Source: Affinundibacterium seohonense | GTDB lineage: Bacteria > Pseudomonadota > Gammaproteobacteria > Burkholderiales > Burkholderiaceae_D | Length of the DNA stretch: 64,000 nucleotides | Assembly (NCBI RefSeq): GCF_014284305.1 | Contig: NZ_JACOFW010000001.1 | Location: forward strand, 62,001-126,000 | Reading direction: 5' to 3' | Part shown: positions 1 through 64,000 of the stretch, piece by piece | Layout of the letters: each line of letters opens with the position of its first letter | How positions within the stretch are numbered: position 1 is the first letter of the stretch | Position numbers and translations under genes: made by a program | The notes under the pieces: generated by a model | The model's input: only the letters and a program-made list of their open reading frames with translations | What the model was told of the DNA's origin: nothing | Database searches by the model: none

Positions 1-708
1 AGTTTATTGAGGCAGCCAGCATGGGTTGAGTATTCAGGAAGTTTTTTTCCGGTGATCGCTTTGGTTTTTGTATTGCGTTCATTCTTATTCGAACCATTCA
101 AAATTCCTTCAGGGTCGATGCTTCCTACGCTTTATGTTGGTGATTTTATTTTGGTAAATAAATTTACTTACGGGATTCGTTTGCCTATCATTGATAAAAA
201 AATAGTTGCCATCAATGATCCACAGCGCGGCGATGTTATGGTTTTTAAATTTCCCAAAGATCCGACACAAAATTATATAAAAAGGATAGTGGGGATTCCA
301 GGTGACACGGTGGTGTACAAGAATAAGCAACTAACGGTCAATGGGGTGGCAAGCGAATATGAAAGCCAGGCTGATTTCTTACATGAAGGTTCGCAGCTAA
401 GTTATTCTAAACAATTTAATGAAAAATCAAACAACTTAGCCCATAAGGTGTTAAATGATGATGACCGCCAGCCTGGAATTTATATGTTTGGTGAGGCGGA
501 TTTTCCATACGCTAATCAATGTCAATACAATGCCGAAGGCGTGACATGTAAGGTGCCAGTAGGGCATTACTTTATGATGGGCGACAATCGTGATAATAGT
601 CAGGACAGTCGATACTGGGGATTTGTTCCTGATCAAAATATTGTCGGAAAAGCTTTTTTCATCTGGATGAATTTTAGTGATTTGAAGCGTATTGGTGGTT
701 TTCAATAA
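1..708 (+). CDS. lepB: Signal peptidase I (5' truncated by window edge)
   Basis: Membrane-bound serine protease that removes signal peptides from exported proteins at the periplasmic face. The reading frame is open to base 1, so the N-terminus, including the first membrane segment, lies outside the window. Counting from base 7, a hydrophobic segment covers about residues 12-26. The catalytic serine is in PSGSMLPT (Ser37), the general-base lysine in NYIKRIVGIPGD (Lys92), and the family box GDNRDNSQDSR is at 192-202. It is followed 15 bp later by the DUF4845 gene, then rnc and era, the standard proteobacterial lep operon order. The identification is secure; only the start is missing. Confidence 0.96.
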   Translation, partial: SLLRQPAWVEYSGSFFPVIALVFVLRSFLFEPFKIPSGSMLPTLYVGDFILVNKFTYGIRLPIIDKKIVAINDPQRGDVMVFKFPKDPTQNYIKRIVGIPGDTVVYKNKQLTVNGVASEYESQADFLHEGSQLSYSKQFNEKSNNLAHKVLNDDDRQPGIYMFGEADFPYANQCQYNAEGVTCKVPVGHYFMMGDNRDNSQDSRYWGFVPDQNIVGKAFFIWMNFSDLKRIGGFQ

Positions 709-723
709 GAACGGAGAGAGATT

Positions 724-1119
724 ATGCATGTTCGTCAGTGTTTACCAATTAAAAAGCATCGTGGGATGTCCCTGATCGGTTTGATTTTTGTACTGGGAAT
801 TCTTGCGGTGATCGTATTGTTAGCTTCTAAGATCGTACCGACTGTAATTGAATATGTGTCGATAAAACGCGCTGTTCAATATGCTAAATCGAATGGAAAC
901 TCAGCGAAAGAAATACAAACTGCATTTAGTAAGCAGGCCGACGTCGGCTATATCACCTCACTAGCAGCAAGTGATCTGATCATCGAAAAAAGTGAAACAG
1001 GCTTGGAGGTCAGTTTTTTCTACACAAAAAAGATTCCATTAGTTGGACCTGCAAGTTTATTGCTTGAATATGAGGGCACCACTGCAAAAAGTGGATCGAC
1101 TAAAAAGAAACAAGAGTAA
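724..1119 (+). CDS. DUF4845 family membrane protein
   Basis: Small protein of 131 residues with a basic N-terminus followed by one hydrophobic segment (about residues 15-40, starting GMSLIGLIFVLGILAVIVLL). The Gly-Met-Ser-Leu-Ile edge looks like a type IV pilin-like prepilin boundary, but whether it is processed is not known. The short soluble C-terminal domain ends in a Lys-rich tail. The family (DUF4845) is usually found between lepB and rnc in betaproteobacteria, as here, with 15 bp and 9 bp gaps to its neighbours. Function unknown; identification by context and profile-like features. Confidence 0.85.
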   Translation: MHVRQCLPIKKHRGMSLIGLIFVLGILAVIVLLASKIVPTVIEYVSIKRAVQYAKSNGNSAKEIQTAFSKQADVGYITSLAASDLIIEKSETGLEVSFFYTKKIPLVGPASLLLEYEGTTAKSGSTKKKQE

Positions 1120-1128
1120 GTAGGGGTT

Positions 1129-1983
1129 ATGAACGAACAGTTGTTGCAAAAGCGGTTGGGGCACCAATTTAATGATGTTGCACTTTTGCAGCAAGCATTG
1201 ACGCATCGAAGTCATAGCGTTAGCCATAATGAACGCTTGGAATTTTTAGGTGACTCAATACTCAATTGTGTAGTCGCTTCGATTTTATTCGACACCTTTG
1301 AAAGCATTGATGAAGGTGATTTATCTCGGGTTCGTGCGAATTTGGTCAAACAGCAATCCTTGTTTGAGATTGCGCAAAAAATGGAACTCTCCCAATTTCT
1401 GCGATTGGGTGAAGGAGAATTAAAATCTGGTGGTTTTCGCCGTCCTTCAATTTTGGCGGATACGTTGGAAGCTTTGTTTGGTGCCATTTATCTTGACGCG
1501 GGATTTGAGGCTGCGCGTAGGGTAATACGTTCTTTGTATGAACCTATTCTGGTGTCAGTCGACCCAACAACTTTGGGCAAAGATGCCAAAACCTTGTTGC
1601 AAGAGTTTTTGCAAAGTAAAAAAATCGCACTGCCGCAATATAACGTTGTCGCGACTCATGGTGCAGCACATAATCAGGAATTTGAAATTGAATGTCTGGT
1701 ACCTAAGTTGGAAATTCAAGTTTTCGGTACAGGCGGAAGTCGTCGAGCGGGGGAACAGGCAGCAGCCAAGCTGGCACTAGAAACTGCTGTTAAGTTGTTG
1801 TCGAAGACCCCTAATGGCAAAAAATCTAAACCACGTACTTCACAATTGAAATTAGCTGGCATCGCAACGATACAAACCAGTAATAAAGTCAACGATGCCG
1901 CTGTATCAGCACGAGTGGCTGATGTTACTAACGAAGAACAGCTTTCTTTGGACGTAACCGTGCCAGAGACTTCACAAAAATAA
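1129..1983 (+). CDS. rnc: Ribonuclease III
   Basis: Double-strand-specific endoribonuclease that processes rRNA precursors and structured mRNAs. The signature [12 protein letters not shown] lies near residues 34-45, with further acidic metal ligands in the [14 protein letters not shown] stretch (about 109-122). A double-stranded-RNA-binding domain covers about residues 155-225. Beyond it is a tail of about 55 residues, polar and low in complexity, that many orthologues (about 225 residues in E. coli) lack. The ATG at 1129 follows a purine-rich stretch (gtaggggtt). It sits between the DUF4845 gene and era, probably in one operon. Confidence 0.96.
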
Positions 1984-2002
1984 ACAATAAAGATGAAATG
2001 TT

Positions 2003-2896
2003 ATGTCAGATAATTCAGAGTATCGTTGTGGTTATATCGCCATTGTTGGGCGTCCTAATGTCGGTAAATCGACTCTGATGAATGCGTTGATTGGTGCTAA
2101 GGTCAGTATTACCTCGCGTAAAGCACAGACTACTCGTCATCGGATTACAGGGATTCAAACCAAAGACAATACACAATTTGTTTATGTCGATACTCCTGGT
2201 TTTCAAACACGCCACTCAAATCCTCTAAATAGGACTTTGAATCGTACAGTGACGAATACCTTGATGGCCTCTGACGTCATTTTGTATATTATTGAAGCGG
2301 GAACCTTTGGTGCTGCCGATCAACAAGTCATTGATTTATTACCTAAGAATGTTCCTTGCATCTTGGTGATCAATAAATCCGATCGAGTCAAAGATAAAGC
2401 GATTTTGATGCCTTTCGCACAGAAGGTTATGTCTCTATTTCCGTTCGCTGCAGTGGTTCCAGTCTCTGCGACGTTGAAGTTTCAGTTAGATAATTTAGAA
2501 CGAGAAACTAGAAAATATTTACCACTGAATCCGCCAGTTTTTGGTGAGGATGATATTACAGATCGTAGTGAGAAATTTCTCGCAACCGAAATCGTTCGGG
2601 AGAAATTGTTTCGGTTTGTTGGTGATGAGCTGCCGTACACTAGTACAGTTTTAATCGAGAAATTTGAACAAGAGGGAAATTTGCGCCGCATATTTGTGGC
2701 CATTTTGGTGGATCGTGATGGGCACAAATCGATGGTGATCGGAAATAAGGGCGCTCGCCTAAAGGATATCTCCACACAATCTCGACAAGATATGGAGAAG
2801 TTGTTCGGTGGTCCCGTTTATCTCGAAATCTGGATCAAGGTCAAATCCGGTTGGGCTGATAACGAGGCTGGTTTGCGTGCCTATGGCTACGAGTAG
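2003..2896 (+). CDS. era: GTPase Era
   Basis: Essential GTPase that binds 16S rRNA and assists 30S subunit assembly. The GTP-binding motifs are all present: G1 GRPNVGKST (about residues 15-23), G3 DTPG (about 62-65) and G4 NKSD (about 123-126). The C-terminal third contains a KH RNA-binding domain with the [12 protein letters not shown] motif. The 297-residue length is normal for the family. It begins 19 bp after rnc and precedes recO by about 25 bp, in the usual rnc-era-recO order. Confidence 0.97.
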
Positions 2897-2921
2897 TGAT
2901 CGCGTATTAGTGAGAATTTGA

Positions 2922-3749
2922 TTGGATAAAGAGCTAAATGCTGCGTTGACGATCCCTAAACGCAGAACGCGTAGTATTACTGAATTGAGTTCGGCTAGTG
3001 TCCTTACTTTATCTTCTCCCGCAAAAAAAAATGTAAAAGATGGTCGGGTCTTACATCAACCCGCATTTGTTCTTCATTCTTATCCATACAAAGAAACCAG
3101 TTTAATCGTCGATGTGTTTACTCGTGAATTCGGACGATTATCCTTGGTTGCTAAGGGCGCCAAACGTCCGACGTCCGCCTTGCGCAGTGTGCTGCAAACT
3201 TTTCAACCTTTGAATATTTCCTGGACTGGCAAGTCGGAGATTCGTACCCTGACGGTTGCTGAATGGGTTGGTGGTATGCTTCCTTTGGAAAAAACAGCCT
3301 TACTATGCGGCTTTTATTTGAATGAGCTATTAGTAAAATTTTTGGTGCGAGATGAAATCAACACCATCTTATTTGATTCCTATGTTTCGACATTAAATCA
3401 GCTAGCTCATAACGAAACAGCCGCAATTGTATTGCGTAAATTTGAGCTTATACTTTTACAACAGGCTGGCCTGCTCGGCGATTTGAGTTATTGTGTCAGC
3501 TCGCGAGCGAAAATTAGTGCCAATGAACTTTATGTGCTAGAGCCCGGTGTTGGAGTGCGCGAGGGAGGGCTTGGTGAAAATCTGCCTCGAGTATCCGGTA
3601 AAACATTATTGGATATGATTAATGGGGATTATGTGGATCCGCAGACACAGGCACAAAGCAAGCAATTAATGCGCTTTCTATTGAGTTTTCATTTGCATGG
3701 TGCGCCGTTAAATACCCGTCAAATTTTAATTGATTTACAAAAGCTATGA
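2922..3749 (+). CDS. recO: DNA repair protein RecO
   Basis: Recombination mediator that helps load RecA on SSB-coated DNA in the RecFOR pathway. The conserved N-terminal OB-fold begins around residue 42 ([39 protein letters not shown]), followed by the alpha-helical domain. The first 40 or so residues are an extension with little resemblance to the core family. There is no in-frame ATG before the conserved part. The TTG at 2922 is the most upstream plausible start, and an internal TTG near residue 22 is possible. The gene overlaps pdxJ by 4 bp (ATGA), indicating coupled translation. Confidence 0.9.
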
Positions 3750-4504
3750 ACATACACGGACAAACACAGAGCATTGATTTAGGAATTAATATCGATCACG
3801 TTGCGACGTTGAGAAATGCGCGCGGTACGATTTATCCAGAACCGCTTAAAGCAGCTTTGCTAGCAGAAGAGGCAGGAGCGGATTGCATTACATTGCATCT
3901 GCGTGAAGATCGCCGACACATCAAAGATAAGGACGTTGAAGAAATACGCCCGCGTTTGTTAACTCGTATGAATCTGGAAGCTGCTGTGACGCAGGAGATG
4001 ATTGATTTCGCTTGCCATATTCGACCCCAAGATGTGTGCTTGGTGCCTGAGCGCCGCGAAGAGGTGACCACTGAGGGTGGTTTGGACGTAATTCGTTTTT
4101 ATAAGCAAGTTGAGGCGGCGACTAAGCAATTGCAACAAGAAGGTATTCGCGTCAGTTTGTTTATTGATGCTGATCGCCAGCAAATTCAGGCCGCCCGTGA
4201 TTTGGGTGCGCCAGTCATTGAGCTACATACAGGTCGCTATGCTGACGCACATGATGCGTCCACCCAATCAGGTGAATTAGCCAGAATTGCGGAGGGTGTC
4301 GATTTTGCTCAAAGTCTAGGGCTTAAAGTTAATGCAGGACATGGCCTGCACTTTACCAATACACAAGCGATAGCAGCGATTCGCGGCATTTCAGAGCTAA
4401 ATATTGGTCATGCAATCGTTGCGCAGGCGATCTTTGTCGGCTGGCAAAAAGCCATCGCCGATATGAAAGCGCTGATGGTGAAGGCGAGACTGGATGCCAA
4501 ATGA
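3746..4504 (+). CDS. pdxJ: Pyridoxine 5'-phosphate synthase
   Basis: Last committed step of DXP-dependent vitamin B6 biosynthesis: condenses 3-amino-2-oxopropyl phosphate with deoxyxylulose 5-phosphate. The 252-residue TIM-barrel protein opens with the family sequence [17 protein letters not shown] and contains [34 protein letters not shown] and [10 protein letters not shown], all typical of PdxJ. The start overlaps recO by 4 bp and the end overlaps acpS by 4 bp, so recO-pdxJ-acpS form a tightly coupled run. Confidence 0.97.
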
Positions 4505-4953
4505 TTTTTGGTATTGGTACTGACATTGTCAAAATCTCGCGCATTCAAGCGGCATTAGAGCGCCATCCTCAGCGCTTCGTGGAGAAGATTTTAGGTGTAG
4601 ACGAGCAAGTCATTTATCAACAGCGCGCAGTGCAATCACAGCGCCGTGCGCTTCTATTCTTAGCTACCCGTTTTGCGGCAAAAGAGGCCTTCTCAAAGGC
4701 CATAGGTTTGGGCGTGCGACACCCAATGAACTGGCATTCATTGCAAATTTTGAGTGCGGAGTTGGGGCGTCCAGAATTGCATTGGCAAGGTGAATTGGCG
4801 GCATGGATGTCGTCAAGAAATCTATCCGCGCATTTATCGATGTCTGACGAAGATGAGTTTGCAATTGCTTATGTCATCGTGGAGCAGTGCATGGACGACA
4901 TAGTTGCAGGTAGGCGTGTGAGTGGTCATACATCGGATCTTCATCATGAGTAA
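4501..4953 (+). CDS. acpS: Holo-[acyl-carrier-protein] synthase
   Basis: Transfers 4'-phosphopantetheine from CoA to apo-ACP, activating fatty acid synthesis. The N-terminal [12 protein letters not shown] carries the Mg-binding Asp (residue 8), and [21 protein letters not shown] carries the second metal ligand and CoA-binding helix (about residues 53-73). At 150 residues it is slightly longer than the usual 120-130, with a short C-terminal extension running into uvrC. Its start overlaps the pdxJ stop (ATGA), and its end overlaps the chosen uvrC start by 8 bp. Confidence 0.95.
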
Positions 4954-6820
4954 AGACATCGTCAGCACTCCCGCAGATGTGTTGGAATTGGTCGCTGCGC
5001 TTCCGAATTTGCCTGGCGTTTATCGTTATTTTGATAGTAATGATCAAGTGCTATATGTCGGTAAAGCGCGCGACTTGAAAAAACGAGTCTCTAGTTATTT
5101 TCAAAAAAATCTCAGTAGTCCACGGATTGCCATGATGGTCGCAAAGATCGCGCGTCTCGAGACAACGGTTACGCGTAGCGAAGCAGAAGCTTTGATCTTG
5201 GAAAATAATTTGATCAAAGCACTCAAGCCACGATATAACATTTTATTTCGTGACGATAAGTCTTATCCGTATCTCAAAATCACACAAGAAGAAACACCGC
5301 GCATGACTTACTTTCGCGGAGCGATTGATAAGAAACATCAGTACTTTGGGCCGTTTCCATCGGCGTGGGCGGTAAAAGAGTCAATGCAGTTATTGCAGAA
5401 AATTTTCTTGTTGCGCAGCTGCGAAGATAGTGTTTTTGCCAATCGTACCCGACCATGTTTGCTGCATCAAATTCATCGTTGCAGTGCTCCCTGCGTCGAT
5501 TTTATTTCCGCGCAAGACTACCAAGCTGATGTGGAAAATGCGGCCAATTTTTTACGCGGTCGGCAGTCCGAAGTGCTGGCGAAGTTAGAACAGAAAATGC
5601 TCGGCTACGCACAAGATTTGGCGTTTGAAAAAGCGGCTATTGTGCGCAATCAAATGTCTGCATTATCAAAAGTTTTGCATCAGCAAAGTATGGAGTTAGC
5701 TGGTGATGCTGATATCGATATTATTGCTGTCGCGGTTGACGGTGGTCGTGCGTGTGTTAATTTAGCGATGGTTCGAGGCGGCCGCCATTTAGGTGATCGC
5801 TCTTATTTCCCTAGTCATCTCGAATTGGCGCAAGCTGCACTGAGTGAAGCGATAGAAGTGGAAGTCATGATCGCATTTATTGCGCAGCACTATATTGATC
5901 AATTCATACCTAGCCAAATTATCTTGAACGTGGAAATTGATGTGCCTGAATTGCTATTGGCATTGATGGAGCAATGTGGGCATCGAATTCATCTTAGTTT
6001 TCAACCACAAGAACAAAAACGCGCTTGGTTGGAAATGGCAGAAAAAGGCGCAAGTTTAGCACTGGCACGTGCGTTGTCGGAGCAGGGCGCGCAGCAACTA
6101 CGAACGAAAGCATTGCTCGATGCATTGGACATCGAAGTACTAGATATAGATCAATTTCGTATCGAGTGTTTTGATATTAGCCATACACATGGCGAAGCCA
6201 CGCAAGCTTCTTGTGTGGTGTTTCATCACCACGCTATGCAAAATGCTGAATATCGGCGTTTCAATATTAAGGACATTACGCCCGGTGATGATTACGCAGC
6301 GATGCGTCAGGTGATTTATCGTCGGTTTGAAAAGTTTGGTATCGCCAACGAAGATCACATCGACATTGCCGCGATCATGCCGGATATTGTTTTGATCGAT
6401 GGTGGCAAAGGTCAGGTGGAAGTTGCAAGACAAGTGTTTGAAGAGTTGGGATTGGACGTCAGCTTGATCGTCGGTGTCGCCAAAGGTGAAGGGCGCAAAG
6501 TTGGTCTCGAAACTTTGGTGTTCGTTGACGGCAGAGAACCGAAAGAGTTGGGCAAGGAATCCGCGGCTTTAATGCTCATCGCACAAGTGCGAGATGAAGC
6601 ACATCGTTTTGCCATCACAGGAATGCGAGCCAAGCGCGCTAAGGCACGACAAACATCGAAGCTGGAAGATATCGATGGTATCGGTCCAAAACGTCGCCAG
6701 CGCTTGCTGACACGTTTTGGCGGTATTAAAGGAGTTGAGGATGCCAGTGTCGAAGATTTGATGGCGGTAGAAGGCATTTCGCGAGCTCTTGCAGAGGAAA
6801 TTTATCAGCGCTTGCGATAA
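4946..6820 (+). CDS. uvrC: Excinuclease ABC subunit C
   Basis: Nuclease subunit of nucleotide excision repair that makes the dual incisions around a lesion recognised by UvrAB. The N-terminal GIY-YIG domain reads [30 protein letters not shown] domain lies near the middle ([21 protein letters not shown]), followed by the RNase H-like C-terminal nuclease ([21 protein letters not shown]) and a helix-hairpin-helix pair at the end ([19 protein letters not shown]). An upstream GTG at 4922 is possible, but the ATG at 4946 begins the conventional N-terminus. About 624 residues. Confidence 0.96.
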
Positions 6821-6919
6821 TCTCGTTTTCGTTGCTTTGGTTTGCAATTTCTCAAATTAAATGTCAGAGAAAGCTCAAGGCAAAATATAATGTAGTGAAT
6901 TTCCAAATGATCTCAAAAA

Positions 6920-7516
6920 ATGCCATTCAATTTCCCCATCTTGTTAACTTGGTTACGTGTAGCACTGATTCCTTTGGTGGTTGGTGTTTTCTATTTGCCA
7001 GACACCGTTCTCAGTCCATTTGAAAAAAATTTAGCGGCAACCTTGATTTTTATTGTTGCCGCATTGACCGATTGGCTGGATGGTTTTTTAGCGCGACGTT
7101 GGGATCAGACTTCGGCATTTGGGGCCTTCTTGGATCCGGTTGCCGATAAATTGATGGTTGCTGGCGCCTTGCTGGTTTTGGTGCAGTGGAATCGTGTTAA
7201 TGCGGTCATCGCATTCATTATCATTGGACGCGAAATTACGATTTCTGCGTTGCGTGAGTGGATGGCGCAGATTGGGGCATCAAAGTCAGTCGCAGTGAGT
7301 TCACTAGGTAAAATTAAAACGGCAGCGCAGATGGTGGCAATTCCGATGTTGCTTTTTTATGGTGACTTGTTTGGTGTGATTGATACCATCATGTGGGGGC
7401 AGGTCTTATTGTTGGTTGCTGCGGTGTTGACTGTTTGGTCGATGTTTTATTATTTGCAGAAAGCTTGGCCGCTGATCAAAGAAAAAGCTGATCAACTTAT
7501 GGATCATAAATCTTGA
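6920..7516 (+). CDS. pgsA: CDP-diacylglycerol--glycerol-3-phosphate 3-phosphatidyltransferase
   Basis: Inner-membrane enzyme that makes phosphatidylglycerol phosphate, the committed step to phosphatidylglycerol and cardiolipin. The CDP-alcohol phosphotransferase motif is complete: D54-G55-x2-A58-R59-x8-G68-x3-D72-x3-D76. Several hydrophobic membrane segments flank it. The 198-residue length is normal. It lies between uvrC and the tRNA cluster, a common arrangement in beta- and gammaproteobacteria. A 99-bp gap separates it from uvrC. Confidence 0.96.
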
Positions 7517-7540
7517 CAACTTTTTCTGGTGCTATATAAT
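7513..7540 (+). promoter_or_regulatory. Probable sigma70 promoter of the tRNA cluster
   Basis: A consensus -35 box TTGACA (7513-7518) and a consensus -10 box TATAAT (7535-7540) are separated by 16 bp, ending 19 bp before the first tRNA-Gly. The -35 box overlaps the end of pgsA. Strong promoters like this are expected for stable RNA genes. Confidence 0.8.
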
Positions 7541-7559
7541 GCACGGCTGTTGTCGCAAT

Positions 7560-7635
7560 GCGGGAGTAGCTCAGTTGGTAGAGCGCAACCTTGCCAAGGT
7601 TGAGGTCGAGAGTTCGAGACTCTTCTCCCGCTCCA
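7560..7635 (+). tRNA. tRNA-Gly (GCC), copy 1
   Basis: A 76-nt cloverleaf. The acceptor stem gcgggag pairs with ctcccgc, followed by discriminator T and an encoded CCA. The D-arm is gctcagttggtagagc, the anticodon loop ttgccaa gives anticodon GCC, and the T-loop is ttcgaga. It is identical to the two following copies. Confidence 0.97.
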
Positions 7636-7673
7636 AGTTTTTTTGGAGTGGCGATGTAGTAAAGAAATGCGAT

Positions 7674-7749
7674 GCGGGAGTAGCTCAGTTGGTAGAGCGC
7701 AACCTTGCCAAGGTTGAGGTCGAGAGTTCGAGACTCTTCTCCCGCTCCA
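7674..7749 (+). tRNA. tRNA-Gly (GCC), copy 2
   Basis: Identical 76-nt sequence to copy 1, with encoded CCA and anticodon GCC. It lies 38 bp after copy 1. The spacer starts with the same aagttttttt run as the next spacer, which suggests tandem duplication of tRNA plus flank. Confidence 0.97.
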
Positions 7750-7791
7750 AGTTTTTTTTGGGAATGGCGTTGTAGAAGTTAGAAGTAATAT

Positions 7792-7867
7792 GCGGGAGTA
7801 GCTCAGTTGGTAGAGCGCAACCTTGCCAAGGTTGAGGTCGAGAGTTCGAGACTCTTCTCCCGCTCCA
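7792..7867 (+). tRNA. tRNA-Gly (GCC), copy 3
   Basis: Third identical 76-nt tRNA-Gly with encoded CCA, 42 bp after copy 2. The apparent protein reading frames across these tRNAs, on both strands, are artefacts of the repeated tRNA sequence. Confidence 0.97.
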
Positions 7868-7965
7868 GAATTTGAAGGGGAGCACAGCTTCCCTTTTTCA
7901 TTAGTAAGTTGTTCCGCTTTTTATTTGTGTTAGGTTGAAAATGCACAAATAAAATAGCAACCCTT

Positions 7966-8039
7966 GGCGGGGTAGCAAAGTGGTTATGCAGCGGCCTGCA
8001 AAGCCGTAGACGCCGGTTCGATCCCGACCCCCGCCTCCA
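7966..8039 (+). tRNA. tRNA-Cys (GCA)
   Basis: A 74-nt cloverleaf. The acceptor stem is ggcgggg/cccccgcc-type, the anticodon loop ctgcaaa gives GCA, the T-loop is ttcgatc, and CCA is encoded. It lies between tRNA-Gly and tRNA-Leu, a common proteobacterial order. Confidence 0.96.
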
Positions 8040-8110
8040 AGAATTTTGATAGTTAAGTTTCGAACTGTCATTAAGTAACAAGCTAGCAAATTGCTAGAAG
8101 CAAGTTGAGT

Positions 8111-8203
8111 GCCCGAGTGGTGAAACTGGTAGACACATCGGACTTAAAATCCGCCGCTTTCCGTAAAAGGGGCGTGCCGGTTCAATTCCGGCCTCGGGCA
8201 CCA
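8111..8203 (+). tRNA. tRNA-Leu (TAA), island attachment site at its 3' end
   Basis: A 93-nt class II tRNA with acceptor stem gcccgag/ctcgggc, anticodon loop cttaaaa giving TAA, a long variable arm, T-loop ttcaatt and encoded CCA. The integrase gene starts 186 bp downstream. The 3' end from 8184 is nearly repeated at 41479-41499, marking the tRNA as the insertion site. The tRNA itself stays intact. Confidence 0.96.
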
Positions 8204-8205
8204 TT
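8184..8205 (+). repeat. attL-type direct repeat (tRNA-Leu 3' end)
   Basis: The tRNA 3' end plus two bases. Its core ttccggcctcgggcacca is repeated with one G fewer at the right end of the island. Attachment sites at the T-arm and acceptor end of a tRNA are usual for P4-type integrases. Confidence 0.8.
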
Positions 8206-8237
8206 AGTTTGTTTTAAGTAGTCCCAAGTAGTCCAAT

Positions 8238-8273
8238 AACCCGCCTTACTCACTATGAGAATGCGGGTTTTTT
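8238..8273 (+). terminator. Rho-independent terminator after tRNA-Leu (island-borne)
   Basis: The stem aacccgc (8238-8244) pairs with gcgggtt (8263-8269) across an 18-nt loop, and the T-run extends to 8273. It lies just inside the island and would now end the tRNA transcript. The chromosomal terminator that probably served the tRNA before insertion is at 41522-41555. Confidence 0.7.
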
Positions 8274-8317
8274 GTCGCCTAAAGGTTTTTAACGTCCATT
8301 TACATCCAGCGAATTGT

Positions 8318-8377
8318 GGGGGTAACATTGGGGGTAAGTTCACTTACCCCTAATCACTCCTGCAAAAAGTTACCCCC
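8318..8377. promoter_or_regulatory. Putative integrase arm-binding and operator repeats, left end
   Basis: Four copies of a gggggtaa(c/g) word in a symmetric array: gggggtaac at 8318-8326, gggggtaag at 8330-8338, and inverted copies cttacccc at 8343-8350 and gttaccccc at 8369-8377. The inner pair forms a 9-bp inverted repeat with a 2-bp centre. The array ends 12 bp before the integrase ATG at 8390, so it could act both as arm-type integrase sites and as autoregulatory sites. The same word recurs at the right end. Confidence 0.55.
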
Positions 8378-8389
8378 AAGAGGTGCGAA

Positions 8390-9613
8390 ATGCTCACTGA
8401 TACCGCTATAAAAAATGCGAAGCACGGCGATAAAACTATCAAGATGTACGATGAAGGCGGTTTATATTTGTTGCTTCATCCCGCAAATGGGAAAGGGGGT
8501 AAATGGTGGCGTTTTAAGTACCGCTTTGAAGGTAAGGAAAAACTATTGTCGTTTGGTACCTACCCTGAGGTTTCACTTAAGGATGCCCGTAATCGCCGCG
8601 ATGAGGCAAAAAAGCTTTTAGCAAACAACGAAGATCCAGCTGAAGTTAGAAAGGCTCAAAACGCCGTAAAACAGATTGATGCTGCAAGTACGTTTGAGGC
8701 CGTTGCTATGGAGTGGTTTAAGTTGAAGATTATGCCATTATCCGCGAGTCACTCAGGGCGCACTTTGGCTTACCTAAAAAACGACCTAATTCCATACCTT
8801 GGTCAAATTCCCATTGACGAAATTAAAGCACCGGCCCTACTGGAGTGCCTACGTCGTATCGCTGCCCGAAAAAATAAGCAGGGTAAGCCCGTTACAGAAA
8901 CTGCAAACCGTGTTCGCGAGCAGATGGGACAATTATGGCGATATGCAATTGCTACCGGTAAAGCCGAACGCGATATCGCTGCTGATTTGCGTGGTGCGTT
9001 AGAGGCGCATGTACAAAAGAACTTTTCGCACATTACAGATCCCAAGCTTCTTGGACTACTGCTACGCGATATTGAAGGATATGGCGGCGCGCCGGTTACA
9101 GTCGCTGCACTTCGAATTTTACCTATGGTATTCACTCGTCCCATGGAATTGAGGACAGCACGTTGGGCTGACATTAACTTTGAAACGAAAGAGTGGCGTT
9201 TCTTTAGTTCAAAGACAAAGATCGATCATATCGTGCCGCTAGCATCGCAGGTAGTTGAACAGCTGAAGTCATTGTATTCGATCACAGGTATGGGGGAGTA
9301 TGTTTTTGGAGTGCGATCAGGGTTGCGCCCATTATCTGAAATTACAATTAATCAGGCTCTGAAGTCTTTGGGGTATGGCAGCGACATCATTCACCCTCAC
9401 GGCTTTAGACATACTGCTGCGACAATGTTGGCTGAGATGGGTTGGGATGAGAATACAATCGATCGCCAACTATCTCATTTAGTCCAGGGAGTTAAGGGCG
9501 TGTATCAAAAGGCAAAGTATATCGATGATCGTCGTAAAATGATGCAAGCATGGGCGGACTACCTTGATCAGCTCAAACTGGGAGCGCAAGTTATATCGTT
9601 AAAAACAGCCTGA
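8390..9613 (+). CDS. P4-type tyrosine site-specific integrase
   Basis: Catalyses insertion and excision of the island at tRNA-Leu. The N-terminal region (about residues 1-90, from LTDTAIKNAKHGDKTIKMYDEGGLYLLL) is the DUF4102 arm-binding domain of P4-like integrases. A SAM-like core-binding domain follows, then the catalytic domain with Arg in FTRPMELRTARWADI (near 249), HGFRH (about 337-341), LSH (near 363) and the probable nucleophile Tyr in GVYQKAKY (near 371). The ending MMQAWADYLDQL is typical. At 407 residues it looks intact and functional. It is oriented away from the tRNA into the island. Confidence 0.96.
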   Translation: MLTDTAIKNAKHGDKTIKMYDEGGLYLLLHPANGKGGKWWRFKYRFEGKEKLLSFGTYPEVSLKDARNRRDEAKKLLANNEDPAEVRKAQNAVKQIDAASTFEAVAMEWFKLKIMPLSASHSGRTLAYLKNDLIPYLGQIPIDEIKAPALLECLRRIAARKNKQGKPVTETANRVREQMGQLWRYAIATGKAERDIAADLRGALEAHVQKNFSHITDPKLLGLLLRDIEGYGGAPVTVAALRILPMVFTRPMELRTARWADINFETKEWRFFSSKTKIDHIVPLASQVVEQLKSLYSITGMGEYVFGVRSGLRPLSEITINQALKSLGYGSDIIHPHGFRHTAATMLAEMGWDENTIDRQLSHLVQGVKGVYQKAKYIDDRRKMMQAWADYLDQLKLGAQVISLKTA

Positions 9614-9643
9614 TTGTTTTCAATTGCACCATCACGCTTACTA

Positions 9644-9680
9644 AGTCATCACCTTTTTTCGGGCAGACATAGTGATGACT
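9644..9680. other. Inverted repeat between integrase and the replication-like gene
   Basis: Arms agtcatcac (9644-9652) and gtgatgact (9672-9680) with a 19-bp centre, in the short convergent gap. It may fold as a hairpin that ends one of the two converging transcripts, but no clear T-run follows the stem. Confidence 0.35.
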
Positions 9681-9715
9681 CTTGAAAAGCTCGTAAAAAT
9701 GTACTTTACACAGGC

Positions 9716-10894
9716 TCAGTGAATGTATTGCGATTGCGGGTATCCTTTTTGTAGTTGCGTAGCGATGATTCCACGCGATGAAATTGCTTTAGATTTCTTG
9801 TGCTTGGTGATTTTTTCTTTGATTTCGCTCTTGCAAAAAGCTCGTTGACCTGGTGGTGCAACGAAGCGGTAGTAGTAATCTGGTTTGCAGATGTAACCAA
9901 TAACGCGTTCCTTCAGGTTGTTAATCATCGCGATGTCACTTCGATGGATCATCCCAATATAACAGTTGTCATGTCCTGCATATTTTTCGTTAAGATTAAT
10001 CGACGTACCTCTGCCTTGAGTGATAACGTTATTCCAATTTCTGCATAAGATCTCTGCAATTGAAATTCCCTGGCGTACCCTTGACCCGTCTAAAAAAATC
10101 ACAACGTGATGATGAAACGTTTTCTGTGGCTTGAATTCTGTTTTGACTATGTACGCGCATAGTTCATTGTTGCGAAATATGGCACCTAGGCTTTTGATGA
10201 AATTTGCACGATGTTCAAAACACTCGTGCTTACTTACGGCGGATAAGTCGTTAGATAAATATTTATAGTTGCGTAAGTAGCCTAAGTCGATTCGGACAAC
10301 AAGCAGCCTTGATCGTTGTCTAAATAAATGGTCAACCAGACGAAAGCAGCCACGCAAGTTCTTGAGCGAAGAGCGGTTGTGAGATTTACATTTTTTTGCA
10401 AACTTGAGTGACTGCGCTTTTTTCTGAATAAATTGAACACATGCATTGAGTTGATTCAGCAAGTGATCCGCTTTACCCTGATGATTGTGTAGGTCGGCAA
10501 TAGTTAACAAATCCAGTTGGTATCTCTTTATGGCCCCGATAAACAATAAATAGCTAGGGTGAAAAGCGTGTGATGGGTTCTTCGTTTGGATGGCAATTGG
10601 ACTTACTGGGCTCTTTAGCAATAAAGCCAGAAACTTCTTGCCTAAGCGATCGCCATGAACCTGTCTAAGTTGTGGGCGACTCTGACAGTTTAGCCAAAAT
10701 CTGTGGTGAAGAATGTCATCATTTTTTAGTTCATGTATTAATTTCTCGATCCTAAAGAGTGTAGTGTAGTAATCAAATTCTGACGTTAAAGCATGTGTTG
10801 TTTCTTTATCCTCTTGGACTAAAGTGAGTGAAGCATTGAAAAAAAGATGCTCATTGACTCGCTCAATTTCAGTAATGCTATCCATTGTAGACAT
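9716..10894 (-). CDS. Inovirus Gp2 / YagK-YfjJ-like replication-associated protein
   Basis: A 392-residue basic protein. The C-terminal half resembles the YagK/YfjJ domain and inovirus-type Gp2 proteins in pattern: LLVVRIDLGYLRN, then a hydrophobic-His cluster FHHHVVIFLDGS (about 258-270), a WNNVITQGRGTSINLN segment, and ERVIGYICKPDYYY. Histidine-hydrophobic clusters of this kind recall HUH-type rolling-circle initiators, but a catalytic tyrosine cannot be assigned with confidence. Such proteins are common cargo of P4-like elements next to AlpA and DUF3987 genes, as here. The assignment is by remembered family pattern, not a search. Confidence 0.6.
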   Translation of the reverse strand: MSTMDSITEIERVNEHLFFNASLTLVQEDKETTHALTSEFDYYTTLFRIEKLIHELKNDDILHHRFWLNCQSRPQLRQVHGDRLGKKFLALLLKSPVSPIAIQTKNPSHAFHPSYLLFIGAIKRYQLDLLTIADLHNHQGKADHLLNQLNACVQFIQKKAQSLKFAKKCKSHNRSSLKNLRGCFRLVDHLFRQRSRLLVVRIDLGYLRNYKYLSNDLSAVSKHECFEHRANFIKSLGAIFRNNELCAYIVKTEFKPQKTFHHHVVIFLDGSRVRQGISIAEILCRNWNNVITQGRGTSINLNEKYAGHDNCYIGMIHRSDIAMINNLKERVIGYICKPDYYYRFVAPPGQRAFCKSEIKEKITKHKKSKAISSRGIIATQLQKGYPQSQYIH

Positions 10895-11286
10895 CCCTAA
10901 TGTTGTGTTGCGTCACGTGTGATGATTTTGTTGTCCTTTGTCCTGATGAAGTCAATTCGGTGCTGATTATTGCTAAGTCCGTTACCAATGGCTTAATAGT
11001 TGTATATGGTCTAGTTGATTAGTATATTTAAATATTCTATTTTATTAGTTACAAATATTTTCTTTCTGTTATTTACGCGAAATGGCCTAAATTTATACCT
11101 AGGCTCGATAAAAAAAGTGGGAATGCTAGCCTATACGTGGCCTGAAAGTTAGTGTCGTATTTCTGTCATTAATTTGTGAAACTGTGGTTGCCAAAAAATA
11201 GGTTTTATCGATAAGAATACGAGAATTTCCTTTCCATTTAGCTGCTACGAATGCTACACGTAGCATTCGTAGCAGTTGGTTGTTGG
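10895..11286. other. Non-coding gap, AT-rich, with one strong hairpin
   Basis: No credible gene. It holds the upstream region of the Gp2-like gene (minus strand) and, near its right end, the 34-bp inverted repeat described separately. No iterons could be made out by eye. Confidence 0.6.
11242..11275. repeat. Perfect 15-bp inverted repeat with 4-bp centre
   Basis: Arms ctgctacgaatgcta (11242-11256) and tagcattcgtagcag (11261-11275) are perfectly complementary with cacg between them. It starts 12 bp past the stop of the DUF3987 gene (minus strand). No T-run follows on either side, so it is not a standard terminator. It could be an mRNA-stabilising hairpin, a recombinase-type site or part of an origin. 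Confidence 0.75.
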
Positions 11287-12723
11287 TTAATAACTGATGT
11301 ATGGGTTGTATTGCAATGCGTTAATGTTTAATTGCACCAAATTTGTACCAGTGCTTGGATCTAATAACAGTTGAATGCCGCCGACACTCATCAACGTCGC
11401 TAATGCTTTTTTCAGGCGCATTGCATTACGCGTTGAATTCGGGCCATACTTAAGAATAAGGTTTACTTTCGTTACGAATTCTTGACGGTCACAGTATCGT
11501 GCAATAAGCCACTCATGAATCTTCATTGCGTCGTGCATTTCCTGCGTGACTTTCGGTTTTGAGAAGCAACGGCTGAACTCATTTAAATACCAGTTCGCCA
11601 ATGTTGTAGCTTTGCACATGATTTCAAATGTGATTGCACCTGTTTTGTTTTCATAAATATGAAAAAGTGCGGCTAAACGCGCAGCCTGTTCTGCACTTTT
11701 GGATGCGCCATCACGAACGTCAGAGTAACACGCTCCCGGACTCATGAAACTTTCAACCATATTTGCATAACGAACCCATTCGTTTTTTGCATCATGCGAA
11801 AACGTTAGAACTTGCTTGTCAGTTAAAATGCTGTCTGACGAAGACAAAATTTGAGCAGTACGATTCTGAAACAGCTTTAAATTGGCAAGTTCTGGTGCAG
11901 CCGAAGTGTGCAAAAAACGTTGTCCTTGCGTTGAAACAGGATACGAAAAAAGACAACGTGCTAAATATCCGCAGTCGCGTGCGATACTGTTTGGATCATT
12001 GACAAATTTTGACAGTGATTTTTCCTGTACAGCAATGGAAAATGTCAGACTTTTGTCTCTTGATACAAAACTTGAATCATCACGACGATTAACATATACA
12101 TCCGTGCCATCCCAATATCCGTTTAGCATGGGAAGGTCAGCCATGGCTCGGCCATTCAAAATAAGACCACCTTCATCGGAGATCAGTCCTGCGGAAGGTG
12201 TTTTTGAATATAGATGCCAAGAAACCGCTTCTGGCGTTGCATCGCGAAGTATGTACTGTGTTGACTTGGGCGCAATTGGCTTCCTTTGGTTATGTATGTC
12301 CAGTTCGGCTTGAGTTGATTCGGCCAGTTTCAGGTCTCCATCCTTTGCTGCCGCTGAAAGTATTCTTTTGAGCGATTTCTTTTGTTCTGTCCAAACCGCA
12401 TTTTTGCTTTCGTACTTATTGATTTCGTCATCAAGTAACGCCTCGCTCAGCTTTTCAGCATCGTAGAAAGGCTTCATGAATAATTTATCGACAGTTGATT
12501 TGCGTTCACCTGACGGTGCACATGTCAGTACGAAGAGATTAATGGGAATGATTTTGCCAATGGGGAGTTCCACATTCGCCGAATGTTGACTGGCTAGAGA
12601 CATTGCTGTTAAAGCGCCAGCGGCCACCAAAGGTATTGGTGCTTGGGTGGCATGACCTACATCAAAAATCGCATTTCTTAGAATTTCCGGAAGGACCTCA
12701 ATTGGGTACGGTGCGTTAAACAT
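11287..12723 (-). CDS. DUF3987 (YfjI-like) ATPase or primase-helicase-like protein
   Basis: A 478-residue protein of the DUF3987 type found in prophages and integrative elements. It opens with a hydrophobic region rich in small residues (ATQAPIPLVAAGALTAMSLASQ), then a P-loop-like sequence LTCAPSGERKSTV near residues 62-74. Later acidic segments (ISDEGGLILNGRAM) fit a Walker B region. Related proteins are associated with element replication, but the biochemical role is inference. It overlaps the upstream AlpA-type gene by 8 bp, so the two are co-translated. Confidence 0.75.
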   Translation of the reverse strand: MFNAPYPIEVLPEILRNAIFDVGHATQAPIPLVAAGALTAMSLASQHSANVELPIGKIIPINLFVLTCAPSGERKSTVDKLFMKPFYDAEKLSEALLDDEINKYESKNAVWTEQKKSLKRILSAAAKDGDLKLAESTQAELDIHNQRKPIAPKSTQYILRDATPEAVSWHLYSKTPSAGLISDEGGLILNGRAMADLPMLNGYWDGTDVYVNRRDDSSFVSRDKSLTFSIAVQEKSLSKFVNDPNSIARDCGYLARCLFSYPVSTQGQRFLHTSAAPELANLKLFQNRTAQILSSSDSILTDKQVLTFSHDAKNEWVRYANMVESFMSPGACYSDVRDGASKSAEQAARLAALFHIYENKTGAITFEIMCKATTLANWYLNEFSRCFSKPKVTQEMHDAMKIHEWLIARYCDRQEFVTKVNLILKYGPNSTRNAMRLKKALATLMSVGGIQLLLDPSTGTNLVQLNINALQYNPYISY

Positions 12724-13156
12724 TTTTCACCTCAACTGTGTTATTGATTTTCAACGATTGTGCAGCATCGCGTTCTGCGATTTTGGTTTGTACCCAGCTC
12801 AAAACTTCGCCCAAAGGCCAACCGCGTGAACGCTTAGAGATTGCAATTGGCTTTGGAAACGTGGGATCGTAGCGTTCATCCTTAGGGTCTAGCTTTGCAT
12901 AAACCGATGCTCTACTTAAGCATGTAATTGCAATAACTTTTGGCATACGAATTATATGAATGGATTTCATTGCTTCAGTAACCAGGTTGTGATCCACCAA
13001 GTTTTCAAATTTTGGCTTTGTTGTTGAATCGTCGAACTTTGGGTTCGTCAGTAAGTTTGACGAAGCTTCAATATTTGTCTCTTCTGCAGTTATAAAAATT
13101 TTAGAGAGATTGGCTTTTGAAAGGCCTTTAGACTGCATATTGAAATTGTTTCTCAT
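12716..13156 (-). CDS. AlpA-type helix-turn-helix regulator
   Basis: A 146-residue protein. The C-terminal half matches the AlpA/MerR-like small DNA-binding fold: IIRMPKVIAITCLSRASVYAKL (helix-turn-helix), then FPKPIAISKRSRGWPLGEVLSWVQTKIAER. AlpA proteins act as element regulators or excision factors. The first 60 residues are a low-similarity extension, and a second ATG at residue 7 is possible. It overlaps the DUF3987 gene by 8 bp and is transcribed from the long gap at 13157-13715. Confidence 0.8.
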   Translation of the reverse strand: MRNNFNMQSKGLSKANLSKIFITAEETNIEASSNLLTNPKFDDSTTKPKFENLVDHNLVTEAMKSIHIIRMPKVIAITCLSRASVYAKLDPKDERYDPTFPKPIAISKRSRGWPLGEVLSWVQTKIAERDAAQSLKINNTVEVKNV

Positions 13157-13715
13157 GTTTTATCCTTTTAGATGCTGAAATTCATTAAATTTGTTAAAAA
13201 TATATTGTAAATGGCCACTCTTTCGGTCGAAAAAAACCGATGGAGGTAGATCAAACTTCTGGGGACATAGGGCCGAGGATTTTCTTTGAAAATCTGGCAG
13301 ACATGATTTGAAAATTTCTGACTATTGAAACGTCGAAAAAATCAAATGATGGTGCTTTGAACACCACGCGATGGGGCTGTTGAATGAGAAAAATTGAATT
13401 TCAAATAACAGCGGGGGGGAGGTCCTTCGTTAAATTCGTACTGCATTAACATGCAGGTATGTGCAGGTATTTTCCTTTCCTTTGTTTTCCAAATTTATTT
13501 AATCGGACATTTCATGGGTTTTAATTTAATTGATGGTCATGTGAAAAGCAAGAAATTTTTTAGATTTCGCCGATGTTTTTTGAGGTCGATCCTATTTTAA
13601 TATTCACCAGAGATTGTTCGCTTGTTGCATAAGTCGTCCCGAAATTAAAGACGAAAATCTCCTGGCGTCTATCTTGGTTTTTTGGGGTATTTTATCGACG
13701 AAATCTGAAAAGGGA
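13157..13715. other. Non-coding regulatory gap upstream of the AlpA-type gene
   Basis: 559 bp with no credible gene. It holds the promoter region for alpA-DUF3987 on the minus strand and the 3' flank of the Gp3-like gene. Visible small repeats are a 10-bp tandem (tgcaggtatg then tgcaggtatt, 13452-13471) and the overlapping inverted repeat ctgcat-taac-atgcag (13441-13456), candidate sites for a regulator or initiator. A polypurine stretch agcggggggga lies near 13410-13420. Confidence 0.5.
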
Positions 13716-14648
13716 TTACTCGACCAGATTTGTGTTTGGTGCCTGCTGATCACGAAGGCGATTCCGTAACTTGTCCCTTAGTTCGATTTTCCTACCGTCA
13801 GATAAATTATGAGATTGGCTTCCATGATTTGCTGGTATTTCCTCAGATACGGAGAAAAACTCTTCCAGCAATCCTGTCAGATCTTCACTTGATTCCTCGA
13901 ATGCACCATTGATAAATCCACCGCGCGCAGCGGTGTCAAGCTCAGATTGCAAGTAACCTGATTGCTTTCGTTGATTGTCCAACATCTTGGCATTTTCGAT
14001 CGCATCCATTAATTTCATTCCGTCCCGAATAGTGATGTCGACATAGTAAATTGGTGCACGATAGCTTTGTGTTGTACTTTTTCCCCTTAGTTTCAATTCT
14101 AAAGGTAAGCACGACAATAAATTACCTGACAAAGCTTGATAGTAATGCAATCGCGCTGTGAGACTGCGAATACTATTGAACCCAGTCGTTCTAAAAATGA
14201 ACGTGCCTAATTCGTCATCGTCACCCAGCACGACATTCAATCGGCCATAGGGCTTACATGCGCCGCCCTTAGCCAGTTCGCATAAATCAGGGGAAGGGCA
14301 GGGTAAGGATTGGATGCCTTCGCCAGTAAAGCGACGGCATGTCTCGCCATTACCAACGCATAATGGACGACCAGATTTTCGGTCAAATAGGCTGTATTCA
14401 GCACGTAGATTTAAATCAGGTTCGTTAAACAGCAGCCGGATCGGAATAGATCGAATTTTTCCGTTACTGGATTCTTTGCGCAAAGCTTCGTCGATTGGAT
14501 GATTGACCCAACCATCTGCGTTTTGCACCTGTGAAGTGATCGTGAATTGATCATCTTTCTCTGGCAGTCTCTTGCCATTTTTTTCGACCACGCGGCCAAT
14601 GCTGATGCGGCCTAATATTGGTGGCGTGATTGCAAGTCCTTTAATCAT
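13716..14648 (-). CDS. Gp3-like / 'hydrolase or metal-binding' protein with Cys cluster
   Basis: About 310 residues from the ATG at 14648, which has a ggag 6 nt upstream; a longer start at 14684 lacks a site. The N-terminus PPILGRISIGRVVEKNGKRLP leads to a Cys cluster: C in LCVGNGETCRR, then LPCPSPDLCELAKGGACKPYG. This is followed by LNVVLGDDDELGTFIFRTTGFNSIRSL. The order (GRI-x-IG motif, Cys cluster, FRTTGF strand) resembles the phiC31 Gp3-like recombination directionality family and proteins annotated 'hydrolase or metal-binding'. The last 90 residues are polar and probably disordered. It lies downstream of the YqaJ and DUF932 genes on the same strand. Function inferred. Confidence 0.6.
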   Translation of the reverse strand: MIKGLAITPPILGRISIGRVVEKNGKRLPEKDDQFTITSQVQNADGWVNHPIDEALRKESSNGKIRSIPIRLLFNEPDLNLRAEYSLFDRKSGRPLCVGNGETCRRFTGEGIQSLPCPSPDLCELAKGGACKPYGRLNVVLGDDDELGTFIFRTTGFNSIRSLTARLHYYQALSGNLLSCLPLELKLRGKSTTQSYRAPIYYVDITIRDGMKLMDAIENAKMLDNQRKQSGYLQSELDTAARGGFINGAFEESSEDLTGLLEEFFSVSEEIPANHGSQSHNLSDGRKIELRDKLRNRLRDQQAPNTNLVE

Positions 14649-14736
14649 GTTCATCTCCAAAAAAGAATGCCCATGCAGTTGCACGGGCAGAGTAATGTTG
14701 TAAAAAATTGCGGTTGTTTTTGAATGCGAAGTGCTT

Positions 14737-15735
14737 CTAGGTAGCGATAAGAAATCGCCGGTTGCCAGGACGAACTAATGGATATTTGCTGATAAGATCA
14801 GGAATCTCTTTTAGCGCAGCGCTAATATCAAGTACTACCGAGTCTTTGCTTCGCTTCCAAGAGACGGTTCCAGTTTCAAATGTCGCTCGGCTAGCAGTGC
14901 CCATCTTTTGCTGTATGGTTTGTTTAAGTTCTGCTTCAATCTTTTCTCGGCTGTCAATTTCATTTCGGATCGTGACTAAGTCAGCGAAAATAGATGACAT
15001 GGTGCGATCTGCCGTGAAATCGAGCGTATCGCCGGAATCATGTGGAAAGAGACACTGCAAGGCTAATGCAGACGACTCAGATCCATCGACGGGTGGCGGT
15101 GTATCACTTTCGACAAATGACCAGAAACGTCGCTCTAATTCGATCAGGCGTTCAATCAAGATATCGTCGCGTTCGATACGGTATATCCTAATCTCTTGAC
15201 CACAGATCAGGACACAAACATCTGCTGCAGATTTACCTGTGACCGCTAGTTGATGCTGTACCTGACACTGTACATATTCTGGAACGCCCTCACGCCAAAG
15301 CCGAGCACCAAACTCCCCAGCTGTTTTGCATTCAAGCACTTGTACGTCGTCGCTTCCAACGACCACGTAGTCAAGATTGGCAAGCATCCATGCTTTGTCT
15401 GGATCAGGATGCTGAAGAACGGCGTTGATCTTCCGAACACGATTACCTGATTTCTTTGTATAGTGTGCAGCGACAATCGGCTCTAAGAGTGATCCCCAGT
15501 ACATCGGAGATGATTCATCGTTGACCTCTTGTTTGGGTAAGGCTTGCTCACGCCCAGTCTTGATCATCCAAAGTTCCAGCGGTGACTGATAAGGATTCAG
15601 CCCAACAGCGGTTGCAGCATCGCTGCTTCCTATACCGCGCTTTCTAACGTTTAGCCATTCTTCTCTGCTTAAATCTTTCGTTGATACCAAACGCAAAGCA
15701 GGGCGGTTGGTGCGTACTTCTGCTAATTGGTTCAT
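14737..15735 (-). CDS. YqaJ-type viral recombinase exonuclease
   Basis: A 332-residue lambda-exonuclease-like protein of the PD-(D/E)XK superfamily. The N-terminal domain shows RKRGIGSSDAATAVGLNPYQSPLELW (about 33-58), SLLEPIVAAHY, the metal-binding Asp in MLANLDYVVVG and the core ECKTAG. The C-terminal third is a helical extension. YqaJ exonucleases usually work with an annealing protein to recombine or replicate element DNA. The start is supported by aaagga upstream. It shares its orientation with the DUF932 and Gp3-like genes, forming a likely recombination operon. Confidence 0.88.
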   Translation of the reverse strand: MNQLAEVRTNRPALRLVSTKDLSREEWLNVRKRGIGSSDAATAVGLNPYQSPLELWMIKTGREQALPKQEVNDESSPMYWGSLLEPIVAAHYTKKSGNRVRKINAVLQHPDPDKAWMLANLDYVVVGSDDVQVLECKTAGEFGARLWREGVPEYVQCQVQHQLAVTGKSAADVCVLICGQEIRIYRIERDDILIERLIELERRFWSFVESDTPPPVDGSESSALALQCLFPHDSGDTLDFTADRTMSSIFADLVTIRNEIDSREKIEAELKQTIQQKMGTASRATFETGTVSWKRSKDSVVLDISAALKEIPDLISKYPLVRPGNRRFLIAT

Positions 15736-15811
15736 GCTATCGATTCCTTTAAGAATAAAAAACGACTGAGGGATTAGCTCAGCCGTTTCTTGTTGTGTGT
15801 TGACATGTAGA

Positions 15812-16780
15812 TTAACTAATCATCTGTATTGCATGATCGAGCGCACGTTGTTTTAATGTCGCTCCTTGCCCAAACCATGCCGAGTCAATCCGGTACTCTG
15901 GACTTCTGGCGCGCTTTTCGTGATCGACGTATTCAGTAATTGCGCAGAGTAAGCCCCATGCGGTTCCTGATGCAGCACCAAGTTCAGCGCCTCGGCCATG
16001 ACCTTCATACATTGCCTGCACTTTCTTCAATGCGCGCTCGTTGACAAGACCCTGTGAGACATCGCTTTGACTATCGGACTGGCACAAAACCTTGAGAAAA
16101 TAATTCATCGACTCATGGCTTTTGACTTTGCGTTCAGACAAGGTCTTCATGCGGTACATGAAGCTATCCCACTGCGAAACCGCGATACCCAATTGCTTTT
16201 TCACGCTGTGTGCGTCAAACGAGGTGCTGTGTGGTACTTTGATAGCACTGGTGGCGCCATTGATCGCTAAAGCCAGCGTGTTATTGCAGACAACACGAAT
16301 CGTGGTTGGTGTTGCTGTGGTTGCCAATGTGCCGTCACACGACGTGGCGAGTAGGATGTATCCCTTCACAACGTCATTACCTTTTAATACGCTTTCTTTA
16401 CCAGTCTTTGCTAGTGCCCAGAATTTCTTGCCTGCCTTTAGTACACCCGCTGTTTCTAGTTCAAATCCAGAAATTTCTGTGAGGTCTCGATAGAATTCAA
16501 GAACCTCTTTCGGTTGAACGACTTGGTAGCGTCCGCCAACGACTGAGAGTGGTGCTTTTGTATCGCTTCGGTAAAGAACTTTCTGGTCGTCAAATGACAT
16601 GATGGAGCCGAGTGATCCTGCTTGCTCTGCCATGTAGCGTACGGGTGTTTCGCAGATTTCCCAGTCCATGCCAGCATTCTTCGCCCATACATCAATCGAT
16701 TGTTTTCGGGGTAACAGATTACCTAATTCGTGCCAAGGTTTTTGTCCTGTGTAAGCCATAGTTTGTACAAGGTGTGCCAT
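15812..16780 (-). CDS. DUF932 phage/plasmid-like protein
   Basis: A 322-residue protein beginning MAHLVQTMAYTGQKPWHELGNLLP, the recognisable start of the DUF932 (TIGR03299) family. It also has LYRSDTKAPLSVVGGRYQVVQPKEVLEFYRDL and TTIRVVCNNTLALAI. The family is found on plasmids, phages and integrative elements beside YqaJ-like exonucleases. Its role is not established; a link to recombination is inferred from context only. aaagga precedes the start. Confidence 0.88.
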   Translation of the reverse strand: MAHLVQTMAYTGQKPWHELGNLLPRKQSIDVWAKNAGMDWEICETPVRYMAEQAGSLGSIMSFDDQKVLYRSDTKAPLSVVGGRYQVVQPKEVLEFYRDLTEISGFELETAGVLKAGKKFWALAKTGKESVLKGNDVVKGYILLATSCDGTLATTATPTTIRVVCNNTLALAINGATSAIKVPHSTSFDAHSVKKQLGIAVSQWDSFMYRMKTLSERKVKSHESMNYFLKVLCQSDSQSDVSQGLVNERALKKVQAMYEGHGRGAELGAASGTAWGLLCAITEYVDHEKRARSPEYRIDSAWFGQGATLKQRALDHAIQMIS

Positions 16781-16819
16781 GGTAAATTTCCTTTAAATGA
16801 GGTTTGATTCAATATTGAA

Positions 16820-17161
16820 TTATTCGAGTAATTGAAGTGGTTGATTAAAGTGCGCATCACAGTCAAGGCAGTGATAATTGTCGAGATAACGGTCGTCAAT
16901 TACCTCGCCAATTTTTGCACCGGCAATCCCGCCCGCAGCGCCGCCAACAAGTGCACCAATAATTGCCCCTGCTACTGTTCCTAGTGCCATGCCAGGCGGT
17001 CCTGCGACGGCACCTAATAAGCCACCAACGCGAGCACCGCTGATTGCCGCACTAACTCCATTGACTGAGCCGCCGACTGCGCCAATGATTCCGGCTGAAT
17101 TGCGGGCTATGTTTTTTGTGGTGATGCGACTAGATTGACAATGTGGACATTGAATAGTCAT
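16820..17161 (-). CDS. Zinc-ribbon / glycine-zipper small protein
   Basis: About 113 residues from the ATG at 17161 (aaggag 7 nt upstream); a longer frame to 17239 has no good site. A CPHCQ pair sits at the N-terminus, a CLDC pair near the C-terminus, and about 60 residues between them are almost only Gly, Ala, Val and Ile with repeated GxxxG spacing (VGGLLGAVAGPPGMALG). The shape is one zinc finger split by a membrane-like glycine zipper. Such zippers occur in small membrane proteins. Function not known. It is first in the minus-strand recombination operon. Confidence 0.7.
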   Translation of the reverse strand: MTIQCPHCQSSRITTKNIARNSAGIIGAVGGSVNGVSAAISGARVGGLLGAVAGPPGMALGTVAGAIIGALVGGAAGGIAGAKIGEVIDDRYLDNYHCLDCDAHFNQPLQLLE

Positions 17162-17238
17162 TGACGAACTCCTTTTGATGATAAGTGAATGAATTGCCTT
17201 GGCACCGATTTGATGTAAAGACATTGCAGAAGACAACA

Positions 17239-17283
17239 AAAAGCCAACTGACCAATCCGCGTTTGGATGGTCAGTTGGCTTTT
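17239..17283. terminator. Strong bidirectional hairpin
   Basis: Arms aaaagccaactgacca (17239-17254) and tggtcagttggctttt (17268-17283) flank a further short stem. With A-run on one side and T-run on the other it can end transcription in the + direction and shield the minus-strand operon start, separating the element core from the defence cargo. Confidence 0.7.
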
Positions 17284-17724
17284 ATGTGTGGTGGTAATAA
17301 AGTTGCGGCTTTACTTTCCGCTAAAGGTCAATGGAAGTATATGTGACCAAAAATTATTCAAAAGGGTGGTAGTTCCACTTTTGGGAAATGGAGAAGTCGG
17401 CTTAGTACATAATTATTGGCACGCATATTGCTGAAGTTGTTTTGTATAGGACTCGATAGGTGAGAAACACTTAAGTACCAAGCTGAGCGAAGAAAATACA
17501 TGTAAATACTTTTCATTTACATGTATTTTTTGTCGTCTCGATTTTTTAGTTGATTAATTTTGAGAGAATGGTTTGCTCGACGTAGCTAGCTTCTATAGGT
17601 TTTTATGGGGTGATCGGGTAATATTTGCTTTTAAGCATTTGTTGCAAAATTAGCAGAAGTTTTTTTACAAACCCAAATGCGATTCCTTAATTCCTCTAAA
17701 TAATAACAAAACAAAAAACATCCA
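17284..17724. other. Non-coding gap upstream of hsdM
   Basis: 441 bp, AT-rich, without a credible gene. It contains the inverted repeat at 17493-17530 and must hold the promoter of the type I restriction operon. No convincing -35/-10 pair was chosen by eye. Confidence 0.5.
17493..17530. terminator. Inverted repeat with T-run upstream of hsdM
   Basis: aaaatacatgtaaat (17493-17507) and atttacatgtatttt (17515-17529) are perfect 15-bp arms round a 7-nt loop, followed by more T. It could be a terminator that insulates hsdM or an operator, as the core tacatgta is itself palindromic. Confidence 0.55.
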
Positions 17725-20058
17725 ATGACACAAACCTCCAACAACCTAGCCACCGAATCCTGGGCCATCGCTGATCTTCTGCGTGGCGACTTCAAACAAA
17801 GTCAGTATGGCCGCATCATTTTGCCGTTTTGCTTATTGCGCCGCTTAGAGTGCGTATTGGAAAGCAGTAAGGAAGCGGTACTTGCCGAGTACGAAAAGGT
17901 TCAGAAAATGAATCTGCCGGAAGAAGCGCAAGAGAAATTGTTATTGCGCGCCACTGGTGGTTTGAGTTTCTTCAATACCTCAAAGATGGATCTCTCCAAA
18001 TTGGGCGAAAGCGGTATCAAGGCCAACTTAGAAAGCTATATCCAAAGCTTCTCCAGAGATGCACGTGAGATTTTTGAATACTTCAATTTCGCTGAATTTA
18101 TCGGCCAATTGAACGATGCCAATTTGCTATACAAAGTCGTGCAAAAAATTCGCACTGTGGATTTAACGCCCAAAGCCGTTTCTAACCACGACATGGGCTT
18201 GGTGTTTGAAGAATTGATCCGTCGCTTCGCTGAAGGTTCGAACGAAACTGCGGGTGAACACTTCACCCCGCGTGACATCGTGCGTTTGACGACTTCGCTG
18301 GTGTTTATGGAAGACGACGAAGCGCTCACCAAGTCCGGAATTATTCGTACTATCTACGACCCTACCGCAGGTACGGGTGGCTTCTTGTCGGCGGGGATGG
18401 AATATGTGCATGAGCTCAACCCCAACGCCGTGATGCGCGCCTACGGTCAAGAATTGAATCCTGAAAGTTATGCCATCTGCAAAGCCGATATGCTGATCAA
18501 AGGCCAAGAAGTTGGTAATATCAAACTCGGCAATACACTCTCCAACGATCAGCTACACGCTACTAAGTTTGACTACATGCTCTCAAATCCACCATTCGGT
18601 GTGGATTGGAAGAAGATCGAGCAAGAAATCAGCGACGAACACAATCACAAAGGCTTTGACGGACGCTTCGGGGCGGGTTTGCCAAGGGTTTCCGATGGCT
18701 CTTTATTGTTCCTGCTGCATTTAATTAGTAAATTGCGCGATGCCAAAGATGGAGGTGGCCGTATCGGCATTATTTTGAATGGCTCCCCTTTGTTCACGGG
18801 CGGCGCAGGTTCGGGTGAATCAGAAATTCGCCGCTACATTTTGGAAGCCGATTTACTCGAAGCGATTGTCGCACTGCCGACCGATATGTTCTACAACACG
18901 GGCATCGCAACCTACGTTTGGGTGCTGTCGAATAAAAAAGCGCAAGAACGCAAAGGCCAAGTGCAGTTGATTAACGGCAGCAACCTCTGCGGCAAAATGC
19001 GTAAATCTTTGGGCAGCAAGCGCAATGAAATGAGTAGCGACGACATCGCCACTATCACTAAATGCTTCGGCAATTTTGAAGTGGTGGATGCACGTGAACT
19101 GGATAAGCCAGCAGAAGCAAAGAGCAATCGCGGTCGTCAAGCGGCTAATCCAAAATCAGAAACGGCTAAAACTTTCGCGGCTAAAATTTTCAAAACTCAC
19201 GAATTCGGCTATCGCCGAATCACCATAGAACGCCCCTTGCGCCAGTCTTACCAATTCTCAGACGAGCGTATCGCCACATTGCGTTATGAATCGGGGGCAT
19301 TGAACAGCATCACGCAATGGGCTTATGCCGAGTTCGCCAATTTACCTAACGCGATATGGAGCGATGCGCCTGACTGCGCTCGTTATGGCGATCTTAGCAG
19401 CCACGAAGACACAATCCGCCGTTACATCAAAATCCATTTTGCCGATCTCAAAGAAAAGCAAATCAAAGATCTGCTCGATCGCAGCACATGGACCAACGCC
19501 AAAGCCATCATGCTCAAAGCCAAAGCATTGCAAGCGCAGATCGGTAGTGCGCAATTTGATGACATGAATAGCTATGAAGATGCAGTCGCTAAAGCGGCCA
19601 AGGCCGCAGCAATCAGTCTCGACGCTAAAGACAAAAAAGCCATCGAGTCCGCAGTAAGCTGGAAAAACCCAGAAGCCCAAGCCGTCATCAAGAAAATCCA
19701 TAAAACGAAACCAGACCCCATCTATGGTCTGTTTGAAGTAGATGGCAAAACCATCGAATACAAAGCCGACGGTGATTTACGCGATTTTGAAAACGTCGCT
19801 CTCGACCCAAGTCGTAGCGTGAATAAAGTCAACGAGGCTTACTTCAAAAAAGAAGTGCAAGCACACGTGCCAGACGCGTGGATCGATGCAAGCAAGAAGG
19901 ATGACAAAGATCAACAAGTCGGCATCGTCGGTTACGATATTCCATTTAACCGCCATTTCTACCAATACCAACTACCACGCGATTTAGCCGAGATTGATGC
20001 CGATCTTGATGCTGTTAGTGCTGAAATCATGAAGCTGCTGCATGAGGTACATTCATGA
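17725..20058 (+). CDS. hsdM: Type I restriction-modification methyltransferase subunit
   Basis: N6-adenine DNA methyltransferase of a type I system; with HsdS it methylates the host recognition site. The N-terminal helical domain starts [36 protein letters not shown]. The SAM-binding motif is [13 protein letters not shown] (about 212-224) and the catalytic motif NPPFG (about 289-293). At 777 residues it belongs to the longer HsdM group; the extra C-terminal part (beyond about 500) is mixed helical with many Lys and Ala. It overlaps hsdS by 4 bp (ATGA). It appears intact. Confidence 0.95.
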
Positions 20059-21416
20059 AATTTATCGAATACGGCACCTATTCAGATTGTATATTTCCTT
20101 TGATTGATAAAATACCGAGCCACTGGGAAGAGCAAAAGATCAAGTTTCAGTTAAATGGTTGCATTGCTGGGGGAACTCCTGATAGTGATAGCGAAGTTTA
20201 TTGGATAGAAAGTGGTAGGGGCACCCCATGGGTTGCTATAGCAGATATGACGAGATTCGATGTTATAACTGCGACTGAAAAGGATGTTACTGATCGCGGA
20301 ATAGCCTCAAAAGGGTTGCAGTTGGTTCCGAAAGGGACTCTGCTGTATTCAATTTTCGCGTCATTGGGAAAAGTGGCTGAGGCAGGAGTTGATCTGGTTA
20401 CTAACCAAGCCATACTCGCTTTAGTGCCAAAAGCGACGTTAAACAGAAAATACTTTAGTTACTGGTTGAAAAGCATTGAGCCCTATTTGATGTACTTCTG
20501 CACATCAAATACACAAAATAATCTGAATGCCGAGAAAGTAAGAAACCTGCCACTGTTCTTACCAAGCAATATTGAACAACAAAGAATCGCCAACTTCCTC
20601 GACCACGAAACCGCCAAGATCGATACCCAGATCGCGAAGCAGCAAGAGTTGATCAAGCTGCTGAAAGAAAAACGGCAGTCGGTGATTAGTCATGCCGTCA
20701 CCAAAGGCCTCAACCCCAACGCCCCCATGCGCGAATCCGGGGTAGAGTGGCTGGGTGAAGTACCTGAGAATTGGATGGTTTCAAAATTCAAATACTTGGT
20801 TGTTGAAAGTTCGGCTGGACCTTATGGATCATCTTTAACAAAATCGATGTATACCCATGCCGGTGTGCGGGTTTACGGCCAACAGCAAGTAATACCGGAT
20901 GATTTTACGATAGGTGATTATTATATTTCAGAGAGTAAATTTGAAACGATGCGGCGATATGAAGTTTTCCCTGAAGATGTTTTGATAAGTGTCATGGGAA
21001 CAGTTGGGAAAGTTGCAGTCGTTCCATATGGCGTTGAAAGAGGAGTAATTAATCCACGATTAGTAAAATATAGAGTCAATAAAAACAAAATTTTGCCTTT
21101 GTTTATTAAAGCATCAATATTGAGCGAAGTATGCCAATCACAACTTCAATTTTCTGCCCAAGGCTCAACCATGGATGGGCTAAATATGCAGATACTCGGT
21201 GAATTGCCAATTGCGTTTCCCACGTTGAATGATCAGGAAAAAATCTTAGAGGAAGTTTCAAAAGTTCAGTTGAAATTCTCTTTGTCATTGGATAGGGCTC
21301 AAAGAGCTGTGGATTTATTATCTGAACGCCGCACAGCCCTAATCTCCGCCGCCGTCACCGGAAAAATCGACGTACGCGATTGGCAGCCGCCCAACGATGC
21401 AGCCATCGCCGCCTGA
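20055..21416 (+). CDS. hsdS: Type I restriction-modification specificity subunit
   Basis: Recognises the bipartite DNA target for methylation and cleavage. It has two variable target-recognition domains (about residues 1-175 and 225-400), each followed by a conserved helical region. The first helical region reads [21 protein letters not shown] and [20 protein letters not shown], and the second ends [21 protein letters not shown]. The gene looks more AT-rich inside the target domains than in the helical parts, as expected for shuffled specificity modules. Starts within the hsdM stop; hsdR follows 41 bp later. Confidence 0.95.
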
Positions 21417-21457
21417 TTCTGTTTAATTGATTGAAGCATCCTTCAGAGATTTGATTC

Positions 21458-24400
21458 ATGAGCAAAGCCAACGAACTCACCTTTCAAAACGACATGATCG
21501 CCCAGCTACAAGCCAATGGTTGGATGCTCGGTAAAGCCGAGCACTACAATCGCGAATTGGCTTTGTATCCCGAAGACGTGATCGGTTTTGTCAAAGACAC
21601 CCAAGACGAGCAATGGCAGAAATTTTGTGCTCTGTATCCGGTGCAGCCTGAGCAGAAGTTTTTGGAACGCTTGGCGCAACAGTTGAACAAGGCCGACCCC
21701 AATGCAGCGAATAAAGAAATGCGCACCTTTGGTACTTTGGGTGTCTTGCGACATGAATTGAAAGATCGTGGTACGCGTTTTTCGATGTGCCAGTTTGCGC
21801 CTGAGCATGATCTGAATCCTGATACCTTGGCGCGCTACAAGAAGAATCGTTTGCGGGTGGTGCCGGAAGTGACGTACAGCCCATGGGCGACGGCTGAGCA
21901 TTTGGCGGAAACGGGCGTCAAATCCAAAGAATGGCGTATTGATTTGGTCTTGTTCGTGAATGGCATTCCGGTCGCAACCTTGGAGCTGAAATCGGAATTT
22001 AAACAAGCGGTACATAATGCAATGCGCCAGTACCGCACCACGCGTTTGCCGGTGGACCCGGTTACTAAAAAGCCAGAGCCTTTGTTGACGTTTAAGCGTG
22101 GCGCACTCGTGCATTTTGCGGTGAGTCAGTATGAAGTGTATATGACCACACGTTTAGAGGGCGAAAGCACCTTCTTCTTACCGTTTAACAAAGGCACGCT
22201 TGATGGTGGTGCGGGTAATGATGCTCCTGTCGATGTGAACCAATACGCGACTGATTATTTGTGGAATGAAGTTTTAGTGCCCGACAATCTGCTCAAGATT
22301 TTGGGGCGCTATGTGCATTTGCAGATTGAAGATAAAGAAGACTGGGAAGGGCGCAAGTACAAGAAAGAAAGCCTGATCTTTCCGCGTTATCATCAATGGG
22401 ATGTGGTGAGTAAATTGTTGGCTGCTGCCAGAAGCGAAGGGCCAGGTCAAAAGTATTTGATACAACACAGCGCGGGTTCGGGTAAATCGAATTCGATCGC
22501 GTGGTCTGCGCATCAGCTTTCATCTTTGTATGATGCCAGTGGCAATAAGCTGTTTCATTCGGTGATTGTGGTCACCGACCGCACTGTGCTCGATGCGCAG
22601 TTGCAAGATACGATTGCGCAGTTTGAACAAACCGATGGCGTCGTTGGGCGTATCAATAACCAAGAAGGCGATGGTTCCAAATCAGAAAAACTTGCCAAAG
22701 CTTTGGAAGGCTCGCAGCCGATTATTATCGTCACCATACAAACCTTCCCGTTTGTGCTGCGTGCGATCGAAAATAGCGTCAGTCTGAAAGAGCGTAACTA
22801 CGCCATCATCGCGGACGAGGCCCATTCTTCACAAACAGGTTCCACCGCTCGCCAGCTCAAAGAAGTATTGATGGTCGATGGTACTGCAAGTGATGAAGAT
22901 GAACTCACCACGGATGATATTCTCGATGCAGCAGTTGCCTCGCGTCGCGCTTCACAAAATCTAACGTACCTTGCCTTCACCGCTACGCCAAAAACCAAAA
23001 CGCTAGAACTGTTTGGCCGCCTACCTAAGCCTGATGAGCCAGCCTCTAAGACCAATAAGCCAGAAGCCTTCCACGTCTACAGCATGCGCCAAGCGATAGA
23101 AGAAGGCTTTATTTTGGATGTGTTGAAGAACTACACCAATTACAAAGTCGCTTATAACTTGGCGATGAAAATGAAAGACTTTGATCAAGAGGTTGAAAGC
23201 AAGAAAGCCAAGGTCAAACTGAATCAATGGGTGCGTCTGCATGATCACAATATCAGCCAAAAAGTGATGGTGATCGTCGAGCATTTCAAAACGCATGTGA
23301 TGGGTTTGCTCGGTGGACAAGCGAAGGCGATGGTCGTGACAAGCTCACGCAAAGAAGCGGTGCGCTATAAACAGGCTTTCGACAAATACATCACCCAGCA
23401 AGGCTACCAAAAGATCCACGCGATGGTGGCGTTCTCGGGCGAGGTCGAATTCAGCGATAAAGATCCGAATTCGGATTTCTTAGTCGGCGCGAAATTCACC
23501 GAAACCAATATGAACCCTAATCTCAAAGGCCGCGACATGCGCAAAGCCTTTGATACCGACGATTACCAAGTGATGATCGTCGCGAATAAATTTCAAACAG
23601 GTTTTGACCAACCCAAGCTCTGCGCCATGTATGTGGACAAAAAGCTGGGTGGTGTTGAGTGCGTACAAACGCTGTCGCGCTTGAATCGCACTTATCCGGG
23701 CAAGGCAGAAACAGGCACTTTTGTACTCGACTTCTTCAACGAGCCACAAGAGATTTTAGACGCCTTTCAGCCGTACTTCCAAACGGCGGAGTTGGCTGAT
23801 GTATCCAACCCGAATTTGATTTTTGATCTATACGACAAACTGCGCGCCGCCGATATTTTTACGTGGACTGAAGTAGAGCAATTCTGTGAAGCTTTCTTTG
23901 TGAAAAGCAAAAGCAACGCCGCGATTGCAAACATCTGCAAACCCGCAGTAGAGCGCTGGCAGAAGCGATACAAGCACGCAGTCGATGCTTACAAACAAGC
24001 CAAAGAAATGTTTGAACGCACCAAAAAATTTAATGACGCCGTGTTACTCGCCAACGCCGAAAACAGCTTCAAAGACTGCAAAAAGGCAAAAGACGCGCTA
24101 GAGATTTTCAAGAAAGACCTCGGCACCTTTGTACGCTTCTACGAATTCATGTCGCAGATCGTCGATTACAACGACAAAGACCTAGAAAAGCTTAGCCTAT
24201 ACGCGCGCAACCTACGCCCTATGCTGCGCGAAACTGTGATCGATGAAGATGACATCGATTTGTCGAGTATCGTTCTCAGTCACTACCGTGTATCGAAAAT
24301 TCGCCAGCAGCATTTGGCGTTACAAGAGAACGCGGAAGAATACAAATTAGTCCCCGGAGATGAAGCAGGTACGGCAAAAGCCAAAGACAAACAAACTGAA

Positions 24401-24712
24401 TTCCTTTCGCAAATCGTGCATCGCTTAAACGAGCTGTTCATCACGGATCAACTCACTGAAAAAGATATGGTCAATTACGCCTATACGATCAGCGACAAGG
24501 TTAGGGAAAACAATATCGTGATGCAGCAGATTGAAAACAACAGCGCAGAGCAAGCCATGCTGGGTGATTTCTCACGCGCAGTGGACGATGCCATCTTAGA
24601 CAGCGGTGACGCGCATCAGAATCAGATGATGCAGTTATTGTCTGATCCTAAACGCGCGGCGGGGTTTGCTAAGGTGGTGTTTGATATTTTGACTGGGGTT
24701 TCGAATCGATAG
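21458..24712 (+). CDS. hsdR: Type I restriction endonuclease subunit
   Basis: Motor and nuclease subunit that translocates and cuts unmodified DNA. The PD-(D/E)XK nuclease core is in WRIDLVLFVNGIPVATLELK (Asp and ELK, about 166-185). The SF2 helicase motifs are HSAGSGKSNSIAW (about 339-351), ADEAHSSQTG and FTATPK, with motif VI in QTLSRLNRTYPGK. At 1084 residues the gene is full length with no frameshift. A remnant of a metallopeptidase gene follows directly. Confidence 0.96.
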   Translation: MSKANELTFQNDMIAQLQANGWMLGKAEHYNRELALYPEDVIGFVKDTQDEQWQKFCALYPVQPEQKFLERLAQQLNKADPNAANKEMRTFGTLGVLRHELKDRGTRFSMCQFAPEHDLNPDTLARYKKNRLRVVPEVTYSPWATAEHLAETGVKSKEWRIDLVLFVNGIPVATLELKSEFKQAVHNAMRQYRTTRLPVDPVTKKPEPLLTFKRGALVHFAVSQYEVYMTTRLEGESTFFLPFNKGTLDGGAGNDAPVDVNQYATDYLWNEVLVPDNLLKILGRYVHLQIEDKEDWEGRKYKKESLIFPRYHQWDVVSKLLAAARSEGPGQKYLIQHSAGSGKSNSIAWSAHQLSSLYDASGNKLFHSVIVVTDRTVLDAQLQDTIAQFEQTDGVVGRINNQEGDGSKSEKLAKALEGSQPIIIVTIQTFPFVLRAIENSVSLKERNYAIIADEAHSSQTGSTARQLKEVLMVDGTASDEDELTTDDILDAAVASRRASQNLTYLAFTATPKTKTLELFGRLPKPDEPASKTNKPEAFHVYSMRQAIEEGFILDVLKNYTNYKVAYNLAMKMKDFDQEVESKKAKVKLNQWVRLHDHNISQKVMVIVEHFKTHVMGLLGGQAKAMVVTSSRKEAVRYKQAFDKYITQQGYQKIHAMVAFSGEVEFSDKDPNSDFLVGAKFTETNMNPNLKGRDMRKAFDTDDYQVMIVANKFQTGFDQPKLCAMYVDKKLGGVECVQTLSRLNRTYPGKAETGTFVLDFFNEPQEILDAFQPYFQTAELADVSNPNLIFDLYDKLRAADIFTWTEVEQFCEAFFVKSKSNAAIANICKPAVERWQKRYKHAVDAYKQAKEMFERTKKFNDAVLLANAENSFKDCKKAKDALEIFKKDLGTFVRFYEFMSQIVDYNDKDLEKLSLYARNLRPMLRETVIDEDDIDLSSIVLSHYRVSKIRQQHLALQENAEEYKLVPGDEAGTAKAKDKQTEFLSQIVHRLNELFITDQLTEKDMVNYAYTISDKVRENNIVMQQIENNSAEQAMLGDFSRAVDDAILDSGDAHQNQMMQLLSDPKRAAGFAKVVFDILTGVSNR

Positions 24713-24720
24713 CTTCTACT

Positions 24721-24882
24721 TTGAAATATATCTCTTTTTGGAAACTCATCATGGTACCTAATCGCATTGTCGACTACGTGGTCGTGCATGAGTTATGCCA
24801 CCTCAAAAACAATGATCATTCACCTGCGTTTTTGAAGTCTTTTGAGCGGATTGTTCCGGACTATTTGGAATGCAAGGCTTAG
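24721..24882 (+). pseudogene. Remnant of a YgjP-like (DUF45) metallopeptidase gene
   Basis: The frame from 24721 reads KYISFWKLIMVPNRIVDYVV then VHELCHLKNNDHSPAFLKSF and stops at 24880-24882. HELCH is the zinc-binding HExxH motif, and the surrounding sequence matches the C-terminal part of DUF45/YgjP-type peptidases, which often follow hsdR. The N-terminal two thirds are missing and the C-terminus is cut short, so it is a deletion remnant. The ATG at 24751 could still express 43 residues, but nothing suggests function. Confidence 0.75.
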
Positions 24883-24949
24883 AGAGTTTGGGGTTGGGTT
24901 TGAGATTTGAATTGAAAATCAATGAGTGTCAAATAATGGGAAATTTTGA

Positions 24950-26656
24950 ATGAAAATCAGAAGACTAACAATCAAGAATTTTCGCGGTATTAAACAGTTA
25001 GATTGGAATTTACCTGTCGGAGATATTTTCTGTCTAATTGGTAAAGGTGATTCTTCTAAGTCAACTATTCTTGAAGCGATTAAGTACGTCTTCTTCCCCC
25101 AATGGAATTTGTCGCTGAACGACTCGGATTTTTATCAATGTAAAACCGATGCCCCCATTTTTATTGAAGTAACAATTGGTGCCCTGATTGAGGATTTTTG
25201 CTCACTGAATAAATATGGGCAATGGTTAAGGGGATGGAATGCTGCAACTGTGACCATTACCGATGAACCAGATGATCATCTTGAAAAGGTCTTGACCGTT
25301 CGCCTAACAATTGAAAAAGACCTGGAGCCAAAATGGATTGTTATTTGCGACCGAAACCCTGACGGTGTTCCTTTCAAGCAGGCAGACAGAACCAAAGTTA
25401 GTGTCAGCATGATCGGCGCATACAGTGAACGACAACTTTCATGGGCAACAGGGACGGCATTGGCCAAACTCACAGAAGCTCAAAGTTTGAATGAGCTTCT
25501 TGCTAATGCTTCCAGAACAGCTCGGACTTCTCTTGATGTTGATCGAGCAGTATCACTTAAGAATTTTGATGAAGCTGCAAAAAAAACTCAGGGGATAGCA
25601 AAGCTTCTGGGGGTTCCAGTTCTCGACACTTACAAATCTCACCTTGACCTTAATTCAATCAACCTCAAAATTGGTGGATTGGCACTCCATGATGGCGATA
25701 TTCCTCTACGGCAGCTAGGCTTGGGATCACGGCGAATGCTTCTCTGTGGTATTCAGCAGGTAGGACTTGAAGAAGGCCATATCACTTTGTTCGATGAGGT
25801 GGAATTCGGGTTAGAACCCCATCGAATTGCTCGCCTCATCAAGCATGTGAGAGAGGATAAGGTTGGACAGTATTTCTTGACGACTCATTCCCCTATAGTC
25901 CTGAGGGAATTTACCGTCAAAGAACTCTATATCGTCCACAACAAGGGAGGTGCTGTCAGGATTATTTCGGCCTCAGACAAAGCCCTCGAAGAACACGAAG
26001 TTCAAGGGAAAATCCGATCCAGTACAGAAGCCTTCTTAGCCAAGAAAGTTGTGGTGTGTGAAGGTGCTACCGAAGTGGGTTTTTTGCGAGGGCTAGATGA
26101 TCATCAGATGAGTAAAGGCAAAGATCCTTTCTCATTTCATGGGGTCGCACTTCTGAATGCTGCCAGTGGGAGCAAGGTAAAGAATATGGCAAAAGCACTG
26201 CATTCACTTTGTTATGAAGTTACCGTACTCGCTGATGCAGATGCTGATGATCAATTTTCCCAATCCGACATTGACGAACTAACCAAATTGGGAATTCCAG
26301 TTCAAGTCTGGAACGACAAACTTGCACTTGAAGAAAGAGCCATGATGGATTTGCCGTGGGCCAGCGTCTTGGTTAGTGTGAAGTTAGCACAAGATGAATT
26401 GGGTTTTCCTGCTTATGACCAAGTTCGTTCAAAGCTTGAAGAGGAGCTAGATAAGGATGTCGGAAAATGGAGTGAAAGTCCGAAGCTCAGAAAAGCCATT
26501 GGTAACGTGGCAAAAAAAGCAGGCTGGTTCAAAGACACAACTAGAGGCGATTTGTGGTTCAAGACAATCGCTCCAGCTTATGACGATGCTGGTTTCCTGA
26601 AAATGGATTTGGCTGCCAAACTGAACAAACTTTGGGCATGGGTGGAGCATGTCTGA
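24950..26656 (+). CDS. gajA: OLD-family ATPase/TOPRIM nuclease, Gabija GajA-like
   Basis: Predicted DNA-nicking effector of a Gabija-like anti-phage system. The N-terminal ABC-type ATPase starts MKIRRLTIKNFRGIKQLDW. Its P-loop is an unusual IGKGDSSKST (about 31-40; Ser where Gly normally precedes Lys). LGLGSRRMLL occupies the signature region, and the Walker B/D-loop is LFDEVEFGLEPHR (about 278-290) with TTHSPIVL. The TOPRIM domain begins near 365 (VVVCEGATEVGFLRGL) with acidic LADADADDQF near 427. At 568 residues it is close to GajA size. It overlaps the UvrD-like gene by 8 bp. The system call rests on architecture and pairing, not a search. Confidence 0.75.
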   Translation: MKIRRLTIKNFRGIKQLDWNLPVGDIFCLIGKGDSSKSTILEAIKYVFFPQWNLSLNDSDFYQCKTDAPIFIEVTIGALIEDFCSLNKYGQWLRGWNAATVTITDEPDDHLEKVLTVRLTIEKDLEPKWIVICDRNPDGVPFKQADRTKVSVSMIGAYSERQLSWATGTALAKLTEAQSLNELLANASRTARTSLDVDRAVSLKNFDEAAKKTQGIAKLLGVPVLDTYKSHLDLNSINLKIGGLALHDGDIPLRQLGLGSRRMLLCGIQQVGLEEGHITLFDEVEFGLEPHRIARLIKHVREDKVGQYFLTTHSPIVLREFTVKELYIVHNKGGAVRIISASDKALEEHEVQGKIRSSTEAFLAKKVVVCEGATEVGFLRGLDDHQMSKGKDPFSFHGVALLNAASGSKVKNMAKALHSLCYEVTVLADADADDQFSQSDIDELTKLGIPVQVWNDKLALEERAMMDLPWASVLVSVKLAQDELGFPAYDQVRSKLEEELDKDVGKWSESPKLRKAIGNVAKKAGWFKDTTRGDLWFKTIAPAYDDAGFLKMDLAAKLNKLWAWVEHV

Positions 26657-28085
26657 CAGTCTTCCCAATATACTTGCTGGTTGTTTGACGAAGGGCTACG
26701 TGATAGCCCCGGCAGGATTCGGGAAGACACACCTAATTGCTTTGGCGGTTAAGGAGGCGAACAGTCGACAACTTATTTTGACTCATACTTTTGCAGGTGT
26801 GAATTCCGTAAAAGCCAAAATGGTAGCGTTAAAAGTTCCTTCAGCCAATTACCAAGTCGACACGATTGCGAGTTGGGCTTTGCGTCTTTGCCTGGCATAT
26901 CCAAAAACGTCTGGATGGAAGGTAGACAGCCCAAATGACAAGCAATGGCACTTGCTTTATAAAACATGCCAAGACTTGCTTTCTAAAGACTTTATTCGAC
27001 ATGTTGTTACATCCACCTACAAAGGTATTTACGTCGATGAATATCAGGACTGTTCCAATCTTCAGCATGGACTTGTATGTGTCTTGGCAGAGATACTGCC
27101 ATGTCGGGTTTTGGGTGACCCGCTACAGGCTATTTTTGACTTCGCTGATAAACCCGTAGATTGGGCTGCCAGTATCTACCCTCATTTCAATTGTTTGGGG
27201 CAGCTTGAGACACCGTGGCGTTGGAACAAAGCAGGTGCCCCAGAACTTGGTGCTTGGTTGAATGCTGCACGAGCAACATTAGAAGCTGGAGATAAGATTG
27301 ATTTATCCGGAGCATTGCCCAAAGGAATAATCAAATACTGCGTTAATGCCAATTTCCTCCCAACTAAACAGTATTCTGTGCTTTGTGGTTTATTAAATCT
27401 TGATGAAACCGTGATTGCATTACATGGCGGAGATCAGCAATCCAAAAACAAGACTCATCTTCTCGCCCGTACTTTGGCAGGAAAATTTTCTTCTATTGAA
27501 GAAGTCGAAGGAAAAGCACTGTTCACTTTCATTAGAAAATTGGAGGCGGCGAAGAATGCGACATCGAAATTTTTGGCAGCATTAGAATTTGCAAAAAAGT
27601 GCATTACAGGGGTTGGCGAGGTTCTTGTAGCGAAAACGAAAAGAGGAGAAATAGCCAAAGCCATTAAGTCGACAAAGCCAATATTGATTCCTATCATGAA
27701 CTCAGCAAATCTTTTTCTCGTCGAACCATCAAGTAAAAATTTGAGAGATTTTCTTTATCTCATTATTAATCATTCTGATACACATGTTTATCGGCGAGAC
27801 TTACTCAATCGATTCATCAATGTTTTGAAAATTCATATTGATGGTGAGGCATCGTCCCTTGTTGAATCCGCAGAAGTATTTCAGAGAAAATTCAGACACG
27901 CCGGTAGACCAATTAGGCATACCAAACTTATCGGTACGACCTTGCTCGTGAAAGGGCTTGAATACGATCATGCGGTATTGCTGGAAGCTGATAAATTGGA
28001 TCAGAAAGAATTGTACGTTGCTATGACGAGAGGGGCAAAGTCACTAACCATAATCTGTACAAGTAATTTGATACCATGCAATTAG
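26649..28085 (+). CDS. gajB: UvrD-like SF1 helicase, Gabija GajB-like
   Basis: A 478-residue UvrD/REP-type protein. Walker A is APAGFGKTHLIAL (about 20-32), motif Ia is in LTHTFAGVNSVKAK, Walker B is VDEYQDCSN (about 128-136), motif III is in LGDPLQAIFDF, motif V is in TTLLVKGLEYDHAVLL and motif VI is ELYVAMTRGAKSL. In Gabija, GajB binds GajA and is thought to sense DNA ends and stimulate the nuclease. Its start lies within the end of the GajA-like gene, which indicates a two-gene unit of the expected order. Length agrees with GajB (about 490). Confidence 0.77.
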   Translation: MSDSLPNILAGCLTKGYVIAPAGFGKTHLIALAVKEANSRQLILTHTFAGVNSVKAKMVALKVPSANYQVDTIASWALRLCLAYPKTSGWKVDSPNDKQWHLLYKTCQDLLSKDFIRHVVTSTYKGIYVDEYQDCSNLQHGLVCVLAEILPCRVLGDPLQAIFDFADKPVDWAASIYPHFNCLGQLETPWRWNKAGAPELGAWLNAARATLEAGDKIDLSGALPKGIIKYCVNANFLPTKQYSVLCGLLNLDETVIALHGGDQQSKNKTHLLARTLAGKFSSIEEVEGKALFTFIRKLEAAKNATSKFLAALEFAKKCITGVGEVLVAKTKRGEIAKAIKSTKPILIPIMNSANLFLVEPSSKNLRDFLYLIINHSDTHVYRRDLLNRFINVLKIHIDGEASSLVESAEVFQRKFRHAGRPIRHTKLIGTTLLVKGLEYDHAVLLEADKLDQKELYVAMTRGAKSLTIICTSNLIPCN

Positions 28086-28150
28086 ATGTCTTATTGGATT
28101 TTTTGTGGTTTTTTGAGTCAGACCTAGTGTCTGTCATTTGTTAGATGTCG

Positions 28151-29779
28151 TCAGACAAGTAAGTCCATGAGTATCTTTTCAGAGTGGTCCTTTAAGACAA
28201 TTTCTAAGTTCATTTGTGCACGTGTCATTCCTACAAACAGCTTGCGCTTTTCTAAAGGGGTAAGTTCGGTAAAACTTACTTCACTTAGAATTACAGCTGG
28301 AGCGCTCTGTCCTTTGAAGCGATAGATTGAGTCGATACTTAGATGGCCCTCACTCCAAATTGGATCTCCATTTTTAGTATACTTACCCGTAAAACGGCGT
28401 ACTTGATAGGGACCGATAGAATCTCTATTGAGTAAAGTGGATTTACTCCTGCCTCGGCCAGTTAGAATGACGATGTCTTCTATCCTAAAGCCTCTCGCGA
28501 TCGTTTGTGTGACTGCAGCTTCGGTTTTTTGAAGTAACTCTTCTTCGGTTTTGTATGCGTAAAAATTTGGGATGGTGCCAAGATAAGGGCTCTTGCTTTG
28601 AATTGGGGCAGAAGAGAGTCCAAACGCATTGATCACTCTACAGATTTCTTTAGGACTTCGAAAATTATCGTTACAGGTAATTTGAACGGTGTCTTCTAAG
28701 TCAAACTTTGCTGTCTCATATAGACGTTGGTCGTCGTCCTCCATCACGTACAACTGTCCTTCATCTTCGAGGAGCATGCTTAGGCTGGAAAGCCAATTTG
28801 GGTTAAAGTCTTGAGCTTCATCGATGATTAGTATGTCGTAGCGAGCGGTAAAATTTTCACTGTCTGCAATATAGGTGAGGGTGACTTTGTCGAAAATTTC
28901 CGCGTCGTTGAAATCAGGTTCTTCGTGATGTCGACGATAGTGTTCGACACACAGTTCATGGAAATTGATGATCATTGCACGAGTTGGCCCAATGCTGCGC
29001 AAATGATCCGCTAATGGTCGGTTGTAACAAACATACGCCACTGATAGATTTTTTTCTAAAGAATCGGTCATTAGCTTCAGTGCCAACTGCGTTTTTCCTG
29101 AGCCGGCTGTTGCCTGAATACGGGTATTGCTAAGTGAAGAACGAATCCGAGGAACCCAGGTGGCGAGCCCATCTGACAAAAGTCTGACTGTGTCTTGAAG
29201 CTGGCCTTTGAGAACAGCGAGATCGGTACTGACCTTGAATTCATTTCGTAGGAAATGACGTAAAACAGATAAATCCTTGCAACCATAACCCGTGGCTAAG
29301 AACTCGCGAACACACCTGCCGATATTGTCATATGTGCGTGCGTCAATAATTCTATCGTTGGGAATTGACACGATATGCGATTCAAAGATCGAATAGTCTG
29401 GCATGACGAGGCAGGAGTTGACGGTAGTGACGATGCCAGCATGCATTAAACGATTGCGCATCGCTGCATATTGAATGCGGCATTGCTTACTAACATTATG
29501 GTCTCCGTTTGGATAGTGTTTGTAGAAGCTGCCATCACGTAAAGTCACTGGGCCAGCCTTTATCTCGACTAAAAGAATCTTTCCTACCGGATCAAGTACG
29601 ACGACATCAATTTCGCCGAATTGATCATGCTCATCCTCTACGGTATGAAATTCAACGCTATGGTAAATCTCATATTCCTCGGGTAATGATTGGGCGAGCC
29701 GTTCTATCACTTCGATTTCTCGAAAGAGTCCACCGTTGTGTTTTTTGATTGGAAGTCTGCTTGGATAAACGAGTGCCAT
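28151..29779 (-). CDS. NERD nuclease domain fused to SF1 (UvrD-like) helicase
   Basis: About 542 residues from the ATG at 29779; a TTG start at 29902 would add 41 basic residues and looks less likely. The N-terminal NERD-type domain has FGEIDVVVLDPVGKILLVEIKAG (Asp and ExK of a PD-(D/E)XK fold, about residues 52-75). The helicase has ATAGSGKTQLAL, LIIDEAQDFNP, CNDNFRSPKEI, SIYRFKGQSAPAVIL and LFVGMTRAQMNL, all SF1 motifs intact. A single-protein nuclease-helicase in a defence cluster suggests an anti-phage role comparable to known nuclease-helicase immunity proteins, but this is inference. It is convergent with the Gabija-like pair. Confidence 0.85.
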   Translation of the reverse strand: MALVYPSRLPIKKHNGGLFREIEVIERLAQSLPEEYEIYHSVEFHTVEDEHDQFGEIDVVVLDPVGKILLVEIKAGPVTLRDGSFYKHYPNGDHNVSKQCRIQYAAMRNRLMHAGIVTTVNSCLVMPDYSIFESHIVSIPNDRIIDARTYDNIGRCVREFLATGYGCKDLSVLRHFLRNEFKVSTDLAVLKGQLQDTVRLLSDGLATWVPRIRSSLSNTRIQATAGSGKTQLALKLMTDSLEKNLSVAYVCYNRPLADHLRSIGPTRAMIINFHELCVEHYRRHHEEPDFNDAEIFDKVTLTYIADSENFTARYDILIIDEAQDFNPNWLSSLSMLLEDEGQLYVMEDDDQRLYETAKFDLEDTVQITCNDNFRSPKEICRVINAFGLSSAPIQSKSPYLGTIPNFYAYKTEEELLQKTEAAVTQTIARGFRIEDIVILTGRGRSKSTLLNRDSIGPYQVRRFTGKYTKNGDPIWSEGHLSIDSIYRFKGQSAPAVILSEVSFTELTPLEKRKLFVGMTRAQMNLEIVLKDHSEKILMDLLV

Positions 29780-30226
29780 AAATGGTTTAATTGATGTGTT
29801 TGAGATGTGGACATGAGCAAGTAAAACGTGTGCGCGTAATTTACGCTCTCTTGAATGTAAATTCAATCTTGAGCGAGAACTTTTGAATCGGTGAACACTC
29901 AAAGTGCTTCAAAAAATGAAGTAGGACTATCATCAATAACTAACAACATGCGACACAAAATGTCGCGCTGCTGTTTTATATTTATTTGGGCGTTCAAGTT
30001 ACCTAATTTTTGAGTAAATTTTACGCGTAAAAAAATAAGGGGTGAACCACTCTTTACATGTAAAGAGTGCGAAAATTTTTCTTGGCTCGATCTATTAAAA
30101 TAGATTTTCAAAAAGCTGCTAGAACCCCTAGCCAAAGTTGTTCTGTGTGCCATATGATGACCACCTGTTTTATTGTCGCGTGAACGAAGAGTGCATCTAG
30201 TGATGTGCTAACTTTTAGGAGAATGG
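29780..30226. other. Divergent promoter region between NERD-helicase and WYL genes
   Basis: 447 bp with no convincing gene; the 84-codon frame at 29899-30153 lacks coding character. It contains a hairpin gcgaca/tgtcgc (about 29950-29967), the 14-bp perfect palindrome ttttacgcgtaaaa (30019-30032) and the 22-bp perfect palindrome at 30048-30069. These are candidate operators for the adjacent WYL regulator, which could control both divergent units. Confidence 0.6.
30048..30069. promoter_or_regulatory. 22-bp perfect palindrome, probable regulator operator
   Basis: The half site cactctttaca is followed immediately by its exact reverse complement tgtaaagagtg with no spacer. It lies 158 bp before the WYL regulator ATG in a divergent promoter region. 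WYL-type dimers such as BrxR bind inverted repeats upstream of their own genes, so autoregulation is a reasonable inference. Confidence 0.55.
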
Positions 30227-31225
30227 ATGTCCGATGCATTAAAGCGCCACTTCGATATTTTGAAGATGCTGTCAAAAGATAGAGCGCTTAAGACAATTGA
30301 TGTGCACCAAAAATTAGAAGTACTTGGACACGATATATCCAAGAGGTCAGTCGAGAGAGACTTGCAAAGGTTGTCTTTGACTTATCCTATCGTCACAGAT
30401 GAGAAAGATAATGCTTTGTGGTGGCGATATGCGCAAGGTGTCGCGATCAATCTCTTTCCAGGTTTGAGTGAAGCTGAAGCAGTCAGCTTTATCATGCTTA
30501 AACAGTTTGCTCAGCAGCTGCTGCCAGAGAGCCTAGCACAAGATTTAGAGCCGTATTTTCAGGAAGCCAAACGTACGCTTTCAACTGGCATCTCGAAAAG
30601 CGCGATACGTTCATGGCCAGATAAGATTCGCACCGTTCCAGCAAATCAACCGCTCTTGAAACCGCATGTCTCAAATAAAGTACAAAAGGAGGTGCATGCT
30701 GCACTACTGCGTGATCAGCAGCTTCGAGTGCATTACCAAGCGCAGGGCAAGCCAGAGCCGAGAGAATACGTCATTAACCTATTGGGCTTAGTTGAACACG
30801 GCGCGGCTCAATACTTAGTCGCCAATTTTGAAGGGCACGATTCTGCACGCATTCTCGCGCTGCATCGTATTCATGCTGCTCACATGCTACCAACCAAAAC
30901 TATCAAGCTCAAAGACTTCGATCTAGATGCATACATCGCTTCAGACGCATTCGGCTTTAGTAGCAATGCACCAGAAATTGAAGTTGTATTGCGATTCTAT
31001 GATGGCGCAGGATTTCATTTGAAAGAGACTCCGCTATCACGAGATCAACGTGTACACGAGATTGATGAGCAGACTTTGGAAGTGACTGCAACGGTTCGTG
31101 ATAATCGACGGTTTCGATGGTGGTTGTTGGGGTTTGGCGCAGGTGTTGAACTTATACAGCCGGATAAAGTTAGATCTGAATTGCTTGAGATATTTTCAAA
31201 AAATGTTACTACCTATTCCTCATAA
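30227..31225 (+). CDS. WYL-domain transcriptional regulator
   Basis: A 332-residue protein with an N-terminal winged helix (residues 1-65: RHFDILKMLSKDRALKTIDVH, SKRSVERDLQRLSLTYPIV). A middle WYL domain (about 150-215) has REYVINLLGLVEHGAAQYLVANFEG, and a C-terminal WCX-like domain has VVLRFYDGAGFHLKETPLS and RRFRWWLLGFGAGVEL. It is similar in layout to BrxR/CapW-type regulators that sit at the head of defence operons and repress them until infection. A good taggaga site precedes the ATG. It is followed by the zinc-ribbon/GTPase operon on the same strand after 134 bp. Confidence 0.88.
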   Translation: MSDALKRHFDILKMLSKDRALKTIDVHQKLEVLGHDISKRSVERDLQRLSLTYPIVTDEKDNALWWRYAQGVAINLFPGLSEAEAVSFIMLKQFAQQLLPESLAQDLEPYFQEAKRTLSTGISKSAIRSWPDKIRTVPANQPLLKPHVSNKVQKEVHAALLRDQQLRVHYQAQGKPEPREYVINLLGLVEHGAAQYLVANFEGHDSARILALHRIHAAHMLPTKTIKLKDFDLDAYIASDAFGFSSNAPEIEVVLRFYDGAGFHLKETPLSRDQRVHEIDEQTLEVTATVRDNRRFRWWLLGFGAGVELIQPDKVRSELLEIFSKNVTTYSS

Positions 31226-31359
31226 CTTTTTGAGAAACATGGAACGCAGCCGACCGAGAAAATGTGACTAGATGGAGGAAGCTTCAATGTTGCGATCTAA
31301 GGAATAGTACATTCAAATACTAACAATCATCATTACAACTAAACTCAAATAGATCAAAC

Positions 31360-31566
31360 ATGGCGATTACTCCACTTCCGACAAATTATTCATGCCCCAC
31401 TTGTGGTTGGAAAAAAACTTTCTCACCGAGAAGTGATGCACTCATAGAAAGTTATCCCACCTATTGCCCAGTCTGCAATGAGAAAAACATCAGGATTCAA
31501 AACGGATCACATGCTATAGCAGGCTTTCAAGCAATCGTTAATGACATCAAAAAATTTTTTAGCTGA
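31360..31566 (+). CDS. Small zinc-ribbon protein, first gene of GTPase operon
   Basis: A 68-residue protein with two CPxC pairs, SCPTCGW (about 11-17) and YCPVCNEK (about 35-42), which should bind one zinc ion. The ending, FQAIVNDIKKFFS, looks like a short amphipathic helix. No known family recognised. It starts the tight run of five genes (36 bp before the first GTPase), suggesting it is a partner or adaptor for the dynamin-like proteins. Confidence 0.75.
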   Translation: MAITPLPTNYSCPTCGWKKTFSPRSDALIESYPTYCPVCNEKNIRIQNGSHAIAGFQAIVNDIKKFFS

Positions 31567-31602
31567 ACAAAGCTTCATTTTACTCACCTACGGATATCCA
31601 TC

Positions 31603-33330
31603 ATGCTATCAACTCAAACCAAACTTATTAACTATATAAAATCGGTTCAGCAAGAGATCAAAGCGAGTGCTACGGAAATTGCACATCCAAGTATTGACAA
31701 AATTTGTGCTGATGTCAGCTCTCAAACTGAAACACAAATTGAGGTGATTTCCGAAACGAAATTATTGGTTCCAGTCATCGGTGCATTTAGTGCAGGCAAA
31801 TCCTCGTTGCTTAATGCGTTTATGGAACGATCACATCTACCCGTTGCCATTACTCCTGAAACTGCATTAGCAACTGAACTCCATTACTCAAAAGAAGAGG
31901 TCATAGAGGCATGCGGCATTGATAATCGCATCCACAAATTTCAGTTGCAAGAATTCGCGCAGATCACAGCACGTGCCCAAGAGTTCCAATACCTTCGTGC
32001 ATATATCAACAGCCCATCTTTGCAATCTATTCAACCGCTAATTCTGGTTGATATGCCAGGATTTGACTCTCCATTAGATGCACACAATCAGGCCATCAAT
32101 TTCTTTCTAAGTCGTGGTACGCATTTTGTATTCTTAACTAGTGTCGAGGAAGGCGGATTGCACCGACATGCCTTACGTCAAATGCGTGAAATATTAGATT
32201 TAAGCCGCCGATTTAGCGTCTGTTTAAGCAAATCTGATCTCAAACCAGAAAGCCAAGTCAACGAAATTGTGGCGCATATTGAGGACCAAATTACGAACGA
32301 ATTTGGTAGTAACTTTGGCGTCATTACGCTGAATCAGTATAACGCTCAGCAGCAATTATCTAAGTTAGTTGAGGATATTGACCCTGAATTCGTCACGGCG
32401 AACCTACACATACCGCATCTAAAGAAGGCTTACTACGAAACAAATGCAGCACTTGTGGCTATTGCCAATTCTTTAGGTAAAAGCAAACAAGAGATTAATG
32501 AAAAACTCGAAGCAATCAAAAACGATTTGAATAACCTAGAGGATGAGCGTAAGCGACAACTACAAGAAATCTCTGGGCCAGATGCTAATGACCTAGCTTT
32601 GCCAGTGATGAATGCCTTGAAAGCCGCGTTGCAAAATTCGACTAGTGAACTAGTTGAAGCCGCAATGAGAAACCCGCGAGACTTAGAATTGGAATTAAAC
32701 GAATTAGTACGCAGCACAATGAATCGCGAGGTACTTTTGGCAACTGAAGCCTTTTCCACAAATACAGTCCAACGTTTTGAAAAATTTGCACAAGATCATT
32801 TAAAAGTCGACTTTCAAATACCCACTGATGTTATTCAGATCGGCCTTGATGCTATCAAATCGCCTCTACTTGGCGCCATCGCCAAACAACTAGGAGGAAA
32901 AGCATCGAAAAAAATGGCGACAGTAGCGATGAGAACAATTGGTGTTGGCGTAAGCATTGCAAATCCGATAGTAGGAATTGTGACTGCCCTTTTACCTGAT
33001 TTAGTTGAATCTTTATTTGGAACGATTAAGACAAACCGTCAACGTGAAGCAATAAAGATGTCGTTGCAATCGGATCTATTTGCTCAAGTCATAAGTCAAA
33101 TGAAAATTAAGGTCACTGAGCACATGTCACAAGTCGCTCAAAGTGTAGTCGAAACCATTTCACATGAATTTAGCCAACGTCTTGAAAATGAACGATCCAT
33201 CTATGAACTACAAGAAAACCAACATCAAGAAGAACTTGCAGTTTTAGAAGCTAAAACTCAACGAATTAAAAAGACTAACGTCAATCTTCTAAAGTTGGCT
33301 TCCGGCGTGATTATCGACTCTGCAATTTGA
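31603..33330 (+). CDS. Dynamin-like GTPase 1
   Basis: A 575-residue protein. The GTPase motifs are G1 GAFSAGKSSLLNA (about 60-72), a G2 Thr in VAITPETALATELHY, G3 DMPGFDSP (about 150-157) and a divergent G4, SKSD (about 208-211). A long helical stalk-like region follows, with coiled-coil pattern around 280-330 (LEAIKNDLNNLEDERKRQL). A Gly/Ala/Ile-rich hydrophobic segment lies around 445-480 (VAMRTIGVGVSIANPIVGIV), a possible membrane-inserting paddle. A second coiled coil near the end precedes a hydrophobic tail. The order GTPase-helices-hydrophobic loop-helices fits bacterial dynamin-like proteins. No specific family name could be given. Confidence 0.82.
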   Translation: MLSTQTKLINYIKSVQQEIKASATEIAHPSIDKICADVSSQTETQIEVISETKLLVPVIGAFSAGKSSLLNAFMERSHLPVAITPETALATELHYSKEEVIEACGIDNRIHKFQLQEFAQITARAQEFQYLRAYINSPSLQSIQPLILVDMPGFDSPLDAHNQAINFFLSRGTHFVFLTSVEEGGLHRHALRQMREILDLSRRFSVCLSKSDLKPESQVNEIVAHIEDQITNEFGSNFGVITLNQYNAQQQLSKLVEDIDPEFVTANLHIPHLKKAYYETNAALVAIANSLGKSKQEINEKLEAIKNDLNNLEDERKRQLQEISGPDANDLALPVMNALKAALQNSTSELVEAAMRNPRDLELELNELVRSTMNREVLLATEAFSTNTVQRFEKFAQDHLKVDFQIPTDVIQIGLDAIKSPLLGAIAKQLGGKASKKMATVAMRTIGVGVSIANPIVGIVTALLPDLVESLFGTIKTNRQREAIKMSLQSDLFAQVISQMKIKVTEHMSQVAQSVVETISHEFSQRLENERSIYELQENQHQEELAVLEAKTQRIKKTNVNLLKLASGVIIDSAI

Positions 33331-33356
33331 TGACCAACAACGACCACGGATAAATC

Positions 33357-35621
33357 ATGCAAGTAAAAGATCAACTAATTCAGCAATTAAAGCAAGTGCA
33401 AGTAATTCAAACGCAGTTCGGGGATCTGATTGGTAATGACTTCAAGTCCGCCATAGATGACTCAAAAGTGCATTCGATAGGCGATATCGAAAATCATCTC
33501 AAAATACTAAAAGAAGAAAATAGAACCCTGCAAATTGGCATTATTGGTAGGGTGAAAGCAGGTAAGTCCTCGCTACTAAATGCCTTGTTTTTTGATGGTA
33601 AAGATGTGTTACCACATGCAGCAACACCGATGACTGCGGCTCTAACAACTTTGAGCTATGGAGATCGTCCAGCCATGCGTGTGGAATTTTTTTCCAAAAT
33701 AGATCTGTTGGCGTTTGAGAGACTTTTTAAAGATCACGAAGAGGCGATCTCTAAAGGGATAGAAGAAAAAAAGCAGCACCGTCAACAAGCAGCCTTACGC
33801 GTGACTGCGCCTACTTCTAATATTGCTGCTTCCCGCAAGTCGCCGTCAGTGGCGGTGCGCGCAATTCCTGAGAAAACTGACAATGAATGGTACGACATCG
33901 TTAAGAAAGAATTGCAAAGCAAAAATCCTAGCACTGCTTCTGCGCATGAACTTTGGTGCAATGTGGTTGAGGCTGGTGGCATTGAGAAGCGACCAAAAGA
34001 TCTACGAATTGAGAAGAATAGTATTGCAGAATTGAGTCGAAGCCTAGGGGATTATGTCGGTGCGAAAGGACGGCATACACCCTACACCAAATGTTTGCAT
34101 CTGGAATTACCTTTTGAATCGTTAAAAGACATCTGCGTGGTTGATACACCGGGTCTAAATGATCCCATACTATCCCGTGAAAAGCGGACTCAAGATATGT
34201 TGAAGGAGTGTGACGCTGTATTCGTTATTAGTCCCGCTGGACAATTTCTCACAACACAGGATCTAGAGTTACTGGAGCGCTTGGCAAGCCGTGAAGGTGT
34301 AAGAGAAATTTTTGTGATTGCCAGTCAAATTGATGGTCAGCTATTTGGCGCCGAATTACAGGATTGCGCAGGAGAGATTCTTGAGGCAATCAGTCGCCAG
34401 AAAAAGAGTTTGATTAAACAGGCTCAAAAAGTGTTCGATAGTGAAGCGGTGCAACGCTTACAAATTGGTGATTTATCTGAGCAACTTGAGCAACGAATGC
34501 TAACAACGTCAAGCGTAGCATATGCGATGCAAACACTTCCACCTGCAAAATGGAATGACACTATCAAGCATGCTGATGAGATGTTGCAGAAAAAATATCC
34601 CTTAGGGTTCGCAAATCCTGAACAACGCAAACAAACCTTGGAAGCCTTGTCCGGCCTACCTTCGGTCGTTCAATCATTACATCACGTCCGACATCATAAA
34701 ACCAATATTTTTGCCTGTCGTGAGTCTGACTATCTCGATGGTCAGTTGCAGGCAAGTGAAGCCTTAGTGAGTGCACTTAAAGTCAGAGCCGAAAAGCACC
34801 AATCTATTTTTATTAATTCGGACTTAGGTGAAGTTAATGCCAGATTAAAGGAAATCAATTCTGTACGTAAAGTAGGAATTGCATCAGCTGTTACCGTTTA
34901 TGATCAGTTGCTTCAGGATTTGCGGATTAACTTACCCATAGAACTAAAGAAGTTAATAAATACGAGTTTTGAGAAAGCATCTAGCAAAGCGGAGAGCGCC
35001 AAAGGCTCTGAATTAAGGACACGTAACGTTTCCGGTATGTGGTCTTGGATGAAGAGAGTAGTCGGGACTGGAGGCACAGAAGACTACTCTGTCATGATAA
35101 TTGATGCTGCCAGTGTCAGGCGTGAATTCGAGAACTTTAGTGCAATCCTTGAGACATCGCTCATTGAATTAGTCGGCAAAACTGGCATCAAATGGCGTAA
35201 TGATGCAAACAAAGATATTTTGGCGGCATTACGTGAAGCCATCGATAGTACTTATATTGATGTGAATGAAATCAAGAGAAATTTGCGAAATGTGGTCAAT
35301 GATATGCTGTCAGTGCCGGTACCGGAGCTTCCTAGCATACCAGACAACATGTATGCGACAGGCAAACTTGAGTCTTCCCAAGCAGTAGCGTTTGGTGAGG
35401 CTGCAAAAGAATATCTTGATAATTTAAAGAAATTAAGCGGCACCTATGTCGAGAAATTCGAGAAGCAGTTAAAGGAGTCTGAAAAGAAAAGTATCGGTGA
35501 AGCTTTATTTGATGACTTGCTACAAGAGGCAGAAGAACTCAGAAAGCAACTCAAAGATTGTCAAGCTACTAAGCAACGGTATGATAAATTGTTATCTCTG
35601 CTTGAAGAGATGGCAGCATGA
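33357..35621 (+). CDS. Dynamin-like GTPase 2
   Basis: The largest of the four at 754 residues. G1 is GIIGRVKAGKSSLLNALFF (about 62-80), the G2 region is HAATPMTAALTTLSYG and G3 is VDTPGLNDPI (about 262-271). The G4 position reads IASQID instead of NKxD, so base recognition may differ. An insertion of roughly 100 residues between G2 and G3, rich in Lys, Ser and Ala, is unusual. Long helical segments and a C-terminal coiled coil (SIGEALFDDLLQEAEELRKQ) complete a dynamin-like plan. It starts 26 bp after GTPase 1 and overlaps GTPase 3 by 4 bp (ATGA). Confidence 0.82.
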   Translation: MQVKDQLIQQLKQVQVIQTQFGDLIGNDFKSAIDDSKVHSIGDIENHLKILKEENRTLQIGIIGRVKAGKSSLLNALFFDGKDVLPHAATPMTAALTTLSYGDRPAMRVEFFSKIDLLAFERLFKDHEEAISKGIEEKKQHRQQAALRVTAPTSNIAASRKSPSVAVRAIPEKTDNEWYDIVKKELQSKNPSTASAHELWCNVVEAGGIEKRPKDLRIEKNSIAELSRSLGDYVGAKGRHTPYTKCLHLELPFESLKDICVVDTPGLNDPILSREKRTQDMLKECDAVFVISPAGQFLTTQDLELLERLASREGVREIFVIASQIDGQLFGAELQDCAGEILEAISRQKKSLIKQAQKVFDSEAVQRLQIGDLSEQLEQRMLTTSSVAYAMQTLPPAKWNDTIKHADEMLQKKYPLGFANPEQRKQTLEALSGLPSVVQSLHHVRHHKTNIFACRESDYLDGQLQASEALVSALKVRAEKHQSIFINSDLGEVNARLKEINSVRKVGIASAVTVYDQLLQDLRINLPIELKKLINTSFEKASSKAESAKGSELRTRNVSGMWSWMKRVVGTGGTEDYSVMIIDAASVRREFENFSAILETSLIELVGKTGIKWRNDANKDILAALREAIDSTYIDVNEIKRNLRNVVNDMLSVPVPELPSIPDNMYATGKLESSQAVAFGEAAKEYLDNLKKLSGTYVEKFEKQLKESEKKSIGEALFDDLLQEAEELRKQLKDCQATKQRYDKLLSLLEEMAA

Positions 35622-37465
35622 GCCTTACACCACATTTTGTCGAACGCGCACGATCATCGCTTGAACGATTATCATGTTGGTGGAGGTGCTGGGGTCGCAG
35701 CACTGATGTCAATGTCCTCTCGCAATTGATATTGGAAGCAGAGTCAAACTTAGTTCAGTCCATAAAAGAGTTTGGAGTTATCCAAGGAAAATTAGAAGCT
35801 TTGAATCATGATTTTTTGAAGTTAAACCATGAAAGAGATGCCCTTCAAAAGTCTTTCGAAACGCTACAGATTTCGCATACCGATTTGAAGCAAGAGCATG
35901 TGGCTCAATCGCAAGTCTTGAATGAAGAGCGTGTTGCGTCTCAGATAGTGCAAGTCAATTTGAAAAAGCTAAGTCAGGAATTTATCATCCTGACCGAACT
36001 TAAAGACGAGATTCAACAGTCTTTCGATAGGCTATACATTTCACATACAGATTTGAAACAAGAGCATGAGGCACAGTCACTGGTTTTGCAAAACGAGCGT
36101 GCAGGTTTTATTGTGATGCAAACATCACATATTTTTTTAAAAGATATATTGAGTGCTCAAGACGACTATCTGCCTAAACATCAAAATTTTCAACGCCTGT
36201 TCTACGATGATTTCATGGCATTTGCAAACTCAGAAAATTTTTTCGATCGTGAAGCTGATGCGGTACTTCAGTTACAAGCTGTCTCTGATGAAGTGCGATT
36301 ACTCTCGAGATTTCCGGTATTTCGCGAAAAAACCATTGTCGCCATTGCGGGAGGCTTTAGCAGCGGGAAATCATCTTTGTTAACAAGCTTTTTTGATGAT
36401 AAATCCTTGGTTCGTTTGCCGATAGGAATAGAGCCGGTGACTGCAATACCTACCTATATCGTCTCTGGTGAGCGTTCGGTGATTACTGGCTTTGCTGCAC
36501 ACGGTGGTACTGTCGCGATTTCTTCGGAGCTATATGCCAAAATGGGGCATAAATTTGTCGAATCATTAGGGTTTGACCTTCGACGCATACTTCCCTTTGT
36601 TGCATTGGAAACCCAATGGACAGATCAATTGGATCACCTGTGCTTTATCGATACCCCTGGCTATAACCCACCCTCAATAGGAATCACTGCCTCTGATAGC
36701 ACTGCAACTGTTGAAGCGCTACAACAAGCCGATGCAGTGCTTTGGGTGATTGCACTCGATGCTAATGGAGAAATATCTCATAGTGATATTGAGTACCTGA
36801 CAGCGCACCTTCCATTAACGCCGCTTGGTATTGTTATTAATAAAGCAGATTTGCGTCCACTTACGCAAGTTATGGAAGTGATGAAACAAATCGGAGACAC
36901 TTTAGATACCCTTGGCATCGAATATATAGGAATCAGTGCGTATAGCAGCGTAGAAAAACGGGAATTAGCTTTCGAGAAGGCCAGTCTGCAAGAGATGCTA
37001 CAAATTTGGAATGTACCTAGCTTACGTAAGGACAGACTAATTGCCGACGTCAAACAAGTATTCGATTCCTACAGAGATGCATTTCTGCACGAAATCGAAC
37101 ATCGAAAAGGCTTAGCTACTATAGTCAAAGATCAGTTATTGGATTTGCACGAACTAGGGATATTTGATGAAGAAATTCAAGAGTCCAATGCGGATGATAC
37201 AAATAAATATGAAACGTCTGAATCGATCGAGAATGTAAATCCAATACCGACTCTAGGGTCGCTTCTAAAGGATAAGCTTGATACAAAATCACCAATTGAA
37301 ATCAAAGAAAAGAGATCTGTACGCGCACAAAAAGTGCGGCAGGATTTGTCGCAAAGATTAAATGATATGAATGGGCGAACCGACTTGCTTATTCTTAACG
37401 AGCTGCTCGACACAGCTACCCATATTGAGGAAGCCATGACGGAGGTACTTAACGATGAATGGTGA
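35618..37465 (+). CDS. Dynamin-like GTPase 3 with N-terminal repeated coiled coil
   Basis: A 615-residue protein. Residues about 25-185 form a coiled coil holding a duplicated 56-residue unit (ISHTDLKQEHVAQS and ISHTDLKQEHEAQS, 168 bp apart). The GTPase domain follows: G1 AGGFSSGKSSLLTSFF (about 244-259), GIEPVTAIPTYI in the G2 region, G3 DTPGYNPP (about 344-351) and G4 NKAD (about 406-409). A helical tail ends the protein. It is clearly related to GTPase 4 over the whole G domain (the IPTYI region, HGG, NKADLRP, AYSSVE). Start overlaps GTPase 2 by 4 bp; the end overlaps GTPase 4 by 11 bp. Confidence 0.85.
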   Translation: MSLTPHFVERARSSLERLSCWWRCWGRSTDVNVLSQLILEAESNLVQSIKEFGVIQGKLEALNHDFLKLNHERDALQKSFETLQISHTDLKQEHVAQSQVLNEERVASQIVQVNLKKLSQEFIILTELKDEIQQSFDRLYISHTDLKQEHEAQSLVLQNERAGFIVMQTSHIFLKDILSAQDDYLPKHQNFQRLFYDDFMAFANSENFFDREADAVLQLQAVSDEVRLLSRFPVFREKTIVAIAGGFSSGKSSLLTSFFDDKSLVRLPIGIEPVTAIPTYIVSGERSVITGFAAHGGTVAISSELYAKMGHKFVESLGFDLRRILPFVALETQWTDQLDHLCFIDTPGYNPPSIGITASDSTATVEALQQADAVLWVIALDANGEISHSDIEYLTAHLPLTPLGIVINKADLRPLTQVMEVMKQIGDTLDTLGIEYIGISAYSSVEKRELAFEKASLQEMLQIWNVPSLRKDRLIADVKQVFDSYRDAFLHEIEHRKGLATIVKDQLLDLHELGIFDEEIQESNADDTNKYETSESIENVNPIPTLGSLLKDKLDTKSPIEIKEKRSVRAQKVRQDLSQRLNDMNGRTDLLILNELLDTATHIEEAMTEVLNDEW

Positions 37466-38870
37466 TGAAGCAAACATACAACATCGTTTACTTAAGGAAC
37501 TTATAGTTCCTGCACTCAGATCAAAACCTGAAGAGAATTCCCCTTTATCCGTCTTCAAAAACCTAATCGACACCAAATTTGCTGCGTTCGCCAGACAAGC
37601 AGGGTCAATGATTTCGCAAGAAATATACGAAAGTCATGCTGAAGAATGGCGGTCGATCTTACAGCAATTAGAAGTTTTAACCGCCACGGCAGCAATAAGA
37701 CGCAAACGACTAGTCGCGGTGGGTGGTGGTTTTAGTGCTGGCAAATCGGCCTTCGTCTCTAGCTTAATGCAGAATAAATCTATGCGTCTGCCAAGTGGCA
37801 TTGAGCCTATTACGGCGATACCGACATATGTTATCGCTGGCAACAGCGATAACATTACGGGGCATACTGTGCATGGTGGCGGAATCACGATTGAGATTGA
37901 TCTTTACCGACATTTGACACACGAGGTAATTCACGAGGCCAGCATTAACCCAAAAGAGGTTATTCCATTTATTGTAATTGATACGGCAATACTCAAACTA
38001 GAACATATTGGCTTAATTGATTTGCCTGGACATAATCCCGCTGGATTCAATGACAATACTGTTCAAGACGCACAGACAACTGAGGATTACAGCGACAAAT
38101 CAGATGCCTTGATTTGGGTACTAGGAATAGACTCGACTGGTACCTTGCCTCAAGATGACATAGCGCCGATACTTCATTGGGTTATCCGTGGAAAACCTGT
38201 CTATGTAGTGCTGAACAAAGCGGATTTGCGTCCACAAAGCCAGATCGCCGAAATAATGGCAGAAGTTAAAACTCAGTTGCAGAGTGAACGCATTCCGTAT
38301 GAAGGTATTTGTGCTTATAGTTCAGTCGAAGCACACTCGTATGCGCAATACAAACGCGGCATCAACACATTCTTAAAAGCATTCGATGAACCTTCAGAAG
38401 ACCCTCTTCGCAAAATAAAGCAGCAGCTTGATGGCATTTTTAGGGAGTACAAAGAAAGTATAGAATTCGCCATTGAAGAGCGGCAACAAATGGTGAATCG
38501 ATTTCGTTCTCTTACCTTAAATTTGAACAAGGCTAATGACTTGTTCGATCAGATCACTGCACCACCGAAAAAGAAACGCGCACGAAAAAAAATAATTTTA
38601 GAAACTACGCCTTCGGTCGATCCAACATCTCCCTGGCCATTTTTTTCAGGCAGGTCAACAAAGCCTGCTGAAGAGCCAGCAGAACCCGATGTTCCTGCCG
38701 CCGCATTTGATCACGATGATATAGAAAGGCTCTTGGTTTTGCGCGAGCGCGCGTCGAACTACCTAGAAGAACTTAAGGCAACAATAGAGCCATTAAAACA
38801 CCTACGTGATCTGATAGAAGAAGGTGATCAAATTAAGAAAGCAATGAGAAAAGTAATGAGCTCAATTTAG
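37455..38870 (+). CDS. Dynamin-like GTPase 4, paralogue of GTPase 3
   Basis: A 471-residue protein without the N-terminal coiled coil of GTPase 3. G1 is VGGGFSAGKSAFVSSLM (about 88-104), the G2 region is GIEPITAIPTYVIAG, G3 is DLPGHNPAGF (about 188-197) and G4 is LNKADLRPQSQ (about 251-261), with CAYSSVEA as a G5-like element. Helices after the G domain surround a basic, proline-rich linker (PPKKKRARKK, then SPWPFFSGRS) near 370-410, probably flexible and possibly nucleic-acid binding. It is the last gene of the operon, followed 6 bp later by a hairpin terminator. Confidence 0.85.
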   Translation: MNGDEANIQHRLLKELIVPALRSKPEENSPLSVFKNLIDTKFAAFARQAGSMISQEIYESHAEEWRSILQQLEVLTATAAIRRKRLVAVGGGFSAGKSAFVSSLMQNKSMRLPSGIEPITAIPTYVIAGNSDNITGHTVHGGGITIEIDLYRHLTHEVIHEASINPKEVIPFIVIDTAILKLEHIGLIDLPGHNPAGFNDNTVQDAQTTEDYSDKSDALIWVLGIDSTGTLPQDDIAPILHWVIRGKPVYVVLNKADLRPQSQIAEIMAEVKTQLQSERIPYEGICAYSSVEAHSYAQYKRGINTFLKAFDEPSEDPLRKIKQQLDGIFREYKESIEFAIEERQQMVNRFRSLTLNLNKANDLFDQITAPPKKKRARKKIILETTPSVDPTSPWPFFSGRSTKPAEEPAEPDVPAAAFDHDDIERLLVLRERASNYLEELKATIEPLKHLRDLIEEGDQIKKAMRKVMSSI

Positions 38871-38876
38871 TCTAAT

Positions 38877-38908
38877 GTCGAGGATCAATCAACTATTTGA
38901 TCCTCGAC
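38877..38908. terminator. Bidirectional hairpin after the GTPase operon
   Basis: The 12-bp arms gtcgaggatcaa (38877-38888) and ttgatcctcgac (38897-38908) are perfect, with an 8-nt loop. It lies just after the GTPase 4 stop and also downstream of the minus-strand micro-protein gene. Only a weak T content follows, so efficiency is uncertain. Confidence 0.6.
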
Positions 38909-38978
38909 TTGCAGGTTAAAAATTAGAGATATTTCAAATCTCAAAAAATAGGTAAATGAATTTTTATCCCTATTCGCG

Positions 38979-39113
38979 CTAATCTTTGCTATCAACTTGA
39001 GCTTCTTTAATCCAACGAATATAGCTGCCCAATGCAGCAGTCGTGACAATTCCAGCGACAAATGTGATTGCAAATGCAGCGAGACTTTCCAGTGGTGACG
39101 TATTGTTTCCCAT
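38979..39113 (-). CDS. 44-residue single-span membrane protein
   Basis: Short gene, easily missed. It starts MGNNTSPLESLAAFAITFVA and continues with GIVTTAALGSYIRWIKEAQV, ending in SKD. Residues about 10-31 form one hydrophobic helix with GxxxA-type small residues, followed by a basic/acidic cytoplasmic-type tail. A good ribosome-binding site (aaaagga) sits about 8 nt before the ATG. It is convergent with the GTPase operon and would be expressed from the 39114-39434 gap. It may be a toxin, a membrane anchor for the GTPases, or unrelated. A longer overlapping frame on the same strand (38885-39337) looks non-coding. Confidence 0.6.
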   Translation of the reverse strand: MGNNTSPLESLAAFAITFVAGIVTTAALGSYIRWIKEAQVDSKD

Positions 39114-39434
39114 GATTTTTTCCTTTTGAAGAAAGTAGATATTAAATATGATGCTAGCGATCGCTCGACTTTTTTTTCGTTTTTGCGATCAAGGTATCCA
39201 AGCGTTTTCCATTTTGCCTTCCTCTTTAATTTGCTGATGTGATTATGGGTTTCTTTCTGTCGATAACCAAATGATGGGCTAAAGTCGCGACAGTATCTGT
39301 CGCGATACTCATTTATGGTTGTTACGTATAAAATCACTTACATAGATTTGTGGTTGTAGACAAAGTTTATGCCGTGGAATTTTTGAATTACATGTTTGTT
39401 GATAAAGGTATCTTTAAAGAATTCAGGATATGGG
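39114..39434. other. Divergent gap between micro-protein and HNH-like gene
   Basis: 321 bp, AT-rich, without another credible gene. It should hold the promoters of both the minus-strand 44-residue membrane protein and the HNH-like gene. The sequence gctagcgatcgctcg around 39155 contains the palindrome agcgatcgct. Confidence 0.45.
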
Positions 39435-40484
39435 ATGACTCTTACAGAAATACAGATCTACTTTCGCCATGTCTTACCAGCGAAAGATGATCAAATCTTT
39501 TTTTTATCTCAGCTGCTGGAATCTGTTTCCATAGCTAGGGAATATTCTGGTGCCTGGTCTACAACAATGTTGAAAAATGGGTTTCGCTTAAACGTTGGTC
39601 AAGTTGAAGCTTTAAGTTGTACTTTTCAAAAAGTTGAATCGGCACGGAAGTCCGGCTGTCAGATCGAGCTCCGCATATTGCTTGCAGGTGATGATTGTGA
39701 TTTAGCATTCAATCTCAATCCGGAATTTGAATCAATAGTTGCTATGAATTACGCATCTATTGGACAAGCTCATTGGTGTTATAGCTTTATGCTTGGTACC
39801 TTGCATTCGATGAATTTAGAGGATATTTTGGATGATGTTGGAGAGCAGATTAAGCGCCTTGCTGGATTGCGCAGGCGATACATTGATCGTGCAAGCCATA
39901 CATCGATTGGAAAAGTACGAAATAAGTCCAATTTCGCAGCGACTCATTGCCCCGCTTTGATAGAGTACGCAGAGTTAATTTGCAAAGTCGAGAATGAGTC
40001 CACGGGCGGGTGGTACAACGGATATAGCTGGAAAGAGCGCGAAGCAAAATTAAAAGAAGCGCATCGACTTCAAGAAATGGGAGTGTTGCAGCCTGCATCC
40101 GGCCCGTGCCAGTTATGTGGTGACCCTAATGTGGAAGTTAAATCTCATGACGAAGATTATAGTCTTCCGTACTTGTGGGGCGGTACCGCAGAATATGCCC
40201 TCTGTCTCCACTGCCACATACACAAACTGCATCGTCGATTTACTAACCCACAATTGTGGTTAGATTTCTTGGCACATGTACGCCGAGGAGGTTACGCTAG
40301 TGATCTTAAAGATAAAGAAATCAGCAAAGAATTTTCTCAGTACCGTAAAGCCGTTGCATCTGGTAGTGCATTTACTTTAGTTAGTTTAAGACCCTATACC
40401 CAAGAAATCGGGCAAGAGTGGTTTTCTAAATTGAGTACTGATCCCAGCAGCCTGAGAGATACGAACGCTAGACCACGTCCATAA
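39435..40484 (+). CDS. HNH-like zinc-finger protein
   Basis: About 349 residues from the ATG at 39435; a TTG at 39396 gives 362 but has little support. The N-terminal 200 residues are not recognised. The C-terminal region reads GPCQLCGDPNVEVKSHDEDYSLPYLWG (about 223-249), then YALCLHCHIHKLHRRF (about 255-270). Two CxxC pairs flank a Ser-His-Asp-Glu-Asp sequence, the pattern of a zinc-braced HNH nuclease, though a classical HNH assignment of each residue is not certain. It is placed at the distal end of a defence-rich island, followed by another orphan gene 22 bp later. Confidence 0.6.
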   Translation: MTLTEIQIYFRHVLPAKDDQIFFLSQLLESVSIAREYSGAWSTTMLKNGFRLNVGQVEALSCTFQKVESARKSGCQIELRILLAGDDCDLAFNLNPEFESIVAMNYASIGQAHWCYSFMLGTLHSMNLEDILDDVGEQIKRLAGLRRRYIDRASHTSIGKVRNKSNFAATHCPALIEYAELICKVENESTGGWYNGYSWKEREAKLKEAHRLQEMGVLQPASGPCQLCGDPNVEVKSHDEDYSLPYLWGGTAEYALCLHCHIHKLHRRFTNPQLWLDFLAHVRRGGYASDLKDKEISKEFSQYRKAVASGSAFTLVSLRPYTQEIGQEWFSKLSTDPSSLRDTNARPRP

Positions 40485-40506
40485 ACCAACTGAGTATTCA
40501 TATCAA

Positions 40507-41133
40507 ATGACATTACAAAATCGTGTTACGCCTTTTGGCCAACTGAAAGCCATCAATTCGCGTGGGAAGTTTTTAGGAAATCGCGGAATACTTCATAACG
40601 ATGAAAAGCACATTATCAAGCAATGGCGCCATAAAGCGTGGGTGACTTGTAGGCTTGATTATCCAGGCATTCGACGTGAGATTTTTAGTAAGGGTAACTA
40701 TTCCGAATTGTTTTTTCTTGATGAAGTGACTGCTTTATCTGCCGGACATAGGCCATGTGGTGAATGTCGTAGAGATGACTACAAGCGTTTTAAGGAACTT
40801 TGGCAGATGGCGAATTTAGAGTCATGTGAATCCGGCAGCATAAGCATTGCACAGATTGATAAGCAAGTCCATACCGAGCGCGCAGGGCGAGATGGCACCA
40901 AGGTGACATACCAGTCTAGTTTGAATGAAGTTCCCAACGGAGTTTTCATTTCAATCAATGGGGTCGCAGTCTTAAAGTGGAACAATAAGTTGCTCGAATG
41001 GTCTGCTGATGGATATTCAAAATACGAAGGTGTTTTACCGGAAGATTTTGTCGTTGATGTCCTCACGCCCAAATCTGTAGTTGGCGCGGTGAAAGCTGGA
41101 TACGTGCCACAAGTTCATCATTCTGCTGATTAG
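40507..41133 (+). CDS. Conserved-looking protein with GHRPCGECRR motif
   Basis: A 208-residue protein not assigned to a named family. The most striking segment is ELFFLDEVTALSAGHRPCGECRRDDYKRF (about 77-105), with His and two Cys in HxxCxxC spacing, followed downstream by QIDKQVHTERAGRDG. It resembles uncharacterised proteins seen in many bacteria, from memory only. The arrangement suggests a metal site, possibly catalytic. It follows the HNH-like gene by 22 bp and is probably co-transcribed. Confidence 0.6.
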   Translation: MTLQNRVTPFGQLKAINSRGKFLGNRGILHNDEKHIIKQWRHKAWVTCRLDYPGIRREIFSKGNYSELFFLDEVTALSAGHRPCGECRRDDYKRFKELWQMANLESCESGSISIAQIDKQVHTERAGRDGTKVTYQSSLNEVPNGVFISINGVAVLKWNNKLLEWSADGYSKYEGVLPEDFVVDVLTPKSVVGAVKAGYVPQVHHSAD

Positions 41134-41333
41134 TCGATTTGAACAAAGATTTGTTTCTGCAGGTCTTTGTTCTTGTAGTCGTGTCGAATAACTGAACCAC
41201 AGAAGGTGAATATCATGTTGTCTTTCTTGTTTTTATTGTTTTCATCGATCGCATAGCTGGTCGATGTAAATGCCATCTGATACGTTTCAAGTTTTTTCCT
41301 ATTGTTTAATTTCATTTGATTGAAAAATATCAT
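41130..41333 (-). CDS. Doubtful 67-residue frame at the island's right end
   Basis: A small basic, Asn/Lys-rich frame overlapping the stop of the previous gene by 4 bp in convergent orientation. Composition is plausible for a cargo protein, but the spacing of aaaggg to the ATG is too short and no motif is visible. Listed because it is the only frame in the 41134-41478 stretch, which otherwise holds integrase-type repeats and no RNA gene that I can see. Confidence 0.25.
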   Translation of the reverse strand: MIFFNQMKLNNRKKLETYQMAFTSTSYAIDENNKNKKDNMIFTFCGSVIRHDYKNKDLQKQIFVQID

Positions 41334-41403
41334 CCCTTTGTGTATGGTAAAATGTCAGCATGCTTTGGATCTTCATGGGTGGATTCGATGCTTTGCTAAT
41401 GGT

Positions 41404-41423
41404 GGGGTAACTTTGGGGGTAAC
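41404..41423. promoter_or_regulatory. Putative integrase arm sites, right end
   Basis: Two direct copies, ggggtaac (41404-41411) and gggggtaac (41415-41423), with the same word and near-same spacing as the left-end pair at 8318-8338. They lie 56 bp inside the right attachment repeat. Matching words at both ends support integrase binding. Confidence 0.5.
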
Positions 41424-41478
41424 TAATATTGCCCAATAGTTGAAACCTAATGTGTATAAGGGGTTTGGGGTTTTTTAT

Positions 41479-41499
41479 AATTCCGGCCTCGGCACCATT
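41479..41499 (+). repeat. attR-type direct repeat
   Basis: Contains ttccggcctcggcaccatt, matching the tRNA-Leu 3' end except for one missing G in the ggg run. It marks the right boundary of the island, 23 bp before a terminator that probably belonged to the tRNA operon. Confidence 0.8.
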
Positions 41500-41521
41500 T
41501 TATATTGTAGTAAGTTTTTCT

Positions 41522-41555
41522 AAACCCGCCCTTCAGATGAAGGGCGGGTTTTTTT
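41522..41555 (+). terminator. Rho-independent terminator, ancestral tRNA-Leu terminator
   Basis: Perfect 13-bp arms aaacccgcccttc and gaagggcgggttt around the loop agat, followed by a T-run to 41555. It stands just outside the right attachment repeat. Before the island was inserted it would have followed tRNA-Leu at close distance. Confidence 0.85.
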
Positions 41556-41595
41556 ATTGCTGTTAAACTGGTGTTTTTTATGTCCGGGGCATGAA

Positions 41596-42729
41596 ATGGA
41601 AGCGACCAAAGTTATTGAATTTGAGCGTCCGCAAATGGATGTTGGGAGTAGTTGTACTGCATCGGCGTGGGCGCGTGTGCCCGATACTCCGAGTATTGAT
41701 GAAAAAATCCAATTGAAAAAGCGTATTGCTGAGCTGTTGAAGGAAAAGCAGGCAGTGTTGGTGGCACATTATTATGTGGATTCCGACTTGCAGGACCTAG
41801 CGGAAGAGACGGGCGGTTGTGTCTCTGATTCCTTGGAAATGGCACGTTTTGGACGCGATCATGCCGCTCAGACTTTGATTGTTGCTGGTGTAAAGTTCAT
41901 GGGCGAGACTGCGAAAATTCTTAGTCCTGAGAAGACAATCTTAATGCCGGATTTAGATGCAACATGTTCTTTGGATCTCGGCTGTGATCCCGACGAATTT
42001 GCCGCATTTTGTGATGCTCATTCTGATCGTACCGTGGTGGTGTACGCGAATACTAGTGCGGCGGTGAAGGCGCGTGCAGATTGGATGGTGACTTCTAGTG
42101 TTGGTTTGGATATCGTTGCGCATCTGCATGCTCAGGGTAAGAAAATTCTTTGGGCGCCAGATAAACACTTGGGTGGCTACATTCAAAAACAGACTGGTGC
42201 TGACATGTTGTTGTGGCAAGGCTCATGCCTCGTGCACGACGAATTTAAAGGAATTGAATTAGAGATTCTGAGGGAGTCTCACCCCGCGGCGAAGATTTTG
42301 GTGCATCCAGAGTCGCCTGCCTCGGTTGTGGCGTTAGCGGATGTAGTGGGGTCCACGTCGCAATTAATTAATGCCGCTAAAACCATGGATGCGCAAGAAT
42401 TTATTGTGGCTACTGACAACGGTATTTTGCATAAGATGCAGATGGCGGCACCGGGTAAAAGATTTATTGTGGCACCTACGGCTGGCAATAGTGCGACTTG
42501 TAAGAGTTGTGCGCATTGTCCTTGGATGGCGATGAATGGTTTGCGCAATCTTTTGCATGTGCTTGAAACTGGTGAGAATCAAATTCAGGTCGACCCTGCG
42601 ATTGGGCAGCAAGCGAAGCGTTCAATTGATCGCATGTTGGATTTTGCTGCAGCACGAAAAGCGAATGTGATCCCTAGTGGTGATTTGGCGCGCGACGCGA
42701 AACTCTTTTCTGGCATTGGTCCAGCTTAA
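41596..42729 (+). CDS. nadA: Quinolinate synthase
   Basis: Iron-sulfur enzyme that condenses iminoaspartate with dihydroxyacetone phosphate to quinolinate in de novo NAD synthesis. 377 residues from the ATG at 41596 (MEATKVIEF); upstream in-frame codons to 41557 overlap the terminator and are unlikely. Visible family features are [41 protein letters not shown] and [13 protein letters not shown]. Cysteines for the 4Fe-4S cluster include those in ATCSLDLGC and [11 protein letters not shown]. It lies directly before nadC. Confidence 0.95.
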
Positions 42730-42731
42730 GG

Positions 42732-43628
42732 ATGGCTATGAATCTCCAAAATACAAATTTACAGAATGCGTTTGCGCCGTTTGATACCGATCTTTTGAAT
42801 GCTTTAAATGCTAGTGTGCAGTTGGCTTTGACGGAAGATGTGGGGAGCGGTGATTTGACTGGTGAGTTGGTGCCCTCGAACGCGGTGGCGGTCGCTCATG
42901 TTGTGGTGCGTGAAGATGCCATTTTATGCGGTGCGCCTTGGTTTGATGCAGTCATGTTTGCGCTGGATAAGAGTATGCGAATTGATTGGCAGTATGCAGA
43001 AGGTGCTCTAATGAAGGCAGATACTGTGGTGTGTAAAATTCATGCGCCGGCACGGAGTTTATTGACTGCAGAGCGTAGTGCATTGAATTTTTTGCAGTTG
43101 TTGTCGGGTGTGGCGACGGTAACTCACCGTTATGTCGATTTGATCGGCGGTACATCGGCGGCGATTCTTGATACGCGCAAAACCTTGCCAGGTATGCGTT
43201 TGGCACAGAAATATGCTGTGCGTGTCGGGGGTGGGAAAAATCAGCGCTTGGCTTTGTATGATGGGATTCTGATTAAAGAAAATCATATTGCCGCAGCGGG
43301 TGGTATCGCGAATGCATTATCTTGTGCTGGGGTAGTAGTCGCCAATCATAATCGTCAGATTACAGTGCAAATTGAAGTGGAATCTTTGGATGAGTTGCAG
43401 CAAGCATTAAGCGCTGGTGCAAATTCGATTTTGCTGGATAATTTTGATGTCGCCATGATGCGTGAGGCTGTCTCAATCAATCAAGGTCGGGCTTTGTTGG
43501 AAGCCTCTGGCGGCGTGGATTTGACAACTGTACGTGCCATCGCAGAAACTGGGGTTGACCGTATTTCAATTGGCGGTTTGACCAAAGATTTGAAAGCAGT
43601 TGATTTTTCTTTGCGGATTCAGGCTTGA
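42732..43628 (+). CDS. nadC: Nicotinate-nucleotide pyrophosphorylase (carboxylating)
   Basis: Converts quinolinate and PRPP to nicotinate mononucleotide, the step after NadA. The 298-residue protein has LTEDVGSGDLTGELVPSN near the N-terminus, ERSALNFLQLLSGVAT, LDTRKTLPGMRLAQKYAVRVGGGKNQR and IKENHI, all typical NadC active-site segments, and ends ISIGGLTKDLKAVDFSLRI. The 2-bp gap from nadA implies one transcript. Confidence 0.96.
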   Translation: MAMNLQNTNLQNAFAPFDTDLLNALNASVQLALTEDVGSGDLTGELVPSNAVAVAHVVVREDAILCGAPWFDAVMFALDKSMRIDWQYAEGALMKADTVVCKIHAPARSLLTAERSALNFLQLLSGVATVTHRYVDLIGGTSAAILDTRKTLPGMRLAQKYAVRVGGGKNQRLALYDGILIKENHIAAAGGIANALSCAGVVVANHNRQITVQIEVESLDELQQALSAGANSILLDNFDVAMMREAVSINQGRALLEASGGVDLTTVRAIAETGVDRISIGGLTKDLKAVDFSLRIQA

Positions 43629-43668
43629 GTGCAAATGCTTAGTGCAAATTTGCGCTGACAAATGTAAG

Positions 43669-43691
43669 CGGCTCGCAGTGTGAGCGAGCCG
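43669..43691. terminator. Weak hairpin between nadC and PP2C gene
   Basis: cggctcgc (43669-43676) pairs with gcgagccg (43684-43691) over a 7-nt loop in a convergent gap. There is no T-run on either side, so it may be only a mRNA-end hairpin. Confidence 0.4.
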
Positions 43692-43768
43692 TAGAGTATG
43701 AAAATCAATTGTGTTAAGCGATTGCCTTCAGCGCTTTACTTAACCCAAATGAGTTGGATTGAGATGCA

Positions 43769-44566
43769 TCATGTAATGCGTGTCATTTTCTGTGCGATAT
43801 AATTTTTTTGTTCCACCGGCGGTGCTATTAACTTCACAATGGCGAAAGAGACATTATCACCTTGTGAGTTAGCGCGATCGCGGGCTTTTTTGATGAGTAA
43901 CTCTGAAGCCTGACGCGGTGAACTAGCTCCTACCGCAACGGATAATTCGATATCTGCAAAATAGTGCCATAAGCCGTCAGAGCACAGTAAAAAGGAATCA
44001 CCAGGACCGAGATTATCTTTTTCACCATAGCTCACATAGGGAATCGCATTTTTTGAACCGAGTACATTCACAAGCACGTTAGACATCTTATGATTTTTTG
44101 CTTCCTCGGCGGTAATCACGCCTTCATCAACAAGGCGTTCTACATAGGAGTGATCTTTTGTTCTTTCTGCATAGTTTGGTCCGTCAAAACGATATAGGCG
44201 AGAATCGCCCACATGCGCCCAAATAGCTTTATCTGGTGAGATCACCACTGCGGCGAACGTGCTGTGTGGTTCTTTTTCTGAGGAAACGGCAGATAATTTG
44301 ATGACAGTGTGGGCTTCATGGACGATGGCTTCCAGCATCTTCTTAATATCATTGCCCGGGAAAAACTCGTCAAACAGCATTTTAGCTGAGCGCACGACTT
44401 GTTCCGCAGCGATAGCGCCTCCACTTTTGCCTCCCATGCCATCGGCCACCACGGCCATCATGTGGCCTGGGGCGTGAGGAGCGGCGAAAAGGGCGACGCG
44501 GTCTTGTTGTTCTTTACGATCACCGATATGTTGAGCGGTGCCTGCTTCGATCTTATATTGGCTCAT
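43769..44566 (-). CDS. PP2C-type serine/threonine protein phosphatase
   Basis: A 265-residue manganese-dependent phosphatase. The ordered motifs are GDRKEQQDR, VVADGMGGKSGGAIA (metal-binding Asp), THVGDSRLYR-like AHVGDSRLYRFDG, LLCSDGLWHY and GDNVSFAIVKL. This is the Stp1/PrpC type of bacterial PP2C, which usually opposes a Hanks-type kinase; no such kinase is in this window. It is divergently placed to the YdcH-like gene. Confidence 0.93.
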   Translation of the reverse strand: MSQYKIEAGTAQHIGDRKEQQDRVALFAAPHAPGHMMAVVADGMGGKSGGAIAAEQVVRSAKMLFDEFFPGNDIKKMLEAIVHEAHTVIKLSAVSSEKEPHSTFAAVVISPDKAIWAHVGDSRLYRFDGPNYAERTKDHSYVERLVDEGVITAEEAKNHKMSNVLVNVLGSKNAIPYVSYGEKDNLGPGDSFLLCSDGLWHYFADIELSVAVGASSPRQASELLIKKARDRANSQGDNVSFAIVKLIAPPVEQKNYIAQKMTRIT

Positions 44567-44647
44567 ACGTCGTGGTAGATTACACTAGTCGGAAATTCCG
44601 AATTCTTTTTAATTAAACTCGTTGCATTTTACTCGTTCTTAAGGCTT

Positions 44648-44848
44648 ATGGACCATACAAATCAAATTCGAATGCGCATTTGTGAACTAGAAGTTGAACA
44701 TCGCGACCTCGATTCGGTGATTGAGGCAATTATTAAAGACCCAAATCATGATGAATTGCAGTTGCGTCGCCTAAAGAAGCGTAAATTGCAGTTAAAGGAT
44801 TATATCGCGCTACTAAAAATGCAGCTATCCCCAGATATTCCGGCGTAG
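44648..44848 (+). CDS. YdcH-like DUF465 protein
   Basis: A 66-residue highly charged helical protein. The pattern RICELEVEHRDLDSVIEAII followed by DELQLRRLKKRKLQLKDYI and a short polar tail is the DUF465/YdcH signature. The function of the family is not established. It has an ATG start and stands alone between the PP2C and helicase genes. Confidence 0.85.
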   Translation: MDHTNQIRMRICELEVEHRDLDSVIEAIIKDPNHDELQLRRLKKRKLQLKDYIALLKMQLSPDIPA

Positions 44849-44951
44849 CCTCAGTAACTGTGTCGGGTGCATGTTCTTACTGGAATGTATCCCGAGCGTA
44901 CCTTTTAGATAGTTGGTTTTGTTTTTTTGTTGTATTTGAGCGCATTTTATT

Positions 44952-46964
44952 TTGACTGAACATAATTTAACGTCGAATCCGCCTGGTATTCACGATCCAG
45001 AAGTAGAAAAAATCTTCGGCGACACGGGATTGCTTAGCGCCTCCATTCCCGGTTATCGCTCGCGACAAGCACAAATTGAGATGGCAAAGGCGATTGCACA
45101 GGCGATTGCTGGACAAAAGACTTTGCTTGCAGAAGCTGGAACAGGGACCGGTAAAACCTTTGCGTATTTGATTCCTGCATTGCTTTGGGGCGGCAAAGTG
45201 ATCGTGTCTACCGGAACAAAAAATTTACAAGATCAATTGTATTTGCGTGATATTCCCACCATTAAAAAAGTATTGAAAGCGCCAGTTTCGGTCGCTCTAT
45301 TGAAGGGACGTGCCAATTATCTTTGTCATTTTCATTTGGAACGAACTCTGCAAAATGGACGTTTGACTTCGCGTGAAGATGTTGGTTATTTGCGTGATAT
45401 TTCGCGTTTCATTAAAACGACGACTAGTGGCGATAAGGCTGAGTTAGCAAGGGTTCCGGAGTCCGCACCAGTATGGAGTCTGGTGACGTCGACCAAAGAT
45501 AACTGTATGGGTTCGGAATGCCAGTATTATCAAGATTGTTTTGTGATGAAAGCGCGCAAAGAGGCGCAGCAGGCGGATGTGGTGGTGGTCAATCATCATT
45601 TGTTTTTTGCCGATCTGGCTTTGAAAGATACCGGGATTGCTGAACTCTTACCCTCGGCAAATACCGTCATTTTTGATGAGGCACATCAGTTGCCGGAGAC
45701 AGCGACACTATTTTTTGGCGATGCAATTTCAACCTCGCAGATTTTAGAATTGTGCAGAGATACCTTGGCCGAAGGTTTGTCCCATGCGCGTGATGGTGCA
45801 GAGTGGGCGAAAATGGTGGCACCAGTCGAGCGCGCCGCGCGTGATCTGCGCCTGGCATTTCCGCAAGATTCAATCCGATTATCGCTGCAGCAAATTGCGC
45901 CTTCTAGTGAATTTTTCCCGCATTTAGAAACTTTAAAAGATTGCTTAGGCGATCTGATTAAAGTATTAGAAAAACAGGCTGAACGCGCCGAAACGATAGA
46001 GCAGTGTCGCGTGCGGGCGATTGATTTACAAGATCAATTAGATGATTGGCGTGAATTAGATCCCAACTCAAAAGAGGCAAAAGGTAAGCCTGAATGCGTA
46101 TTGTGGATAGAGGCTTACTCAACGACTTTGCAATTGCATCGAACTCCCTTATCGATTGCGCCGATCTTTAACAAGCAACGTGAAGGTGTGCCGCGCACCT
46201 GGATTTTTGCCTCCGCAACCATGGCGGTGAAAAATGACTTTACGCATTACGTCTCACAAATGGGCCTGTGGGATGAGCCTGCACGGACTTGGCCTAGTCC
46301 ATTTAATTATCAGGAACAGGGCATTTTATACGTGCCTGATGGCATGCCACAGCCTAATTCCAGAGAATACACCGACGCTGTGGTTGATATGGCTTTGCCT
46401 GTAATTGAGGCAGCTGGCGGCAGAACTTTTTTACTTTGTACAACGAATAAAGCGGTGAAACATTGTGCCGAGCGCCTCAAGGATGAATTCGCCAAACGAG
46501 AATTGAATTTCCCTTTGTTTGTGCAGGGGGATGCGGGGCGTACTGAATTATTGGATCGCTTCCGTGCATCGGGTAATGGTGTTTTGATCGGTTCGCAAAG
46601 TTTTTGGGAAGGCGTCGATGTGCGTGGTGAAGCGTTGTCCTTAGTCGTGATCGATAAGCTACCATTTGCGCCACCAGATGATCCTGTGCTGGCTGCCAGG
46701 ATTGAGGCGATGGAAAAGAAAGGCCTGAACGGTTTTGTTCATCACCAATTGCCAGAAGCGATCATTAATTTAAAGCAGGGTGCCGGACGTTTGATACGTG
46801 ATGAAACGGATCGTGGTGTGTTGATGATTTGTGATCCTAGATTGATCTCGAAGCCATACGGCAAGCGTATTTGGCAAAGCCTGCCAGCGTTTGCACGTAC
46901 CCGTGAATTGCCTGTCGTTTTACAGTTTTTTGCTGAACTTGATCAGGCCCGTAATAAACAATAA
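44952..46964 (+). CDS. DinG/YoaA-family ATP-dependent DNA helicase
   Basis: A 670-residue XPD-like SF2 helicase. Walker A is AEAGTGTGKTFAYLIP (about 60-75), the DEAH box is VIFDEAHQLPE and motif VI is in KQGAGRLIRDETDRGVL. Four cysteines in NYLCHF, NCMGSECQYYQDCF fit the iron-sulfur cluster of this family. A TTG at 44952 is the only start that keeps the usual N-terminus (MTEHNL); no ATG lies near it. The role is likely unwinding of damaged or R-loop DNA. Confidence 0.9.
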   Translation: MTEHNLTSNPPGIHDPEVEKIFGDTGLLSASIPGYRSRQAQIEMAKAIAQAIAGQKTLLAEAGTGTGKTFAYLIPALLWGGKVIVSTGTKNLQDQLYLRDIPTIKKVLKAPVSVALLKGRANYLCHFHLERTLQNGRLTSREDVGYLRDISRFIKTTTSGDKAELARVPESAPVWSLVTSTKDNCMGSECQYYQDCFVMKARKEAQQADVVVVNHHLFFADLALKDTGIAELLPSANTVIFDEAHQLPETATLFFGDAISTSQILELCRDTLAEGLSHARDGAEWAKMVAPVERAARDLRLAFPQDSIRLSLQQIAPSSEFFPHLETLKDCLGDLIKVLEKQAERAETIEQCRVRAIDLQDQLDDWRELDPNSKEAKGKPECVLWIEAYSTTLQLHRTPLSIAPIFNKQREGVPRTWIFASATMAVKNDFTHYVSQMGLWDEPARTWPSPFNYQEQGILYVPDGMPQPNSREYTDAVVDMALPVIEAAGGRTFLLCTTNKAVKHCAERLKDEFAKRELNFPLFVQGDAGRTELLDRFRASGNGVLIGSQSFWEGVDVRGEALSLVVIDKLPFAPPDDPVLAARIEAMEKKGLNGFVHHQLPEAIINLKQGAGRLIRDETDRGVLMICDPRLISKPYGKRIWQSLPAFARTRELPVVLQFFAELDQARNKQ

Positions 46965-46977
46965 GCAGGGAGTGAGC

Positions 46978-47673
46978 ATGATTATAAATGCTGAACAAGA
47001 AGTCGTTGACCAAGTGATCCGCGCACGTCGTTCAATGCGAGCATTTTTGGATACACCAGTTGCTCGTGAAGACATTGGCGCGATATTGGAGGTGGCTGCT
47101 CGCGCACCCTCTGGCACCAATACACAACCATGGAAAGTGTATGTGTTGACTGGTGAAATTCTGCGTTCTTTGTCGTCAAAAATTCTTGCGGCACACAATG
47201 ATCCTGAAATCGCCAAAACGCATACCGAAGAATACAAATATTATCCAGTTGAATGGCGCAGCCCCTACATAGATCGACGCCGTAAGGTCGGCTGGGATCT
47301 GTATTCATTGCTGGGCTTGGGGCGTGAAAATAAACTTGGTATGCATGCGCAACATGGCCGCAACTATCAATTTTTTGATGCCCCAGTCGGCTTAATTTTT
47401 ACCATCGATCGAATTATGGAGCAGGGCTCGTGGTTGGACTACGGCATGTTTTTACAGAACATCATGCTGGCAGCGCGAGCGCGGGGGCTCGATACCTGTC
47501 CGCAGGCTGCTTTTACCCAGTATCACAGGATTATTGCAACAGAATTGGGTATTGGTGATCAAGAAATGCTGGTGTGTGGTATGTCATTAGGCTTTGCCGA
47601 TATGAGCAAAGTTGAAAATTCCCTACAAACCGAAAGGGCAAAGTTGGAAGATTTTGTGAAATTTTTTGATTAA
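46978..47673 (+). CDS. Nitroreductase-family flavoprotein
   Basis: A 231-residue FMN-dependent oxidoreductase fold. RARRSMRAFLDTPVAREDIGAIL at the N-terminus and APSGTNTQPWKVYVL are the FMN-phosphate binding segments, with the C-terminal ATELGIGDQEMLVCGMSLGF typical. The ATG at 46978 follows an agggag-like site; a longer frame to 46891 would overlap the helicase gene by 74 bp and is unlikely. Substrate unknown. Confidence 0.9.
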   Translation: MIINAEQEVVDQVIRARRSMRAFLDTPVAREDIGAILEVAARAPSGTNTQPWKVYVLTGEILRSLSSKILAAHNDPEIAKTHTEEYKYYPVEWRSPYIDRRRKVGWDLYSLLGLGRENKLGMHAQHGRNYQFFDAPVGLIFTIDRIMEQGSWLDYGMFLQNIMLAARARGLDTCPQAAFTQYHRIIATELGIGDQEMLVCGMSLGFADMSKVENSLQTERAKLEDFVKFFD

Positions 47674-47805
47674 TTTGCGTTTGTTTTTTTGTAATAAATA
47701 TCGAATTGCAGATCAAATCAATATTAAAAATTTATATGATTTAATAACTTGTGATTCAAATGCGAAGAATTTTAATGAGGAAGTCTCGCTAAGTCTTTAA
47801 TTCTC

Positions 47806-47833
47806 TTGCGAATTATGAAGAATTTGCTACACT
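47806..47833 (+). promoter_or_regulatory. Possible promoter of the PBP7-like gene
   Basis: ttgcga (47806-47811) and tacact (47828-47833) are separated by 16 bp, 39 bp before the ATG. Only a moderate match to sigma70 boxes. Confidence 0.4.
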
Positions 47834-47872
47834 GCGTTCCATCAGGAAATTTTTTGCCTCAAGGAGTATTAC

Positions 47873-48967
47873 ATGGTTGCACTACGTTTGAAGTCTATGG
47901 TGAAATCTATGTTTGGTTTTACATTCAATAAAACTGTTTTTTCAACTCTTGCACTCGCCTCAATTTTTGCTGTTTCACAAGTTAGCGCTGCCAACGATAC
48001 CCATCATCGTACGAAAAAATCTAGCGCCAAAAAATCCACACTGGTTCACACTAAGTCCCTCGCTTCAAAAAAATCCTCTAAGCGAAGTAAGCAAACTTTG
48101 GTTGTTTCAAAATCCAAAAAGCTAGTGAAAGGAAAGCGTGGTAGCGTTCGATATGCGAATTTAGTCAACGAAGGCCCAAGTATAGGCGATGCGGTTGGGT
48201 TAAAACAATCGAAAGACCCATTGTCATTGGCGTCAAATGCGGCTTTTGTGGTGGATCAAGATAGTTCAAAAGTCTTGTTTGAAAAAAATTCTGAAGTCTC
48301 TTTACCTATCGCATCAATTACCAAGTTGATGACTAGTTTAATTGTGGTCGAGGCGAAGTTAGATCTTGATGAAATGATTGAGATTACGACTGAGGATTTG
48401 GATAAAGAAAAGGGTACTGGATCACGCTTAGCGATCGGTGCCAAATTATCGCGTGCCGATTTATTGCATATCGCCTTAATGAGTTCAGAGAATCGCGCTG
48501 CGTCTGCATTAGGGCGTAGTTATCCTGGCGGTTTGCCAGCATTTGTCGCAGCGATGAATGCTAAAGCCAAGCAATTGGGTATGAATGATACCTATTATGT
48601 TGATTCTAGCGGCTTATCCAGTAAGAACGTGGCCAGTGCGCGCGATTTGGTCAAACTCATTAATGCGGCTTATCAGTTTCCTTTGATTCGCGAATATTCG
48701 ACCGATACACGCTACGTCGTTAATCCTAAAGGCAAGCGTTTATTGGAATATGGAACAACCAATCATTTGGTAGAGAATTCAGAGTGGAATATTGGGTTGC
48801 AAAAGACCGGTTACATTGCAGAAGCAGGTCGTTGTTTGGTGATGCAAGCGATAATCGAAGGCCGTGCTGTTGTGATGGTATTCTTGGATTCGAAAGGTAA
48901 GTATTCACGTATGGCAGATGCAGGCCGAATTAAAAAGTGGATACAAGCGATGCGCCCTCAGGCATAG
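47873..48967 (+). CDS. pbpG: D-alanyl-D-alanine endopeptidase (PBP7-like)
   Basis: Periplasmic serine peptidase of the S11 family that trims peptidoglycan cross-links. An N-terminal export signal (hydrophobic TVFSTLALASIFAVSQVSA) is followed by an unusual Lys/Ser-rich stretch of about 60 residues. The catalytic SxxK is in PIASITKLMTS (about 143-153), SxN is in MSSENRAASA and KTG is in LQKTGYIAEAG. At 364 residues it is longer than E. coli PBP7 because of the basic linker, which may bind the cell wall. It ends at a strong terminator shared with glnE. Confidence 0.9.
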   Translation: MVALRLKSMVKSMFGFTFNKTVFSTLALASIFAVSQVSAANDTHHRTKKSSAKKSTLVHTKSLASKKSSKRSKQTLVVSKSKKLVKGKRGSVRYANLVNEGPSIGDAVGLKQSKDPLSLASNAAFVVDQDSSKVLFEKNSEVSLPIASITKLMTSLIVVEAKLDLDEMIEITTEDLDKEKGTGSRLAIGAKLSRADLLHIALMSSENRAASALGRSYPGGLPAFVAAMNAKAKQLGMNDTYYVDSSGLSSKNVASARDLVKLINAAYQFPLIREYSTDTRYVVNPKGKRLLEYGTTNHLVENSEWNIGLQKTGYIAEAGRCLVMQAIIEGRAVVMVFLDSKGKYSRMADAGRIKKWIQAMRPQA

Positions 48968-49013
48968 TGTTTGGCATTTCTGCTTAATTTCTGCTTAGTT
49001 AGATAGTTGACGA

Positions 49014-49045
49014 AAAAAAAGCTTTGCGGTTGCAAAGCTTTTTTT
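49014..49045. terminator. Bidirectional terminator between pbpG and glnE
   Basis: gctttgc (49021-49027) and gcaaagc (49032-49038) form a stem with loop ggtt, flanked by an A-run on the left and a T-run on the right, so it can terminate both converging genes. Confidence 0.85.
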
Positions 49046-49064
49046 ACGTCTCTAAAGTCGAACT

Positions 49065-51770
49065 TTATTGCTGAGTTGAGACGTTAAATATGCTATCCCA
49101 CAAGCGTTCACTACTTTCAACGGCGTTTTGCACTTTCTCTCGCTGCACGCGCGCCCGTTCTTCGCCTTGCAGGCGAATATTGTGTTGATATTTTCGTAGT
49201 AAGCGATAGCTATCCGCGGCCTGATTTGCCAGTTGCACATCAATTAAACCTAAGCTTCCGCACAGTTTGAGTAAAGCGATATTGCCAATATTACCGGTGA
49301 GTTCTGGGTGTAAGTTGGAGTACCGCAAAACTAAATATTGAACCATAAATTCAATATCAATCATGCCACCGTGATCGTGTTTTAAATCAAATAATTCACT
49401 GCGGTTAACGTTGGCTTCACGCATTTTTTTGCGCATATTGATGACTTCGGTTTTGAGTTGAACCTGATCTCGCTCTAGACGTAGCACGCGTTCACGTATT
49501 GTTTCAAAACTTGCTCCGATGTTTGTGTCGCCCGCACAGAATCGTGCTCTGGTCAGAGCTTGATGTTCCCACAACCAAGCGGATTTTTCTTGATACCGTT
49601 CGAAGGCCTTGACTGAGGACACCATTAAGCCACTGGCACCATCAGGGCGTAATGCGATATCGATATCAAATAAAATTCCAGACGACGTATGGGTTGTCAT
49701 CCATGTGATGAATCTTTGCGCTAATTTTGCATACGACGCTGGCGCGTCCTGATCCTCATCGTCGTATAAGAAAATTAAATCCAAATCAGAGGCGTAACTG
49801 AGCTCTTTGCCTCCGAGTTTGCCGTAGGCGATCACGGCAAATTTCGGGACATCACAATGTCTGCTTGCAATGGTTTTCCAGGCAGCTTGAACGACGGCTT
49901 CAACCATCACATCGGCAAGTCTGGATAAGGAGTCAGCAAGATGTTCAACTGTGACTTTCCCTTCTAAGTCTTGCGCTAGCAAGCGAAAAAGTAAGGCATG
50001 GTGCAATTCCCGCAAGCTATCTAATTGGGCCTCAACATCGCCCACTTGCTCTTGCATCTTGGACCTAAGTTCAGCGCTGAAATCATTCCAGTCAGGAGCT
50101 TGATGTAAAACCGATTCATCCAATAGTTCATCTAACAGTATGGGATGACGACTGAGAAATTTTGCGGCCCAGTCACTGGCACTCATCATGCGAATCACAC
50201 GTTGCAGTGCGTGGGGGAATTCGCTAAGCAAAGACAAATAGGCAGTGCGTCGCGCAATATGCTCCATGAAATCTAACAAGCGGTGGACAGTTGTCGCCTG
50301 ACCTTCGGCAAATTGGGAAATGGTTTTTAATGCGCTATGAATTAAGGCCGCCAGCTTTTGTTGGCTAGCTTCTGGCAATGTTTGTATTTTGCTCGATTGC
50401 CATAGGCTACCTAATCGTTGTGCGACCTCAGGGATGTCGTGAAAACCTAGACTTTGCAGGTGAGCGATGATGGTTTCATTCGCATCGGACGCCGACATCG
50501 TCGTGGTGTTGAGGACTTCATCTTCTTGTTCTGATTTATCTTTGAAAATTGCGTCAAATTGTTCTGCCACGAACTGCATATGTGGAATCAAAACAGTATT
50601 TAAAGCGACCACGTCCTCATAGCCCATCATTTGTGCGACCAAGTGTTGATCATCAATATTAGCTGGAAAAACATGGGTCTGTGCATCATCCAGATATTGC
50701 AAACGATGTTCGACATTCCGTAAAAAAGCATAGGCAGACATCAATTGATCGATGACTTGCTGCTCGAGGATTCCTTTGTCTGCTAAGGTGAGTAGGGTGT
50801 TGCGGGTGGAACGATCACGCAAGACAGCTTCACGTCCGCCACGAATAAGTTGGAATACCTGTGCTAAGAATTCAACTTCACGGATGCCACCACGACCCAA
50901 CTTAACGTTAATGCCACGATCAGGATGGCGAGTCTCCTGACGTATGACTTCGGCGCGAATTTGATGGTGCATATTGCGTAAGGAATCGATCACTCCATAG
51001 TCGAGATACCGGCGATAGACGAAGGGGAAAATAATTTTTTCTAGAATAGCTATGTGTTCCGGTTTTCCAGTGATGGCACGTGCTTTTACCCAGGCATAAC
51101 GTTCCCATTCCCGTCCTTGTACCAAGAAGTAGTCTTCTACCATGCCAAAACTGGCGACCAGTGGTCCTGAGTTGCCGTTTGGACGTAGCGCCATGTCGAC
51201 TCGGAATGAAAAGCCGTCCTCGGTAATCTCGGATATGGCTGCGATCAATTTTTTACCAAGCCGGCTAAAAAACTCGTGATTGGATAAACTACGTTGATTG
51301 CCCGATGCCTGTGTTTCGCCATCTTCGTTATAACAAAAGATTAAATCAATATCGGAAGAGACATTCAATTCATGGCCGCCTAACTTACCCATGCCTAACA
51401 CGATCAACTCTTGTGCTTCGCCAGAGTCTTCACCGATCGGTTGTCCATGGTTGTCCAGCATGTCTTGCATCAAATGTTGCAAATGCGTTTGAATCACAAA
51501 GTCGGCAAAATCACTAATCGTGGTGATCACTTCATGTAAATCCGCAGCACCATTCAGGTCTCGCTTAATCAAGCAAGCAAGTAGTAGATTTCGTAGCCGT
51601 CGCATTGCTGCCAAGTTTGACGCACCTTGAGCCATCTCCGCTTGCAAAATCTCAGCAAAATTCGCTTTGCTCAGGGATAATAGCGATAATTTCTCAAGTT
51701 CTTGTGATCTGCTATCTTTGGCATTGAGCCAGCGTGTGACGAAGCGTGAAGTTTGAAGGCGAGTATTCAT
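49065..51770 (-). CDS. glnE: Bifunctional glutamine synthetase adenylyltransferase/deadenylase
   Basis: Adds and removes AMP on glutamine synthetase under control of PII proteins. Two nucleotidyltransferase domains are visible. The first has VLGMGKLGGHELNVSSDIDLIFCY (about 125-148) and the second AYGKLGGKELSYASDLDLIFLYDDE (about 649-673), each with the GG-x-E and SDxDL metal motif. 901 residues, slightly shorter at the N-terminus than E. coli GlnE. It is oriented away from yhdP, with a 264-bp gap between. Confidence 0.95.
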   Translation of the reverse strand: MNTRLQTSRFVTRWLNAKDSRSQELEKLSLLSLSKANFAEILQAEMAQGASNLAAMRRLRNLLLACLIKRDLNGAADLHEVITTISDFADFVIQTHLQHLMQDMLDNHGQPIGEDSGEAQELIVLGMGKLGGHELNVSSDIDLIFCYNEDGETQASGNQRSLSNHEFFSRLGKKLIAAISEITEDGFSFRVDMALRPNGNSGPLVASFGMVEDYFLVQGREWERYAWVKARAITGKPEHIAILEKIIFPFVYRRYLDYGVIDSLRNMHHQIRAEVIRQETRHPDRGINVKLGRGGIREVEFLAQVFQLIRGGREAVLRDRSTRNTLLTLADKGILEQQVIDQLMSAYAFLRNVEHRLQYLDDAQTHVFPANIDDQHLVAQMMGYEDVVALNTVLIPHMQFVAEQFDAIFKDKSEQEDEVLNTTTMSASDANETIIAHLQSLGFHDIPEVAQRLGSLWQSSKIQTLPEASQQKLAALIHSALKTISQFAEGQATTVHRLLDFMEHIARRTAYLSLLSEFPHALQRVIRMMSASDWAAKFLSRHPILLDELLDESVLHQAPDWNDFSAELRSKMQEQVGDVEAQLDSLRELHHALLFRLLAQDLEGKVTVEHLADSLSRLADVMVEAVVQAAWKTIASRHCDVPKFAVIAYGKLGGKELSYASDLDLIFLYDDEDQDAPASYAKLAQRFITWMTTHTSSGILFDIDIALRPDGASGLMVSSVKAFERYQEKSAWLWEHQALTRARFCAGDTNIGASFETIRERVLRLERDQVQLKTEVINMRKKMREANVNRSELFDLKHDHGGMIDIEFMVQYLVLRYSNLHPELTGNIGNIALLKLCGSLGLIDVQLANQAADSYRLLRKYQHNIRLQGEERARVQREKVQNAVESSERLWDSIFNVSTQQ

Positions 51771-51936
51771 GAGCAGATGTTTTTAATAGACTAGAGTTGG
51801 TATCGTTGATTTTGCTGTAAAGCATCGTAAGCTTATTTGAAAAAACACAAATACGCTTTGAAATTATCCTTAGTCACGGTATATTTTGTGCCTAGTTGTC
51901 AAAATATTTGATTTTTTTGAAGTGAATCGGGGGAGT

Positions 51937-52038
51937 ATGTTGTTGTTCGCAGGTTTATTTTTACAGGCGTTAGGACAAGCGTTAGAGCGCGTTCCCCCTC
52001 ATCTTGGCGAAGCGCCAATTTCTATATATCCACGGTGA
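51937..52038 (+). CDS. Short upstream ORF overlapping the yhdP start
   Basis: 33 codons from the ATG at 51937, which follows a very strong purine site (cgggggag). The peptide begins MLLFAGLFLQALGQALERVP. Its TGA (52036-52038) overlaps the GTG start of yhdP (52035). The yhdP GTG itself has no obvious ribosome-binding site, so the small ORF may feed ribosomes to it. Peptide function unknown; an in vivo role is inference. Confidence 0.45.
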   Translation: MLLFAGLFLQALGQALERVPPHLGEAPISIYPR

Positions 52039-55000
52039 CAGTGGAAAATTCCTCGAATCAGACAAACTCTGTGCACGATCAGGCTGCACAAGGTCTTCAC
52101 GGTTGGCGTAAAGCCTTGTACAGCGGGCGGCGCGTCTGCGTGTTAGCCGCTTTTCAAGGTGGGCGTGGCTTACGCAGAACTTTGCGCTTCAGTTTGCAGT
52201 TTTTACTGGTTTGTTACTTCATTTTTGCCGCACTTTTTCTGTGTTTGCGTTACGTGGTATTACCAAATGTTTCAAACTATAAACAAGAGATTGAACAAGT
52301 CGCTAGCGAAAAAATCGGTCGGCGGGTAAAAATTACGAGCCTCGATGCTAGTTGGCAGGGTTTTAGTCCACGGATCGCATTACGTAATGTCGTCATTCAT
52401 GATTTGAATGCCAAACCTGTTTTACAACTGCCGGAGATTAATACCACATTGTCATGGTGGTCCTTGGCAGTTTTGGAGGTACGTTTTTCAAACATAGAAT
52501 TAGTGCGGCCAACTCTGCAAGTTCGTCGCAATCCACTCGGTATCATTGATGTCGCTGGCTTTCCATTGCAATGGGATACCAAGAGCGTGAACGATGATCG
52601 CGGATTGAATTGGATTTTGGCGCAACATGAAATCAGCATACGACAAGGGCAGGTGAGCTGGGACGATCAAGCACGTGCACAGCCGGTATTACACTTGAAG
52701 TCGGTCAATTTCCTATTGACCAATCATTGGCGTCAACATCAATTTGCTTTGCATGCAATACCACCTTCGGATTTGGCGGCGCCAATTGATGTGCGTGGGA
52801 AGTTTCAACAGGCTGTCTTTGCGCGTAAGAAATCTGATCTCTCGACTTGGTCAGGGGAATTGTACTCAGATTTGCAGCAAGCAGATTTACCGGCAATTCA
52901 TCAATACTTCCCATTTCCTTTTAGTCTGGATAAAGGCTTAGGCAGCGTACGCTCATGGTTGAAACTAGAACATGGCCGTCTAGCAGACTTTACTGCGGAT
53001 GTGCAATTGCGAGATGTGCTGGGCAAGTTTCGAAAAGACCTTCCGGTGTTGGACATGGCGCAAGTGAGTGGGCGCGTCATTGCGTCTGAAAAAGTACGCG
53101 CAAATCGACAATATTTATCTTTGTTGCCGGGGCAAGAAGCACATAGTTTGGCCTTAGTAAACTTCTCTATGCAAACCAGAGATGGGTTAATTTTGCCAGC
53201 GACCACACTAAAGGAAACTTTTACTCCAGGTGAAAATGGTCAAGGAGAAAAAGTCGAGGTCTATGCGCAATCATTAGATTTGCATTCGCTCGCTAATTTT
53301 GCTGAGCATTTGCCAATTCCAGCTGATCAGAGGCGATTACTAATTAACGTCGCGCCGAAAGGCATACTGAAAGATTTCACCGCTCGCTGGCAAGGGAGTT
53401 TTCCTGAGATTTCGAGTTATAGCATCAAGGGGCAGTTCAATAATTTAGAGATGCAAGCATTGAAGGCACAATTGGCGCGTCCTCGTTCAGGCAAAACGCC
53501 AGCCAAGGCGGCAGTGCCAGCGATACCCGGTTTTGATAATTTATCTGGCTCAATTGATGCCAACGATAAAGGTGGTAGTTTTACGTTGGACTCAACTGAT
53601 TTGCTATTGCAATTGCCGACTTATTTCGTCGATCCATTGATGCCGTTCAAACGCCTAAAGATGCAGGCACGTTGGCAGTTTCAAGAGGACGACCGTTTAC
53701 AATTTCAAATTCAAAATATGGACTTTGAGCAGGACGGTGCAATTGGCTCTTTGAGTGGCAAACATAGTCTTTCAATGCGGCATACTGATTTGGGCGAAGT
53801 TGATCTGAGTGGGCGTTTGCAGGGTTTTGATCTCAAAACAATTACACGTTATGTGCCCTCGGAAACACCAGAACATTTACGTGTATGGCTGAGCACGGCG
53901 TTGTTAGATGGCAAAGCGAATGATGTGGTATTTCGACTGAAAGGAGCATTGGCGGATTTTCCATTCGAGCAAAAACAAAATTCAGGTTCAAAACAAGGTG
54001 AATTTTTAGTCAAAGGAAATCTGCAGAATGGTAAATTGAACTTCCTACCGGGCTTTTTCGCGAAAGATGGTGTGTCACCTTTTTGGCCGGTAGTTGACAG
54101 TATCAAAGGCAGTTTTATATTTGAACGCGGACGCATGGAAATTCGTGGCGATACCGCAAGTACGAATATGGTGCCGTTGAAAAAAGTCCGAGCTGTTATT
54201 CCAGATCTACTAGATCATCATCCAGTGCTATTGATTGACGGTTTGGCAGCAGGGAATCTACAGGCGATGGTGAATTATGTTAAAGCCAGCCCAGTAGATG
54301 ACTGGATCGGTAAATTTTTACACGACACCACTGCAGCCGGCAATGCCCAGTTGAATCTAAAGTTAGAACTACCATTGAATGAAATTGATACGTCGAAAGT
54401 AAATGGTGTACTCCAATTAAACGCTGTTGAAACCAATCTGCAGCCGGACCTGCCGCAAATTACGGGTCTCATTGGAAAAGTCGAATTTAATGAACGAGGT
54501 GTCAATTTAAATTCTGTTAGAGGAAATTTGTTAGGCGGTGCGGCGCAGGCAAGTGGCGGCTCTCAAAAAGATGGCGCAATAAAAATTAAAATCGAAGGAC
54601 AAGCAAGTGCAATAGGCATCCAAAAACATTTTGCTAATCTTGAACTCAGTAGGTTCCTGCAATCCTTGCGTGGTGAGACCCAATACAGTACGTTGATTAA
54701 TGTAAAGCGACGTCAAACGGATTTATTAATTGAATCTGATTTGCAGGGTTTAGCATGGAATTTGCCTGCACCCTTGACCAAGACCGCGTCGGAAACAACA
54801 CCACTTCGTTTTGAAATGAATAGCGAGGCTAGTAATCAGATCAATGAATTGGGAGACCAAATTAAACTGAGTGTTGGTAATCGTTTGCATGCGCACTATC
54901 AACGCAAAAAAAGTATTGATGCGAATGCTAAATGGCAGGTATTGCGCGGAGGTGTGGCAGTCAATACTGCTGCGCAATTACCTGATACCGGTTTGTCTTT

Positions 55001-56291
55001 TCAGATTCAAACGAAATCGTTTAATGTGGATGAATGGCGTCGGTTTTTAAGTGAACAAGAGCCCATTTCAGAGTCTGTGATGTCAACACCAGTGGTGTCG
55101 TCACCGAATTCAAATACCAAGCATGAGTTTGCACAATATACAGAACCGAATAGTTTTTCTTTGGTAACAGATGAAATTTACTTATTTGGTAAAAAACTAG
55201 ATCAAATTGTCTTAGGTGCCTCACATCAAGCTGGGCTATGGCAGGCCAATTTGGATTCTAAACAAGCCTCAGGATTCATATCTTGGAATGGTCTTGGTAA
55301 TCAAGAATCCGGTGGGCAAATTTCGGCACGATTGAGCCGCTTGATGATCCCGAAATCAGCGGCATCTGATGTTGGTGATTTACTGGAAGCGAAAAACACG
55401 ACAAGGCAAATTCCAGGTTTAGATATTCAGGTTGATAATTTTGAGTTGTTTGATAAAAAGCTCGGGCGTTTGGAATTAAATGCGAGCAATTCACTAGCGG
55501 CTCAAGGTCGTGAATGGACTATCAATAAATTGAAATTGAATAATGAGGATGCCCAATTGAGTGCGACTGGTAAATGGGTTGCTCGTGGTGGTGGATCGCA
55601 AACGACACTACAGTATGTTTTAGATATTGAAAATTCAGGCCAATTACTTGATCGTTTACATTTTCCAGATGTTTTGCGTGGTGGCAAAGGCAAGCTTGAA
55701 GGCGATGCGCAATGGACTGGGCTGCCATTTGATATTGATCTTCCTAGTTTGAATGGGCAGCTACAGCTGAAGTTGGCAGCTGGGCAGTTTTTAAAGGTCG
55801 ATCCAGGCGCCTCCAAGTTGTTAGGTGTTTTGAGTATGCAGTCCTTGCCTAGACGTTTTACCTTAGATTTTCGTGATGTGTTTTCTGAAGGATTTGCCTT
55901 TGATAGTATTGTGGGTACTGCGAAGATTCAGCATGGCATTGCATCCACTGATAACTTAAAAATGAGTAGTGTGAATGTGGCGGTGCTGATGGAGGGGAAT
56001 GCAGACATCGCGAAGGAATCGCAGGATATCCATGTTGCCGTGATTCCCGACTTGAATGCTGGCGCCGCTTCCGTTGTGTATGCTTTAGCGGTGAATCCGG
56101 TTATCGGCTTAGGTACATTTTTGGCACAATTGTTTTTTAGAGATCCACTGAGACGAGCCTTTACTTACGAATATCAAATCACCGGACCCTGGGCGAATCC
56201 CATCGTGTCGAAAATTGAAAACAAAGAACGCCAGCAAATATTAGATAAACAAAAAGCCGAGCAAAACAAAGCTAAAGTCGAAACAAAATAA
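52035..56291 (+). CDS. yhdP: YhdP family AsmA-like phospholipid-transport protein
   Basis: A 1418-residue envelope protein with a single N-terminal membrane helix (about residues 52-75) and a very long periplasmic part rich in beta strands, ending TYEYQITGPWANPIVSKIENKER. The AsmA-like ending ALAVNPVIGLGTFLAQLFFRDPLRRAF is typical of the YhdP/TIGR02099 family. E. coli YhdP bridges inner and outer membranes and carries phospholipids outward. A GTG start at 52035 overlaps the stop of a short upstream ORF. It is followed by the nitrilase and tldD genes. Confidence 0.9.
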   Translation: MTVENSSNQTNSVHDQAAQGLHGWRKALYSGRRVCVLAAFQGGRGLRRTLRFSLQFLLVCYFIFAALFLCLRYVVLPNVSNYKQEIEQVASEKIGRRVKITSLDASWQGFSPRIALRNVVIHDLNAKPVLQLPEINTTLSWWSLAVLEVRFSNIELVRPTLQVRRNPLGIIDVAGFPLQWDTKSVNDDRGLNWILAQHEISIRQGQVSWDDQARAQPVLHLKSVNFLLTNHWRQHQFALHAIPPSDLAAPIDVRGKFQQAVFARKKSDLSTWSGELYSDLQQADLPAIHQYFPFPFSLDKGLGSVRSWLKLEHGRLADFTADVQLRDVLGKFRKDLPVLDMAQVSGRVIASEKVRANRQYLSLLPGQEAHSLALVNFSMQTRDGLILPATTLKETFTPGENGQGEKVEVYAQSLDLHSLANFAEHLPIPADQRRLLINVAPKGILKDFTARWQGSFPEISSYSIKGQFNNLEMQALKAQLARPRSGKTPAKAAVPAIPGFDNLSGSIDANDKGGSFTLDSTDLLLQLPTYFVDPLMPFKRLKMQARWQFQEDDRLQFQIQNMDFEQDGAIGSLSGKHSLSMRHTDLGEVDLSGRLQGFDLKTITRYVPSETPEHLRVWLSTALLDGKANDVVFRLKGALADFPFEQKQNSGSKQGEFLVKGNLQNGKLNFLPGFFAKDGVSPFWPVVDSIKGSFIFERGRMEIRGDTASTNMVPLKKVRAVIPDLLDHHPVLLIDGLAAGNLQAMVNYVKASPVDDWIGKFLHDTTAAGNAQLNLKLELPLNEIDTSKVNGVLQLNAVETNLQPDLPQITGLIGKVEFNERGVNLNSVRGNLLGGAAQASGGSQKDGAIKIKIEGQASAIGIQKHFANLELSRFLQSLRGETQYSTLINVKRRQTDLLIESDLQGLAWNLPAPLTKTASETTPLRFEMNSEASNQINELGDQIKLSVGNRLHAHYQRKKSIDANAKWQVLRGGVAVNTAAQLPDTGLSFQIQTKSFNVDEWRRFLSEQEPISESVMSTPVVSSPNSNTKHEFAQYTEPNSFSLVTDEIYLFGKKLDQIVLGASHQAGLWQANLDSKQASGFISWNGLGNQESGGQISARLSRLMIPKSAASDVGDLLEAKNTTRQIPGLDIQVDNFELFDKKLGRLELNASNSLAAQGREWTINKLKLNNEDAQLSATGKWVARGGGSQTTLQYVLDIENSGQLLDRLHFPDVLRGGKGKLEGDAQWTGLPFDIDLPSLNGQLQLKLAAGQFLKVDPGASKLLGVLSMQSLPRRFTLDFRDVFSEGFAFDSIVGTAKIQHGIASTDNLKMSSVNVAVLMEGNADIAKESQDIHVAVIPDLNAGAASVVYALAVNPVIGLGTFLAQLFFRDPLRRAFTYEYQITGPWANPIVSKIENKERQQILDKQKAEQNKAKVETK

Positions 56292-56301
56292 GGATTCGTT
56301 G

Positions 56302-57102
56302 ATGAAAGTCGCAGCAATACAAATGGTGTCAGTGTCCAATCCAGACACCAATATCCAAACCGCGAAGCGCTTGCTGCAACAAGCGAAATCATTGGGTGCC
56401 GAGTTGGCAGTGCTGCCAGAATATTGGTCGATCATGGGCTTGCGTGATACGGATAAGATTGCTTATGCTGAACAGCCAACCAGTGGCGTATTGCAAACTT
56501 TTTTGGCGCAAACGGCTCAAGAGTTACAGATGAAAATCATCGGGGGTACGATACCTTTGGCGTCCAATGACGAACACAAGATATTTAATGCTTGTTTAGT
56601 GTTTGATGAAAACGGCAAACAAATAAGTCGTTACGATAAGATTCATTTATTTGGATTTAGTCATGGCGATGAAAGCTACCAAGAATCAAATACGATACAA
56701 GAGGGAAATCAGGTCGTTAGCTTTGATACTGAAATCGGCCGTATAGGTTTGGGGATTTGTTACGATTTGCGATTTCCCGAATTATTTCGCCAAATGGGAC
56801 CGTGTAGTTTGATCGTACTGCCTGCGGCGTTCACTTACACCACAGGGCAAGCGCATTGGGAAGTTTTGTTACGCGCACGCGCCATTGAAAATCAATGTTA
56901 TGTATTGGCATCAGCGCAAGGCGGAACACACGACAGTGGTCGCCGGACCTGGGGGCACAGTATGATCATTGATCCTTGGGGCAAAGTTGTCAGTCGTTTA
57001 GATGACGGTGAGGGCGTGGTGATTGCTGATCTGGATCTGGCGGCTATGCACACGATTCGCGCTAACTTGCCCGCCTTAAAACATCGTCGCTTGGCATGTT
57101 AG
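56302..57102 (+). CDS. Carbon-nitrogen hydrolase (Nit-like amidase)
   Basis: A 266-residue nitrilase-superfamily enzyme. The catalytic triad is visible: Glu in LAVLPEYWS (about 36-44), Lys in YDKIHLFGF (about 113) and Cys in LGICYDLRFPELFR (about 150-163). The pattern matches the Nit1/YafV-type deaminated-glutathione amidase branch, though the substrate is uncertain. It starts 10 bp after yhdP, and an AGGA site precedes the ATG. Confidence 0.92.
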   Translation: MKVAAIQMVSVSNPDTNIQTAKRLLQQAKSLGAELAVLPEYWSIMGLRDTDKIAYAEQPTSGVLQTFLAQTAQELQMKIIGGTIPLASNDEHKIFNACLVFDENGKQISRYDKIHLFGFSHGDESYQESNTIQEGNQVVSFDTEIGRIGLGICYDLRFPELFRQMGPCSLIVLPAAFTYTTGQAHWEVLLRARAIENQCYVLASAQGGTHDSGRRTWGHSMIIDPWGKVVSRLDDGEGVVIADLDLAAMHTIRANLPALKHRRLAC

Positions 57103-57206
57103 TCAACCTTCTTCCTCAGTAAAGAAGCCTATGCACAGAGTCGGAATGAAATGCTCTACAATACCAGCATTAAGCCTTACTTTGGCAACCAAACAGATAA
57201 AACACT

Positions 57207-58667
57207 ATGACACCATTTGATTCAAATCTAAAACACCTTGCCATTGCTCGGGATATTTTGCTGACCCCTTTTGGGCTGGATGAAGCAAAATTGGCTTCAG
57301 CATTAAAAACTATGTTCACGCATAAGATTGATTATGCGGATTTATATTTTCAGTTCACCAAAAGTGAAGGCTGGAGTCTGGAAGAAGGTATCGTTAAGAC
57401 AGGTAGTTTTTCGATAGATCAAGGTGTTGGTGTGCGCGCCGTGTCTGGCGATAAGACTGCATTTTCCTACTCGGATGAAATTTCCGAGCATGCCTTGCTT
57501 GAGGCCGCGGCTGCAACTCGAACGATCGCCCGAGCAGGGGCCGGTAAGATACAAGTCGCTTCGTCGATGCGTGGCATACAAGGCCATAGTTTGTTTTTGC
57601 AAGATGACCCATTGTCCTCTTTAGATGCAACACAGAAAGTAGCTCTTCTAGAACGCATAGAGAAAATAGCGCGGGCAAAAGATCCGCGAATTGTGCAAGT
57701 AATGGCGAGTCTGGCGGGTGAGTATGATGTGATTTTGGTGGCGCGCAGTGATGGTGTAATAGCTGCAGATGTACGTCCTTTAGTCAGGATGTCGTTAACT
57801 GTGATCGCTGAACAAAACGGGCGGCGTGAGACTGGTTCTAGCGGCGGCGGTGGTCGTTATAACTTCTCGTACTTTAACGATGCGATCCTTGAGCAATACG
57901 CCGAAGATGCTGTGCATTCTGCCTTGGTGAATCTCGATGCCCGTCCAGCACCAGCAGGACCGATGACAGTGGTACTTGGCTCTGGTTGGCCCGGCGTGTT
58001 ATTGCATGAAGCAATAGGCCATGGTCTAGAAGGGGACTTTAACCGTAAAGGTTCAAGCACTTTCGCCGGTCGCATTGGCGATCGCGTTGCCGCCAAAGGC
58101 GTAACGGTGGTGGATGATGGCACCTTAGAGAATCGTCGTGGCTCTTTAAATATCGATGATGAAGGCAATCCTACACAATGCACGACGTTGATTGAAGACG
58201 GCATCCTGAAAGGCTATATACAAGACACGATGAATGCGCGCTTGATGAAGATGCCTGTGACGGGCAATGCTCGTCGTGAATCTTTTGCTCACTTGCCTAT
58301 GCCACGTATGACCAATACCTATATGTTGGGTGGCGATAAAGATCCCGCCGAGATTATAGCGTCGGTGAAAAATGGTTTATACGCGGTAAATTTCGGTGGT
58401 GGTCAGGTCGATATCACGAACGGTAAATTCGTCTTTTCAGCGAGTGAAGCTTATATGATCGAAGACGGAAAAGTGACCTATCCAGTAAAAGGCGCAACGC
58501 TGATTGGTAACGGTCCAGACGTATTAAATCGTGTATCCATGATAGGCAATGATATGCGTTTAGATTCCGGTGTCGGTGTGTGTGGCAAAGAAGGGCAAAG
58601 CGTGCCAGTGGGTGTTGGTCAGCCGACTCTGCGCATTGATGGCTTGGTTGTTGGCGGTACAGCTTAA
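57207..58667 (+). CDS. tldD: Metalloprotease TldD
   Basis: A 486-residue zinc peptidase subunit that acts with TldE/PmbA on small peptides and antitoxins. The metal motif is LLHEAIGHGLEGD (HExxxH, about 268-280). Other hallmarks are GSSGGGGRYNFSYF, IGDRVAAKGVTVVDDGTL and the C-terminal GNGPDVLNRVSMIGNDMRLDSGVG. No tldE is in the window; the partner is often encoded elsewhere. It follows the nitrilase gene as in other Burkholderiales. Confidence 0.95.
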   Translation: MTPFDSNLKHLAIARDILLTPFGLDEAKLASALKTMFTHKIDYADLYFQFTKSEGWSLEEGIVKTGSFSIDQGVGVRAVSGDKTAFSYSDEISEHALLEAAAATRTIARAGAGKIQVASSMRGIQGHSLFLQDDPLSSLDATQKVALLERIEKIARAKDPRIVQVMASLAGEYDVILVARSDGVIAADVRPLVRMSLTVIAEQNGRRETGSSGGGGRYNFSYFNDAILEQYAEDAVHSALVNLDARPAPAGPMTVVLGSGWPGVLLHEAIGHGLEGDFNRKGSSTFAGRIGDRVAAKGVTVVDDGTLENRRGSLNIDDEGNPTQCTTLIEDGILKGYIQDTMNARLMKMPVTGNARRESFAHLPMPRMTNTYMLGGDKDPAEIIASVKNGLYAVNFGGGQVDITNGKFVFSASEAYMIEDGKVTYPVKGATLIGNGPDVLNRVSMIGNDMRLDSGVGVCGKEGQSVPVGVGQPTLRIDGLVVGGTA

Positions 58668-58852
58668 CGCTTATCCTATTTAAGAGTTATACAAAAAATC
58701 GACGGCAAAAGTTCGTATTGTCTATACATATTTTTGCCGTTGAATCATTGCTAAAAAACCTTTATTTTTGCGACTTGTATTGAATATCACTTGGGTTCTT
58801 GAGTAGATTGCTCATACTGATTACAGTGTGATTTTTCTACGAAAGGATCAGG

Positions 58853-59542
58853 ATGTCTAAACTTTCCTTCAATCAAGGTTCTCCCCAATTTATTCCTCTG
58901 AGCACTTATCGCGCCTATCCAGAAAGTGAAATGGAAACGCGCGCTAAAGAATTTTATGAGGAGTTGTCTCGCCGTAAAACGATCCGTGAATTCTCATCTG
59001 AGCCAGTGTCTCGTAAAGTGATAGAGCAATGCCTCCTTGCTGCGGGGACAGCACCGTCTGGTGCTAATCATCAACCTTGGCATTTTGCCGTTGTTAGCGA
59101 TAAAGAATTAAAGCATCGCATCCGCGTTGAAGCCGAAATCGAAGAGCGTGAATTTTACGAACGCCGTGCGCCGCAAGAATGGAAAGATGCCTTGGCGCCA
59201 TTAGGTACGGATTCGAATAAGCCTTTCCTAGAAGACGCACCTTACTTAATTGCGATCTTCGGCCAAAAAAGCACGTTGATGGATGATGGCACTGCAGTTA
59301 AGAATTACTATGTGCCGGAATCAGTGTCAATCGCGACGGGTTTTCTGATCGCAGCATTGCATCACGCTGGCTTAGCGACGCTGACACACACGCCAAGCCC
59401 GATGGGGTTCTTGAATGAATTATTAGATCGCCCTGACAATGAGAAACCTTACATCTTGTTGGTGGTTGGTCACCCAGCTGATCATTGTATGGTGCCAAAT
59501 ATCCGCAAGAAGCCTTTGAGTGAGATCGCTAGTTTTTTATAA
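58853..59542 (+). CDS. Nitroreductase-family protein 2
   Basis: A 229-residue flavoprotein. [45 protein letters not shown] provides the FMN-binding start. The long acidic-basic helix [22 protein letters not shown] resembles the lid region of BluB/iodotyrosine-deiodinase-like members. ATG with aaagga upstream. It is only distantly similar to the first nitroreductase here (46978-47673). Substrate unknown. Confidence 0.9.
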
Positions 59543-59633
59543 ATGCTTATGAGTTTATCGATATAAGCTTATGTCGTAACGCCTGTGTTAGCTCAAGGTA
59601 TTTGGAAAATTACGCGCAGATTAGATAAATTGC

Positions 59634-59663
59634 TTGCCAATTGCGTGCTGATGTTGTTATAGT
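59634..59663 (+). promoter_or_regulatory. Promoter of the DAHP synthase leader
   Basis: ttgcca (59634-59639) and tatagt (59658-59663) lie 18 bp apart. A transcript starting near 59670 would contain the leader peptide and the terminator at 59808-59836 before the aroG-type gene. Confidence 0.6.
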
Positions 59664-59688
59664 CGTCCCATTCGATCACGAGGTTTTC

Positions 59689-59760
59689 ATGAATTTTGCA
59701 CGATTTTACTTTCACTTTTACTTTAGCTATTCCAACCCTAAGGCGGTGGAGAAGCGGTAA
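59689..59760 (+). CDS. Phe/Tyr-rich attenuator leader peptide
   Basis: A 23-residue peptide whose first half reads MNFARFYFHFYFSYSNP: six Phe and three Tyr in fourteen residues. A gagg site lies 6-9 nt before the ATG. Runs of the regulated amino acids in a leader before a hairpin are the hallmark of translation-dependent attenuation. Here they should sense charged tRNA-Phe and tRNA-Tyr for the DAHP synthase gene that starts 167 bp downstream. Confidence 0.82.
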   Translation: MNFARFYFHFYFSYSNPKAVEKR

Positions 59761-59836
59761 GTTCACGTAGAAGCAAAATTGACGTACAGAGAACCCAACC
59801 GATCCAAAAAACCGCCAGTCTTGGCGGTTTTTTTTT
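59742..59836 (+). promoter_or_regulatory. Attenuator: antiterminator/terminator pair
   Basis: The terminator stem aaaaccgcca (59808-59817) pairs with tggcggtttt (59822-59831) and is followed by a T-run to 59836. An upstream ggcggt (59742-59747), inside the end of the leader peptide frame, can pair with accgcc (59811-59816) and block the terminator. A ribosome stalled on the Phe/Tyr codons (59695-59732) leaves 59742-59747 free; one that reaches the stop at 59758 covers it. This matches the classic attenuation model. Alternative pairing is read by eye. Confidence 0.75.
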
Positions 59837-59927
59837 GCCCGAGAATTTTGAGGGCATGGGATTGGAAAGTAGATCAAACTCGATTTTTAAACATTTTTTT
59901 ATCTCATTGAAACTTCAGGAAAACATT

Positions 59928-60989
59928 ATGCAACGCACAGACGATCTACGTATTCGGGAAATGAAAGAGCTGCTTCCACCTTCGCATTTGATCCGCGAAT
60001 TTGCATGCTCTGATAAAGCTTCAGAAGTCACTGCTAATGCACGCACAGCCTTACATAATATTTTGCAAGCTAAAGATGACAGAATCATGGTCGTCATTGG
60101 TCCGTGTTCGATACACGATACCAAGGCAACCTTGGAATATGCAAAAAAACTAGCGGAAGCACGTGTGAAATTTGCTGGCGAATTAGAAATCGTGATGCGT
60201 GTTTACTTCGAAAAACCACGTACCACAGTTGGTTGGAAAGGTTTGATTAATGATCCGTATATGGACAATAGTTTCCGCATCAATGATGGTTTGCGCATCG
60301 CGCGTGAATTATTGTTGAACATTAACGAACTAGGTTTGCCAGCTGGCACCGAGTATTTGGATATGATTAGCCCTCAATACATCGCCGATTTAATTAGCTG
60401 GGGCGCGATTGGTGCGCGTACAACCGAGTCGCAAGTGCATCGCGAATTGGCATCTGGTTTGTCATGCCCAGTTGGATTCAAAAACGGCACAGACGGTAAT
60501 GTCAAAATCGCGGTCGATGCAATCAAAGCATCCTCTCAACCACATCACTTTTTATCCGTCACCAAAGGTGGACACTCGGCGATTGTGTCCACGAATGGAA
60601 ACGAAGATTGCCACATTATTTTACGTGGCGGCAAGACACCAAATTATGATGCAGCTAGCGTTGACGCCGCCGCGAAAGACATCGCTGCGAATGGTTTGCA
60701 ACCACGCATCATGATTGACGCATCCCATGCGAATAGCTCAAAAAATCCATTGAATCAAATTCCAGTCTGCGCAGATATCGCGAGTCAAATTGCTGCTGGT
60801 GACGATAGAATCGTCGGCGTCATGATTGAATCCAATTTGGTCGCAGGTCGCCAAGATTTAGTTGCGGGTAAAGAGCTAGTTTATGGCCAATCGATTACCG
60901 ATGGTTGTATTGACTGGACTGATAGTGTGACGAGTCTACAAGCACTCGCGGATGCTGTGAAACAACGTCGTTTGAAAGTTGCGGAATAA
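59928..60989 (+). CDS. aroG: 3-deoxy-7-phosphoheptulonate (DAHP) synthase, class I
   Basis: First enzyme of the shikimate pathway: phosphoenolpyruvate plus erythrose 4-phosphate to DAHP. 353 residues from the ATG at 59928 (MQRTDDLRIREMKELLPPSHL, the usual AroG/AroF start, with cagga upstream); a longer frame from 59835 runs through the terminator and is rejected. Conserved segments are VVIGPCSIHD, MRVYFEKPRTTVGWKGLINDP, IGARTTESQVHRELASG, PVGFKNGTDGN and DASHANSSK. Which of AroF/AroG/AroH it is cannot be told safely, but the Phe/Tyr-rich leader implies control by these amino acids. Confidence 0.92.
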   Translation: MQRTDDLRIREMKELLPPSHLIREFACSDKASEVTANARTALHNILQAKDDRIMVVIGPCSIHDTKATLEYAKKLAEARVKFAGELEIVMRVYFEKPRTTVGWKGLINDPYMDNSFRINDGLRIARELLLNINELGLPAGTEYLDMISPQYIADLISWGAIGARTTESQVHRELASGLSCPVGFKNGTDGNVKIAVDAIKASSQPHHFLSVTKGGHSAIVSTNGNEDCHIILRGGKTPNYDAASVDAAAKDIAANGLQPRIMIDASHANSSKNPLNQIPVCADIASQIAAGDDRIVGVMIESNLVAGRQDLVAGKELVYGQSITDGCIDWTDSVTSLQALADAVKQRRLKVAE

Positions 60990-61064
60990 AGTCATTGTGA
61001 AACACTCCACTTCAGCAAATAATCGCTATTGCGCTTGAAGTGGAGGATGGCGTGTGATCGCTTA

Positions 61065-61742
61065 TCATTTTTTCGTCAGAATCATTTGCTGACCTTCTCT
61101 CAGCATACTAACCCGTTTAAGAAAAGACATACCAAGTAGGCAAATGCCTAATTCATTTTCCTGCACAGAGGCATCGACTTGAAATAATTCGATGTCACCA
61201 ACCTTGAGTGAATCGAGTCTGACAATATAGGTTGAAATGATGCCGTTTGCTGTGCTGACTCGAGACGGCCGTCCTCTTTTATAGTCAATACCCAGCTTGA
61301 TTGCATCGCTTGCTGATATGGCGACAAAACTCGCGCCTGTGTCCACCATCATCCTGAGATTGCTACCGCCATTAATTTTTCCGTCAGTGAAAAAATGACC
61401 GTTTTCACTCGCTTGCAAAGTGATACTAGAGCTTTTTGTGGGGTCATTCTTGAGAACCGCATGTCCTAAAAATAAGGTTTGGCGTTTCCCATCTTGCTCG
61501 ATTGTTGCGCTATTGGTGCTGATGGCAATCAATTTTGCTCCTGGTACGATTGAGGCGCCCACTACAAACATTTTTGGTGCTTTATCGTCGATCACCAACA
61601 TCGCTTTCCCATTGCTTAATGCGACTAGGCTAAATTCGTTGGCATGTGCAAAGTTGGGTACTAGTGTCGCCCCGGCGATTATGATGCTGGTGAGAGCGGC
61701 GATCTTGACCAGCGACATCGTTTTGAGAAACTTTGAATTCAT
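61065..61742 (-). CDS. Retropepsin-like aspartic protease (clan AA)
   Basis: A 225-residue exported or membrane-anchored protein from the ATG at 61742. It has an N-terminal hydrophobic signal (KIAALTSIIIAGATLVPNFAHA) and a single aspartic protease motif LRMMVDTGASFVAIS (about 128-142), the TIGR02281-type arrangement in which the active site forms by dimerisation. The longer frame to 61907 adds 55 residues without a signal-like start and overlaps yajQ. Substrate unknown. Confidence 0.85.
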   Translation of the reverse strand: MNSKFLKTMSLVKIAALTSIIIAGATLVPNFAHANEFSLVALSNGKAMLVIDDKAPKMFVVGASIVPGAKLIAISTNSATIEQDGKRQTLFLGHAVLKNDPTKSSSITLQASENGHFFTDGKINGGSNLRMMVDTGASFVAISASDAIKLGIDYKRGRPSRVSTANGIISTYIVRLDSLKVGDIELFQVDASVQENELGICLLGMSFLKRVSMLREGQQMILTKK

Positions 61743-61815
61743 CGTTTGAGTCCCAATTTTTGAGTCGCTGATGGCAATTGTGTTTAGGTAATTGATTGTG
61801 TCTACTCGTTTAAAA

Positions 61816-62307
61816 TTAATCTCGGAAGTTGTTAAATTCCAGAGGTAAATCTTTGATCTCTTTACGTAGCATCGCCATCGCCGCTTGCAAATCATCGCGC
61901 TTAGCACCAGTCACACGTACCGCATCGCCTTGTATGCTCGCCTGTACTTTCATTTTGCTGTCTTTGATCACTTTTACGATTTTTTTCGCATCTTCGGTTT
62001 GGATGCCGTTTTTGACCTTAATGACTTGTTTTACTTTATCGCCACCGATTTTATCGACCTTACCGATGTCTAAAAAGCGTACATCGACATTGCGTTTTCC
62101 CATGGTTTGTGTCACTTCCACCATAATCTGGTCGAGGTGAAATTCGCTGTCGCCAAAAATAGTAATTTCACGCTCTTTGTCTTTAAGTTCAACCTTTGCG
62201 CTTGTGCCTTTTAAGTCAAAACGATTCGTCACCACCTTGTTAATTTGTGCAATGGCGTTTTTGACTTCTTCCATATTGGCTTCTGAGACTGTATCGAATG
62301 ATGGCAT
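61816..62307 (-). CDS. yajQ: YajQ family nucleotide-binding protein
   Basis: A 163-residue protein starting [21 protein letters not shown] and ending [10 protein letters not shown], both signature sequences of the YajQ family. Members bind cyclic di-GMP or other nucleotides in some bacteria; the role here is not known. It lies on the minus strand upstream of the aspartic protease gene, and faces away from murB with a 172-bp gap. Confidence 0.95.
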
Positions 62308-62479
62308 GCGTTTTCCTAATAGAAAAATTTGAAGTAGAAATGTGGGGTTAGTGAAAAATTGGAAAAAAACAAGATTTCACGCAGTGGCGCTATTTTAACA
62401 AAAACTTAGAGCAACTTTATAGGCAATTTGGCCCAAAGCGGAAGGGAATTCGCCTATTCCCGACTATAATCTTGTCTCT

Positions 62480-63520
62480 ATGAAACCTGAATTAATACTA
62501 CAGCAAGACGTCTCGCTACAAAGCTTAAATAGCTTTGGCATTAAAGCGAATGCCCATCGATTTTTGCGAATTGACAATCTGACTCAACTGCAAGCATTAC
62601 GGGCGCACATTGTAGCGGATGTTGAACTGGCGACATTGCCACGATTAGTTCTCGGCGGAGGTAGTAACGTCATTCTGTCCGATCATTTGCCGCATTTGGT
62701 CATCCAAATGGCAATCATGGGACGCGAATTGGTCGGTGAAACGAGTGATCATTTCATCGTCCGCTCTGGTGCTGGCGAAAATTGGCATGCCTTTGTCCAA
62801 TGGACACTAGAGCAAGGCTATGGCGGCTTGGAAAATCTCTCCTTAATTCCAGGCACTGTCGGTGCGTCGCCGATACAAAACATTGGCGCTTACGGTCTTG
62901 AAATACAAGACTGTTTTCATAGTCTGACCGCATTTGATTTTGTTACTGGTGAGTTAAAAACTTTTCAGAAACAGGAGTGTGATTTTGGCTATCGCGATAG
63001 TATTTTCAAAAGTGGTGAGCAAAATCGTTTTGTGATTGTCGATGTTTGCTTTGCTTTGCCAAAACAATGGCTGCCACGCTTAAACTACGGTGATGTGGCG
63101 AAATATTTGCTAGAGCGGGATATCACAGCACCGACCCCGATAGACGTCAGCAATGCAATTATTGCGATACGACAAAGCAAATTGCCAGATCCAGCAGTGA
63201 TTGGTAATGCGGGAAGTTTCTTTAAGAATCCTGTGGTGTCAGCTGAACTACGGAATCAAATATTTCAACAACATCCGAATTGCGTTAGCTATCCACAAAC
63301 CAACGGTGAGTTTAAGTTGGCAGCTGGTTGGCTGATCGAACAATGTGGCTGGAAAGGGTATCGCTGCAAGACCGTTGGCGTCTACGAAAAGCAGGCCTTA
63401 GTGTTGGTTAATCTTGGTGGAGCGACAGGGATCGATGTCAGAGCTTTGGCGCAAGAAATTCAAGACGATGTATTGAAAAAATTCGGCGTTGGACTCGAAG
63501 TGGAACCTGTATTTGTATAA
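62480..63520 (+). CDS. murB: UDP-N-acetylenolpyruvoylglucosamine reductase
   Basis: FAD enzyme that makes UDP-N-acetylmuramate for peptidoglycan. 346 residues, E. coli-type (type I). Visible motifs are LNSFGIKANAHRFLRI, LVLGGGSNVILSD, LSLIPGTVGASPIQNIGAYG (FAD site), GYRDSIFK and GNAGSFFKNPVV with the catalytic Ser, and the C-terminal VYEKQALVLVN. A consensus-like tataat at 62465-62470 is only 10 nt before the ATG, which would give a very short leader if used. Confidence 0.95.
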   Translation: MKPELILQQDVSLQSLNSFGIKANAHRFLRIDNLTQLQALRAHIVADVELATLPRLVLGGGSNVILSDHLPHLVIQMAIMGRELVGETSDHFIVRSGAGENWHAFVQWTLEQGYGGLENLSLIPGTVGASPIQNIGAYGLEIQDCFHSLTAFDFVTGELKTFQKQECDFGYRDSIFKSGEQNRFVIVDVCFALPKQWLPRLNYGDVAKYLLERDITAPTPIDVSNAIIAIRQSKLPDPAVIGNAGSFFKNPVVSAELRNQIFQQHPNCVSYPQTNGEFKLAAGWLIEQCGWKGYRCKTVGVYEKQALVLVNLGGATGIDVRALAQEIQDDVLKKFGVGLEVEPVFV

Positions 63521-63580
63521 ACCATCAAGCAAAAACAAAGTCGTTCAAACCAACTTCCTTCCCCATCCAAGAAAAAACGA

Positions 63581-64000
63581 ATGAATTCTGATAGCAATAT
63601 TTTGTACGGTGATGTACTGCCTGAATTAATTAGAGCAGAGTGTTTAGCAGAGTTGCTAGAGGCGACTATTCAGGTATCTCCAGAAAAAATCGCACTTTCT
63701 AGTGAGCTTGAACAGATTAGCTATGCCGAGCTAGGCGCCCGCGCTGATTTGGTGGCCCATCATCTTGTTAAAGCAGGTGTGAAGCCAGGCGACATAGTCG
63801 GTTTGTGGTTGTCGCGCGGGATAGAATTATTGGTGATGCAAGCAGGTATCGCGAAGAGCGGCGCAGCCTGGTTGCCATTTGATGCGGAAGTGCCGGTCGA
63901 TAGAATTGAAGTTTGCCTGGATGATGCGCAGGCAGTCGGTTTGTTAACCACGGACGAATTCTTGCCTCTGCTTGGGCAATTAGGAAAACCTATTTTCACA
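63581..64000 (+). CDS. Amino-acid adenylation (AMP-binding) enzyme, 3' truncated
   Basis: Reads 140 codons from the ATG at 63581 to the window edge with no stop. ISYAELGARADLVAHHLVKAGVKPGDIVGLWLSRGIELLVMQAGI and KSGAAWLPFDAEVPVDRIEVCLDDAQAVGLLT are the A2-like and A3-preceding segments of NRPS-type adenylation domains. The product may be a non-ribosomal peptide synthetase-like or a Pls/epsilon-polylysine-synthase-like protein, but the rest lies outside the window. Its nearest neighbour is murB, 60 bp upstream. Confidence 0.8.
   Translation, partial: MNSDSNILYGDVLPELIRAECLAELLEATIQVSPEKIALSSELEQISYAELGARADLVAHHLVKAGVKPGDIVGLWLSRGIELLVMQAGIAKSGAAWLPFDAEVPVDRIEVCLDDAQAVGLLTTDEFLPLLGQLGKPIFT

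What the first reader, a model, noticed from the sequence alone, without database searches (positions are those of the whole stretch)
30227..38870. WYL regulator plus zinc ribbon plus four dynamin-like GTPases: candidate new defence system
A WYL-type regulator (30227-31225) is followed by a five-gene operon of a 68-residue zinc ribbon and four large GTPases of 575, 754, 615 and 471 residues. Gaps and overlaps are +36, +26, -4 and -11 bp, so translation is coupled at two junctions. Each GTPase has a P-loop and a DxPG motif, followed by long helices. GTPase 1 has a hydrophobic segment like a dynamin paddle. The known dynamin-like defence system Eleos (LeoA/LeoBC) has two such proteins; four with a zinc ribbon and WYL control does not match any system I know. 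Location inside a defence island between a Gabija-like system and HNH-type genes supports an anti-phage role, for example membrane remodelling or sensing of infection at the membrane.
Basis: partly seen in the sequence, partly recalled or inferred. Interest (0 to 1): 0.88.

Follow-up and report, generated by a model that had tools for sequence, protein, structure and literature searches.

The report
Three-dynamin membrane defence operon
A mobile piece of bacterial DNA full of anti-virus genes carries an operon of membrane-shaping enzymes of the dynamin family; three distinct kinds travel together in unrelated bacteria and look like an undescribed membrane-acting defence system.

Summary
In detail: a WYL regulator, a 68-aa zinc ribbon and four Dynamin_N GTPases lie in one operon. 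The four-GTPase reading needs correcting. The GTPases fall into three families, A (G1), B (G2) and C (G3); G4 looks like a C duplicate seen only here. A, B and C occur together, once each, in 10 other loci (11 of 12 judgeable with the window; four phyla); 9 of the 11 hold all three in the tree's main clades. A proteins have a paddle-like hydrophobic segment (13 of 13); B have none (0 of 14), C 2 of 13. One relative fuses A to a patatin phospholipase. The operon lies in a 33-kb integrative element with type I restriction and Gabija genes; two congeners have the empty site. A perfect 22-bp palindrome lies upstream of WYL. By the models it is not Eleos, and the papers listed in ten searches do not describe it. 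Best reading: a WYL-controlled anti-phage module assembling dynamin hetero-oligomers on the inner membrane. The defence role is inferred, not shown.

The parts
30048..30069 (.). Perfect 22-bp palindrome (11-bp arms, no spacer), candidate operator of the WYL regulator, in the divergent region between the NERD-helicase gene and WYL
   Evidence: only perfect palindrome with arms of 8 or more bases in the 64-kb window; no second copy in the window or in the 4.87-Mb genome with up to 3 mismatches
30227..31225 (+). WYL/WCX-domain transcriptional regulator
   Evidence: WYL 43.5 bits, WCX 55.8 bits, both over cut-off
31360..31566 (+). 68-aa zinc ribbon (two CxxC)
   Evidence: PF14205, 26.7 bits, cut-off 25.5; small two-CxxC frames at the 5' end of 4 other loci
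31603..33330 (+). G1: A-type dynamin-like GTPase with paddle-like hydrophobic segment at about residues 445-464
   Evidence: nearest solved structure by profile Cj-DLP2 5owv_C, E 1e-11
33357..35621 (+). G2: B-type dynamin-like GTPase, no hydrophobic segment over threshold
   Evidence: nearest solved structure by profile Cj-DLP1 5owv_A, E 3e-24
35618..37465 (+). G3: C-type dynamin-like GTPase with long N-terminal helical stretch (low-confidence model)
   Evidence: overlaps G2 by 4 bp
37455..38870 (+). G4: second C-type GTPase, probable duplicate of G3
   Evidence: overlaps G3 by 11 bp
8184..8205 (+). attL: 3' end of tRNA-Leu(taa)
41479..41500 (.). attR: about 22 bp repeat of the tRNA-Leu 3' end (14 bp exact)
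   Evidence: empty-site comparison with two congeners
8390..9613 (+). Tyrosine integrase of the element that carries the operon

Best explanation
The operon is a mobile, WYL-controlled anti-phage module built on three dynamin-like GTPases. In the resting cell the WYL protein would sit on the 22-bp palindrome and keep expression low. An infection- or damage-derived ligand would release it, as proposed for CapW. The A protein (G1) would insert its hydrophobic paddle into the inner membrane. The B protein (G2, nearest to Cj-DLP1) would join it in a hetero-oligomer, as the Campylobacter Cj-DLP1/Cj-DLP2 pair does. The C proteins (G3, and its duplicate G4), GTPases without a membrane segment, would regulate or sense through G-domain contacts. 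Triggered assembly would remodel or breach the inner membrane and stop phage release, at the cost of the cell. Shown here: gene content, three conserved families, paddle-like segment in every A protein, mobile defence island, candidate operator, a patatin-A fusion in one relative. Inferred: phage defence, hetero-oligomer, trigger, membrane breach.
For: The three families co-occur, one copy each, in 10 of 11 judgeable loci other than the window, although those loci were found with B or C queries. Main clades A 99/95, B 100/99, C 99/96; the subgroup {window, Pseudomonas, Calditerrivibrio, G1085} recurs in all three; distance correlations r 0.69-0.79, permutation p 0.0002-0.0004 over 11 loci. Hydrophobic segment in 13 of 13 A, 0 of 14 B, 2 of 13 C. 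A and B profiles have as best solved structures the two partners of one known heterotypic pair. Patatin-A fusion with GTSVG and DGG motifs, plus a TerB-domain gene, in G842. Defence neighbours: Gabija and type I restriction (window), ZorD and EH_Signature (L012), HsdR (L019), Hhe/PDC-S37 and an SNF2-type helicase (L042), PDC-S02 (L062). 33-kb element with empty site in two congeners. Palindrome of the size CapW binds (19-24 bp; passages of PMC9122588). DynA of B. subtilis clusters on the membrane after phage infection and delays lysis (abstract of PMC8844932).
Against: No phage phenotype is known. Full-length models of G1 and G3 are poor (mean pLDDT 58 and 57), so the trunk and paddle geometry is unproved; G2 and G4 were not modelled. 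In the two most remote loci (L019, L042) the A rows, and with them the whole A group, do not form one clade (0% of 200 bootstrap trees for A, 11% for B, 84% for C), so class assignment there rests on best BLAST hit. WYL was seen in 4 of 12 judgeable loci, so control is not uniform. Strong defence-gene neighbours were seen in 5 of 14 loci, with incomplete scanning and no random-gene control. The plasmid loci L011, L013, L014 and L015 show no annotated defence neighbour, which would also fit an element-maintenance role. The patatin fusion was seen once. The correlations also arise if the cassette simply moves as a block. The promoter scan gave no more sites than shuffles (14 against 21.2).
Confidence: 0.5

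Rival explanations
1. Membrane-protective rather than suicidal defence: the dynamins assemble at damaged inner membrane and seal or stabilise it, delaying lysis and release of progeny, as DynA of Bacillus subtilis does.
For: DynA precedent (abstract of PMC8844932); no separate toxic domain in the window's GTPases by Pfam; paddle-like segment in 13 of 13 A proteins.
Against: The patatin-A fusion in G842 points to membrane damage, not repair. A WYL regulator fits a module that must be kept off (inference). DynA is a single two-headed protein, this is a mobile three-family set.
Confidence: 0.22
2. A mobile-element maintenance or plasmid-conflict function: the operon serves the element that carries it (conjugation exclusion, partition, membrane anchoring) and defence islands are only where it lands.
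For: 5 of 14 loci are on plasmids; in Photobacterium it sits between a TraU-family gene and traN; the window copy is in an integrative element.
Against: Neighbours in 5 of 14 loci are anti-phage genes of unrelated types; the carriers differ (an integrative element, five plasmids of different species, other contigs); patatin and WYL are typical of immunity operons (established knowledge, not tested here).
Confidence: 0.18
3. A general membrane-maintenance or vesicle-release machine (as proposed for LeoABC) that is horizontally spread and not devoted to defence.
For: leoA and leoB knockouts lower vesicle release (passages of PMC4159319); weak similarity of G1 to LeoBC/LeoA models.
Against: Rarity: the B family in 2 of 398 genomes of the phylum sample (own included); the E. 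coli version in 5 of 5,426 E. coli genomes, all on plasmids (DNA search); C family in 1 of 145 sampled genomes of the window's family, its own.
Confidence: 0.1

Closest known systems
Eleos (LeoA + LeoBC), known dynamin-type defence system
   Same: Operon of dynamin-like GTPases; G1 shows weak similarity to LeoBC and LeoA models.
   Different: Two dynamins (LeoBC sometimes split; passages of PMC4159319) against three families here; the LeoA family model gives 22.1 bits against a cut-off of 325; WYL and zinc-ribbon companions are not part of the Leo unit in the passages I read.
Campylobacter Cj-DLP1/Cj-DLP2 heterotypic pair
   Same: B profile hits Cj-DLP1 best (E 3e-24) and A profile hits Cj-DLP2 best (E 1e-11); adjacent genes; membrane tethering shown for that pair (passages of PMC6104087).
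   Different: A pair, with no C partner described. Cj-DLP sequences themselves were not in my tree; two-dynamin loci of Sulfurospirillum (L018) and a Helicobacteraceae assembly (L022) fall outside the A, B and C main clades, one member of each lying in the wider B group. Not described as a defence system in the passages read.
DynA of Bacillus subtilis
   Same: Bacterial dynamin with a phage phenotype at the membrane (abstract).
   Different: One protein made of two fused dynamins (passages); it delays lysis; three separate families, WYL and zinc ribbon are features of the present operon.
CapW/BrxR WYL repressors of CBASS and BREX
   Same: WYL plus WCX domains and a palindrome of about 20 bp upstream.
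   Different: Would control a dynamin operon; the palindrome ends 157 bp before the start codon and its overlap with a -10 box is not shown; no DNA-binding domain found by Pfam at E 0.1.

Membership tests
Dynamin superfamily (Dynamin_N) | Dynamin_N GTPase domain with P-loop and DxPG | tested here: met
   4 of 4 over the Pfam cut-off; motifs
Dynamin superfamily (Dynamin_N) | Helical neck/trunk with membrane-binding tip | tested here: inconclusive
   Long helices predicted and Foldseek top hits BDLP, IniA, Cj-DLP, mitofusin, but mean pLDDT 58 and 57 and low TM-scores
Eleos | Full-length match to LeoA (NF041922, cut-off 325 bits) | tested here: not met
   G1 22.1 bits, best stretch of 56 residues; not listed at E 0.1 for G2, G3, G4
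Eleos | LeoA plus LeoBC, two dynamins | tested here: not met
   Three supported families. PADLOC LeoBC E 1.6e-7 (G1), 6e-6 (G2), 0.01 (G4); LeoA E 2e-6 (G1), 3e-4 (G4), 0.009 (G3) (PADLOC's own cut-offs are not shown)
Cj-DLP1/2-type heterotypic pair | Adjacent genes related to Cj-DLP1 and Cj-DLP2 | tested here: met
   Best solved structures of B and A profiles; A and B adjacent in window, L011, L012, L013, L014, L016, L061, L062, not adjacent in L015, L017, L019, L040, L042
Cj-DLP1/2-type heterotypic pair | 2:2 assembly and liposome tethering | not testable with these tools
   Needs purified proteins
WYL immune repressor (CapW/BrxR type) | WYL and WCX domains | tested here: met
WYL immune repressor (CapW/BrxR type) | N-terminal helix-turn-helix | tested here: inconclusive
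   No HTH family reached E 0.1 in Pfam; residues 1-140 unassigned, no fold predicted
WYL immune repressor (CapW/BrxR type) | Palindrome of about 20 bp in its promoter region | tested here: met
   22-bp perfect palindrome, unique in window and genome; binding and promoter position not tested
Anti-phage defence system | Protects against phage | not testable with these tools
   Location evidence only

The most novel reading that the evidence does not exclude
A defence family not yet in print: an obligate three-part dynamin machine (A membrane-inserting, B partner, C regulatory GTPase) under WYL control, in which the A subunit is a membrane docking platform that can carry a swappable killing domain such as a patatin phospholipase. 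It would be the first immune system in which three non-redundant dynamins work together.
Probability: 0.42. Interest if true: 0.78.

Novelty: new variant of a known kind. Interest (0 to 1): 0.64.

Why it matters
Dynamins shape membranes in mitochondria and, as Mx proteins, in animal antiviral immunity (Mx recalled, not tested). A bacterial immune module with three non-interchangeable dynamins would give a simple system in which to test why such proteins work as hetero-oligomers. The patatin fusion would link dynamin defence to the phospholipase effectors known from CBASS (recalled). Concrete predictions follow: paddle in A essential, B dispensable for membrane binding, WYL binding the palindrome.

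Tried and rejected
Searches that gave nothing: B protein in 50,697 phage records; A, B and C profiles in IMG/VR viral contigs (72, 95 and 35 pattern hits, none confirmed by tblastn). Of these 19, L016, L017 and L019 are counted; L026, L029, L030, L031, L032 and L034 were not annotated; L018, L020, L021, L022, L023, L024, L025, L027, L028 and L033 were but are remote dynamins and were left out of the co-occurrence count (L018, L020, L021 and L022 are the x rows). L021 holds three and L020 three remote dynamins, L018 and L022 two each.

Rejected: Eleos membership. Rejected: four-dynamin unit. Considered and not adopted: the 84-aa minus-strand ORF at 29899-30153 (overlaps the palindrome, no support). 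At first I took the E. coli and Moraxella plasmid loci to lack A, because the PLSDB gene table omits it; some searches showed A upstream of B in both. C_Elu was dropped from the tree because its DxPG motif was not found by the pattern. The promoter scan found 14 sites against 21.2 in shuffles and was not used. A random-gene control for defence neighbours was considered and not run. Structure models are too weak to argue from beyond the G domain.
Full report
Observation. Pfam confirms WYL and WCX domains, a Cys_rich_KTR-type zinc ribbon just above cut-off, and Dynamin_N above cut-off in all four GTPases. PADLOC gives only weak Leo matches (best E 1.6e-7, G1 to LeoBC), and the NCBIfam LeoA model scores 22.1 bits against a cut-off of 325.

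Setting. The operon is cargo of an integrative element. tRNA-Leu(taa) at 8111-8203 is followed by a tyrosine integrase, a YagK/YfjJ-like protein (under its cut-off), DUF3987, AlpA, a recombination-directionality-like factor, YqaJ, DUF932, HsdM and HsdS, a type I R-subunit-like protein (PADLOC REase_I E 3e-34), GajA, GajB, a NERD-UvrD helicase, then the operon, an HNH-looking gene and an unassigned gene, then nadA. In the congeneric genomes G889 and G453 the sequence left of the tRNA end runs directly into the sequence right of 41479, with 22 and 20 bp overlap: an empty site, and an element of about 33.3 kb. Four other congeners (L054-L057) aligned only from 41596 on and say nothing about the left side.

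Three families. All-against-all BLAST and a G-domain tree of 49 rows sort the GTPases of 14 loci into A (G1), B (G2) and C (G3, G4). In one search each dynamin frame scores best with its own class. The gap is wide for most, narrow for the C proteins of L019 (68 against 64 bits) and L042 (80 against 66). Main clades have support 99/95 (A, 11 rows), 100/99 (B, 12 rows) and 99/96 (C, 11 rows). Against this, the remote Elusimicrobiales and G026 rows fall outside the main A and B clades, G026 falls outside the main C clade, and C_Elu was not in the tree; with these rows in, the groups are one clade in 0% (A), 11% (B) and 84% (C) of 200 bootstrap trees.

Loci. L041 (B, C) and L062 (A, B) are cut by contig ends. 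Of the other 12, 11 hold A, B and C in one cluster, 9 of them with all three in the main clades; L016 holds A and B only. Leaving out the window, which was chosen for its four GTPases, it is 10 of 11; these were found with B or G4 as query, so the other families were not selected for. The 11 span Pseudomonadota, Deferribacterota, Synergistota and Elusimicrobiota (the last two phylum names recalled from the family and order names). Orders: A-B-C (window, L011, L012, L061, L013, and L014 with one gene between B and C), A-C-B (L019, L042, and L015 and L017 with genes in between) and C-A-B (L040, with the TerB gene before B). Distances of A, B and C correlate across 11 loci (r 0.71, 0.69, 0.79; permutation p 0.0002-0.0004) and across the nine without the two remote ones (r 0.58-0.64, p 0.0004-0.005). 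This shows travel as a unit; it cannot separate co-evolution from joint transfer.

G4. G3 and G4 are each other's nearest rows by path, joined at 97/37, with 31.7% identity over 369 residues; G3 is closer to the Pseudomonas C protein (40.2%) than G4 is (31.5%). Each of the other 10 loci with all three families has exactly one C gene. So the fourth GTPase is best read as a lineage duplicate.

Membrane segment. With a 19-residue Kyte-Doolittle mean of 1.6 as threshold, 13 of 13 A proteins have a hydrophobic segment starting 356-412 residues after the P-loop, 0 of 14 B proteins have any, and 2 of 13 C proteins do, both extended proteins (Moraxella 1291 aa, G189 1166 aa). The E. coli and Moraxella A proteins have one further segment each elsewhere. 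Classes came from BLAST and the G domain, not from this segment. Of the 10 remote x rows 3 have a segment. Profiles of A and B have as best matches in the PDB the two partners of one solved pair, Cj-DLP2 (5owv_C, E 1e-11) and Cj-DLP1 (5owv_A, E 3e-24); C has only weak GTPase and EHD2 matches (best E 4.5e-6). AlphaFold models of G1 and G3 have mean pLDDT 58 and 57; Foldseek matches are to BDLP, IniA, Cj-DLPs, mitofusins and EHD proteins, with TM-scores of 0.45 or less in the rows shown.

Companions. A small two-CxxC frame lies at the 5' end on the same strand in 5 of 12 judgeable loci: window, L012, L015, L017, L061. Other hits of that scan lie antisense or inside larger genes, apart from one upstream at L019, which I did not count. 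The alignment is loose, so common descent of these small proteins is not shown. WYL lies upstream in 4 of 12: window, L012, L040, L061; in L061 only the WCX part reached Pfam's cut-off. In L040 the A protein carries an N-terminal patatin domain (E 3e-27) with GTSVG and DGG motifs, and a TerB-domain protein is in the same operon.

Control. A perfect 22-bp palindrome at 30048-30069 lies between the divergent NERD-helicase gene and WYL. It is the only perfect palindrome with arms of 8 or more bases in the window; of 20 mononucleotide shuffles, 5 had one with arms of 9 or 10, none 11. It has no second copy in the genome with up to 3 mismatches. CapW binds palindromes of 19-24 bp in CBASS promoters (passages, PMC9122588) and BrxR binds inverted repeats (passages, PMC9122601). 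The palindrome might equally serve the divergent helicase. No perfect palindrome of that length was found upstream of WYL in L012, L040 or L061, only shorter or imperfect ones.

Defence neighbours. Strong PADLOC or Pfam matches near the cluster: window (Gabija, type I restriction), L012 (ZorD E 0, EH_Signature), L019 (HsdR), L042 (Hhe/PDC-S37, SNF2-type helicase), L062 (PDC-S02): 5 of 14 loci. Flanks were scanned in part: by PADLOC 5 ORFs in L040 (WYL and TerB genes among them), 3 each in L016, L017 and L062, 2 in L042, 1 each in L011, L012, L019 and L061, none in L013, L014, L015 and L041. L017 has a HerA/Mad8-like ATPase next door. L016, L040, L011 and L061 gave no defence match beyond WYL. 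There was no random-gene control.

Rarity. C profile in 1 of 145 sampled genomes of the family (the window's own). B profile in 2 of 398 of the phylum sample, own genome included, 3 of 247 in the order of G842, G842 included, 1 of 31 and 1 of 3 in the orders of G026 and G189 (themselves). G4 in 3 of 369 of the class sample, own included. 5 of 5,426 E. coli genomes carry the E. coli plasmid version by DNA, all on plasmids.

Literature. Ten searches of open papers gave capped lists of titles and abstract starts; none listed describes a three-dynamin, WYL- or zinc-ribbon-linked dynamin system. Subscription papers and most preprints are not held, so absence from print is not shown. What Eleos consists of rests on PADLOC names, the LeoABC paper (passages) and recall; one paper calls Eleos 'a Dynamins-like defence system' (passage, PMC11811056).

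Verdict. A real, conserved three-dynamin cassette, most likely a membrane-acting anti-phage module, new as a variant of dynamin-type defence. Defence and mechanism remain to be shown at the bench.

Noticed in passing
   Followed up: partly
window 8184-41500: 33-kb integrative element at tRNA-Leu(taa) with type I restriction, Gabija, a NERD-UvrD helicase and the dynamin operon; empty site in two congeners.
   Followed up: yes
window 28151-29902 (minus strand): NERD-UvrD helicase divergent from WYL, sharing the intergenic region with the 22-bp palindrome; best PADLOC match RTasNERD-Hel (E 6e-21); I did not look for a reverse transcriptase. Could be a separate defence gene or share the regulator.
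   Followed up: no
L013 7111-8817 (E. coli plasmid pRHBSTW-00863_2): A-type dynamin gene absent from the PLSDB gene table except for a 73-aa piece at its 3' end; frames just upstream look by eye like an IS3-type transposase.
   Followed up: partly
window 39396-40484 and 40507-41133: Two genes between the operon and attR: one with an HNH-like Cys/His motif by eye, one with a CxxC-containing motif by eye; no Pfam match at E 0.001.
   Followed up: no
G000 contig C84 27465-28100 (L002): A further Dynamin_N protein (648-aa open frame) elsewhere in the same genome.
   Followed up: no
   Followed up: no
L014 6714-10589 and L041 3048-6548: C-type GTPases with long extra parts of unknown function (1291 and 1166 aa), the first with two strongly hydrophobic segments near its end.
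   Followed up: no
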